Origin: Campylobacterota bacterium
GTDB taxonomy: Bacteria; Campylobacterota; Campylobacteria; Campylobacterales; QNZT01
Reading direction: 5' to 3'
NCBI GenBank assembly: GCA_022600175.1
Contig: JAHZKW010000140.1
Location: 1 to 37,488, forward strand
Length of the DNA: 37,488 nucleotides
The notes under the pieces are model-generated. The model made no database searches, was not told where the DNA came from, and saw only the letters and a program-made list of their open reading frames with translations. Each line of letters opens with the position of its first letter. Within the stretch, counting starts at the first letter, position 1. The position numbers and the translations under genes are program-made. This document shows positions 1-37,488 of the stretch, in pieces.

Positions 1-576
1 GTCTGGCGGCGTGGCATCGAATATCTCTGGATCAGGCTGAATAGCCAGCGCGGGATCTGCCGGAGCATAAGGTGCAACAGGCGAAACAGGTGCCACAATC
101 GGAGCAACGCCACCACCACCGCTATCAACAGGTGCAACAGGTGATATATAATCATAATCAGTCGGCACACGCGATCCGACTTGGCCGGTCACGGGATCAA
201 TGAAAAAGCTCTCAATAAATTGCGCTTGCGCCGGACGCTGCGCGGCAAGCTCGTCAACGGCTTGCTGGTACAGCGGGGCTGAGCTGTATCCACGCACGCC
301 GCCAGCAAACTCTGTCGCCGCTGGCATGCCGCCCATGATGTCCGTCTGAGACATCTGCGGCCCCATACCAAACGCAGACGCAACGTCAGCAGTCTGCTGG
401 AAGCCTGCTTCTTGGAACGGCGTAAACGCGGCAACATCAGGCCCGTAATATGGCACATACCCAATCTGGCTAATGTCTTCAGCCTTGGCCAAATTGCGGC
501 GTGCTGCTTCCTCAATGTATTCTGGGATTTCAACGCTTGACGTTGTTGATCCACCTTTTTTACCTTTCATTATCAT
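1..576 (-). CDS. Partial phage-like protein, C-terminal part off the window
   Basis: This frame is missing from the ORF track because it has no stop inside the window. It starts at an ATG at 576 (MIMKGKKGGSTTSS...) after a good ribosome site (GGGAG, 6-7 bases upstream) and stays open for 192 codons to base 1. The N-terminus (KKGGSTTSSVEIPEYIEEAARRN, then YVPYYGPDVAAFTPFQ) resembles proteins I recall from uncultured marine phages. The end visible here is rich in Pro, Ala and Val with a Gly run, like a virion or tail linker. Its codons are GC-rich, unlike every other gene in the window, so it is foreign: prophage edge or chimeric contig end. The exact role is unknown. The track ORF 189-554 is a shadow of this frame. 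Confidence 0.7.
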   Translation of the reverse strand, partial: MIMKGKKGGSTTSSVEIPEYIEEAARRNLAKAEDISQIGYVPYYGPDVAAFTPFQEAGFQQTADVASAFGMGPQMSQTDIMGGMPAATEFAGGVRGYSSAPLYQQAVDELAAQRPAQAQFIESFFIDPVTGQVGSRVPTDYDYISPVAPVDSGGGGVAPIVAPVSPVAPYAPADPALAIQPDPEIFDATPPD

Positions 577-682
577 CAAAAACTCCCATTATAAATATAG
601 TTACATTTTAGCATAGCTATATTAACAACTCTCTAGATTGTTATAAAATACTTAGTTTCTTAATTTGTATTTAAATTTTTAT

Positions 683-701
683 AAATGAATTAAGTTCATT
701 T
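683..701. promoter_or_regulatory. Inverted repeat upstream of the tetR-type gene
   Basis: AAATGAA-TTAAG-TTCATTT is a perfect 7-base inverted repeat with a 5-base spacer. It lies about 20 bases upstream of the -10-like TACAAT at 723-728. Size and position suit a TetR-family operator, but binding is inferred. Confidence 0.4.
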
Positions 702-722
702 TAAATAACAATATTCTATGAT

Positions 723-728
723 TACAAT
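723..728 (+). promoter_or_regulatory. Candidate -10 box of the efflux operon
   Basis: TACAAT within GATTACAATAC follows an AT-rich stretch, as is usual for Campylobacterota sigma-70 promoters, which rely on the -10 element. It lies between the two inverted repeats and about 65 bases before the chosen TetR start. Confidence 0.4.
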
Positions 729-744
729 ACCTCCTTTTTGAATA

Positions 745-771
745 AACCACATGAGGTATTCTCATGTGGTT
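745..771. promoter_or_regulatory. 11-bp inverted repeat, candidate autoregulatory operator
   Basis: AACCACATGAG-GTATT-CTCATGTGGTT is a perfect inverted repeat with 11-base arms. It sits between the candidate -10 box and the tetR ribosome site, where a bound repressor would block the operon. It could also fold as an mRNA hairpin. There is no U-tract, so a terminator is unlikely. The repeat overlaps the upstream ATG used by the ORF track and is one reason to prefer the start at 793. Confidence 0.5.
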
Positions 772-792
772 AAAAATAGACAAAGGTCATTT

Positions 793-1356
793 ATGAAAGC
801 TGAAGTAGAAAAACTAAAACGAGAATTAATTATCACCGAGAGTATTAAATACTTTGAAACCAATGGATATGAACAGACAAAAATTGTAGAGATTGCAAAG
901 TCACTTAATATCTCTGTAGGTACTATTTATGCTTTTTTCAAATCAAAGGAGAAACTCTACCTACAATGTATCATGACCAATATCAATAACTTTTATGAGA
1001 TGCTAGGTAGTCACCTTACTGATGATCCGAAAGAAAACCTTAAAATTATGCTAAGATTTAAATTTGAATTTTTAATGCGTAAGGAAAAAGTAATGAAAGA
1101 GAGCTTGGAAGCGGATCCACTCTTTAATCAAAAAGTATCATTAAGTGAAGAAAAACCACTCGAAAAGATCTATCTCCAACTTGAAAAAGAGTTACAAGCT
1201 GTGATTCAAAAACCTGAGCTCGACTATCGACTGACTGCTATTGCCTTCAACCGCTACTCTGATGCTTACTTAGAGCATTGGTTTTCACACAAATATGATC
1301 TTTTAGGCGCTGTCGATGAAATCATAGAAAACTTTTTACAAGGAGTCAATAGATGA
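793..1356 (+). CDS. TetR/AcrR-family transcriptional repressor
   Basis: A 187-aa regulator with the TetR layout: an N-terminal helix-turn-helix at about residues 10-50 (YFETNGYEQTKIVEIAKSLNISVGTIYAFFKSKEKL) and a variable ligand-binding helical domain after it. I moved the start from 751 to 793 because AAAGG lies six bases before this ATG and the longer start falls inside a palindrome. The stop overlaps the start of the TolC-like gene (ATGA), so it is the first gene of the efflux operon. By family precedent it represses its own operon and is released by a pump substrate. The ligand cannot be told from sequence. Confidence 0.85.
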   Translation: MKAEVEKLKRELIITESIKYFETNGYEQTKIVEIAKSLNISVGTIYAFFKSKEKLYLQCIMTNINNFYEMLGSHLTDDPKENLKIMLRFKFEFLMRKEKVMKESLEADPLFNQKVSLSEEKPLEKIYLQLEKELQAVIQKPELDYRLTAIAFNRYSDAYLEHWFSHKYDLLGAVDEIIENFLQGVNR

Positions 1357-2588
1357 GAATTATACTTCTCTCTCTACTACCACTAGTTGTTTTTGCGCAA
1401 GATCTCCAAACACTTATTACAGCAGTTGAAAATTCAAACCAAATGCTAAAGTCAACAAAACTTAATACAGATGCCAGTGCTAAAAACATAGAGAGCCAAA
1501 AAAGTAACTCCTACCCTACTCTAGACATTGGAACAGCTTATACGACTATAGATAAAGTTTCAGCCTTTGAAGCAGGAAATCACTTAAGAGTATATGCAAA
1601 AGCGGGTATAGATATTTTTGATGGATTTAAAAATCGAAATCTTGTAAAACAGAAAAAGCGTGAATATCAAGCAAATCAACATGACCTATACTACTACAAA
1701 GAGACACTTCTACTTGATGTAATCCAAGATTATTTCAATATCAAAAGTGCTGAAGCCTCTTTGTCGGCACTACAAAAGAAATCAAAACAGCTTCAAGCAG
1801 ATCTCAAACGTATTACAAGATTTAAGGCTGCTGAACTTGCCACACAAGATGAAATTGATAAACTCCAATCTACTTATGATGCAAACCTATACGATATAGA
1901 GACACAAAAACTAAATATTCAAACCCTCAAAGAGTACCTCTCTTTAAAAACAGACCTTCACATAGACAACCTTAAAGAGAGTCATCTTATTATGCCACAA
2001 ACACTTACCTATCATCCTAGCAATGCACTACTGGCACTTCAAAAGCAAGCAGAAGCACTAGGGGCTGCAGCAAAAGCTAGAAATGCAATCTACTATCCTA
2101 ACTTGCGTCTTGAAGATACCTATGCGTATAATGACTATAGTCGAGATGATGGTTCCTCAGCAATAGGACTTGAGAGAATCGACAAACAAAACACACTCTC
2201 TCTTTCAGCCAATATGCGTCTTTTCGATAACGGCACAATCAAAAAACAAAAACAAGCAATCCAAATCCAAAAACAAGCACTTTTAGAACAGATAAATTAT
2301 AAAAAGAAAGAAGAGCAAGTTGCATTTAACCTAGCACTTGTCTCACTCAAAAGTACCCAAACCAATATCAAAAGTACAAAAAGCGCATACAAAGCAGCAC
2401 AAAGTACTTTTAAAAGTATCAAAGCAAAATTTAACGCAGGTATCGTAGATAATGTCACATATCTTGATGCCCTAACACAAATGACCAATACCAACGCACT
2501 TTATCAAAAATCGCTCAACGATTTAGAAATCGCAAAAGCAAACTACTATTTCCGTGCAGGAAAAAATCTAAAGGATTTTATTCAATGA
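1353..2588 (+). CDS. TolC-family outer-membrane efflux channel
   Basis: A 411-aa protein with a short signal peptide (MRIILLSLLPLVVFA-QD) and two long helical, coiled-coil-like repeats rich in Gln, Lys and Ala, the layout of the TolC/OEP family. Near the C-terminus, FNAGIVDNVTYLDALTQMTNTNALYQ is the typical second-repeat signature (the xxGxxxxxxxLDA pattern). It overlaps the regulator upstream and the adaptor downstream by 4 bases each, so the genes are translationally coupled. It should form the outer-membrane exit duct of the tripartite pump encoded here. The track ORF 2297-2494 on the minus strand is a shadow. Confidence 0.88.
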   Translation: MRIILLSLLPLVVFAQDLQTLITAVENSNQMLKSTKLNTDASAKNIESQKSNSYPTLDIGTAYTTIDKVSAFEAGNHLRVYAKAGIDIFDGFKNRNLVKQKKREYQANQHDLYYYKETLLLDVIQDYFNIKSAEASLSALQKKSKQLQADLKRITRFKAAELATQDEIDKLQSTYDANLYDIETQKLNIQTLKEYLSLKTDLHIDNLKESHLIMPQTLTYHPSNALLALQKQAEALGAAAKARNAIYYPNLRLEDTYAYNDYSRDDGSSAIGLERIDKQNTLSLSANMRLFDNGTIKKQKQAIQIQKQALLEQINYKKKEEQVAFNLALVSLKSTQTNIKSTKSAYKAAQSTFKSIKAKFNAGIVDNVTYLDALTQMTNTNALYQKSLNDLEIAKANYYFRAGKNLKDFIQ

Positions 2589-3334
2589 AAAAACTACTAT
2601 TTACACTACTCACCACTTTCGCTCTTTTTACACAAGCACATGCACAAGAGATCTATGCAATCTTTGATGTAGAAGCCCTACATGATGCAAAACTCTCTAT
2701 GGCATCAGGCGGTGTGATCAAAACCATTAAAGTTGATATCGGCGATAGTGTCAAAAAAGGGGACCTGCTTATCGAATTAGACAATGCTGATTTAAAAGCG
2801 AGTGTCGGCGTTGCAGAAGCAAACTACAAGAGTGCACAAACCTCTCTCAAATATGCCCAGCGTGCTTACAATAGACAACAAAAAGTCAAAGAGCTCATCG
2901 ATCAAGCGGAGTTTGATAAGTTTAAACTGGATCTTGAAAGCGCAAAAACATATGTTTCCCAGATGAAAGCAGCACTCACCTACCAACGAAGCCTTTTAGC
3001 AAAAAGCAGACTAACCGCTCCATTTGACGGTGTGATCAGTGATAAACTTACAGAAATTGGTAATGCCATCAGCGGCGGCAATCCAAAAACACTTTTAAAT
3101 TTACAAAGTTATGAAATTAAATTGGTTATCACTTTTGATGCACAACACTGGGATAGTGTCAAAGTGGGCAATATGTACCGTTATAAAATCGATGGCAGTG
3201 ATACAGAGTTCACTGGAAAAATCTCTAAAATCTACCCTTCAATTGATAAAGAAACCAGAATGATCAAAGCAGAAGTTGAAGCTAAAGATATCCCTATCGG
3301 CCTTTTTGGTACCGGCCATATCATCACGGAGTAA
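2585..3334 (+). CDS. RND periplasmic adaptor (membrane-fusion protein)
   Basis: A 249-aa HlyD/RND-type adaptor. Signal peptide MKKLLFTLLTTFALFTQAHA, then a biotinyl-lipoyl-like half motif (GGVIKTIKVDIGDSVKKGDLLIELDNADLKA), a short alpha-hairpin (about residues 75-135) and the returning half (RLTAPFDGVISDKLTEIGNAI), followed by a beta-barrel region. It is shorter than the 350-400 aa of AcrA-type proteins, mainly because little follows the barrel. It would bridge the TolC-like channel and the RND pump encoded on either side. Start overlaps the TolC-like stop by 4 bases. Confidence 0.87.
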   Translation: MKKLLFTLLTTFALFTQAHAQEIYAIFDVEALHDAKLSMASGGVIKTIKVDIGDSVKKGDLLIELDNADLKASVGVAEANYKSAQTSLKYAQRAYNRQQKVKELIDQAEFDKFKLDLESAKTYVSQMKAALTYQRSLLAKSRLTAPFDGVISDKLTEIGNAISGGNPKTLLNLQSYEIKLVITFDAQHWDSVKVGNMYRYKIDGSDTEFTGKISKIYPSIDKETRMIKAEVEAKDIPIGLFGTGHIITE

Positions 3335-3337
3335 CAG

Positions 3338-6300
3338 ATGTATAAATTTGCCATAAACCGCCCCATTACAATCTTGATGGCGGTTCTCAGTCTGATCATT
3401 TTCGGAATGATGTCCTATAACAAAATGCCTGTCAATCTTTTTCCAAACGTTGACTTTCCACTTGTGACGATCCAAACTGCCTATGATGGGGCAAATGCTG
3501 CTTCAGTAGAGTCTAAAGTCACAGACAAGATTGAAGAAGCAGTCAGTGGTATTGATGGCATCGACAAAATTACCTCCAGTTCATACGAAGGGCTTAGTAT
3601 TGTCCTGATTCAGTTTGATTTAGAACGTGACATCACTGAGTGTGCCAACGACGTACGTGACAAGATAGGCGCTCTAAAACTAGCGAGTGATATTGATAAA
3701 TCTGTTGTCAAAAAAGTCGATTCAGGCGGCAGTGTGATCAACCTTTTTGTCGCTTCAAAAAATAGTGATATGCAATCTCTCATGCTTTTAGCAGATGAGA
3801 AGCTTAAACCAAAACTCCAACGTGTTAGAGATGTAGGAGAAGTCAAGATCATCGGCTATCGTGATCGTGAGATTCGTATCTTTGTCAAGCCATTTTTACT
3901 CAACAAATACAACATCTCTATCTCAGAACTTCAAAATGCAATTGCCTCTGACAACTACAAAGCAAGTGCAGGAAAACTGATCAACGACAAACAGGAGATC
4001 ATCATCAATGCCAAAGGGGATGCACACTCTATTGAAGATCTGCAAAACATGATCATCAAACGAGGAGTCAGACTCAAAGATATCGCTACGGTTGAAGATG
4101 GACTCAGTGATGAGAAAAGTTACTCAGAACTCAACGGTGAACAAGGTGTTATGCTAGAGGTTAAAAAGATCTCCGGAACCAATGCCTTGGATATTATCGC
4201 AGGTGTCAAAGCAACTATGGGCGATCTTGAGCAAATTGCCGGAGAAAACTATACACTGACACTGGTACAAGATCAAAGCAGCAAAATCCTTGTCAACCTG
4301 AATAACGTAGAGTTTGATCTGATCTTTGGTGCATTTTTAGCAATTATCATCGTTTTTTTATTTTTAAGAAACTTAACTGCCACACTCCTGTCTGCTTTAG
4401 CAATACCGATCTCTATCATCGGTACCTTCTTTGTACTTGACTTTCTAGGGTATGATCTCAACAAACTCTCCATGATAGGACTCACACTTGCTATCGGTAT
4501 CTTTATCGACGATGCGATCGTTGTGATTGAAAATATCATGAAAAAGATGGAAGCGGGCATGGAAACCTTTGAAGCCACACTACTTGGTGTCAAAGAGATC
4601 GCCTTTACCGTTATGGGAATCTCTGCCATGCTTTTAGCCGTCTTTATCCCTATCGCCTTTATGGATGGAATCGTTGGTAAATTCTTTAATGCCTTCGCTG
4701 TGACAGTTGCAAGCGGTGTCTTAATCTCCTATTTTGTAGCAATCATGTTTATCCCTGCTTTTGGTTCACGTATGCTAAACCATAAAGAGAGTAAATTTCA
4801 CACACTGACTGAACCGATTTTTGCAAAACTTGATCGAGGATATGTATGGATATTAACATACTTGATACGTTTTAAATACCTCACAATCGTTGGAGTGGTA
4901 CTTCTCATCGTTGCTTCAAGTCCTATCGCTAAAAACGTTGGTATGGACTTTGTCCCGATGGAAGATAACAGTGAGTTTCAAGTCATTCTCAAAGCAGATG
5001 TCGGTATCTCGCTTGAGGAGATGAAAAAACGTGCACAGCCGCTTTTTGAAGCCGTCAGAGAAAATGAAAATGTTGTAGACGCTATCCTCTCTATCGGATA
5101 TACGGACTCAGAAGAGACACATAAAGCAAAGATCTACGCCAAACTCAAACCTGTTGAAGCACGCTCCGTCGGACAAGCTGACATCGTAGAAGAGTATCGT
5201 GCAAAGTTTAGTGATATCAAAGAGATGGTCATCACTGTTGAAGAGGTTCCACCGTTTGCCACAGGAGAGAGCAATGCACCGATTCAGGTTGTGATCACGG
5301 GCGATACACTAGAAGAACTTGGTAAAACCTCCAAAGAGGTGATGGCATATCTCGATACCATCGATGGGGTGGTAGATATCGATAGTGACTATGAAGAGGG
5401 AAAACCTGAATATGAGATCACCATTTTGCGTGAAAATGCTAAAAAACAAGGGGTGAGCAGCCAACAGATTGGAGCACTCCTGGGAGCAGCATTTTCAAGT
5501 GATAGGATGATCAGCAGTTTTGAAGATAGAGGACGTCAATATGACATCACACTGCGTTTTGAAGACAGTGAAAGACGCACTATCGATGATATCAAAAAAC
5601 TGATGGTTACCTCTAGTAGCGGTAAACTCATCCCGTTAGAGGGTCTTGTATCGATCAAAGAGAGCAGTTCACTGGCGACTATCAACCGATTTGACAGAGA
5701 GCGTAAAGTGATGGTCACTGCGTATAAAACTGAAGAGACTGCGTTAGATGCAGTCGTCCAAGAGTTGGACACTAAACTGCCGGAGCTTTTACCTACTGGA
5801 TACAGCTACCGCTTTACCGGTGAGGTAGAGCGTATGCAAGAATCCAATGCTGCTTTTGCTGCGGCACTTGGCCTTGCCGTGATCCTCATCTACCTCATCT
5901 TAGCGGCACTTTATGAGTCACTCATACAACCAGTGATCATCATGGTGTCAATGCCGCTTAGTTTTACAGGGGTAATCGTAGCCCTTGGACTTGCAGGTAT
6001 GAACTTCTCACTCTTTGTTATGATCGGTATCATTCTGCTGATGGGAATGATTGGTAAAAATGCCGTACTGGTCGTTGACTTTGCCAATGATGCCATTAAA
6101 GCGGGTAAACAGATTGATGAAGCATTGCTTGAAGCAGGGGAAAAGAGACTTAGACCGATTCTGATGACCACATTTGCCATGGTTGGTGCGATGCTGCCGC
6201 TGGCATTTGGCGGAGGAGCTGGATATGAAGGAAATGCACCTATGGCGATGGCTGTTATCGGTGGGCTTATAAGCTCCACTATTCTAACACTTCTAGTGGT

Positions 6301-6373
6301 TCCATCTTTTTATAAGATTCTCTATCCATTTGATGCTTTTTTACGTAGATGGTATGAAAAAGGGAGGGTGTAA
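3338..6373 (+). CDS. RND-family proton-driven efflux permease (HAE1/AcrB-like)
   Basis: At 1011 aa this is a full-length RND pump. The N-terminal membrane helix (FAINRPITILMAVLSLIIFGMMSYNKMPVNLFPNVDFP) is typical. The proton-relay Asp pair is visible in the fourth helix (GLTLAIGIFIDDAIVVIENIM), and the Lys of the second half in GMIGKNAVLVVDFAN. Two large periplasmic loops flank the membrane bundles. It lies three bases after the adaptor gene and completes a regulator-channel-adaptor-pump operon. Substrates are probably hydrophobic or amphiphilic toxins or drugs, by family; heavy-metal RND pumps look different. Plus-strand translation is uninterrupted, so the gene appears intact. Confidence 0.93.
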   Translation: MYKFAINRPITILMAVLSLIIFGMMSYNKMPVNLFPNVDFPLVTIQTAYDGANAASVESKVTDKIEEAVSGIDGIDKITSSSYEGLSIVLIQFDLERDITECANDVRDKIGALKLASDIDKSVVKKVDSGGSVINLFVASKNSDMQSLMLLADEKLKPKLQRVRDVGEVKIIGYRDREIRIFVKPFLLNKYNISISELQNAIASDNYKASAGKLINDKQEIIINAKGDAHSIEDLQNMIIKRGVRLKDIATVEDGLSDEKSYSELNGEQGVMLEVKKISGTNALDIIAGVKATMGDLEQIAGENYTLTLVQDQSSKILVNLNNVEFDLIFGAFLAIIIVFLFLRNLTATLLSALAIPISIIGTFFVLDFLGYDLNKLSMIGLTLAIGIFIDDAIVVIENIMKKMEAGMETFEATLLGVKEIAFTVMGISAMLLAVFIPIAFMDGIVGKFFNAFAVTVASGVLISYFVAIMFIPAFGSRMLNHKESKFHTLTEPIFAKLDRGYVWILTYLIRFKYLTIVGVVLLIVASSPIAKNVGMDFVPMEDNSEFQVILKADVGISLEEMKKRAQPLFEAVRENENVVDAILSIGYTDSEETHKAKIYAKLKPVEARSVGQADIVEEYRAKFSDIKEMVITVEEVPPFATGESNAPIQVVITGDTLEELGKTSKEVMAYLDTIDGVVDIDSDYEEGKPEYEITILRENAKKQGVSSQQIGALLGAAFSSDRMISSFEDRGRQYDITLRFEDSERRTIDDIKKLMVTSSSGKLIPLEGLVSIKESSSLATINRFDRERKVMVTAYKTEETALDAVVQELDTKLPELLPTGYSYRFTGEVERMQESNAAFAAALGLAVILIYLILAALYESLIQPVIIMVSMPLSFTGVIVALGLAGMNFSLFVMIGIILLMGMIGKNAVLVVDFANDAIKAGKQIDEALLEAGEKRLRPILMTTFAMVGAMLPLAFGGGAGYEGNAPMAMAVIGGLISSTILTLLVVPSFYKILYPFDAFLRRWYEKGRV

Positions 6374-6495
6374 TATATTTTAATTTATTCAAATATGGGG
6401 AATGTTCATTTAACACTTTCACCCATATGATACGATCATTCCTCTATGGATATTTTCTTAAAGTTATTGTATAATTTTAACCACTATTTGTAGGT
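6374..6495. other. Intergenic region with candidate promoter
   Basis: AT-rich spacer after the RND operon. ATATGGG...CCCATAT (about 6403-6438) can pair as a long-looped stem and might end the operon. TATAAT at 6470-6475 is a clear -10-like box just before the short MarR-type gene. No other structure was seen. Confidence 0.4.
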
Positions 6496-6774
6496 TTGAC
6501 TGACATCTCAAGCAAAAAAGTACTACAACATCAAGGAGAAAAATATCGAAGAAAATTTCATATTTTAGAAAAGTTATCACTCCAAAAAGGTAAAGAAAAG
6601 GGATTTGATACTGATAATATGATTATGTGTGGTCGCGTTGCAACGCTACTTGACAATGGACAAAACAGTATTCCCCAACTCTCTAAAACCTTGGGTATCA
6701 GTCGGCAAGCTACACATAAGGCTGTGGGTAAACTTGTCAAAAAAGGGTTTGTCCAGATGCAAGAGTGGGATTAA
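6496..6774 (+). CDS. Short or truncated MarR-type winged-helix protein
   Basis: A 92-aa frame beginning at TTG. The helix-turn-helix is convincing (NSIPQLSKTLGISRQATHKAVGKLVKKGFV), with a leading helix like MarR-family regulators. The family is usually about 140 aa: the wing and C-terminal dimerisation helix are absent, and the frame stops (MQEWD) inside a 10-bp hairpin shared with the opposite strand. The start is weak because the nearest AGG is almost touching the TTG. It is probably a 3'-truncated MarR gene whose tail was replaced when the hydrolase remnant was placed next to it. A working mini-regulator cannot be excluded. Confidence 0.5.
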   Translation: MTDISSKKVLQHQGEKYRRKFHILEKLSLQKGKEKGFDTDNMIMCGRVATLLDNGQNSIPQLSKTLGISRQATHKAVGKLVKKGFVQMQEWD

Positions 6775-6785
6775 CAATCCCACTC
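6763..6785. terminator. Perfect hairpin between convergent ends
   Basis: GAGTGGGATT-AAC-AATCCCACTC, 10-base arms with a 3-base loop. It covers the stop codon of the MarR-type frame and follows the stop of the hydrolase remnant on the other strand. No U-tract follows on either strand, so termination strength is uncertain. Confidence 0.5.
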
Positions 6786-6793
6786 CCAAAACC

Positions 6794-7090
6794 CTATCTT
6801 AAACTATCAAACCAATTGATCGCATCGATATAAAAAGGCAATAAACAAGCATCATGACTGCCTCCTTCTTGGATCATCAATTCAACATTTTGTGCATTAT
6901 TGACTACAAAATTATCATAGGCGAAAAGTGAATTTTCAACCAGTACCACTTGGTCATCATTACAGTGATAAAGTCTCATAGGCATGGCAGGTGTCCAATC
7001 AATGATCGAGTTTTCTACCAACGCATCTTTAAGTGCTGTCTCTTGGTTGCTAATGCTATGAAAGATAAAATGGTTGATAAGGTTGAACAG
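6794..7090 (-). pseudogene. 3' remnant of an alpha/beta-hydrolase (esterase/lipase-like)
   Basis: The minus strand is open from a TAA at 7091-7093 down to the stop at 6794. It encodes about 98 residues resembling the C-terminal end of secreted alpha/beta hydrolases: IDWTPAMPMRLYHCNDDQVVLVENS carries the Asp region and EGGSHDACLLP the catalytic His, ending in INWFDSLR. The serine-containing N-terminal two thirds are missing. The track start at 7021 is a TTG inside the frame without a ribosome site. It therefore looks like a dead gene fragment that still keeps its hairpin downstream. Confidence 0.6.
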
Positions 7091-7297
7091 TTATGGGGTC
7101 AATTTTCCACCTTGGCAGAAGAGAATAATATAGACAAAGAGATAATTTTAAGTAAGTTTGATAGTTTCGGTTCCAGTAATACAAAACAGAAATTGGCACA
7201 AAGCGGCACATCTCTTTGCTCTGATATGTTTATGACCATGTTTACATTACCGTTTAATGTTTTGGAGAAGGTAAGAGAAGATTCGGCAGGAAACTGA
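7058..7297 (+). CDS. Unrecognised short ORF, possibly a gene remnant
   Basis: A 79-aa frame, from the ATG giving MKDKMVDKVEQLWGQ, to a TGA at 7295. I do not recognise it. The composition (balanced charge, WGQFSTLAEENNIDKEIILSKFDSF) reads like a helical bacterial protein rather than random sequence. No good ribosome site precedes the ATG, and the 5' part overlaps the hydrolase remnant on the other strand by about 30 bases. It could be the 3' end of a broken gene or spurious. Confidence 0.3.
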   Translation: MKDKMVDKVEQLWGQFSTLAEENNIDKEIILSKFDSFGSSNTKQKLAQSGTSLCSDMFMTMFTLPFNVLEKVREDSAGN

Positions 7298-7451
7298 AAT
7301 AAGAAGTAACATTTAGTAATTATTTAGATCGGAGGGAGGAAGCCGATAAAATCCACCATATTTTACTTATTAACATTCATTAATGTAGAGTTGAAGTTAT
7401 ATTAAAAGTAGTGTAATATACTCTTAACCATACAAAACCAAAGGAGCAAAG
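7298..7451. promoter_or_regulatory. Upstream region of the MacAB-like operon
   Basis: Contains AT-rich promoter-like sequence (TAATATACT about 45 bases before the start) and a strong ribosome site AAAGGAG seven bases before the ATG at 7452. ACATT-CATT-AATGT (7373-7386) is a small inverted repeat that could bind a MarR-type dimer. That is speculative. Confidence 0.35.
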
Positions 7452-8657
7452 ATGCAAAAGTCACTCTTTCTCACAAGCCTTATAGCAATACAAGTAATTG
7501 CTTCTGATCTCTCACTATTGCATCCGCAAAAAAAACAAATCCAAGAAGAGAAACGCAATGAGATTGAAGCAGCATATCAAAATCAAAAATATGACTGGGT
7601 ATCTCCACTAAACTTATCGCTTACAAAAAGCAAAAGTAAATCAATCGGAGACAATACCTATAGTACAGTCGATAAAGCAGCCATAGGACTAAATCAAGAT
7701 ATCTTTCGTTTTGGAGGTATCTACTACACCCTCTCTTTTGCTGATAAGCAAAAAAGTTTTGAATTACTTACTTGGGAGAAAGAAAATGCACAGCTTTATG
7801 AACAGATATATACCACGGTCCTCAATCTCAGACGTTTACATCTTCAATTAGAACAAGCAAAATACCGCTTAAAGAATCTGGAGATTGATGTCTTTTTAAA
7901 GAGAGAACAGTACAAAACAGGCAGTGTAGATATGACGCAGCTGAATCGAGCGATTATGGATAAAAATGATCAATTGAAAGTAATGATTAATACCAAAGAG
8001 AGTATTGCAAGTACACAAAAAACATTAAGAGCCCTCACACCGCTAAAATTTTCAGAGATTAATATTCCCATTTTTACGATGATTGATAAAAAACAGTATC
8101 TCCAACACAATTATGCAATCAATCAAGCCGCTTTACAGAGTGACCTTAATCTTGACCAATACAAAATCACCAAGTCAAGCTACCTTCCACACCTTAGCAT
8201 CAATGCAGAAGTAGGTTACCAAAACTATGACCATAAAACAAATGATACTGCCGACTATGACGGAGACTATCACTCTACCGGTCTCTCTGTGACTATGCCG
8301 CTTGATTTTAATACAAATACAACCCTACAAGAACAAAAAGCGGCATATCTTCAAACCAAGTTGCAGATAGAAGATGAGAAGATTGCACAAAATGCCGTTT
8401 ATGAAGAGAGTCAGGCACTTATCAAAAACTATCAAGAATACATAGAAGTAACCCGTAAAAACCTCACTTTATATGGTGAGCTGATCACAATGACCAAACA
8501 AGGATTTAAAGCAGGCTACAAATCAGGGTATGACCTGAAAACCATTGAAAACACCCAAAAGATTGATGCTCTGGAGGTTGAAATTAATGAAACAAATATA
8601 CAACTAGAGCTTTTAAAACTTCACTTCGCACAGCAACAAAGGATACCCCATGGATAA
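7452..8657 (+). CDS. TolC-family outer-membrane efflux protein
   Basis: 401 aa with a signal peptide (MQKSLFLTSLIAIQVIAS-D) and long helical hairpins typical of the OEP family, for example YEQIYTTVLNLRRLHLQLEQAKYRLKNLEI and, in the second half, TMTKQGFKAGYKSGYDLKTIENTQKIDAL. It is only distantly similar to the other TolC-like protein in this window, so this is not a recent duplication. Strong AAAGGAG ribosome site. The 3' end overlaps the adaptor gene by 8 bases. It should serve as the exit duct for the MacAB-like pump downstream. Confidence 0.83.
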   Translation: MQKSLFLTSLIAIQVIASDLSLLHPQKKQIQEEKRNEIEAAYQNQKYDWVSPLNLSLTKSKSKSIGDNTYSTVDKAAIGLNQDIFRFGGIYYTLSFADKQKSFELLTWEKENAQLYEQIYTTVLNLRRLHLQLEQAKYRLKNLEIDVFLKREQYKTGSVDMTQLNRAIMDKNDQLKVMINTKESIASTQKTLRALTPLKFSEINIPIFTMIDKKQYLQHNYAINQAALQSDLNLDQYKITKSSYLPHLSINAEVGYQNYDHKTNDTADYDGDYHSTGLSVTMPLDFNTNTTLQEQKAAYLQTKLQIEDEKIAQNAVYEESQALIKNYQEYIEVTRKNLTLYGELITMTKQGFKAGYKSGYDLKTIENTQKIDALEVEINETNIQLELLKLHFAQQQRIPHG

Positions 8658-9894
8658 AAAGATCACTACTGAAGAGATCAATCAAACACTAGGCAGCGGT
8701 CAAAACCAAAAAAACTTTTTTTTACATTACTGGTGGCTTTGGCTCTTGTTTATCATGATAGGAGGCGGTACGTATCTCTATATACAAAATAGCCAAAAAA
8801 AACAGCAAAACAGTTATAAAACAACTACTTTACTCACTGATGATCTCATTGTGTCCGTCTCCGCCACGGGAAACCTGGAACCAACCAACACTGTAGATAT
8901 CGGTATTGAAGTCTCTGGAACTATTGAACAAGTGTTCGTAGACTATAGTGATATAGTCACCAAAGGTCAAGTACTCGCCAAACTAGATACGACTAAACTG
9001 GCTTCAAAGGTGAGTAATACCAAAGCCTCTTTATTGGTAGCAAAAGCCAACCTTCAAGAGAGTCAGGTTGCACTCAAAGATGCCAAAAGAGAACTAAATC
9101 GTCTACAAAAACTCTATAAATCCACTGGAGGTAACTATCCAACTGTGATGGAGATCGATAAAGCTAAAACGACTTATAATAAAAACAGAGCCAATATCCA
9201 AGCCATGCAAGCAATGGTCTCACAAGCTGAGGCTTCACTAAAATCAGATGAAGAAGATCTTAAAAAAGCAGTTGTCGTCTCTTCGATGGATGGCATTGTA
9301 CTTGATAAACAAGTAGAAGTTGGTCAAAGTGTTGTTGCCAGTATGCAAGTACCTGTTCTTTTTACACTGGCTGAAGATTTGACCAAAATGCAGGTCGTTG
9401 TGAGCGTTGATGAAGCAGATGTTGGACAAGTGAGAGAAAATCAAGAGGTCACTTTTGATGTGGATGCCTACCCAGATAAGACCTTTGAAGGTACGATCAA
9501 GCAGGTACGCATGAATTCACAGATGGTAGACGGTGTTGTCACGTATGAAGCACTGGTTGAAGTAGATAATAATAATTTATTGCTTCGCCCGGGGATGACG
9601 GTTACCGCTGATATCATCACAAAAAAAATCGAAAATGCGACACTAGTTCCTAATGCAGCATTACGTTTTGTAGTCCCTAAAAATGAGACCAAATCACTCT
9701 TTTCAGGACCTCCTGGCCAACAGACCAGTAAACCAAAAAAAGGGTCTACCCTCTGGATACTAAAGGACAACAATGCGGTAGAGATCCCTGTTAAAACGGG
9801 AGAGAATGATGGTATCAACACTATTATCACCGAGGGAGAAGTTGATCTTAATAGTCAAATTATTATAGGACTAAACGGAAAGAGTGATGAGTAA
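8650..9894 (+). CDS. MacA-like periplasmic adaptor of an ABC efflux pump
   Basis: 414-aa adaptor anchored by one N-terminal membrane helix (HYWWLWLLFIMIGGGTYLYI, about residues 26-46), with a 25-residue cytoplasmic lead. The lipoyl halves are VDIGIEVSGTIEQVFVDYSDIVTKGQVLAKLDTTKLAS and VVVSSMDGIVLDKQVEVGQSV, with a coiled-coil hairpin between, then a beta-barrel domain and a membrane-proximal domain containing a Gly/Pro/Lys-rich insert (GPPGQQTSKPKKGS). The following ATP-binding and FtsX-type permease genes identify it as the MacA type. Confidence 0.87.
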   Translation: MDKKITTEEINQTLGSGQNQKNFFLHYWWLWLLFIMIGGGTYLYIQNSQKKQQNSYKTTTLLTDDLIVSVSATGNLEPTNTVDIGIEVSGTIEQVFVDYSDIVTKGQVLAKLDTTKLASKVSNTKASLLVAKANLQESQVALKDAKRELNRLQKLYKSTGGNYPTVMEIDKAKTTYNKNRANIQAMQAMVSQAEASLKSDEEDLKKAVVVSSMDGIVLDKQVEVGQSVVASMQVPVLFTLAEDLTKMQVVVSVDEADVGQVRENQEVTFDVDAYPDKTFEGTIKQVRMNSQMVDGVVTYEALVEVDNNNLLLRPGMTVTADIITKKIENATLVPNAALRFVVPKNETKSLFSGPPGQQTSKPKKGSTLWILKDNNAVEIPVKTGENDGINTIITEGEVDLNSQIIIGLNGKSDE

Positions 9895-10588
9895 CAATAT
9901 GACCCCACTCATAGCATTTCAGGGTATCACGAAAGTCTACGGTAGCGGTGAAGCAAAGACCTATGCACTTCGCGGTATCGATTTAGAAATACATGAAGGT
10001 GAATTTGTTGCAATTATGGGAAGTAGTGGCTCTGGAAAATCAACTGCTATGAATATCATCGGCTGCCTTGATGAACCTACCGAAGGTGACTATCACTTTC
10101 AAGGGGTCGATGTAGGGGCATTGAATCTTAACCAAAAAGCACTGCTTCGTAGAAATTATATGGGCTTTATTTTTCAAGGATTTAATCTACTCGGTAGAAC
10201 CTCTGCACTTGAAAATGTGGAACTTCCTCTTATATACCGAGGTAGCAGTGCCAAGGCACGTAAAGATGCATCACTTGCCGCTTTAAATAAAGTAGGACTT
10301 AAAAATGTTTCACATCATCAGCCATCACAACTTTCAGGCGGACAACAGCAACGTGTAGCAGTTGCGAGGGCATTGGTCACCAATCCACTTATCATGTTGG
10401 CTGATGAACCGACAGGAAATCTTGATAGTAAAAACAGTGAAGAGGTGATGTTACTACTACAAAACCTCAATAAAGAACAAAATATCACGATTATCATGGT
10501 AACCCATGAAAATGAGATGGCAGCCTATGCAGACCGTACCATTGTCTTTAGAGATGGATTGATTATCAGTGACGGAAAGGAGAAATAA
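9887..10588 (+). CDS. MacB-type ABC transporter ATP-binding subunit
   Basis: A LolD/MacB-class ATPase of about 233 aa. Walker A GSSGSGKST, Q-loop IFQGFNLLG, signature LSGGQQQRVAVARAL, Walker B LIMLADEPTGNLD, and switch His in VTHE. I chose ATG 9887 over the track's GTG at 9884 because GGAAAG then has a better spacing; the gene overlaps macA-like by 8 bases. In E. coli MacB the ATPase and permease are one polypeptide. Here they are separate, as in LolCDE and many Gram-positive relatives. It powers the mechanotransmission pump with the next gene product. Confidence 0.9.
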   Translation: MSNNMTPLIAFQGITKVYGSGEAKTYALRGIDLEIHEGEFVAIMGSSGSGKSTAMNIIGCLDEPTEGDYHFQGVDVGALNLNQKALLRRNYMGFIFQGFNLLGRTSALENVELPLIYRGSSAKARKDASLAALNKVGLKNVSHHQPSQLSGGQQQRVAVARALVTNPLIMLADEPTGNLDSKNSEEVMLLLQNLNKEQNITIIMVTHENEMAAYADRTIVFRDGLIISDGKEK

Positions 10589-10590
10589 CG

Positions 10591-11802
10591 ATGTTATGGA
10601 ATGCATTTATACTAGCACTTCGCGCCATTCGTAGAAATGTCATGCGCTCTATTCTTACAATTCTTGGTATCGTTATCGGTGTGGCATCTGTGATTGCAAT
10701 GGTCATGCTTGGAGACGGTACAACTGCATATGTGACACAAGATATCTCCAAACTAGGTAGTAACATGCTCTCTATCAGCCCTGGCCAAGAGCCTAAAGGC
10801 CCACCAGGCAGTGGCGGGAAAGCGGCACTTTTTGATCTGGATGATGTAGAAGCAATCAAACGTGAAATAACAGGGATAAAAGCGACTTCTCCCGTAGGTA
10901 ACACAAGTATTAATGCTGTTTTTGGCAATGAAAACTACTCTACTACAGTTTACGGTACAGATAATGATTATTTTATTGTTAAAGATTGGGAGTTTGAAAG
11001 TGGACGACAATTTTCTCAAAGTGAACTACAGTCGGGGAAATCAGTCTGTATTATCGGTGAAACCGTCAAAGAAGAGCTTTTTGGGGCACAAGACCCCATC
11101 GGTACAAACATCCGCTTAGAGAAGTTTTCTTGTAAAGTTATCGGTCTACTTCACTCTAAGGGGGCAGCGGCATTTGGGATGGATCAAGATGATCTTATTG
11201 TCACGCCTCTCAAAATGTTTCAAAGACGTCTAAGTGGTAACCGTGACATCTCTTCAATTATGATCTCTGTTTCTGATGGAGTTTCGACACAACAGGTGCA
11301 GGAGGATATTAAACTTCTTTTTCGTGAAAGACGTCACATCAAAGAGGGAGACGAAGATGATTTTCACATTCGGGACATGAAAGATATCATCGATACACTC
11401 TCTTCTACCACAAAGATGTTGACCATGCTTTTGGGTGCTGTTGCTGCTATCTCTCTTTTGGTCGGGGGAATTGGGATTATGAATATCATGCTTGTCTCTG
11501 TTACAGAACGTACTAGAGAGATCGGTATCAGACTGGCAATCGGTGCCTTGGAGAGGGAAGTACTCTTACAATTTTTGGTGGAATCAGTAGTACTCTCTAT
11601 GCTTGGTGGCATCATCGGAATTATTTTAGGTATCTCCATCACCGCTGTGGTAACGCAGATTTTTAATATACCGTTTATTTTCAATGAGGGAATTATCTTA
11701 ATCGCATTTTTGTTTTCAGCAATTGTAGGGATTGGATTTGGTTATTTTCCCGCCAGAAAAGCGGCAAAGATGAACCCTATTGATGCATTAAGACATGAGT
11801 AG
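10591..11802 (+). CDS. MacB/FtsX-type ABC transporter permease
   Basis: 403-aa membrane subunit. One N-terminal helix (AIRRNVMRSILTILGIVIGVASVIAMVMLG) precedes a large periplasmic MacB-PCD domain (about residues 50-275). The FtsX domain has three helices, including the conserved LLVGGIGIMNIMLVSVTERTREIGIRLAIGA segment and the C-terminal GFGYFPARKAAKMNPIDALRHE. It begins two bases after the ATPase gene. Its stop is two bases from the stop of tpiA on the opposite strand, leaving no room for a separate terminator. Confidence 0.9.
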   Translation: MLWNAFILALRAIRRNVMRSILTILGIVIGVASVIAMVMLGDGTTAYVTQDISKLGSNMLSISPGQEPKGPPGSGGKAALFDLDDVEAIKREITGIKATSPVGNTSINAVFGNENYSTTVYGTDNDYFIVKDWEFESGRQFSQSELQSGKSVCIIGETVKEELFGAQDPIGTNIRLEKFSCKVIGLLHSKGAAAFGMDQDDLIVTPLKMFQRRLSGNRDISSIMISVSDGVSTQQVQEDIKLLFRERRHIKEGDEDDFHIRDMKDIIDTLSSTTKMLTMLLGAVAAISLLVGGIGIMNIMLVSVTERTREIGIRLAIGALEREVLLQFLVESVVLSMLGGIIGIILGISITAVVTQIFNIPFIFNEGIILIAFLFSAIVGIGFGYFPARKAAKMNPIDALRHE

Positions 11803-11804
11803 AG

Positions 11805-12512
11805 TTACAGCTTTGCTGCAATCTCTACCATTTCACTAAAAGCATCTACATCCCAGCTGGCTGTTCCTACAAGTACACCTTCGCAATTAGGAATTTCCAA
11901 GATCTCTTTAGTGTTAGCTACTTTAACACTACCACCATATAGAAGCGGTGCTTTGAGCTTTTGTTTTAAGAGAGCTAGTGTCTCTTCGATCTGTTCGTTG
12001 GTTGCTGTAAGTCCAGTGCCGATTGCCCAGACTGGCTCATACGCAATGATCAGATTCTCATAATCGATATCAATTCCCTCAAGTTGTGCAAAATTATAGG
12101 CGATCACTGCTTCGATCCCCTCTTCTCTCACCTCTTTTGGCTCACCGATACAGTAGACGATTTTAAAATTTTTTGCTTTGAAAAAATCATATTTTTTAGC
12201 AACCTCATCTTGGCTCTCTCCAAGGACATGACGTCTTTCACTGTGTCCAATTAAGATCGTTTGAAGATTAAACTCTTCAATCTGTTCTAATCCAATCTCA
12301 CCTGTAAAGGAACCTTTTTCAACAGGATAAGCATTTTGTACACCCACTTCCAGATTATCTTCAAGATCAAAACTATCCAAAGCACTGCTTGGCGGAAACA
12401 CCAAGACACTATCACTACTATTTGTTTTCGTAACAAAAGTGTTTAACTTTTCGATATACGCTCTTGTACTTGCTCTGGTATGGTTTGTTTTAAAATTAGC
12501 AGCGATAATCAT
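11805..12512 (-). CDS. tpiA: Triosephosphate isomerase
   Basis: 235 aa. It interconverts glyceraldehyde 3-phosphate and dihydroxyacetone phosphate in the cytoplasm. The N-terminal substrate Lys is in AANFKTNHTRAST, the catalytic His in LIGHSERR, the catalytic Glu in AYEPVWAIGTG and the phosphate loop in LLYGGSVK. The short form (about 235 aa rather than 250) with NFK for the usual NWK fits Campylobacterota. The start lies one base after the pgk stop, so it is the last gene of gapA-pgk-tpiA. Confidence 0.95.
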   Translation of the reverse strand: MIIAANFKTNHTRASTRAYIEKLNTFVTKTNSSDSVLVFPPSSALDSFDLEDNLEVGVQNAYPVEKGSFTGEIGLEQIEEFNLQTILIGHSERRHVLGESQDEVAKKYDFFKAKNFKIVYCIGEPKEVREEGIEAVIAYNFAQLEGIDIDYENLIIAYEPVWAIGTGLTATNEQIEETLALLKQKLKAPLLYGGSVKVANTKEILEIPNCEGVLVGTASWDVDAFSEMVEIAAKL

Positions 12513-12513
12513 A

Positions 12514-13716
12514 CTAGTGCTTTAAAACTGCTTCAACACCTGGAAGCAATTTACCCTCTAGAAGCTCAAGACTCGCTCCACCACCGGTAGAGATAAATGT
12601 CATCTCATCCACATCACCTGCACGCTGAGCAACGTCAGCCGTGTCACCACCACCGACAATAGTCGTTGCATGACACTCAGCAATATAGTGACTCATCATG
12701 AAACTCCCTTTTGAGAACTTATCGATCTCATAAACACCCATAGGACCATTCCAAAGGATTGTTTTTGCATCATTAAGTGCTTCTCTAAAAAGTCTATTTG
12801 TTGCAGGTCCGACATCAAGTCCCATCCAATCTTCAGGAATCTCCTGAATCGGTAGAAACTTCACCGGTGCAGCATCACTGATCTCAGGAGCAACTACTAA
12901 ATCTACTGGTAGATAAAACTTCACACCAAGCGCCTGCGCTCTATAGATGATACGCTTTGCATCTTCAAGCAAGTGATCTTCTACGAGTGATTTACCTATT
13001 TCATACCCTTGCGCTTTTAAGAAGGTAAATGCCATACCACCACCAATGATAATTTTGTCAACTTTCTCTACTAAGTTTACCAGTGCTTGAAGCTTACCAG
13101 ATACTTTACTACCACCGACAACTGCGACAAACGGACGTGTTGGTTCCATCACAGTTCTATGGAAAAAGTTTACCTCTTTTTGCATCAAAAATCCAGCTGC
13201 TTTATGCTCAGTATCAAAGTGCTCAGGTAGTGCAAAGATAGAACCATGTTTTCTATGACTTGCACCAAATGCATCATTGATATAGATATCTGCCATAGAA
13301 GCAAGACGCGCGGCAAATTCACTATCATTTGCAGTTTCACCTGGATTATATCTGAGATTCTCAAGTAGCATCACATCACCGGCTTCCAAACCTTTTGCTT
13401 TCTCAATCGTATCTTCACCGACTACATTGTCAGCCATAATAATCTCTTGTTTTAAAAGTGAGTGTAGTCTTTTTGCAACTGGCTTTAGAGAATCTTTCTC
13501 CTCATTCCACTCGCCTGGCTTTGGACGACCAAAGTGACTTGCTAAGATAACCTTACAATCACGATCGATACAATATCTAATCGTTGGCAATGCTGATCTA
13601 ATACGTCTATCATCACTGATATTGCCAAACTCATCTTTTGGTACGTTAAAATCACATCTTATAAATATACGTTTCCCATCAATGTCAAGATTTTTAATTG
13701 ATAATAGTTCCATCAT
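12514..13716 (-). CDS. pgk: Phosphoglycerate kinase
   Basis: 400 aa, full length. It transfers phosphate between 1,3-bisphosphoglycerate and ADP. Visible motifs include the N-terminal RCDFNVP, the substrate segment [35 protein letters not shown] and the nucleotide-binding tail [16 protein letters not shown]...[16 protein letters not shown]. The ATG overlaps the TAA of gapA by one base (TAATG), so translation is probably coupled. Two ATGs are adjacent (MMELLS) and either could be the start. Confidence 0.96.
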
Positions 13717-14726
13717 TATACTCCGTGTGTAGAGATATGTTTTGCCATGTCAATTAGTCTACAAGAGTAACCCCACTCATTGTCATACCAAGCCATTACT
13801 TTGACAAAATTACCATCTACCACTTGGGTTAGATCACCTGCAACAATTGCGCTAATCTCTGAACCCACAAAATCAGAAGAGACACGCTTATCATAATCAA
13901 CTTCGATCAAACCTTTTAGTGCACCATTTTGTGCCGCTTCAAATGCTGCATTGACCTCTTCCTTTGTTGTCTCTTTTTTCACCATTACGTTAAGGTCAAC
14001 CATTGAAACATTGGGTGTAGGAACACGAATCGCTTGACCATTAAGCTTACCTTGAAGGTGTGGCATTACAAGACCAATTGCTTTTGCCGCACCTGTTGAC
14101 GTGGGGATCATGTTCACAGCAGCGGCACGTGCACGGCGAGGATCTTTTGCATGTTTAACATCAAGGATATTTTGATCATTTGTATATGAGTGACATGTAG
14201 TTACCAATCCCTTTTCAATGCCAAACACATCATCAATCACCTTTGTCACAGGCGCTAAGCAGTTTGTTGTACAACTTGCATTTGAAACGATCGTTTGTCC
14301 TGCATAACTCTCTTCATTAACACCCATTACAAATGTTGCTGTCTCTTTATCTTTTGCTGGTGCAGAGAAAAGTACTTTTTTAATACCCATATCAATATAA
14401 GCTTGTGATTTTTCTTGTGTATAAAATGCACCTGTACACTCTAAAAGTATTTCTGCCCCATATTTTGCAAAGTCAAGATTTTTTGGATCTCTGTCATTTA
14501 AAAACTTAACTTTTGATTTTCCGATCTGCATATAGTTGTCTTCGAGGATTTCAACATCACCTTTAAAGGTTCCATGTACGCTATCATATTTTAAAAGATA
14601 TTTTGTCATCTCTGGATCTGTTGTATCGTTGACAACGACGAGCTCCATATCATCTCTATCTTCTAAAATTCTTGCGACACATCTTCCAATCCTACCAAAA
14701 CCTGTAATAGCCACTTTTATAGCCAC
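13716..14726 (-). CDS. gapA: Glyceraldehyde-3-phosphate dehydrogenase
   Basis: 336 aa. NAD-dependent phosphorylating GAPDH with the Rossmann start [11 protein letters not shown], catalytic Cys in [12 protein letters not shown] and the C-terminal [13 protein letters not shown]. It starts at GTG (14726-14724): AAAGGAG lies five bases before it, and the ATG inside GAGATGC is out of frame and touching the ribosome site. First gene of the glycolytic operon. TATAAT-like boxes for both directions lie in the 98-base gap to nadD. The Campylobacter gene order gapA-pgk-tpiA next to divergent nadD is kept. Confidence 0.96.
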
Positions 14727-14824
14727 TGCATCTCCTTTATTAAGTTTGCTGTATAATAGTATTATATCGACTTTATGGTTAAATAATTAATAACAGAAAT
14801 TAAAAAAGGTTTAAAATAGCGTAA
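14727..14824. promoter_or_regulatory. Divergent promoter region gapA / nadD-rsfS
   Basis: CTGTATAATAG gives a TATAAT on the plus strand, and the overlapping ATTATATCG gives a TATAAT on the minus strand, so face-to-face -10 boxes serve both directions. nadD has only a weak ribosome site (AGCGTAAATG). Confidence 0.5.
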
Positions 14825-15703
14825 ATGAATATAGCACTATTTGGCGGGAGTTTTGATCCTCCCCATATTGGACATGAAGCAATCATACGTGAAGCTTTAC
14901 AAAATCTCGATATTGATACGCTTTTTGTAGTACCTACGTTTCTAAACCCTTTTAAAAAATCCTCTTTTGCGTCTGCAGAGAAACGTTACAAATGGATTCA
15001 AAAACTACTTCGCTCTTACCCTAAAGCAGAAGTATTGGATTTTGAAATCAAAAAAAACCGCCCAGTACCAACGATTGAAACAATCAAGTACCTTAAAAAA
15101 AAATATGATATTCATAAAATATATTTAATTATAGGTGCTGATAATCTGCCGCAGTTAAAAACATGGAAATCTTTTGATACACTAAGCCAACTTGTTGAGT
15201 TTATTATTGCGACACGAGAGGGTGAAAAAATCCCCGAAAACTTGCAAAAATTGGACATTCATGTTACTATCAGCTCCACAAAATTAAGAGAAGAGCTGAA
15301 ACAGGAGTTTTTACCTAAATCTATTGCTGATGAGGTGATAACTTATTATGAGATAAGGAGAAAAATGGATAAGAGAGTTGAAAAGATTATTGAAATCTTA
15401 GATGAGAAAAAAGCAGATAATATTCAGCTTTTTGATATGAGAGAAAAAGATTATTTTGTAGATGATGTGATCATCGCAACTACACTTGGTGAAAAACATG
15501 GTGCTGCCCTTTTAGACTACCTGAAACAAGGATTAAAAGTTGAAGGGGAAAGTTACTTTCATGTAGAACCAAGTGATGAGTGGACGGTACTTGATATGGG
15601 CGACATTCTCATCCATCTTATGACACCTGAATATCGCGCAAAATATAATATTGAAGAGTTTCTATCACACCGCCAAAAAGAGCAGAGTATCCAACCAGAA
15701 TAA
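14825..15703 (+). CDS. nadD-rsfS: Nicotinate-nucleotide adenylyltransferase fused to ribosomal silencing factor RsfS
   Basis: A single 292-codon frame joins two proteins. Residues 1-180 are a complete NadD: GGSFDPPHIGHE nucleotidyltransferase motif, PTFLNPFK, and ISSTKLRE at the end; it makes NaAD from nicotinate mononucleotide and ATP. Residues 181-292 are a complete RsfS/DUF143 (EKIIEILDEKKADNIQLFDMREK...VEPSDEWTVLDMGDILIHLMTPEYRAKYNIEEF), which binds ribosomal protein uL14 and blocks subunit joining. The internal ATG at 15365 has its own AAGGAG four bases upstream, so RsfS may also be made alone. In C. jejuni, as I recall, the two are neighbouring separate genes. Fusion by loss of the nadD stop is likely; a sequencing error is possible. 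Confidence 0.9.
   Translation: MNIALFGGSFDPPHIGHEAIIREALQNLDIDTLFVVPTFLNPFKKSSFASAEKRYKWIQKLLRSYPKAEVLDFEIKKNRPVPTIETIKYLKKKYDIHKIYLIIGADNLPQLKTWKSFDTLSQLVEFIIATREGEKIPENLQKLDIHVTISSTKLREELKQEFLPKSIADEVITYYEIRRKMDKRVEKIIEILDEKKADNIQLFDMREKDYFVDDVIIATTLGEKHGAALLDYLKQGLKVEGESYFHVEPSDEWTVLDMGDILIHLMTPEYRAKYNIEEFLSHRQKEQSIQPE
15357..15367 (+). promoter_or_regulatory. Internal ribosome site and ATG for stand-alone RsfS
   Basis: AGATAAGGAG-AAAA-ATG occurs inside the fused frame exactly at the NadD/RsfS boundary. It is a stronger ribosome site than the one in front of nadD, which supports internal initiation. Confidence 0.55.
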
Positions 15704-15720
15704 TATGCTACGCCGCTAAA

Positions 15721-15748
15721 TAGTACAAGAATTTAAATTTTTGTACTA
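15721..15748. terminator. Inverted repeat after nadD-rsfS
   Basis: TAGTACAAGAATTT / AAATTTTTGTACTA form a nearly perfect 14-base inverted repeat (one G-T pair) with no spare loop. It starts about 18 bases after the rsfS stop and before the PAS gene promoter. T-rich sequence lies inside the arm rather than after it, so it is a terminator-like hairpin of uncertain strength. Confidence 0.4.
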
Positions 15749-15762
15749 CTTAGTAAAACTAC

Positions 15763-15792
15763 TTGACATTTTAGGTCTAATTTGATTACAAT
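15763..15792 (+). promoter_or_regulatory. Promoter of the PAS gene
   Basis: TTGACA (15763-15768), 18 bases, then TACAAT (15787-15792). This is the only clear -35/-10 pair noted in the window. It lies about 35 bases before the TTG start. Confidence 0.55.
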
Positions 15793-15827
15793 CCGCCCTC
15801 ATTTGTAACAACATTAAGGATTGATCA

Positions 15828-16466
15828 TTGCTTGCAACTAAAAAGTACCCTACTGCACTACCTGTTAAAAATTTCATTCAAAATGGCAATACATTAGAAA
15901 AATTCATCAAGCCTCAACCTATTGATCATGAAATAGAGATTGAACCAAATAGTCTCCTTATGAGTAAAACAGACCTACATGGAACAATCGAATACAGCAA
16001 TGATTACTTTATAGAGGTAAATGGATATCAAGAGAGTGAATTGATGGGACGAACACAAAATATTATCAGACATCCTGATATGCCACAAATTATCTTTCAA
16101 ATGCTTTGGGAACATCTTCAAAATCACCAAAACTTCTCAGCATTAATCAAAAACCTCGCAAAAGATGGGCGTTACTATTGGGTCTTAGCACACTTTAAAA
16201 TCCACAATAATCAAAATAACTATGAAGTAGGCAACTATTATGCGTACAGATATGCGGCACCCAAAACAGGAGTTGTAGAGATTGAAAAACTCTATAAAAA
16301 GCTACTTGAAATTGAAAAACAACGAGGAGTGGAAGCTTCTAAAAAGTATTTTGTTGGTTTTTTAGAAGAGCGTGCCCAAAGTTATGAAGCATATCTCAAT
16401 GAGCTTACGGGTCATAATAGACCGATCAAACGTATCACAAAAGCGATAAGAAACCTCTTTAAATAG
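15828..16466 (+). CDS. PAS-domain sensor protein without output domain (Aer/CetB-like)
   Basis: 212 aa beginning at TTG, preceded by AAGGA at good distance. A PAS domain spans about residues 45-150: SKTDLHGTIEYSNDYFIEVNGYQESELMGRTQNIIRHPDMPQIIFQMLWEHL, then WVLAHFKIH, the signature of Aer-type redox sensors, where FAD is usually bound. No HAMP, kinase, GGDEF or MCP domain follows, only a charged helical tail. This is like Campylobacter CetB, a PAS-only protein that signals through a separate membrane partner. No such partner is encoded nearby. Probable role: energy taxis or redox sensing, by family. Confidence 0.78.
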   Translation: MLATKKYPTALPVKNFIQNGNTLEKFIKPQPIDHEIEIEPNSLLMSKTDLHGTIEYSNDYFIEVNGYQESELMGRTQNIIRHPDMPQIIFQMLWEHLQNHQNFSALIKNLAKDGRYYWVLAHFKIHNNQNNYEVGNYYAYRYAAPKTGVVEIEKLYKKLLEIEKQRGVEASKKYFVGFLEERAQSYEAYLNELTGHNRPIKRITKAIRNLFK

Positions 16467-16479
16467 TCATCTAAAGAGG
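16454..16479. terminator. Hairpin between convergent genes
   Basis: CCTCTTTA-N10-TAAAGAGG has 8-base arms around the PAS gene stop codon. It sits between that gene and the opposing small membrane protein gene and may serve as a shared bidirectional terminator. Confidence 0.4.
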
Positions 16480-16488
16480 TGATTAAAA

Positions 16489-16686
16489 CTATTTCATCTG
16501 TATTGCACGACTCTGTTCAACAGGAAGTGCATCACTGACACTACTGTTCTGCATCTTCACAACGGTATAAAGTGCACCTGCTATCAAACACCCTATAATC
16601 ACTAAGTTGACAGTACGTCTTTTCTCTTCACTTCCCCTACCATTAAAATCCTCAATCTCTTCTAAAGATGGTTCATTTTGTTTCAT
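16489..16686 (-). CDS. Small single-pass membrane protein, unknown
   Basis: 65 aa. An acidic N-terminal region (EPSLEEIEDFNGRGSEEKRR) precedes one membrane helix (TVNLVIIGCLIAGALYTVV, about residues 25-43) and a short tail. An AGGGG ribosome site about seven bases before the ATG supports it as a real gene. The positive RR before the helix suggests an N-in orientation. I do not recognise the family. It lies 60 bases downstream of the M20 peptidase on the same strand and may be cotranscribed. Confidence 0.6.
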   Translation of the reverse strand: MKQNEPSLEEIEDFNGRGSEEKRRTVNLVIIGCLIAGALYTVVKMQNSSVSDALPVEQSRAIQMK

Positions 16687-16746
16687 AATATACCCCTATA
16701 TTTTAAATAAAAACAAATTATATCCTATAAAAGTAAATGGCTTATA

Positions 16747-17853
16747 TTAAATTTTATTTTCCATAAATGCCGTTAAAATCTTAGTATTAAGATCTATACG
16801 CCCAAAATAGCTTTTTTTACTAGCACGTTCCGCTATCGTATGATCTCCATCACCAAAAGGTCCAAATCCATCTAGTGTAATCACCCCTTGGCTTGCCATA
16901 TGATTTGCATCACTCACACCACCACGCTGTTCAACAGTAATCTTTTCACCTGTTAAAGCTTCTATCTTTTCTAAAAATGCTTCTTGCTTAACATTAGGAG
17001 CCATGACATCACGTTGGATACCACCACTAAGTTTTGCCACGCTTCCCTCTACATGTGAGGCTTGGCAAATCGATTCAAACCCCCGCAACACCCTATCTCG
17101 CTCATCACTGTTGGTATATCTTAGCTCTACCGAAAGTTTAGCATGTGGAGAGATGGTATTAGCACCAATACCCCCTTCAACTTTCCCCACATTGACCGTA
17201 GTACCTTTTTCTAGATCCGTTAAAGCTGTGAGTGCAATTAATTTATGGGCTGCTTCTAAATTGGCATTGATACCTTTGATATACTCATTACCTGCATGTG
17301 ATGCTTTGCCCTCAATATCGATAAAAAAAGTACCTACCCCTTTACGACCATTGACTACTTCTCCATTTTTCCCTGCTGCTTCATAAACAAGACAATAGTC
17401 ATAATTTTTTGCTAAAGAGAGTGTTAAATCTTTTGAGTCATCACTACCTGTCTCTTCATCACTCACCAGTAGCATGTCAATATCTCTAATTTCACCAAAT
17501 ATTTGATGTAGATTACGCAAAGATTCTAAGGCAACCATATTTCCACCTTTCATATCACACACGCCTGGACCATAAATCCACTCATCATCATCACGATAGT
17601 GTTCAAAACTCATAGGAGGAAAAACCGTATCTAAATGCCCCAAAAGCAATACTTTTTTGCCCTCTGTCTGCTTTGAGGTAAAAAGTAGATGATTACCTAC
17701 TTCATCACGCTTATGTACTTCACAAGAAAATCCCAATGCTTGCATCCATTTTGTAAAAATTTTTCCATTTTCATCTACACCCAATTTGTTCTTTGTGTAA
17801 GAATTTAGATCAATTAACCTTTTCAATTCTGAAAAGTCGTAATTTTTAATCAT
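16747..17853 (-). CDS. M20-family metallopeptidase (carboxypeptidase G2-like)
   Basis: 368 aa. The two-zinc M20 residues are visible: His73/Asp75 in LGHLDTVFP, Asp100 in GPGVCDMKGG, the catalytic Glu pair at 133-134 in SDEETGSDD, Glu158 in VYEAAGK and a C-terminal His in GDGDHTIAE. A dimerisation domain lies between (GKASHAGNEYIKGINANLEA). The closest characterised relative by motif is glutamate carboxypeptidase (CPG2), which removes C-terminal Glu. Unlike secreted CPG2 there is no signal peptide, so it should act in the cytoplasm. It is divergent, with a short gap, from the ATP-grasp pair. Substrate unknown; other amide-bond or dipeptide substrates are possible. Confidence 0.82.
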   Translation of the reverse strand: MIKNYDFSELKRLIDLNSYTKNKLGVDENGKIFTKWMQALGFSCEVHKRDEVGNHLLFTSKQTEGKKVLLLGHLDTVFPPMSFEHYRDDDEWIYGPGVCDMKGGNMVALESLRNLHQIFGEIRDIDMLLVSDEETGSDDSKDLTLSLAKNYDYCLVYEAAGKNGEVVNGRKGVGTFFIDIEGKASHAGNEYIKGINANLEAAHKLIALTALTDLEKGTTVNVGKVEGGIGANTISPHAKLSVELRYTNSDERDRVLRGFESICQASHVEGSVAKLSGGIQRDVMAPNVKQEAFLEKIEALTGEKITVEQRGGVSDANHMASQGVITLDGFGPFGDGDHTIAERASKKSYFGRIDLNTKILTAFMENKI

Positions 17854-17884
17854 ACTTGCAACCCTTTTGTATCTAAATTATCCT

Positions 17885-17896
17885 ATAATTATAATC
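17885..17896 (+). promoter_or_regulatory. Promoter of the ATP-grasp operon
   Basis: CCTATAATTATAATC has two overlapping TATAAT boxes about 25-35 bases before the ATG at 17921, in the 67-base divergent gap with the M20 gene. Confidence 0.5.
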
Positions 17897-17920
17897 TTAT
17901 TTCTCCTAAAAGGAACTGCA

Positions 17921-18829
17921 ATGTCTACGCATAAAATCGGCATGTGGATGTATCAAAATAGCGGTGGTGAACAGATCCAAAAAAAGATAATTGACAAACT
18001 TCGAGAAAGAGATATTATCACGACTACAGATCTCAACCTCAGAAATGCAATTGCTAAAAATGGTTCCATTATCTGTAATGATACGGCAATGGAAAAGCTC
18101 GATCTCTTTTTTAGCTATAACGCAGGTCAACAAACCCAATACCAAGTTTACCTCTACGAAACACTTGATAAATTTATTCCTATTATTAATAACTACGATG
18201 CATTTGCACTCACTGAAGATAAGTTTAAAACCTCACATCGTCTTAGACACCACGGTGTCTTGACCCCAGAGTTTAAACTCTGTCATAGAGATGATGTAGA
18301 CAAACTCAAACATGTACTTCGTGAGTGGGGTGGAAAAATTGTCTACAAGCCTACTGATGGCTGGGGAGGTATGGGACTTGTCAAAATCGAAAACGAAGCA
18401 GCACTTGATATGTTACTACCATTTTTAAACCAAACAGATATCCGCTATTTTTATGTTGAAAAATTTGTCAACTATGACAATACCGATTTTAGAGTAGACA
18501 TCGTCAATGGAGAATTTGTCGCATGTTATGGACGAAAAGCGGCAAAAGATAGCTGGAAAACAAATATCACAAGTGGTGGAAGTATCTTTTTAAGAGAGCC
18601 AAATGACAAACTGGTTGAGATCTCTAAAAAAGCAGCAAAAGTAACAGGTCTTGAGATCGCAGGGGTAGATCTCATTTATGATCAAGAACAAGAGGAGTAT
18701 GTAGTATTAGAAGTAAACGGTATACCAGCATTTGCAACACCAGAACAAGAGGCTATGGGACTTAATTTTAACGATAAAAAAATTGATTTAATTGTCGATT
18801 TAATAGACAACACAGTAAAGGGCAAATAA
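17921..18829 (+). CDS. ATP-grasp ligase, RimK/glutathione-synthetase-like (first of a pair)
   Basis: 302 aa after moving the start from 17867 to the ATG with AAAGGAA upstream (MSTHKIGMW); the longer track start passes through the promoter. ATP-grasp features: nucleotide Lys in GKIVYKPTDGWGGMGLVKI, the hinge FYVEKFVN, DFRVDIVNGEFVACYGRKA, the glycine loop TNITSGGSIF, and metal ligands in GVDLIYDQEQEEYVVLEVNGIPAF (Glu and Asn both present). Such enzymes couple ATP to acyl-phosphate formation and ligate a carboxylate to an amine, often an amino acid to a peptide C-terminus. The gene is two bases upstream of the second ligase. Substrates unknown. Confidence 0.83.
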   Translation: MSTHKIGMWMYQNSGGEQIQKKIIDKLRERDIITTTDLNLRNAIAKNGSIICNDTAMEKLDLFFSYNAGQQTQYQVYLYETLDKFIPIINNYDAFALTEDKFKTSHRLRHHGVLTPEFKLCHRDDVDKLKHVLREWGGKIVYKPTDGWGGMGLVKIENEAALDMLLPFLNQTDIRYFYVEKFVNYDNTDFRVDIVNGEFVACYGRKAAKDSWKTNITSGGSIFLREPNDKLVEISKKAAKVTGLEIAGVDLIYDQEQEEYVVLEVNGIPAFATPEQEAMGLNFNDKKIDLIVDLIDNTVKGK

Positions 18830-18831
18830 TT

Positions 18832-20262
18832 ATGGGTAAAAAGAAGCAAAAAAAACTACCAAAACTAGGTTTTCTCTATCTTGACTATGTATTGAGATTT
18901 TTTGATAAGTCAAACTTCAAAGGTTGGCCAGATAAAATTGAAGTGGTAACTTACCACTGGAAAAATGACAAAGCACGTTTTATCAAAGAGGTCAAACGTA
19001 AAAAAATTGACATCTTGATCGGAAATATCCCGGCTACAGCCTATGAAACTTTTAGAGAGATCGCACGAGAACTGCCAAATATCCAATTTGTACCTTCACT
19101 AGATACACAGTTTTCAAATAAATCTAAAGAGAATGTTACCCGTTTTTGTTGGAAGTATAATATTCCTGTACCTCAAACCTATATCTTTTATGATAGAGAA
19201 AAAGGGGATGCGTTTATCCAAAATACAGAGTTTCCAAAAATTGTTAAAAAAAGTTATGGGCCCTCAAACTATGGAGGATACTTTGTCCATAAAGTATCCT
19301 CCAAACAAGAGGCAACAAACCTCTTTAAAACTAAAAAATATCATCCGATGTATATGCAGGACTTTGTCCCAATGGCAGCAGATGTGCGCGTCATGTTAAT
19401 TGGACATAAACCTGTCTGTGCATTTTGGAGAAGACCACCTGAGGGTGAATGGCTCACAAACACCAGCCAAGGTGGCTCTATGGATTATATGGATGTCCCT
19501 GTTGAACTTTTAGAGTTAGCAGTCAAAGTAAGTAAAGCAGCCAATGCAGAGTATTGGGCTTGTGATATTGCTGTGGGTGTTGATGGAGAGTATCGTATTT
19601 TAGAATGTGCAACCGCATTTGCAGCATTTCCATATATTAGAGATTGGATTGCACAATACTTGATGTGGAAATTTAGTGATGGAAGATTTAAAAAACCAAA
19701 CATCCCACTCTTTAACTGGGAAGAACTGGGAAAAATTGATAGTTCACTCTTACGTACAATGCGACATATTGCATTTGGTACATTCTCACCAAGTTATGAT
19801 GGTGCCTACTATATGAACAAAAAAATTGCTGTTGATGAACAAAAGAGTATCTTTGACGTCGATAGCCAATTTCCAATGTTAAATACAAGAGAACGAGATG
19901 AAGAAGAGTGGCCAAGTGAAAAATGGAATTATCAAGATAAATATGCACTCAAAAATCTCAAGAGTATGGAAGTAGAAAATAACCAAGCACTACAAGATGG
20001 TGATGAATCTGCACTCAATGCAGAGGAGATCAGTGATGAAGAGATGTTTTCATTTCTCTCAACCTCTACTAAAGGATTTGGTAAGAAAAAAGCAGCAAAA
20101 GCACTTGAGACATATGGTAAAGAGAAACTTGTACATATGCTGGAAAATGAACCTGATCAACTCTTAGACGTTAAGGGGATTAAAGAAAAAACTATGCAAA
20201 AAATGGTAGATGCATGGGGAACTTTCAAACAAATTTTAAAAGGCATTCCACCAAGTCAATAG
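18832..20262 (+). CDS. ATP-grasp protein with C-terminal helix-hairpin-helix region
   Basis: 476 aa. Residues about 1-310 form an ATP-grasp enzyme: FPKIVKKSYGPSNYGGYFV, YMQDFVPMAADVRVMLIGHKPVCAFWRR, NTSQGGSMDY and WACDIAVGVDGEYRILECATAF. In the last motif the usual E-x-N metal triad reads ECA, so one Mg ligand (Asn) is missing; activity may be altered or use another residue. After an acidic linker, GFGKKKAAKALETYGKEKLVHMLENEPDQLLDVKGIKEKTMQKMVDAW (about 418-465) reads like paired helix-hairpin-helix motifs of RecD2/UvrC type, which bind nucleic acid or mediate contacts. This fusion is unusual for ATP-grasp ligases. No signal peptide, so cytoplasmic. Confidence 0.8.
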   Translation: MGKKKQKKLPKLGFLYLDYVLRFFDKSNFKGWPDKIEVVTYHWKNDKARFIKEVKRKKIDILIGNIPATAYETFREIARELPNIQFVPSLDTQFSNKSKENVTRFCWKYNIPVPQTYIFYDREKGDAFIQNTEFPKIVKKSYGPSNYGGYFVHKVSSKQEATNLFKTKKYHPMYMQDFVPMAADVRVMLIGHKPVCAFWRRPPEGEWLTNTSQGGSMDYMDVPVELLELAVKVSKAANAEYWACDIAVGVDGEYRILECATAFAAFPYIRDWIAQYLMWKFSDGRFKKPNIPLFNWEELGKIDSSLLRTMRHIAFGTFSPSYDGAYYMNKKIAVDEQKSIFDVDSQFPMLNTRERDEEEWPSEKWNYQDKYALKNLKSMEVENNQALQDGDESALNAEEISDEEMFSFLSTSTKGFGKKKAAKALETYGKEKLVHMLENEPDQLLDVKGIKEKTMQKMVDAWGTFKQILKGIPPSQ

Positions 20263-20263
20263 T

Positions 20264-20291
20264 ACACTAAGAGGCTTTTGTCTCTTGGTGT
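20264..20291. terminator. Hairpin after the ATP-grasp pair
   Basis: ACACTAAGAG / CTCTTGGTGT pair over ten bases (one G-T) around an 8-base loop, starting directly after the stop codon. No clear U-run follows, so it may be a weak terminator or an RNA-stability hairpin. Confidence 0.45.
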
Positions 20292-20341
20292 TACATACAA
20301 ACTACACGTTTTAGATGTAAAATGGTAGTAAAGGATTTATC

Positions 20342-20524
20342 ATGTGTATGCAACATCAAAGACCACCAAAACCTCAGAAAAAAAGTTTTAGAACAAAAGA
20401 TAGCAAAGCGCATATCCCTTACGACAGTTGTGTAATGGAGCATGGAGACCCTGACTTTCAAGACTTAAGAGTAAGAAAAGTTACTAAAAAGAAACTTAAT
20501 TTTTTTGAAAAGTTATTTTCCTAA
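20342..20524 (+). CDS. 60-aa basic protein of unknown function
   Basis: MCMQHQRPPKPQKKSFRTKDSKAHI... to ...KKKLNFFEKLFS. An AAAGGA ribosome site lies at good distance before the ATG, and the frame sits between the ATP-grasp pair and the M14 carboxypeptidase on the same strand. It is rich in Lys, Arg and Pro with two Cys, and has no membrane helix or signal peptide. I do not recognise it. Its position makes it a conceivable partner or substrate of the neighbouring peptide-modifying enzymes, but nothing in the sequence proves that. Confidence 0.55.
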   Translation: MCMQHQRPPKPQKKSFRTKDSKAHIPYDSCVMEHGDPDFQDLRVRKVTKKKLNFFEKLFS

Positions 20525-20532
20525 ATTTATGC

Positions 20533-20538
20533 TATAAT
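20533..20538 (+). promoter_or_regulatory. -10 box before the M14 gene
   Basis: TATAAT in TTTATGCTATAATCC, with an extended-type TG two bases upstream of the box. It is about 30 bases before the ATG at 20569, so the M14-nth unit probably has its own promoter. Confidence 0.6.
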
Positions 20539-20568
20539 CCCCCTTCAAAAAAAGAGCTTTGGAGTATT

Positions 20569-23142
20569 ATGAAGCAACAATATAAATCATATCAAGAGAC
20601 CGTTGATTTTCTCAAAGAGTGTGTCAGAAACTATCCAAATATCATTACATTACAAAATATTGGTACTACTTGGGAAGAGCGAGAAATTGTACTTGCCACC
20701 ATTACAATCAATGTGGAACAAGCAGATCTCAAACCTGCACTTCTTTATACTGGTACAGTGCATGCACGCGAATGGATCGGTAATGAACTAGGTGTCGAAT
20801 TTATTGATCATCTTTTAAAAAACCATCAAAGTGATCCTCGTATCACTTCGGCATTGACTAAAAATACCTTATACATCGTCCCTTGTCTAAACCCTGATGG
20901 ATTTGAGTACTCCCGTACCCACTTCTCTTTTTGGCGTAAAAATAGACGAAACAACAAAAATGGTACCTATGGTGTTGATCTCAACAGAAATTTTAGTGTC
21001 GGTTATGTGAAAACTACAGATACAAGCTCTAACGTCTACAGCGGACCTGAGCCATTTTCAGAGCCTGAAACAAGAGCGATCAAAGAGTTTGTTGATACAC
21101 ATGAGAATATCACTGTAGCACTGGACTATCATTCACAAGGCAATGTCTTTTTCCCTGCACATAAGTTTAACCATGAGGCAGAAGTCAATGGTACTGACCT
21201 CAATGTCCTCTGTGCTAACATGAACTATGAGATCAAAAAAGTCAGTGGTCGAAAATATGGAATTCATCGTGGAAAACCACCTACTAAACTTATCAGCGGT
21301 AGTGGACGTGAATACTACTACTCTAAAGGGATCATCTCAGCAGTAGTAGAAGTAGGAACACGTAATATTCCTGACTATATGCAAAATATGAAAGAGAGTA
21401 TCAATGAAAATATTCCTGCTCTCTTACATGCTTTAGGAGAGGCACAAAACTACTCATTTTTAGCCCCAAAACGTGTAGAGAACTTTCATTTGGAAGCTTC
21501 TGATTCTCAAAGTATATCACTTGCATGGGATGGTGTTGAAGGTGGTGAAAACATCTTCTATAAGATTTATAAAAATACCCAAGAAAAGCAAGCCTGTAAT
21601 GAAGCAAACCTCATTGCGACAACCAAAAATAAACACTTTACCGATACCGATCTTAAAAGCGGAAAACTCTACTTCTACTATATTAGAGCTGTAGATATGA
21701 TCAGTAATATCGAATCTCCCTATGCACCAAAGGTACGTGCAAAAACAGCACTTTTAAATGATGAGTTTTCACGTGTTATCTTTCCAACACCTAACAATAT
21801 AGGCTATATTGCAGAAAAAACAATCGAACAAAATAGAGAACATTTTGGAACAAACTCACTATTTGTAGGTGTTAATGAGAATAAAGGGATCAGTTATGCG
21901 GTAATGGAATTTTCACTAGAAAACATCCCTGAAAATGCCATCATACAAGAGGCAAATATCTCACTCTATCCTATGAATCGTGTCAATGCAAAGATAGAAA
22001 AATATGGAGAGTGGTCACTTTCATTTATTGATCAACAGACCATTGGTGAGCTTTATGACTTTTCACAAATTCATAATGCTCAGATCTTAGGAACATTGGG
22101 AGAGAGTATCCCCTCAGAGAAGCTAACACAAGGAATTTGGAGTCATTGGCACTTTAACGCATTTGAGGCTAAACTTTTACAATCACAGATTCACCAAAAA
22201 AGTGTTGTATTTCGGATGCAAGGTCCAACAAAGCTTCCTGTAGGACGTAACTCACAAATGATGATGTTTGATATTGGATATGGTAAATTTGGAGGAGGTA
22301 TACACTATCGCCCTTCATTAAATATCAAATATACAGTTCCATCCACGCAAATAGAGATCAAACCAAATACAACCAGTACGATTTCTACTTCAGAAATTCA
22401 ACATGATACACTCATCTGTGGTTTTGATAAAAATGGTTGTAAAGAGTATGGCTATATGGAGTTTGACTTAAGCTCTCTACCCAATCCTGATGAAACGGTA
22501 GTGACACACGCTTATATCGAAATCTCAAATAAGAAAAAACCAACCACCAAACAAGATATGCGTTACAATATAGAGTTTATCGATGTCGACAATCATACTT
22601 TTGAAGATATCAAAAATCGTGAACGCATAGAGTTTATAGGTTATGAGGTGAGTAAAGACGATTTAATAAAAAACCGTACGCATCACTTTTTGTTTGATAG
22701 CTTTAGTAGACAAGAGCTTGAAGAGAGTCATAAACAACATAAACCCGTCTCCTTCATCGTCAAAGCAACCTCCTCTTCTATTCCTAAAAATCACCAAATT
22801 GAGTGGGATGAAAAAGAGGCAAAACTAATCATCCAATATATCAAACGACGAAAATATGGTGTGCCAACCATCTCTAATCTCCAGATAAATGTTGAAAAGG
22901 GAATGGTTAAACTTGCATGGGAAAATCCAAAAGATGAGGCACATGTCGGATCTTTTGTCGTTAGAAATCGCTTTCATCCACCACAAAACCCTTATGACGG
23001 TGTCAAACTCTACGCAGGTCCTGATAACTACACTTATGATAACTATGGCTCCACTAAAGTGGATAAATACTATGCTGTATTTACCTATGATGATGTACCA
23101 AACTATAGTGAACCAATAGTCATTGAGTACAAGGTCAAATAA
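20569..23142 (+). CDS. M14 zinc carboxypeptidase with FN3 and DNRLRE-like domains
   Basis: 857 aa. Residues about 1-290 are a complete M14 catalytic domain: zinc ligands His65/Glu68 (VHAREW) and His188 (LDYHSQG), substrate residues in NPDGFEYSR...WRKNRR and GVDLNRNF, Tyr in GREYYY and catalytic Glu261 (VVEVGTR). It removes C-terminal residues from peptides. An FN3-like domain follows (about 300-395), then two beta-rich segments whose FSLENIPENAIIQEANISLYP and FDLSSLPNPDETVVTHAYIEI patterns recall DNRLRE/CBM96 domains, then a last FN3-like domain (765-857). Such appendages are usually extracellular, yet no signal peptide is visible. GGAG precedes the ATG closely. Confidence 0.85.
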   Translation: MKQQYKSYQETVDFLKECVRNYPNIITLQNIGTTWEEREIVLATITINVEQADLKPALLYTGTVHAREWIGNELGVEFIDHLLKNHQSDPRITSALTKNTLYIVPCLNPDGFEYSRTHFSFWRKNRRNNKNGTYGVDLNRNFSVGYVKTTDTSSNVYSGPEPFSEPETRAIKEFVDTHENITVALDYHSQGNVFFPAHKFNHEAEVNGTDLNVLCANMNYEIKKVSGRKYGIHRGKPPTKLISGSGREYYYSKGIISAVVEVGTRNIPDYMQNMKESINENIPALLHALGEAQNYSFLAPKRVENFHLEASDSQSISLAWDGVEGGENIFYKIYKNTQEKQACNEANLIATTKNKHFTDTDLKSGKLYFYYIRAVDMISNIESPYAPKVRAKTALLNDEFSRVIFPTPNNIGYIAEKTIEQNREHFGTNSLFVGVNENKGISYAVMEFSLENIPENAIIQEANISLYPMNRVNAKIEKYGEWSLSFIDQQTIGELYDFSQIHNAQILGTLGESIPSEKLTQGIWSHWHFNAFEAKLLQSQIHQKSVVFRMQGPTKLPVGRNSQMMMFDIGYGKFGGGIHYRPSLNIKYTVPSTQIEIKPNTTSTISTSEIQHDTLICGFDKNGCKEYGYMEFDLSSLPNPDETVVTHAYIEISNKKKPTTKQDMRYNIEFIDVDNHTFEDIKNRERIEFIGYEVSKDDLIKNRTHHFLFDSFSRQELEESHKQHKPVSFIVKATSSSIPKNHQIEWDEKEAKLIIQYIKRRKYGVPTISNLQINVEKGMVKLAWENPKDEAHVGSFVVRNRFHPPQNPYDGVKLYAGPDNYTYDNYGSTKVDKYYAVFTYDDVPNYSEPIVIEYKVK

Positions 23143-23144
23143 CC

Positions 23145-23792
23145 ATGCCTAAAAAAGCGACAAAAAAAGAGATAGAGATCATCAAAACAGCTTTTGTTGA
23201 AAAGTACTCCGATGCCGTCACTGAACTTGAGTATAAAAATGATTTTGAACTACTCATCGCTATCATCCTCTCAGCACAATGTACAGATAAACGGGTGAAT
23301 ATCATCACCCCAGCACTTTTTGAAAAGTACCCTACACCTTCTGCACTCGCCCAAGCAGACCTCGAAGAGGTTAAAGCACTCATTAAAACTTGTTCTTTTT
23401 TTAATAACAAAGCCAAAAATATCATCAAAATGGCGATGAGCGTAGAAGAGGAGTATGCAGGGGAGATCCCAGCTGATGCTAAAAAATTGATCAAACTAGC
23501 AGGTGTAGGACAAAAAACTGCCAATGTTTTTATGATTGAACGTCATGGTGCAAACTTAATGGCAGTCGATACACATGTTTTCCGTGTCTCCCATAGACTA
23601 GGACTTAGTGATGCTAAAACTGTGGAAAAGACAGAAGAAGAACTTGTCAAAAAGCTCAAAGATGATCTACATATCTTTCATCAAGCGATGGTACTCTTTG
23701 GTAGATACACATGTAAAGCTGTCAAACCAGAATGTGACCAATGTCTCTTTCCCGAAGTGTGTAAAACAACTAAAAGTTTCAAACCACAATAA
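23145..23792 (+). CDS. nth: Endonuclease III (DNA glycosylase/AP lyase)
   Basis: 215 aa, base-excision repair of oxidised pyrimidines. The helix-hairpin-helix and catalytic Lys/Asp are in LAGVGQKTANVFMIERHGANLMAVDTHVFRVSHRL. The C-terminal 4Fe-4S loop has the C-X6-C-X2-C-X5-C spacing (CKAVKPECDQCLFPEVC). It starts two bases after the M14 stop with AAGGTC before the ATG, so it is probably cotranscribed with it. Full length for the family. Confidence 0.95.
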   Translation: MPKKATKKEIEIIKTAFVEKYSDAVTELEYKNDFELLIAIILSAQCTDKRVNIITPALFEKYPTPSALAQADLEEVKALIKTCSFFNNKAKNIIKMAMSVEEEYAGEIPADAKKLIKLAGVGQKTANVFMIERHGANLMAVDTHVFRVSHRLGLSDAKTVEKTEEELVKKLKDDLHIFHQAMVLFGRYTCKAVKPECDQCLFPEVCKTTKSFKPQ

Positions 23793-23892
23793 CAAAAAAC
23801 TTCTACACAACAAATGAGACAATTTTAGTCTTATTTAAGTTTCTGATTGATATCATGATGACTCAAAATTTGATTTTATAGAAGGATATACA

Positions 23893-24132
23893 ATGTTTAC
23901 AGTTACAATGGAAAAAGAGTGTGGCTGCTTTAAAAGAAGCGATTTCACCAATAATATGTCATTTGAAAACAAAGATGATGCAATGATACAAGCACTAAAC
24001 ATGACAAAAGAGATGAACCAAGATTTTTGCCAAAAGCATGAGTTTAGTGTACAAGAGATGGGTGAAAACCTCTTTATTAGTGTAGGTGATCAAGGAAAGT
24101 CCGCCTGTTGCGGTGGTGGGCACTGTGGATAA
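23893..24132 (+). CDS. Small protein with Cys-rich metal-binding-like tail
   Basis: 79 aa with AAGGA six bases before the ATG. Begins MFTVTMEKECGCFKRSDF and ends GKSACCGGGHCG. Six cysteines and a His, with the CCGGGHC tail, suggest metal binding or a redox-active disulfide. I do not recognise the family. The stop lies inside the beginning of the DUF2237 gene (8-base overlap), so the two are very likely translated together. Confidence 0.7.
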   Translation: MFTVTMEKECGCFKRSDFTNNMSFENKDDAMIQALNMTKEMNQDFCQKHEFSVQEMGENLFISVGDQGKSACCGGGHCG

Positions 24133-24502
24133 CAAACAACCTGCACGAAACGTTCTAGGGGAACCTATGGAACCTTGCAGTTTGAAACCACTCACAGGAT
24201 TTTACCGTGATGGTTCATGTAACACAGGAGATGACAATCCTGGTGTGCATGCTGTCTGTATTTATGCAACAGAGAAGTTCTTAACTTACTCTAAAGCAGT
24301 AGGGAATGATCTCTCTACACCTATCCCACAGTATAACTTTGCAGGAGTTAAACCAGGTGAGAGTTGGTGTCTATCGGGTCCTCGTTTTGTAGAGGCCGTG
24401 ATGAATAAACAAGCGCCACAAATCTTCATTCATGCAACACATGAAAAGATGCTTGAGCTTATTGATATTGAAACACTCAAAGCCTGTGCAATTGATCTTT
24501 AG
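24125..24502 (+). CDS. DUF2237 family protein
   Basis: 125 aa. The body matches the DUF2237 pattern: NVLGEPMEPCSLKPLTGFYRDGSCNTGDDNPGVHAVCIYATEKFLTYSKAVGNDLSTP, then GVKPGESWCLSGPRFVEAV and a LEATHE-like IHATHEKMLEL. The family is widespread but its biochemical role is unknown to me; conserved Cys residues suggest metal or redox chemistry. I set the start at GTG 24125 (VDNKQPARNVLGEP) with a GGTGGTGGG stretch before it. The track's start at 24086 would lie deep inside the previous gene. Confidence 0.8.
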   Translation: MDNKQPARNVLGEPMEPCSLKPLTGFYRDGSCNTGDDNPGVHAVCIYATEKFLTYSKAVGNDLSTPIPQYNFAGVKPGESWCLSGPRFVEAVMNKQAPQIFIHATHEKMLELIDIETLKACAIDL

Positions 24503-24512
24503 AGATCAATTG
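24489..24512 (+). terminator. Hairpin and T-tract after DUF2237
   Basis: CAATTGATCT-TTAG-AGATCAATTG, perfect 10-base arms spanning the stop codon. A run of six T follows about ten bases later (ATATTTTTTGC), close enough for a modest terminator. Confidence 0.5.
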
Positions 24513-24553
24513 TATAGGAATATTTTTTGCTTGTTTTCCATTAAAGGATTACG

Positions 24554-25570
24554 ATGGAAACAGGTGCTACTTATCTAAACTATATCGCTGCTGCAAAAAA
24601 TCTTCAACCCTTTGAAGGAAGAACAAACTATCAAACCCCTTATGCAGAGGGTTTTGAAGCAATCTATACAGAAGCTTCTCATCAAGATATCAAACTCTCC
24701 AATGCTAAAGAGTTTCTCAAAAGTCTCTCTAACGATGAAGTACAAACACTTCAAAAATATTCTAATCTAGCAGATGCTATCAATATTGATGCCTTAAGTC
24801 CAGAAGGTGCTTATAATCTTTTAATGCATGATCATGAACAATATGATTTTAATAGTGATGGTGTCGCTGAAGTGGGAATTGCACAAAAGATGCTCCCTAT
24901 TCCAATCAATATGCCAACTGATACACATGATGCCTATATCAATGCTATCAATAACTTAGACGATAAAGATAAGCTCATGGCTTCTGCTTTAACATTTGAT
25001 ACATCCCATCTAAAATCTGTTTTATCTGACAAACCTTATACCCCACCTCTGATTGATTATACATATCTCAAAAATAGAGTAGAGCAAATTTTAAATCCTA
25101 AAGAGGGTGGGTATAGCGCACAAGAGTTTAAAACAAGTGTACGTGATTTTTGGGAAGTATTTGAAAGTCACTATACAGGCTCAAGGGAAATAACACCACA
25201 AGAAGAGACAAGAGATCCTGCCATAGAAAAATTTTTAAAAGATTTAAGGGAAAAAGGTGCTACACAATTTTTGGCAGATTTGAATCAAGAAAAGATAGAT
25301 AAAAAAATTGAAGATTATAAAAACAATCTCATAGCTAAATTGGGAGATTCTCCACAAGCGCTTGCTACAATAGAAAAGCTGGTAGAAGAGTTTAAAAAAC
25401 AACTTTTAGAAGAGATGGCAACTAAACTTGAAAAGAGTGAAAATAACATAGTAGTAACAACCCAAACGATGGTACAAACACTCCTAAACCTAAAAGATAA
25501 TGACACTTCAACAACGGAGACACTACTACAAAAACTCTTGAGAGAAAAAGAGGCTAAAAAATCTTCATAA
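24554..25570 (+). CDS. Unrecognised 338-aa protein with EF-hand-like loop
   Basis: AAAGGA before the ATG supports the start. No signal peptide or membrane helix. At about residues 96-107, YDFNSDGVAEVG fits a calcium-loop pattern (D-x-N-x-D-G). The C-terminal 130 residues are strongly helical and charged (EKIDKKIEDYKNNLIAKLGDSPQALATIEKLVEEFKKQLLEEMATKLEKSE), likely coiled coil. Helical and Asn/Asp/Tyr-rich elsewhere. I do not know the family. A hairpin-like repeat (CTTTTGTCAA/TTGACAAAAAG) at 25593-25622 lies just past its end, where it meets the porin gene tail to tail. Confidence 0.75.
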   Translation: METGATYLNYIAAAKNLQPFEGRTNYQTPYAEGFEAIYTEASHQDIKLSNAKEFLKSLSNDEVQTLQKYSNLADAINIDALSPEGAYNLLMHDHEQYDFNSDGVAEVGIAQKMLPIPINMPTDTHDAYINAINNLDDKDKLMASALTFDTSHLKSVLSDKPYTPPLIDYTYLKNRVEQILNPKEGGYSAQEFKTSVRDFWEVFESHYTGSREITPQEETRDPAIEKFLKDLREKGATQFLADLNQEKIDKKIEDYKNNLIAKLGDSPQALATIEKLVEEFKKQLLEEMATKLEKSENNIVVTTQTMVQTLLNLKDNDTSTTETLLQKLLREKEAKKSS

Positions 25571-25598
25571 TTTAAATTGAAACCAAGATACGCTTTTG

Positions 25599-26726
25599 TC
25601 AAAAGCTATAATTGACAAAAAGTCGTGTATTGGTAAATGACGCACGCTCATCTTGATTATCTGTGGTATCACTATAGATAAGATCAACAGAGAGTGCATC
25701 ACTCACCATATAACTTGCCATCAAATCAATCTCTTCAAGATCTTCTCCACCATCACCTTCTGCCGTAAAATAGGAGAGGTTCATACCAAATCCATCTAAC
25801 CCATAAGGTGCACCATCAAGCTCTATACCATGTCGGAATGCTTTACCATTTTCCCCAACTTCCGCCATTGTCATATGCTCACAGTTGATAAAAAATGGGC
25901 CTCCTCCAAAAAAGTTATCAGCCACTTGTCCATCTTTAGAATTTGCTTTATTATATGCTGTATAGAAAATAATACCTTGTTCTTCTAATCCTAAACGTAC
26001 ATTTAGACCATACACACCGACGGTACTGCCTTCATCAAAATCTTGATAGGTATACTGTCCCCCAATACCTAACGTAAATGCTGATAAAGGTCGCTCATAA
26101 TCAGCCTCTATATAACTCATTTTGGCAAAATCTGTAGCGTTATAGTACCATCCATCTAAACGTAAATTTTCATACCCTTCATAACTAACCCCTACTACTT
26201 GGACACCATCATCACCATTTATTTTGGTAAATCTTTCAGGAGTCTCGGCATCAACACCTGCCATCTTCTGTAGATGTGCCAAAACAATAGTCGTATCATC
26301 AAAAGCACTATTTACAACACTCAATGCTTCAAAACTATTTGGCACCATACCGATATCATCTGTATCAGCGTAAGGAGTGTCTAGCTCTTGTCTACCTATC
26401 TTGATCTCTGTACTACCAAAGTGTGCTTTGATATATGCTTCACCCAGAATGGAGTAAGCTTTTTGCTCTGAACTAAAAAATGAAATTCCATCATTATATT
26501 TGTCACTTAATCCATGTGTTGTATAAAATGAAGTACCTACACTTATACCGTTAATCTGAGCAGTCTCCATATGCAGTTTTCCACCGATAGCAAACTCACC
26601 TTCATCTTGATGCTGGTATGCTGCTCTTAGATACCCATCATAAGTTGCATTTTTAAATGCAGTCTCTAACCCTTCAGCCTGCATACTGACACTTAATAGT
26701 GTTGCAACTACTATACTACGCTTCAT
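25599..26726 (-). CDS. OprD-like outer-membrane porin in the feo operon
   Basis: 375 aa. A signal peptide (MKRSIVVATLLSVSMQA) is followed by alternating amphipathic beta strands with aromatic girdles and a terminal Phe (RLFVNYSF) typical of BamA-targeted barrels. Segments such as YLRAAYQHQDEGEFAIGGKLHMET, EIKIGRQELDTPYADTDDIGMVPNSFEAL and the late strands fit the OprD/Campylobacterota porin family. The start overlaps the end of feoA by 11 bases, with GAGGTAGAG before the ATG, so it belongs to the Fur-controlled feoBA operon. Likely job: outer-membrane entry of iron, free or as a small chelate. That is inferred from context. Confidence 0.82.
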   Translation of the reverse strand: MKRSIVVATLLSVSMQAEGLETAFKNATYDGYLRAAYQHQDEGEFAIGGKLHMETAQINGISVGTSFYTTHGLSDKYNDGISFFSSEQKAYSILGEAYIKAHFGSTEIKIGRQELDTPYADTDDIGMVPNSFEALSVVNSAFDDTTIVLAHLQKMAGVDAETPERFTKINGDDGVQVVGVSYEGYENLRLDGWYYNATDFAKMSYIEADYERPLSAFTLGIGGQYTYQDFDEGSTVGVYGLNVRLGLEEQGIIFYTAYNKANSKDGQVADNFFGGGPFFINCEHMTMAEVGENGKAFRHGIELDGAPYGLDGFGMNLSYFTAEGDGGEDLEEIDLMASYMVSDALSVDLIYSDTTDNQDERASFTNTRLFVNYSF

Positions 26727-26946
26727 TTTTCTCTACCTCAATCTTTTCTACTTCTCCACGTCTTAAAGCAACCAATGAATTACCTACTTCTAACTCCAAA
26801 GTATTTCTTGCCAAAGAACAAGCCTTGATCTCAAATGTAGCACCTTTATAGATACCAAATGAGGTCAATCTACTTTTCAGTTCTCGCCCTGCATTTATCT
26901 TAAGGATCGTACCACGATCCCCTTTTCTAAGTTCACTTAAATTCAT
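26716..26946 (-). CDS. feoA: Ferrous iron transport protein A
   Basis: 76-aa SH3-like cytosolic partner of FeoB (MNLSELRKGDRGTILKINAGRELKSRLTSFGIYKGATFEIK...LALRRGEVEKIEV pattern). It overlaps the feoB stop by 4 bases and the porin start by 11 bases, so all three are one message. Length and fold pattern are normal. Confidence 0.92.
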   Translation of the reverse strand: MNLSELRKGDRGTILKINAGRELKSRLTSFGIYKGATFEIKACSLARNTLELEVGNSLVALRRGEVEKIEVEKNEA

Positions 26947-29063
26947 CCTACAACTCCTAATGCAATTCGATATGCAATAAAACTAAGTATCCACGCAGTC
27001 GCTGTCGTAAAAACAAAGAGGTAAGCTAAATACTTCCAACCCCCTGCCTCTTTCACAAAAACCATTGAAGCCGCTAAACATGGTAGATAGATCATGACAA
27101 ACACAATAAATGCAATCGCCGCAGCAAATGGAATATTTTCTTTGATCTTTTCTACAAGACCACCATGTTCTTCATCTACTTCATCACCAAGGGCATAAAG
27201 TACCCCTAATGTCGAAACTACAACCTCTTTTGCCGCTAGACCTGTCTCAAGGGCTACCGTCATACGCCAATCAAATCCAAGTGGTGCAAACAGAGGTTCA
27301 GTAGCTTTCCCCACTATTCCTAGATAGCTCTGTTCTAACAGTTTCATCTGAAGCTCATTTTGCAGTGCATTTTTCTCAGATTCATCAGCCAAAATCTCTA
27401 TCTTGGTTTGATACTGTTTTTCTAACTCTGGATACTTAGGATAGTTACTGGCAAACCAAATTAAAATTGATGCTGCTAAAATAAAAGTACCCGCTTTTTT
27501 AAGATACATCCATGCATTGTTCCAAACTGTATGCCAAATCAACGCCAATGAAGGCATACGATATTTTGGCATCTCCATCACAAAAGGTTCATCCTCATTT
27601 TTAAAGACAACCACATTGAGTACTTTTGCGGCAATTAATCCTAACAGTGCTCCTGAGATGTAAATCAAAAATAGTACATTTCCTGCTTGATCTGCAGTAA
27701 AAAACGCCCCTGTAAAAAGTACATAAATAGGAAGTCTCGCACCACAGCTCATAAACCCTATAATAAAGAGCGTCAACAATCTATCTTTCTCATTTTTTAG
27801 CGTACGTGCGGCCATATAAGCAGGTACGGAACAACCAAAACCTGTTACAAGGGGAATAAAACTCTTTCCATGTAAACCAAACTTATGAAAAAATCCATCC
27901 AGTAAAAATGCCACACGACTCATGTATCCTGTCGTTTCAAGTAAAGCAATACCTAAAAAGAGGATCATGATATTTGGTAAAAACATCACAACAGCACCCA
28001 CACCAGCGATCATACCATCAGCGATAATTGATCCAATCTGACCATCACCAAAAGTGTTAATCGCAGCAGCTGACAATGCAGCAAAAAAAGTATCAATTAG
28101 ATCCATAGGAATTGATCCAATCTCAAACGTTAACTGAAACAATAGCCACATGAAAAATAAAAAGATAGGTACCCCAAAAAACTTATGAATCAACAGTGAG
28201 TCAATCTTTTGTGTTAAGCTCTCTTTAGGTGTACTTTTGACACTCTGTACCTCAAGTGCTGCACCTCTGGCATATGCCATACGCTCATCTTCAAAAATCT
28301 CTTCAAGATCTTTAGTACCGTAATGTAAATAGATATGATTCAATGAATCACGAACAATTGGCAAAAGCTCAATCCATATAGGCTCTTCATGCATTTTTTT
28401 ATAAGTTTTAGAATCTTCTTGCAGTAGCTTTACAGCAAGTTTTTTATGTGTCACTTCACTTTTATACTTCTTCATTTTTAAAAAGAAGACAATTTTTTCT
28501 ATCTCCTCTTCTATTGTATCACTATAGACCATTTTCGCATCATGTGTACTATCTGTATAAAGAGTGACTATCGCCTCTTTTAACGTTTCGATACCTGTAT
28601 TTTCAGCGGCACTTGTTTTGATACAAGGTATACCTAAAATAGCACTCAACTGTTTAACATCAATGTCAATACCCTCTTTATCTGCTTCGTCACTCATGTT
28701 AAGTGCAATCACGACACGCTTTCCAAGATCTAAAAGTTGTGATGTTAAAAGAAGGTTACGTTCTAAGTTTGTAGAGTCAATGACATTCACAATCACATCA
28801 AAATCTGCCTCTTGCAGATAGTTTTTTGTTACTTTTTCCTCTATCGTATATTCAGTTAAAGAATAAGCACCAGGGAGATCCACAATATGAATATTATAGT
28901 CACTACAACTCTTTTCATCACAATATTGAAAATCAACTTCTGTTTTTTCAACAGTAACACCGCTAAAATTTCCTACTTTGAGATGTGATTTACTCAGTGC
29001 ATTGATTAACATACTTTTACCGACATTAGGCTGTCCGACAAGTACAACATTAATATTATTCAT
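26943..29063 (-). CDS. feoB: Ferrous iron transporter FeoB
   Basis: 706 aa. The N-terminal G domain has P-loop GQPNVGKSML, switch I GNFSGVTVEKTEV, G3 DLPGAYSL and G4 ALNMSDEAD. A helical regulator (about 165-270) and the polytopic membrane domain follow, with the paired gate segments LLETTGYMSRVAFLLDGFFHKFGLHGKSFIPLVTGFGCSVPA and LGFDWRMTVALETGLAAKEVVVSTLG. It imports Fe(II) across the inner membrane. GGGGGA precedes the ATG. First gene of feoB-feoA-porin, behind two Fur-box-like palindromes. Confidence 0.96.
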   Translation of the reverse strand: MNNINVVLVGQPNVGKSMLINALSKSHLKVGNFSGVTVEKTEVDFQYCDEKSCSDYNIHIVDLPGAYSLTEYTIEEKVTKNYLQEADFDVIVNVIDSTNLERNLLLTSQLLDLGKRVVIALNMSDEADKEGIDIDVKQLSAILGIPCIKTSAAENTGIETLKEAIVTLYTDSTHDAKMVYSDTIEEEIEKIVFFLKMKKYKSEVTHKKLAVKLLQEDSKTYKKMHEEPIWIELLPIVRDSLNHIYLHYGTKDLEEIFEDERMAYARGAALEVQSVKSTPKESLTQKIDSLLIHKFFGVPIFLFFMWLLFQLTFEIGSIPMDLIDTFFAALSAAAINTFGDGQIGSIIADGMIAGVGAVVMFLPNIMILFLGIALLETTGYMSRVAFLLDGFFHKFGLHGKSFIPLVTGFGCSVPAYMAARTLKNEKDRLLTLFIIGFMSCGARLPIYVLFTGAFFTADQAGNVLFLIYISGALLGLIAAKVLNVVVFKNEDEPFVMEMPKYRMPSLALIWHTVWNNAWMYLKKAGTFILAASILIWFASNYPKYPELEKQYQTKIEILADESEKNALQNELQMKLLEQSYLGIVGKATEPLFAPLGFDWRMTVALETGLAAKEVVVSTLGVLYALGDEVDEEHGGLVEKIKENIPFAAAIAFIVFVMIYLPCLAASMVFVKEAGGWKYLAYLFVFTTATAWILSFIAYRIALGVVG

Positions 29064-29095
29064 TAAATCCCCCGAAATTAAACATGATAGTGGAA

Positions 29096-29112
29096 TTGAT
29101 TATCATAATTTA
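29096..29112. promoter_or_regulatory. Fur-box-like site 1 upstream of feoB
   Basis: TTGATTATCATAATTT contains the GATTATCAT core expected for half of a Fur box. It lies 33-49 bases upstream of the feoB ATG, next to a stronger site. Confidence 0.5.
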
Positions 29113-29152
29113 AAGAATTTTAACAATCCTCTCCTTAAAGAATGATTAATTA

Positions 29153-29167
29153 TGATAATGTTTATCA
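29153..29167. promoter_or_regulatory. Fur-box-like site 2 upstream of feoB
   Basis: TGATAA-TGT-TTATCA is a perfect palindrome inside ATTATGATAATGTTTATCAATATT, close to the classical GATAATGATAATCATTATC Fur box. It lies 90-104 bases upstream of feoB, next to AT-rich -10-like sequence (TATATAAAAT on the minus strand). Iron repression by Fur is inferred. Confidence 0.7.
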
Positions 29168-29210
29168 ATATTATTTTATATATGCATAAAATATGCGAGA
29201 AGGTGACAAT

Positions 29211-29238
29211 TTACCAAAGAGAGATCTCTCTTTGGTAA
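29211..29238. terminator. 28-base perfect palindrome after argS
   Basis: TTACCAAAGAGAGA/TCTCTCTTTGGTAA begins five bases after the argS stop on the minus strand. It could be the argS terminator or RNA processing hairpin. The following bases (ATTGTCACC) are not a U-tract, so it may not be a classical terminator. Confidence 0.5.
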
Positions 29239-29242
29239 AAGT

Positions 29243-30829
29243 TTACATTTTTGATTTTGCAGTAATCCCCATAAGACTAAGCCCTACACGTATACTTGTA
29301 GCGACCATCGCAGAGAGTTTAAGTAGTTGGTCTTCATCTACACTTCCTACAATTTTATGTTTATTATAAAACTGATGATAAGAAGCAGCTAAATTTCGTA
29401 GATACTCTGTTAGCTTTTGTAATTGTCTTGATTCAAAAGCATCTTCTAGTACTTCATGTAAAAGTAGCGCTGAAAAAAGTAGATTTCTAGAATCTTCATC
29501 AAGATTATTAAAATGAACACCCACAACATCTTCAACACTTTTACCACTCTTTTGAAAGATTTGGTTTATCCGTGCATGTGCATAATTGATATAATAGATA
29601 GGATTTGAACTATCTTGCTGTTTTAAAAGATCAACATCAAATTCTAAATGTGTATCACTCTTTTTAGTTAAAAAGACAAAACGAAGTGCATCGCTACCTA
29701 TTTCATCTATCACATCACTCATCAAGATAAAATTACCTGCACGCTTACTCATTTTATAGGGTTCACCACCTTTGAGTAGTGCTACCATCTGAGATAAAAT
29801 CACTTCTAACTTATCAGATTCATATCCAAGATAACTAATTGCCGCTTTCACCCTAGCGATATATCCGTGGTGATCTGCACCCCAAATATTGATATAGTGG
29901 TCATACCGACGCTGAAACTTGTCATCATGATAGATGATATCTCCCGCAAGATAGGTAGGTCTACCATCTTCTCTCACGACAACACGATCTTTTTCATCAC
30001 TTTTTTCACTAGACTTTAGCCAGACTTTGCCCTCTTTTTCATAAACACCATCTTCGGATTTTAGTTTTTCATAACTCGCATCCCATTTTTCAAAAAGTGT
30101 TTTTTCACTGACAAAACTATCAAACGCGATATCTGCCATTGCTAAGTTAGCACGGATAAGATCCATCATCTTATCTTTACCCCAAGTAGAGAGTTTAGGG
30201 ATACTATTTTCATCACTAAAGATCTCTATGCCAAACGCTTCTTTTGCATCATCTGCTAAGTCATAAACATACTCACCACGATAAAACTCATCTGGCCATT
30301 TTACATCTATCTCTGTATATCTATCTTGCCCAGCTAAGAGAATGGAGAGTCCAAGCATCTCAATCTGACTACCTGCGTCATTAACATAATATTCTGTTGT
30401 AATTTGATATCCCAAATGCTTACCGATGTTGGCCAAGGTATCACCAAAAACAGCCCCTCGTGCATGACCGATATGCATAGGTCCCGTTGGGTTTGCACTC
30501 ACAAATTCTAAAAGAATAGTCTGCTCTTTTTGACCTTTAGCAAAATCCAGATTTGCTTCTATCGCGTCTGTTGCTTTTATATTTAAAAAATCATCACTGA
30601 GTTTGAAGTTGATATAGCCTTTGATGGCAGTTGCACTCTCAAAAATCACTTCATCAGCAAACTTCAAGCAAAGTTCATCAGCTATGATCATAGGGGATTT
30701 TCGTAAACTTTTAGCTAAAGAGAAAGCTAAAGGCGTAGCGTAATGGCCAAAAGAGTTATCTTTTGGCTTCTCAAGAACGAAGTCATTCTCAATATGTTTT
30801 TTTATAGTATCAATAACACTTTTTTTCAC
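29243..30829 (-). CDS. argS: Arginyl-tRNA synthetase
   Basis: 528 aa class I synthetase. Arg-tRNA N-terminal domain (about 1-90), HIGH signature as PTGPMHIGHARGAVFGDT, KMSKS-like loop as YKMSKRAGNFI, the DALR anticodon-binding region and the usual C-terminal Met (ITAKSKM). KMSKR instead of KMSKS is a plausible active variant. It follows tatA by 12 bases and ends the rpsB-to-argS block. Same order as C. jejuni, from memory. Confidence 0.96.
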   Translation of the reverse strand: MKKSVIDTIKKHIENDFVLEKPKDNSFGHYATPLAFSLAKSLRKSPMIIADELCLKFADEVIFESATAIKGYINFKLSDDFLNIKATDAIEANLDFAKGQKEQTILLEFVSANPTGPMHIGHARGAVFGDTLANIGKHLGYQITTEYYVNDAGSQIEMLGLSILLAGQDRYTEIDVKWPDEFYRGEYVYDLADDAKEAFGIEIFSDENSIPKLSTWGKDKMMDLIRANLAMADIAFDSFVSEKTLFEKWDASYEKLKSEDGVYEKEGKVWLKSSEKSDEKDRVVVREDGRPTYLAGDIIYHDDKFQRRYDHYINIWGADHHGYIARVKAAISYLGYESDKLEVILSQMVALLKGGEPYKMSKRAGNFILMSDVIDEIGSDALRFVFLTKKSDTHLEFDVDLLKQQDSSNPIYYINYAHARINQIFQKSGKSVEDVVGVHFNNLDEDSRNLLFSALLLHEVLEDAFESRQLQKLTEYLRNLAASYHQFYNKHKIVGSVDEDQLLKLSAMVATSIRVGLSLMGITAKSKM

Positions 30830-30841
30830 TAGTGCTTGACC

Positions 30842-31075
30842 CTACGCTTTTTGTGAATCTTCAGACTTTACTGATTTCGCAACTTCTTCTTTAGTCTCTT
30901 CAATCTTCTCTTTTGTAGCATCTGCTACCTCTTCACCATCATCTTTTACTGCTTTCTTAAAGTTTTTGATACCACTTCCAAGCCCTTTAGCAAGTTCAGG
31001 TATCTTTTTCCCTCCAAATAGTAAAAGTACTACAAGAGCGATGATGATCAATTCCATTCCACTTGGCATACCCAT
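30842..31075 (-). CDS. tatA: Sec-independent translocase subunit TatA
   Basis: 77 aa. An N-terminal membrane helix ([29 protein letters not shown]), with the conserved FGxxKxPEL hinge and the amphipathic helix after it, then an acidic/basic Glu-Lys tail. It forms the pore of the Tat pathway for folded proteins. The absence of tatB/tatC here matches Campylobacter, where they lie elsewhere. AAAGGA ribosome site. A minus-strand TATAAT at 31116-31121 gives it a likely promoter of its own. Confidence 0.93.
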
Positions 31076-31115
31076 TTTTGAATCCTTTATAATTTCTAGT
31101 TATTTTTAAAGGGGT

Positions 31116-31121
31116 ATTATA
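31116..31121 (-). promoter_or_regulatory. -10 box for tatA
   Basis: On the minus strand TATAAT within GGTATAATACC lies about 40 bases before the tatA start and just past the gmk stop. Confidence 0.5.
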
Positions 31122-31139
31122 CCATTAAATATTAATAAT

Positions 31140-31742
31140 CTACCAACCGGTGCAAAATTGTTCTCTGTCTTGACAACTTTGTTTCAAACGTGCCACTTTT
31201 AGCACTGCTTCAAACTTCTCAAGTGTTTCAGCAAAGTCATTATTGATAAGTAAAAAATCATATTCACAGATACGTGCCATCTCACTTTTTGCATTGATAA
31301 GACGCTTCTCAATCACTTCTAAACTATCTGTTGCTCTATTCACTAAACGTGTTTTAAGTACTTCTTCATCAGGAGTCGTAATAAAAAGACTTGTCATGAT
31401 AGAAGCATATCGTTTCTTCACAATCTCATGTCCTTGTACATCAATATCAAAAATAACTAATTTACCCTCTTGCAAAGCCTGTTCAATAGGTCTAATTGAT
31501 GTACCATAATAATTTCCATGAACTTCTGCCCACTCTAAAAACATACCCTCTTCAATCTCTTTTTGAAACTGTTCTTTACTAATGTAATGATAATTTACGC
31601 CCTCTTGCTCACCTTCTCTAATCTCTCTGGTTGTTGTAGAAATTGAAAAATAGATATCATCATTTTTTGCCAACACTTCATTTGTCAACGAACTTTTACC
31701 ACATCCACTAGGTCCCGAAAGTACTAAGATCACACCACTCAT
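31140..31742 (-). CDS. gmk: Guanylate kinase
   Basis: 200 aa. Phosphorylates GMP to GDP. P-loop VLSGPSGCGKSS, GMP-binding STTTREIREGEQEGVNYHYIS, and IDVQGHEIVKKRY. The start overlaps the stop of the acidic protein gene by 4 bases (ATGA). Full length for the family. Confidence 0.95.
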   Translation of the reverse strand: MSGVILVLSGPSGCGKSSLTNEVLAKNDDIYFSISTTTREIREGEQEGVNYHYISKEQFQKEIEEGMFLEWAEVHGNYYGTSIRPIEQALQEGKLVIFDIDVQGHEIVKKRYASIMTSLFITTPDEEVLKTRLVNRATDSLEVIEKRLINAKSEMARICEYDFLLINNDFAETLEKFEAVLKVARLKQSCQDREQFCTGW

Positions 31743-33244
31743 ATAGTCGTTTCATCCTCTTTTTTATTTTTAAAATTTAGTGTCACACTAACATCCATAC
31801 CATCAAGTGCTTCTTTGATCATTTCAGGCGTAATTGCTTTAGCTACAGCATCTTTAATCCACTGCTCCATCTCACCAAACTCTACTACACTTTCTTCACC
31901 ATCAGTCATAATCTCATCAGAGATAATCTCTTCAACGACATCACCCACTTTTTCACCGAGTGCTGATTGAATCTCTGTTTCACTTAGGGCATCTATATCA
32001 TCCATAAGTGCAACCTCACTCATCTGTGCTTGATTACTTGGTACTTCAAGTAGCTCTTCTTCTATTGATGGTTCATCAATATCCATCGTCTCTTCAACAT
32101 CACTTTCCAACGACTCTATCAATGTCTCATCGATTGAATCCTCGGTAAGCTCTTCTATCTCTTGAACTTCTGAACTCTCTTCGGTAAGTTCTGACATACC
32201 TTGAAGTAGGTCATCTTCCCCAACTTCTTCTACAGTATCAGTTAAAGCCTCATCATCAAGAGACAATTCATCTTCAACAACGTCTTGACCTTCTATAGTC
32301 AGTTCCTCATCATCTGAGTCAAGTTCTAAGCCAGATAATGGTACCTCCTCATTGTCATCAACATTCTGGATTGATGTTTCACTCTCAACTTCTTCTTCAA
32401 TTGAGAGAATCGGATCTTCCTCTATAGAAACTTCATCATCAAGGTCCTCTAAATCTAACGTTTCAAGTGACGCTTCTTCCTGATTACGCACATCATCAAC
32501 TTCGGATAATGGCTCATCTAAACTCTCTTCCAAACTCTCTAGAGCTTGAGAAGGATCCGTCTCTAATGTCTCTGAAGTAAAATCATCTTCAATTTCACTG
32601 GCAGGTTCTTCCCCCATTTCATCAATTTCACTTACCATATCAGCAAGTTCTTCATGATTGTTTTCTTGAGTCATCATAGAAGTGGCAATTCCTGTACTCA
32701 TGACTGAAGCACTATCTAAAGAGAGATCCATGTCATCTAAATCATCTACATTTTCTAAGTCAAATCCGTCAGTATCAAGGTCATCATCGTCTGCTGTCAA
32801 TAGCTCTTCAACGTCATTATCCATATCATCTAACTCTAAGTCTTCACTCTCTAAAGACAAAGCATCAATCTCATCCATCTCCTCTTCAAATGCTTCCTCA
32901 AGATCAATCTTTTCATCTTGTGGTTTTCTGTTAATCACCTTCTCTTTGATCATCTCTACAAAATCAGTAGGCAAAAAAGGTTTCTCGATAACAAGATCAA
33001 ACCCCTCAGGTAAATCATCTTGACGCGTACCAATATAACCTAACTGATCATAATTGAGTTTGGAAGAGACCTCTTCAAAAAGTGTTGCAGTATACTGATC
33101 ACTATCAATAAACACAACATCATAAGAATCCGTTGATGTATCGAGTGTCGTTACTTCCTCTAAGTTGTATCCATTTTTTTGCGAACTAAGCTGCAATAAA
33201 CGGGAAACAATTTTATTATCATTAATGAGTAAAATAGAAGGCAT
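31739..33244 (-). CDS. Highly acidic protein with N-terminal receiver-like domain
   Basis: 501 aa. Residues about 1-105 resemble a response-regulator receiver: ILLINDNKIVSRLL (ND in place of the DD pair), VVFIDSDQY at the phosphoacceptor position, GYIGTRQDD and VIEKPFLPTDF (KP pair). The centre (about 110-455) is low-complexity, dominated by Asp, Glu, Ser and Leu in DDL/EEL-like runs. The end (EMEQWIKDAVAKAITPEMIKEALDGMDVSVTLNF) is conserved-looking. The gene occupies the place of the so-called highly acidic protein between fliR and gmk in C. jejuni (Cj1178c, from memory). Function unknown; it may be a scaffold. Confidence 0.75.
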   Translation of the reverse strand: MPSILLINDNKIVSRLLQLSSQKNGYNLEEVTTLDTSTDSYDVVFIDSDQYTATLFEEVSSKLNYDQLGYIGTRQDDLPEGFDLVIEKPFLPTDFVEMIKEKVINRKPQDEKIDLEEAFEEEMDEIDALSLESEDLELDDMDNDVEELLTADDDDLDTDGFDLENVDDLDDMDLSLDSASVMSTGIATSMMTQENNHEELADMVSEIDEMGEEPASEIEDDFTSETLETDPSQALESLEESLDEPLSEVDDVRNQEEASLETLDLEDLDDEVSIEEDPILSIEEEVESETSIQNVDDNEEVPLSGLELDSDDEELTIEGQDVVEDELSLDDEALTDTVEEVGEDDLLQGMSELTEESSEVQEIEELTEDSIDETLIESLESDVEETMDIDEPSIEEELLEVPSNQAQMSEVALMDDIDALSETEIQSALGEKVGDVVEEIISDEIMTDGEESVVEFGEMEQWIKDAVAKAITPEMIKEALDGMDVSVTLNFKNKKEDETTI

Positions 33245-33313
33245 TATTTCTCCAATCTGTTTTTATGAAAATTGTGATAAATTAAACTCTTATATCATAT
33301 TAATAGAGCAATA

Positions 33314-33862
33314 ATGAAAAAGAAATTTAACCTATTTTATCTAATACTAGTTTTTATCGGACTAAACACACTATTGGCAGCCAACGAAAACTTTTACCTG
33401 CTCCCTAAAGATGCAGACAAAGCCTTGGGAGCTATTACTAAAAATATCGACCAATCCAAAAAATCCATTAAAATTACAATTTATAATTTTACCCATAAAA
33501 AGATAGCAAAGAGGTTAAAAAATGCTGCACGAAGAGGGGTAAAAGTTGAAATAATTTTTGATGAACGCTCTGCCAATGAACAAAAGAAAAGAAGCATGCT
33601 CTACTATCTTGCAAAATATAAAAATATTACTGTTTATAAACTCAAAGGAAAGATCTCTAAAAATAGAAAATATCATGGAATTATGCATCTCAAAACGGCA
33701 CTATTTGATCATAGAACTGTACTTTTTGGCTCTGCAAACTGGAGTCACTCAGCCTTTGGGAAAAACTATGAGCTTATTTATCTAACTAAAGAGTACGCAA
33801 TAGCAAAAAAATTTAATAAATATTTTGATGAACTAAAAAAAATCAGTACAAAGTTTAAATAG
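33314..33862 (+). CDS. Secreted phospholipase-D-family nuclease
   Basis: 182 aa. A hydrophobic signal peptide (KFNLFYLILVFIGLNTLLAA) is followed by a single PLD-like domain whose HKD motif is HLKTALFDHRTVLFGSANWS. One HKD per chain is typical of the Nuc-type endonucleases, which dimerise. Many basic residues (KKRSMLYYLAKYKNITVYKLKGKISKNRKYH) suit nucleic acid binding. Probable periplasmic or secreted DNase. The gene is opposite in strand to the conserved block around it, ends flush against fliR, and has a weak ribosome site. Confidence 0.8.
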   Translation: MKKKFNLFYLILVFIGLNTLLAANENFYLLPKDADKALGAITKNIDQSKKSIKITIYNFTHKKIAKRLKNAARRGVKVEIIFDERSANEQKKRSMLYYLAKYKNITVYKLKGKISKNRKYHGIMHLKTALFDHRTVLFGSANWSHSAFGKNYELIYLTKEYAIAKKFNKYFDELKKISTKFK

Positions 33863-34627
33863 TTAAAGTAAAAGTTTCAAAAACTCAAAAGAGGCAAGAA
33901 ACTCTCGTTTAAAAAGTGTAAGAATCGCTCCCAATACGGCAGTCAAAACCATAATCGATAAAAAGATTTTAATAGGAAAACCAACTACTAAAAGGTTGAA
34001 TTGAGGCATTGTTTTCATCAGCATTCCAAAGATAACATCAGAGAGTATTGAGAGTGCGATAATAGGAAAAGAGATAATAAACCCCATCACAAATAGATGC
34101 TTCATCGCACTACTCAAATACTCCCATATAAATGGCTCAGGATAAAAACCACCTAACGCTATCGTCCCCATCGTCTCATTAAGAAAAAGTAGTATGAGAT
34201 GATGTCCATCAAAGGCAAGTAACATAATAAGTGCCATCAATGTTAAAATTTGTGAAATGATAGGTGCATTCACACCAGTACTGGGATCAACGACCGATGC
34301 CATTGAAAAACCCATTACCATGGCTATCTGCATACCAGCTAATCCCAATGCACCAAAAATCATATTTAGTACCACTCCAGCGATGAGTCCTAACATCAAT
34401 TCACTCACTATCATTAATCCAATATGACTTGCATCAATTGGGATTTCTGAAAGTGTCACTGCGGGAAAAAAGAGAATGGTCAAATAAAAAGCAACTCCTG
34501 CTTTGATGCTCATGGAGATTGACATATGAGAATAAAATGGGAAAAATGCCATCATGCCACTAATTCTCGTAAAAAGTAGAAAAAATATTATAGCGTTGTT
34601 TTGGGTAAGAATTTCAGCTAACTGCAT
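33863..34627 (-). CDS. fliR: Flagellar biosynthesis protein FliR
   Basis: 254 aa, about six membrane helices, matching FliR, part of the FliPQR gate of the flagellar type III export apparatus. Typical segments include the N-terminal FFLLFTRISGMMAFFPF, the conserved GVNAPIISQILTLMALIMLLAFDGHHLIL and PQFNLLVVGFPIKIFLSIMVL. The ATG overlaps the stop of the ABC gene (TAATG). An isolated fli gene among housekeeping genes is normal in this phylum. Confidence 0.93.
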   Translation of the reverse strand: MQLAEILTQNNAIIFFLLFTRISGMMAFFPFYSHMSISMSIKAGVAFYLTILFFPAVTLSEIPIDASHIGLMIVSELMLGLIAGVVLNMIFGALGLAGMQIAMVMGFSMASVVDPSTGVNAPIISQILTLMALIMLLAFDGHHLILLFLNETMGTIALGGFYPEPFIWEYLSSAMKHLFVMGFIISFPIIALSILSDVIFGMLMKTMPQFNLLVVGFPIKIFLSIMVLTAVLGAILTLFKREFLASFEFLKLLL

Positions 34628-35325
34628 TAAGCGATAACCGCAGTAAGCCTTTTATCTTGTAAGCGATATGCACTATTACAACGGCTTGCAATCTTTTCAT
34701 CATGTGTTACAATAAAAAGACCAGCATGATGTTTTGTAACATACTCTAACATTACATCCATCACATCATTTGCAGTTTGACGATCCAAATTCCCTGTAGG
34801 TTCATCTGCAAAAATAAGTTTTGGTTTCTTTAACATGACTCTTGCTATTGATACTCTTTGTTGTTGACCACCTGAAAGATCACTCACATTTTGTTGCAAT
34901 GTATCTTCAATTTTCAACTTTTTAATCAAACCCATATCCAGTGTTTGTCCTGAGATCAAAGAGGATATTTCCAGATTTTCTTGTACTGTAAACCCTTTAA
35001 AAAGATAATGTGATTGAAAAATAATACCAATATCATTGCGTCTGATATCTAAAAGCCTTTTATCACCCTGTTCATACATAAACCCTTTATCATAGATCAC
35101 TTCACCATGTTGTGGTTTAAGTAGCGTTGCTAAGATATGTAAAAGCGTAGACTTACCACTGCCACTTACACCTAAAACAGCGATAGATTCTCGCTCATGA
35201 ATATTAATATCAACATTTTCAAATAGAGGATAGTCAAATGCATGGGAGAGACTAGATGCATGCATAATACTTTTAGCACTTGTAGGTTTAAGACGGGGAT
35301 CTGGACGAACAATATTGCTTTCCAT
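34627..35325 (-). CDS. Orphan ABC transporter ATP-binding protein (LolD/FtsE class)
   Basis: 232 aa. Walker A GVSGSGKST, Q-loop IIFQSHYLF, signature LSGGQQQRVSIARVML, Walker B LIFADEPTGNLD and VTHD. GTAGGAG precedes the ATG at 35325, so the 20-residue N-terminal lead is kept. No permease is encoded nearby. The same orphan ATPase sits between tsf and fliR in C. jejuni (from memory), so the placement is old. The membrane partner is probably elsewhere in the genome. Confidence 0.88.
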   Translation of the reverse strand: MESNIVRPDPRLKPTSAKSIMHASSLSHAFDYPLFENVDINIHERESIAVLGVSGSGKSTLLHILATLLKPQHGEVIYDKGFMYEQGDKRLLDIRRNDIGIIFQSHYLFKGFTVQENLEISSLISGQTLDMGLIKKLKIEDTLQQNVSDLSGGQQQRVSIARVMLKKPKLIFADEPTGNLDRQTANDVMDVMLEYVTKHHAGLFIVTHDEKIASRCNSAYRLQDKRLTAVIA

Positions 35326-35361
35326 AATCTTCTCCTACTTTTTTTGAATAAGATTTAAAAC

Positions 35362-35399
35362 ATATAGAGTGTACAACAGATTATATGTACACTCTATAT
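35362..35399 (-). terminator. Terminator after tsf
   Basis: ATATAGAGTGTACA-N10-TGTACACTCTATAT has 14-base perfect arms. On the minus strand it follows the tsf stop and is followed by GTTTTAAATC, a moderately U-rich tail. It probably separates rpsB-tsf from the ABC-fliR unit. Confidence 0.65.
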
Positions 35400-35412
35400 T
35401 TATTTACGATAG

Positions 35413-36477
35413 TTATTTGAGTTGTGCTGCAACTTCTGCTGCAAAATCATCCTCTTTTTTCTCTAAGCCTTCACCAAGATCATATCTGATGTAGTCTACT
35501 AGTTCAACTGTACCACCAAGTTCAGCTGCTTTTTCTGCAACAACTTGTTCAATAGTTTTTTTGTCATCCATAACAAAAAATTGACTAAGAAGCGCTAATT
35601 GTTGATCAAGCTGTGTATTGTCAGCTACAAAACGCTCTAATTGACCTGGAATAATTCTATCCCAAATTTTCTCAGGTTTACCTTGTGCTTTAAGCTCAGC
35701 TTCCATATCAGCTTTTGCTTGCTCCATCGCTTCATCAGTTAATTGTAACTTACTCACAAATTGAGGAATTCGTTTCTCTTGTTTTTTAAGACGTCTAAGC
35801 TCTTCATTCTCTTTTTCAATATCTGCTTTAATAGCGATATTCTCTTTTTCAATAAACTCAGGATCTAAATCTTTATAACTCAAAACTGTTGGCTTCATTG
35901 CAGATGCATGCATTGCGATATTTTTAAGAAGTTCTTGAACACCTTCTGCAGTTTTTGCACTATCACATGCAGCACCAATAATAACACCTACACGTCCATT
36001 TGAATGTTCATAACCGTTAACAACACCATTTTCACCAGCTGTAATTGTAGCAAATCTTCTTACCACAACATTTTCACCAATTTTTGCAATCTCTGTACCA
36101 AAGTGTTCTTCAAAGTTTACGCCATTTACTTCTGTTTTTAAAAGCTCTTCATGTGACGTTACACCACTTGCTTGAATATGTAATGTTGTATCTTTTGTTA
36201 AATTGATAAAACCATCATTTTGCGCAACAAAGTCAGTCTCTGAGTTAATCTCACTGATAGTTGCTGTACTAAAAGTATCATTAACAACAACACGTACAAG
36301 CCCTTCGCTTGCAAGTCTGTCAGATTTTTTAGCTGCTTTTCCAAGACCTTTTTCTCTTAAAAGGTCCATTGCTTTTTCGATATCACCTTCAGTCTCAACG
36401 AGTGCTTTTTTACAGTCCATCATACCTGCACCAGAGAGTTCTCTGAGCTCTTTAACCATACCAGCAGAAATTGCCAT
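35413..36477 (-). CDS. tsf: Translation elongation factor Ts
   Basis: 354 aa. Nucleotide exchange factor for EF-Tu. N-terminal UBA-like VKELRELSGAGMMDCKKALVETEGDIEKAMDLLREKG, the EF-Tu contact ETDFVAQNDGF, and a long C-terminal half. It is longer than the 283-aa E. coli protein, as in other Campylobacterota. It lies three bases after rpsB and is read with it. Confidence 0.96.
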   Translation of the reverse strand: MAISAGMVKELRELSGAGMMDCKKALVETEGDIEKAMDLLREKGLGKAAKKSDRLASEGLVRVVVNDTFSTATISEINSETDFVAQNDGFINLTKDTTLHIQASGVTSHEELLKTEVNGVNFEEHFGTEIAKIGENVVVRRFATITAGENGVVNGYEHSNGRVGVIIGAACDSAKTAEGVQELLKNIAMHASAMKPTVLSYKDLDPEFIEKENIAIKADIEKENEELRRLKKQEKRIPQFVSKLQLTDEAMEQAKADMEAELKAQGKPEKIWDRIIPGQLERFVADNTQLDQQLALLSQFFVMDDKKTIEQVVAEKAAELGGTVELVDYIRYDLGEGLEKKEDDFAAEVAAQLK

Positions 36478-36480
36478 TTT

Positions 36481-37314
36481 CTACTTCTCCTCTTCTTTAT
36501 TTTCACTCTCTTTAGCTGATTCTTCAGCAGCCTCTTTGATTAATGCTTCTTTTTCTTGATCACTGATATCACCTGATGCTACTTTTGCTTCAGATGCAGT
36601 TTCACCTTCAGCTGACTCATCAATACTATCTTGTGATCTTAATGCTTTACCCTCATTAATTGCTTCAGCCATCTCTTTACAAAAAAGTTGTACTGATCTG
36701 ATCGCATCATCATTTCCTGGAATTGGAAAGTTAACAACATCGGGATCACAGTTTGTATCGATTGGTGCAATAACTGGAATACCAAGACAATTCGCTTCTT
36801 GAACAGCAATTTTCTCTTTAACCGTATCAACAATAAAAATCATATTAGGTGCTTTTTTCATATCTCTAATACCGCCAAGGTAATCAAGCAATTTTGCTTT
36901 TTTACGTGAAAGCATTAAAGCTTCTTTTTTAGTCATAAGGTCAATTTGCCCCTCTTCTTCCATCTTCTCAATAATTTCAAGTTTTCTAATTGACTTTTTG
37001 ATTGTTTGATAGTTAGTAAGCATACCACCCAACCATCTATGATTAACATATGGCATACCACAAGATTCTGCGTGCTCTTTTACAGCAGAAGTAGCTTGTT
37101 TTTTAGTACCTACGAACATGATAGTTTTACCTTCAGCTGCAGCATCTCTAACTATATTATACGTATATCTGAAGTATCTGAGTGTCTTTTGTAAATCGAT
37201 AATATAGATGTTTTTTCTCTCTCCAAAAATATATGGTTTCATTTTTGGGTTCCATCTTCTTGTTTGGTGCCCAAAGTGTACACCACATTCTAGTAAATCT
37301 TTCATTGTAACCAT
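36481..37314 (-). CDS. rpsB: 30S ribosomal protein S2
   Basis: 277 aa. [38 protein letters not shown], the conserved [15 protein letters not shown], and [29 protein letters not shown]. The C-terminal 50 residues are a charged extension rich in Glu, Ser and Ala. AAGGAG lies six bases before the ATG. First gene of the block, with a structured leader upstream. Confidence 0.97.
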
Positions 37315-37352
37315 GACAATGTCTCCTTCGTATTAAAAATTTGGTTTAGCCT

Positions 37353-37399
37353 CCACACCCGTTAGCAACGATGTTGCAACCATTCAAAGGACTGGTGTG
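37353..37399 (-). promoter_or_regulatory. Structured rpsB leader, candidate S2 autoregulatory RNA
   Basis: On the minus strand CACACC (37399-37394) pairs with GGTGTG (37359-37354). Enclosed is a second stem, GTTGCAAC-ATC-GTTGC-T-AAC (37380-37361), with one bulged base. The structure sits between a -10-like TAAAAT (minus strand, 37423-37418) and the ribosome site of rpsB. Ribosomal S2 leaders that bind S2 are known in other bacteria; this one is proposed from shape and place only. Confidence 0.45.
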
Positions 37400-37488
37400 T
37401 GTGAATTTTAGGCCTGCATTTTACTAAAAATATTTTTAATTTAATATTAATCTGCTATAGAAAATAGAAAAATCATCTTTTTTTAAAA

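Follow-up and report, generated by a model that had tools for sequence, protein, structure and literature searches.

An in-frame nadD-rsfS overlap in Campylobacterales that probably yields both a fusion protein and free RsfS

The window, i.e., the whole stretch of 37,488 nucleotides that was analyzed, contains one uninterrupted nadD-rsfS open reading frame, which runs from an ATG to a TAA and has no internal stop codon. A Shine-Dalgarno (SD) motif and an ATG are located at the boundary between its two domains (Table 1). A genome search revealed a single RsfS and a single NadD above the cut-off, namely those of the fused ORF, in the genome of the window. No RNA element was found in the window with Rfam, and promoter and terminator scans around the fused locus gave results near chance level. 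Shortly 3′ of the fused ORF a PAS-domain protein with a TTG start is encoded (15828-16466, plus strand), and a promoter-like sequence, TTGACA-TACAAT, is present by this gene at 15763-15792. The window also encodes a RimK/glutathione-synthetase-like ATP-grasp protein (17867-18829, plus strand), and an M20 peptidase gene adjoins on the opposite strand.

Table 1. Features of the nadD-rsfS locus and its neighborhood, with positions in the window.
Feature	Coordinates	Strand	Basis
nadD-rsfS fused ORF, 292 aa	14825..15703	+	no stop codon within; fused homologs present in congeners
NadD domain (nicotinate-nucleotide adenylyltransferase), codons 1-180	14825..15364	+	TIGR00482; phmmer; Foldseek
RsfS domain (ribosome silencing factor), 112 aa as separate product	15365..15703	+	TIGR00090; phmmer match with RsfS of known structure
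Internal Shine-Dalgarno TAAGGAG, 4 nt ahead of the internal ATG	15354..15360	+	sequence; conservation; synonymous control
Internal ATG, codon 181, putative start of free RsfS	15365..15367	+	position and SD agree with the sole rsfS start in unfused L005 and L006
Junction helix, residues 168-194, predicted	15326..15406	+	AlphaFold2 model, DSSP
gapA, divergent neighbor	13716..14726	-	Pfam
pgk, beyond gapA	12514-13716		Pfam
tpiA, beyond pgk	11805-12512		Pfam

Profile searches with NCBIfam were used to characterize the two halves of the protein. The NadD half matched TIGR00482 with 148 bits (cut-off 112.45; residues 5-174, profile positions 1-187 of 194) and the RsfS half matched TIGR00090 with 87.5 bits (cut-off 56.9; residues 185-279, profile positions 2-98 of 99). 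Pfam was in agreement for both, with CTP_transf_like covering the NadD half. An in-frame fusion of two complete domains, as proposed in a preliminary description of this DNA, was thus confirmed. The protein contains the NadD motif GGSFDPPHIGH as well as the C-terminal motif ISSTKLR (ISSTxLR), and among 48 fused proteins the NadD residues G7, G8, F10, D11, P12, H14, H17, and S151 were invariant, while S150 and R155 were nearly so. With phmmer the NadD domain matched the solved NadD structures 2h29 and 1kam and the RsfS domain matched solved RsfS structures, and Foldseek also matched NadD to 2h29 (TMt 0.80). The RsfS of S. aureus contacts uL14 with W77, D81, and Y98 (PMC9503621). By their spacing, and not from an alignment with S. 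aureus RsfS itself, these residues correspond to W253, D257 (W+4), and Y274 (W+21) of the fusion, the first two of which were invariant and the third nearly invariant in the 48 fused proteins. The same number of fused sequences was used for an AlphaFold2 run, which yielded a model with a mean pLDDT of 93.6 and block values of 93-97. In this prediction NadD and RsfS are joined, with no linker in between, by a single helix assigned with DSSP. Both domains of the fusion look intact, and the fusion as well as free RsfS would be expected to be active. The activities that define the two families are the synthesis of deamido-NAD from NaMN and ATP for NadD and, for RsfS, binding to the 50S subunit, by which the joining of subunits is blocked.

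The preliminary description had also pointed to AAGGAG and an ATG at the domain boundary. The motif in fact comprises seven bases, and the arrangement was found to be conserved far beyond chance. An SD motif of at least four bases together with a start codon was present at the boundary in 78 of 81 fused loci, compared with 10% of control windows of equal size elsewhere in the same genes; for motifs of at least five bases the values were 69 of 81 and 2.7%, respectively. The start codon, ATG or TTG, was retained in the fused loci, and the motif and its spacing closely resembled what is seen in unfused genes, in which they belong to the sole start of rsfS. When arginine was encoded at position -9, the codon was AGG in 33 of 35 cases, versus 10.9% elsewhere in these genes, and every member had AGG in 17 of the 19 clades with arginine at this position. 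Averaged over 38 fused clades, an SD motif of at least five bases was found in 83%, while 18% were expected from synonymous codons for the same amino acids. For the corresponding stretch of the window, TYYEIRRK, synonymous draws gave a seven-base motif in 2.2% and a motif of at least five bases in 8%. In two loci from the genus of the window, L003 and L004, the motif is merely a weak one of the AGGG type. The predicted RNA structure at the internal start was weak and unremarkable (-3.2 kcal/mol). Because SD and start are conserved above the synonymous expectation, the internal start looks selected.

A survey of related genomes for fused and unfused forms, as suggested in the preliminary description, revealed that both occur. 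Three of five congeners, which are 68-69% identical, have the fused form (G001, G004, and G005), and a stop codon at the junction in every close relative, which had been named there as speaking against the fusion, was thus not observed. The remaining two (G002 and G003) are unfused and have out-of-frame overlaps of -17 and -8 nt. These overlapping pairs share with the window the gene order, the SD and start of rsfS, and 67-73% identity per domain; they differ in that the two genes are read in different frames and nadD ends 8-17 nt within rsfS.

Two alternative explanations of the arrangement in the window had to be weighed at this point. The genome is a draft MAG of 163 contigs, and a change of 1-2 nt separates the fused from the unfused state, so that the fused frame might have been created by an indel during assembly or sequencing. 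However, the fusion is found in other congeners and also in many complete single-contig genomes. The fused locus L002 of G004 (68% identical) has the same distance of 75 nt between the ISSTxLR motif and the rsfS start, and the residues of the window align with the homologues as far as the junction. Because of this agreement a private single-base error in the MAG is unlikely, and an indel artifact of any kind is hardly credible. The other alternative accepts the fusion, but regards it as the sole product and the internal SD and ATG as an inactive relic of an unfused ancestor. SD and start indeed derive by descent from unfused ancestors, part of their conservation could be due to this inheritance, and ribosomes translating in frame could mask the internal start. 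On the other hand, the persistence of both elements across clades of about 50% protein identity argues against mere inheritance and for use of the start. The excess over the synonymous expectation in the fused clades, the preference for AGG at position -9, the retention of ATG or TTG, and the weak local RNA structure also speak against a relic, which is an improbable explanation. We infer that the internal start at 15365 is used.

The distribution of the fusion was analyzed in a sample of the phylum. A single full-length match in an open frame was found in 84 of 397 well-assembled genomes; these 84 span eight families, and about 20% of Campylobacterales genomes are fused. In one of the 84 (G203) the only stop lies where the match ends, and its fused state was confirmed from the DNA. 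At the DNA level 185 distinct loci were distinguished: the genes were fused in 81, in different frames in 80, and in the same frame with an intervening stop codon in 24. On a tree built from the NadD and RsfS sequences, with the junction excluded, a minimum of 31 changes of the fused state was required, and of 27 after branches with support under 90 had been collapsed; shuffled labels led to about 60 changes. This tree contained 38 maximal fused clades. Some genera are largely fused, e.g., f10 with 18 of 22 and g8 with 30 of 43 (counted by eye). The number of state changes shows that the fusion is a frame into which overlapping nadD and rsfS have fallen repeatedly, and not a single innovation. 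In C. jejuni the two genes are presumably separate, an assumption for which there is one ambiguous table entry. The earlier proposal that the fusion is a derived state is plausible as such, but not in the sense of one event.

A few loci deviate from the general organization. In four loci of family f9 (L170, L175, L178, and L183) and in L039, nadD and rsfS are close to each other but encoded on different strands, which sets these loci apart from the others in the group. In L199 (G021) NadD stops directly after ISSTxLR and RsfS follows, with 6 nt from motif to start; with this spacing the last helix of NadD would be absent or replaced by a helix of RsfS. A handful of other fusions have similarly short distances of 6-9 nt, and L022, L024, L026, and L245 (G362) resemble L199, judging from match coordinates.

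The distance from ISSTxLR to the rsfS start differs between the two forms. It is mostly 72 nt, and also 75 nt, in fused genes, whereas it is 70, 71, or 73 nt (mostly 70 or 71) in most overlapping unfused genes. Within the genus of the window, distances of 75 and 72 nt occur in fused genes, 99 nt in one fused congener, and 73 nt in the unfused form. The fusion therefore represents that state of a drifting overlap in which the two reading frames coincide. The scan for related loci favors fused genes in its ranking, and frequencies were taken instead from a random sample of every fifth genome. In this sample nadD and rsfS were adjacent on one strand in 66 of 76 genomes. Phase 0 was found in 23 of the 66 pairs (15 fused, 8 separated by a stop codon), phase 1 in 20, and phase 2 in 23, and a recount from the DNA was identical. 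For the 66 tips of the random sample, a three-rate model that treats gain and loss of the fusion separately was not significantly better than equal rates (lnL -86.50 versus -87.64). The tree of all loci, which is enriched in fused genes, yielded a different result, and a three-rate model with low loss of fusion was favored (lnL -95.7 versus -102.7). This could reflect selective retention, but it was discounted because fused genes are oversampled in that tree and the random sample, which is small with its 66 tips, did not repeat it. Neutral phase drift is the simplest reading, although the test is weak at 66 tips and leaves room for modest selection in particular genera. As the three phases were about equally frequent and equal rates were not rejected, nothing points to selection for the fusion itself, which thus appears to be tolerated rather than selected.

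These observations are probably best explained by an in-frame (phase 0) overlapping nadD-rsfS pair with dual output. In the group, nadD usually extends beyond the SD of rsfS, and often beyond its start codon. Small indels close to the end of nadD shift the frame in which it enters rsfS. Two of the frames lead nadD to a stop codon just within rsfS, while in the third frame read-through generates the fusion; the SD and start of rsfS are retained in every frame. Initiation at the first start would yield the NadD-RsfS fusion of about 34 kDa, and initiation at the internal start would yield free RsfS of about 13 kDa. Since the rsfS signals are kept whatever the frame, both proteins are most likely made. 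The possibility of two products, already raised in the preliminary description, is therewith likely as far as conservation of SD and start can tell, and the fusion together with free RsfS is the likeliest output.

One might suppose that the fusion has been selected because NadD, when tethered to RsfS, links ribosome silencing with NAD(H) synthesis or with the NaMN/ATP status; the preliminary description had proposed such a link between NAD synthesis and ribosome hibernation. The fusion is frequent in f10 and g8, the enriched tree indicated a low loss rate, and the continuous junction helix, if formed as predicted, would hold the domains rigidly. However, the fused phase is as frequent as expected for a random overlap phase, and the rates into and out of fusion are alike in the random sample. 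Close relatives of the same genus manage without the fusion, and free RsfS is probably also made because the internal start is retained. In addition, the NadD-YbeB (RsfS) fusion of Wolinella succinogenes was assayed and exhibited neither NAD cleavage nor pyrophosphatase activity (PMC3223725). Selection for such coupling is thus improbable, and a regulatory link between NAD and hibernation, for which no positive support was obtained, is equally improbable. Still further removed, and very improbable, is a junction that acts as a dosage switch, in which the internal site sets how much fusion is made relative to free RsfS, silencing follows the nucleotide-bound state of NadD, and the rigid helix relays the signal.

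Under the preferred reading of a drifting overlap with dual output, the locus belongs to a clear series from nature: a gene pair passes from overlap to fusion and back by shifts of 1-2 nt, and the second gene retains its own start. Bacterial gene fusions can thus appear and vanish at little cost, and a gene fusion alone should not be taken as evidence for a functional link. Annotation based on the longest ORF would leave free RsfS unrecognized in roughly one in five Campylobacterales.

The fused locus L130 (G187), which we take to be that of W. succinogenes, has an SD motif and a TTG at the boundary, and its protein is 49% identical to that of the window. In a partial literature search, queries for NadD with RsfS or a fusion gave nothing relevant and the older names NadD and iojap led to the Wolinella fusion; no paper was found that reports how often the fusion recurs, how it relates to overlap phase, or that its internal start is conserved. 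The Wolinella NadD-YbeB protein is listed in BMC Genomics 2011 (PMC3223725), and a NadD-RsfS fusion as a kind is, according to that entry, already known. The ORF of the window is of the same type, with both domains complete in one ORF and NadD first, and both organisms belong to the same bacterial order. In contrast to the present analysis, the available part of that paper contains only the negative assay in a table and mentions neither an internal start nor recurrence. Same-strand phase-0 overlaps are rare and akin to alternative initiation or termination (PMC2542354), and a reviewer in the same publication ties them to gene fusion. The nadD-rsfS pair differs from such overlaps and from genes with internal in-frame starts in that the two starts would serve two unrelated complete domains, which share a common stop codon.

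Follow-up and report, generated by a model that had tools for sequence, protein, structure and literature searches.

ATP-grasp 2 (G2), encoded in the 37,488-nucleotide stretch of Campylobacterota DNA that was analysed here (the window), consisted of a RimK/LysX-type ligase core and a helix-hairpin-helix (HhH) tail that was exchanged or absent in other lineages, carried the motif E-C-A at the position of the metal-binding E-x-N, and belonged to a four-gene cassette together with a second ATP-grasp ligase (ATP-grasp 1; G1) and two carboxypeptidases of the M20 and M14 families (Table 1). The reading that we prefer, with a probability of a little under one half (0.48), is that G1 and G2 are paired RimK-like glutamyl ligases served by dedicated deglutamylating peptidases, and that the HhH tails would bring G2 to a target associated with nucleic acid.

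Table 1. Features of the G1-G2 cassette in the window
Feature	Position	Strand	Basis
M20 carboxypeptidase, glutamate-carboxypeptidase type	16747..17853	-	PF01546; 1cg2 2e-29
ATP-grasp 1 (G1), RimK/ArgX/MptN-type ligase, intact E-V-N	17921..18829	+	PF08443 1.2e-16; MptN 4.2e-40
ATP-grasp 2 (G2) ORF, 476 aa	18832-20262	+	ORF call
G2 RimK/LysX-type ligase core, residues 1-318	18832..19785	+	PF08443, LysX profile, Foldseek
G2 Asp245, predicted first metal carboxylate	19564..19566	+	Invariant (n=78); aligned with G1 Asp
G2 E258-C259-A260, altered E-x-N metal motif	19603..19611	+	Alignment of relatives; hhalign against G1
G2 linker, conserved EEWPSEKWNYQD motif (tail-A clade), low predicted structure	19786..20031	+	Alignment; pLDDT
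RecD2-type (HhH)2 tail, residues about 401-470	20032..20241	+	NCBIfam RecD2; tail profile; pLDDT
Small ORF between G2 and M14, 60 codons, MCMQHQRPPKPQKKSFRTKD...	20343-20525		Found in two near relatives
M14 zinc carboxypeptidase with FN3 and DNRLRE domains	20569..23142	+	PF00246 1.9e-58; DNRLRE 1.4e-9
M14 pocket Arg247	21307-21309	+	Invariant

The core of G2 showed clear homology with the Pfam RimK family PF08443 (1.9e-15; 57.4 bits, with the cutoff at 21), which was also matched by 34/34 relatives, and with LysX (3vpd) in a profile comparison (1.1e-11); the best Foldseek matches were ArgX (top), RimK, and LysX. The score with TIGR00768 (RimK family alpha-L-glutamate ligase), 80.1 bits over residues 106-258, was below the cutoff of 143.4. 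The relatives were sampled from Campylobacterota and part of Pseudomonadota. In 78 sequences, 113 residues of the core were invariant, and D184, R186, R200, N210, D245, and E258, which are expected at the active site (ATP/metal binding), were all invariant; conservation of the core between distant relatives was approximately the same as that for G1. The AlphaFold models of G2 were of moderate quality (mean pLDDT, 62-63; pTM, 0.44 and 0.59). On the basis of its homologies, G2 is probably an ATP-grasp ligase that attaches amino acids, with glutamate as the candidate.

Asn at the metal site is conserved in most ATP-grasp enzymes. Its loss from G2, which the initial annotation had read from the single sequence, proved to be real and a trait of the whole family: E-C-A was kept in 85/85 relatives (84 with LECATAFAAFPY and one with LECASAFAAFPY), whereas E-[VIL]-N-G was retained in 61 of the 62 G1 relatives (E-V-N at 18710-18718 in the window). 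When G2 and G1 were aligned by hhalign (profile-profile; the alignment is short in this region), ECATAF was placed opposite EVNGIPAF with a two-residue gap, and Asn therefore seems to have been deleted along with its neighbour rather than substituted, which is a reading and not a proof. Since the similarity of G2 to other ATP-grasp families ended near residue 248-262, the loss of Asn rests on profile alignment. The AlphaFold model, with modest confidence at this site, showed a strand (254-261) leading directly into a helix from residue 262.

Because the core residues were invariant in the 78 sequences, only Asn was missing from G2, and its weak or specialised activity could fit this pattern of conservation. 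A broken enzyme is unlikely, considering E-C-A in all 85 relatives and the other intact family residues. On the other hand, since the metal Asn was absent from every member, catalysis by G2 is unproven, and the invariant E-C-A would allow the need for this residue to be probed directly. The proposal that G2 is a regulatory or pseudo-enzyme partner of the first ligase was correct with regard to the partnership (51 genomes contained both), and a decayed pseudo-enzyme disagreed with the invariant active-site residues listed above. A regulatory subunit with no or very weak catalytic activity, which would place G1 on the target with the HhH tail as the anchor, would explain why E-C-A is found throughout G2 while E-x-N is kept in G1, and also the near-perfect co-occurrence of the two genes; however, we consider it improbable because the other residues expected to bind ATP and metal were invariant, conservation of the core was close to that of G1, and the gene in Sulfurimonas had moved away from that of G1 (see below).

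The fusion of the ATP-grasp core with an HhH region was confirmed by the PF08443 match, the RecD2-type tail, and the AlphaFold helices. With respect to the proposed RecD2/UvrC-like character of this tail (tail A), RecD2 and HHH_5 were the matches found, and "UvrC-like" is a looser description. The NCBIfam RecD2 model matched residues 401-467 of G2 at 1.6e-6, and a profile of tail A matched the N-terminal HhH found in bona fide RecD2 helicases of Campylobacterota at 61-64 bits (about 1e-20). The structure prediction proposed for the C-terminal part gave helices with pLDDT of about 88-90, preceded by values below 50 across residues 290-394; the linker with the EEWPSEKWNYQD motif was also found without HhH in relatives G802 and G850. 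The SF1B helicase motor was absent from the G2 ORF in Pfam and NCBIfam searches, which found ATP-grasp as the only enzymatic domain. A tail recently copied from a RecD2 of the host was rejected: no RecD2 match over the cutoff was detected in the search of the window genome, and the tail was, therefore, not a recent local copy.

In the window protein alone, the tail was below the Pfam cutoff of HHH_5 (3.7e-4; 21.3 bits against 27), as might be expected if the resemblance to HhH were accidental and the C-terminal part of G2 a mere helical linker. This explanation is highly improbable, however, because 23/34 relatives matched HHH_5 at E<=1e-3 (best, 2.2e-11), the tail of L091 was over the cutoff (42.1 bits), the tail profile matched the HhH of RecD2 at the level given above, and members with the second type of tail, described below, matched HHH_3 at 3.8e-27.

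In a profile search across 397 Campylobacterota genomes, about two-fifths of the G2 family aligned only to profile residue about 330-410 and then ended differently. The differently ending members that were retrieved carried two ComEA-type HHH_3 units, or one in shortened forms (tail B; E down to the value just given). The tree of the cores separated tail-A from tail-B members with support of 100/100 (midpoint root). The profile of tail A gave only 11-24 bits on tail B, as against 61-64 on RecD2, and a common origin of the two tails was rejected, other than an ancient relationship at the level of the HhH clan. The most divergent Pseudomonadota relatives (G537, G529, and G453), from one order, consisted of the core alone, while another order of Pseudomonadota had tail A in 6/8 and the EEWP linker without HhH in 2/8. 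Tail A was missing from three Campylobacterota members, and no HhH was detected in any downstream forward frame of L056, L062, and L090. The short tail of L065 was rejected as a true loss; HhH was still encoded in another frame after a frameshift. The HhH tail is, thus, a swappable module (RecD2-type, ComEA-type HHH_3, or none, depending on the lineage), and the simplest history, with the order of events resting on the midpoint root, would start from a tail-less core and include two gains of HhH and several losses.

Since the same core carried a different class of HhH in each of two clades, the suggested link with nucleic-acid-bound substrates gained strength as a prediction. On the other hand, the tail-less Pseudomonadota and the secondary losses in Campylobacterota indicated that nucleic-acid binding would not be essential to the core reaction, and HhH domains are also able to bind proteins.

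Two aspects were missed by the initial annotation: the exchangeable and sometimes absent tail, and the membership of the M20 and M14 peptidases in the same system. Apart from Sulfurimonas, almost every complete Campylobacterota locus contained the cassette (M20, G1, G2, and M14), and the same set was present in Photobacterium sp. DA100 and four other Pseudomonadota, and partly visible in shorter loci; in G453, the M14 gene was located at the opposite end of a fragmentary contig. The M20 gene was divergent in the window and on the same strand as the rest of the cassette in many relatives, while G1/G2 and G2/M14 each overlapped by four bases in Photobacterium sp. DA100. ATG at 17921 is the likely true start of G1, whose best NCBIfam scores were with the MptN, RimK, and LysX models, and whose structure matches in the PDB were ArgX and RimK. 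Among Campylobacterota, G1 and G2 occurred together in 51 genomes, with one containing only G2, two only G1, and 343 neither (Fisher 9e-61, uncorrected for shared ancestry). This co-occurrence (51 of the 54 genomes with either gene) also held where the two genes were unlinked: in Sulfurimonas, M20, G1, and M14 were kept together and G2 was located elsewhere, 27-32 bases behind efp.

The EF-P gene was directly upstream of G2 in 12 Sulfurimonas-type loci (L052, L053, L057, L058, L060, L061, L063, L067, L069, L091, L092, and L104), at a distance of 27-31 bases in the 11 intact cases among them. In L104 (G058), G2 remained behind efp only as remnants with stop codons (a pseudogene), and this genome had no G1 match. 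EF-P is a factor that is modified in other bacteria. In some genomes of the Sulfurimonas family, genes that were identified by eye as similar to rimM, trmD, and rplS, which serve ribosome maturation or encode a ribosomal protein, were located at about 0.1-1.2 kb from the M20-G1-M14 block (L123, L124, and L125) or the whole cassette (L071 and L077). In Sulfurimonas, the neighbouring efp and trmD-rplS genes are a lead pointing to translation.

A comparison of the neighbourhoods of the loci revealed no DNA- or RNA-related gene, and no transporter, carrier, or tailoring gene, as a constant neighbour of the cassette. The DNA repair gene nth, cited previously in support of a DNA role, followed the cassette in no family but that of the window and was rejected both as such support and as a functional partner. 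The small ORF between G2 and M14 had counterparts in two near relatives (identities of 77% and 47%) and was not found in the other loci, and was rejected as a carrier for this reason. An anti-phage defence system was also rejected, with no PADLOC family matching the four cassette proteins at E<=0.1, as was an origin from phages or plasmids: phages gave only weak ATP-grasp matches, and the one strong plasmid match was a 2.1-Mb Photobacterium replicon.

The closest solved structure to the M20 protein, whose metal ligands were conserved in 59 sequences, was the glutamate-releasing carboxypeptidase G2. In M14, which had its catalytic residues, the zinc ligands and Arg247 were invariant in 58/58, and Arg247 was located opposite Asp255 of carboxypeptidase B (alignment E of 0.6, weak alone, within a clear M14 match). 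A basic residue at 255 confers acidic specificity, as demonstrated with a paralogue of carboxypeptidase O, which cleaves a Glu-Glu substrate and leaves Phe-Ala and Phe-Phe substrates uncut (PMC9925722). The ligases of the RimK/MptN/LysX type, an M20 nearest to carboxypeptidase G2, and the invariant Arg of M14 at the position equivalent to 255 shared a glutamate theme, and glutamate is probably the added residue, judging from family and this one pocket residue. The FN3 and DNRLRE domains of M14 are usual on exported proteins, yet this protein started with the peptidase domain and had no obvious signal peptide.

A small-molecule or peptide pathway is possible, albeit rather doubtful, in which the two ligases act successively on a glutamyl metabolite or cofactor tail, M20 and M14 trim or recycle the products, and HhH serves only for oligomerisation or partner binding. 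The best score of G1 was with MptN, an enzyme that adds glutamate to a pterin, carboxypeptidase G2 removes glutamate from folates, so that an M20 nearest to this enzyme would fit, and tail-less G2 members exist; linked ATP-grasp ligases often perform successive ligations in peptide-derived metabolites (PMC4431377). However, it is difficult to see why the same core should have recruited two different HhH classes for a soluble metabolite, and the cassette had none of the constant transporter, carrier, or tailoring neighbours of such a pathway.

We prefer the glutamyl ligase pair with a nucleic-acid-associated target, which is favoured by the repeated recruitment of different HhH modules. The four genes would operate as an amino-acid tagging and untagging cassette in a manner similar to RimK/RimB: G1 and G2 would activate a carboxylate with ATP and form an amide bond on one shared target, probably with glutamate. 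G1, with its complete metal site, would be an ordinary ligase, and G2 its partner, active but specialised, with a reshaped metal loop; the HhH tail would, in most lineages, localise G2 to a target on DNA or RNA (the ribosome, for instance), while M14 and M20 would trim, remove, or recycle the added residues.

The known targets of amino-acid-adding ATP-grasp ligases include cofactors, peptides, carrier proteins, and ribosomal protein S6. The ATP-grasp ligases of the LysX/ArgX type, which act with LysW, are also paired with an M20-family hydrolase, LysK, and were the nearest to G2 in sequence (LysX) and fold (ArgX); however, the cassette had no constant small carrier protein and included M14 in addition, and LysX/ArgX, to our knowledge, have no HhH tails and retain E-x-N. 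The N-terminal HhH of RecD2 was similar to tail A, and G2 differed from RecD2 in having no helicase motor. In RimK/RimB (RimABK), which is involved in the glutamylation of ribosomal S6, a RimK-type ATP-grasp ligase is paired with a glutamate-removing peptidase (PMC11957791). This combination of a ligase and a removing peptidase, together with RimK among the top Foldseek structures for G2, makes RimK with RimB the closest known working analogue by comparison. On the other hand, the cassette contained two ligases, an HhH tail, and E-C-A for E-x-N, and its peptidases were M20 and M14, with no retropepsin-like protease of the RimB type among its four genes. Aravind and co-workers described operons in which two distinct ATP-grasp ligases act one after the other (PMC4431377); neither a peptidase nor HhH was mentioned there.

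No published description of the cassette, nor of an ATP-grasp enzyme paired with a zinc carboxypeptidase, was found in the open-licence literature, so that an earlier mention elsewhere is possible, and the combination of ATP-grasp with helix-hairpin-helix appeared there only in a proteome study of another organism. If the preferred reading is true, reversible amino-acid tagging would be extended toward nucleic-acid-bound targets in Campylobacterota and some Pseudomonadota. A tentative version, for which we see a limited likelihood, is reversible glutamylation aimed at nucleic acid itself or at a factor bound to DNA, RNA, or the ribosome, through two recruited HhH modules (RecD2- and ComEA-type) and with an E-C-A site dispensing with Asn.

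In Nitratiruptor sp. SB155-2, the "ATP-grasp domain-containing protein" NIS_RS04835, which may be G1 or G2, was induced by cadmium and copper with log2 fold changes of 1.03 and 1.29, respectively (PMC10092412). Elsewhere in the window (14825-15703), a NadD-like nucleotidyltransferase and the RsfS ribosomal silencing factor were fused in one ORF of 292 aa; they also formed a single ORF in L034, L035, and L066, and two ORFs in L031, L033, L036, and L037.
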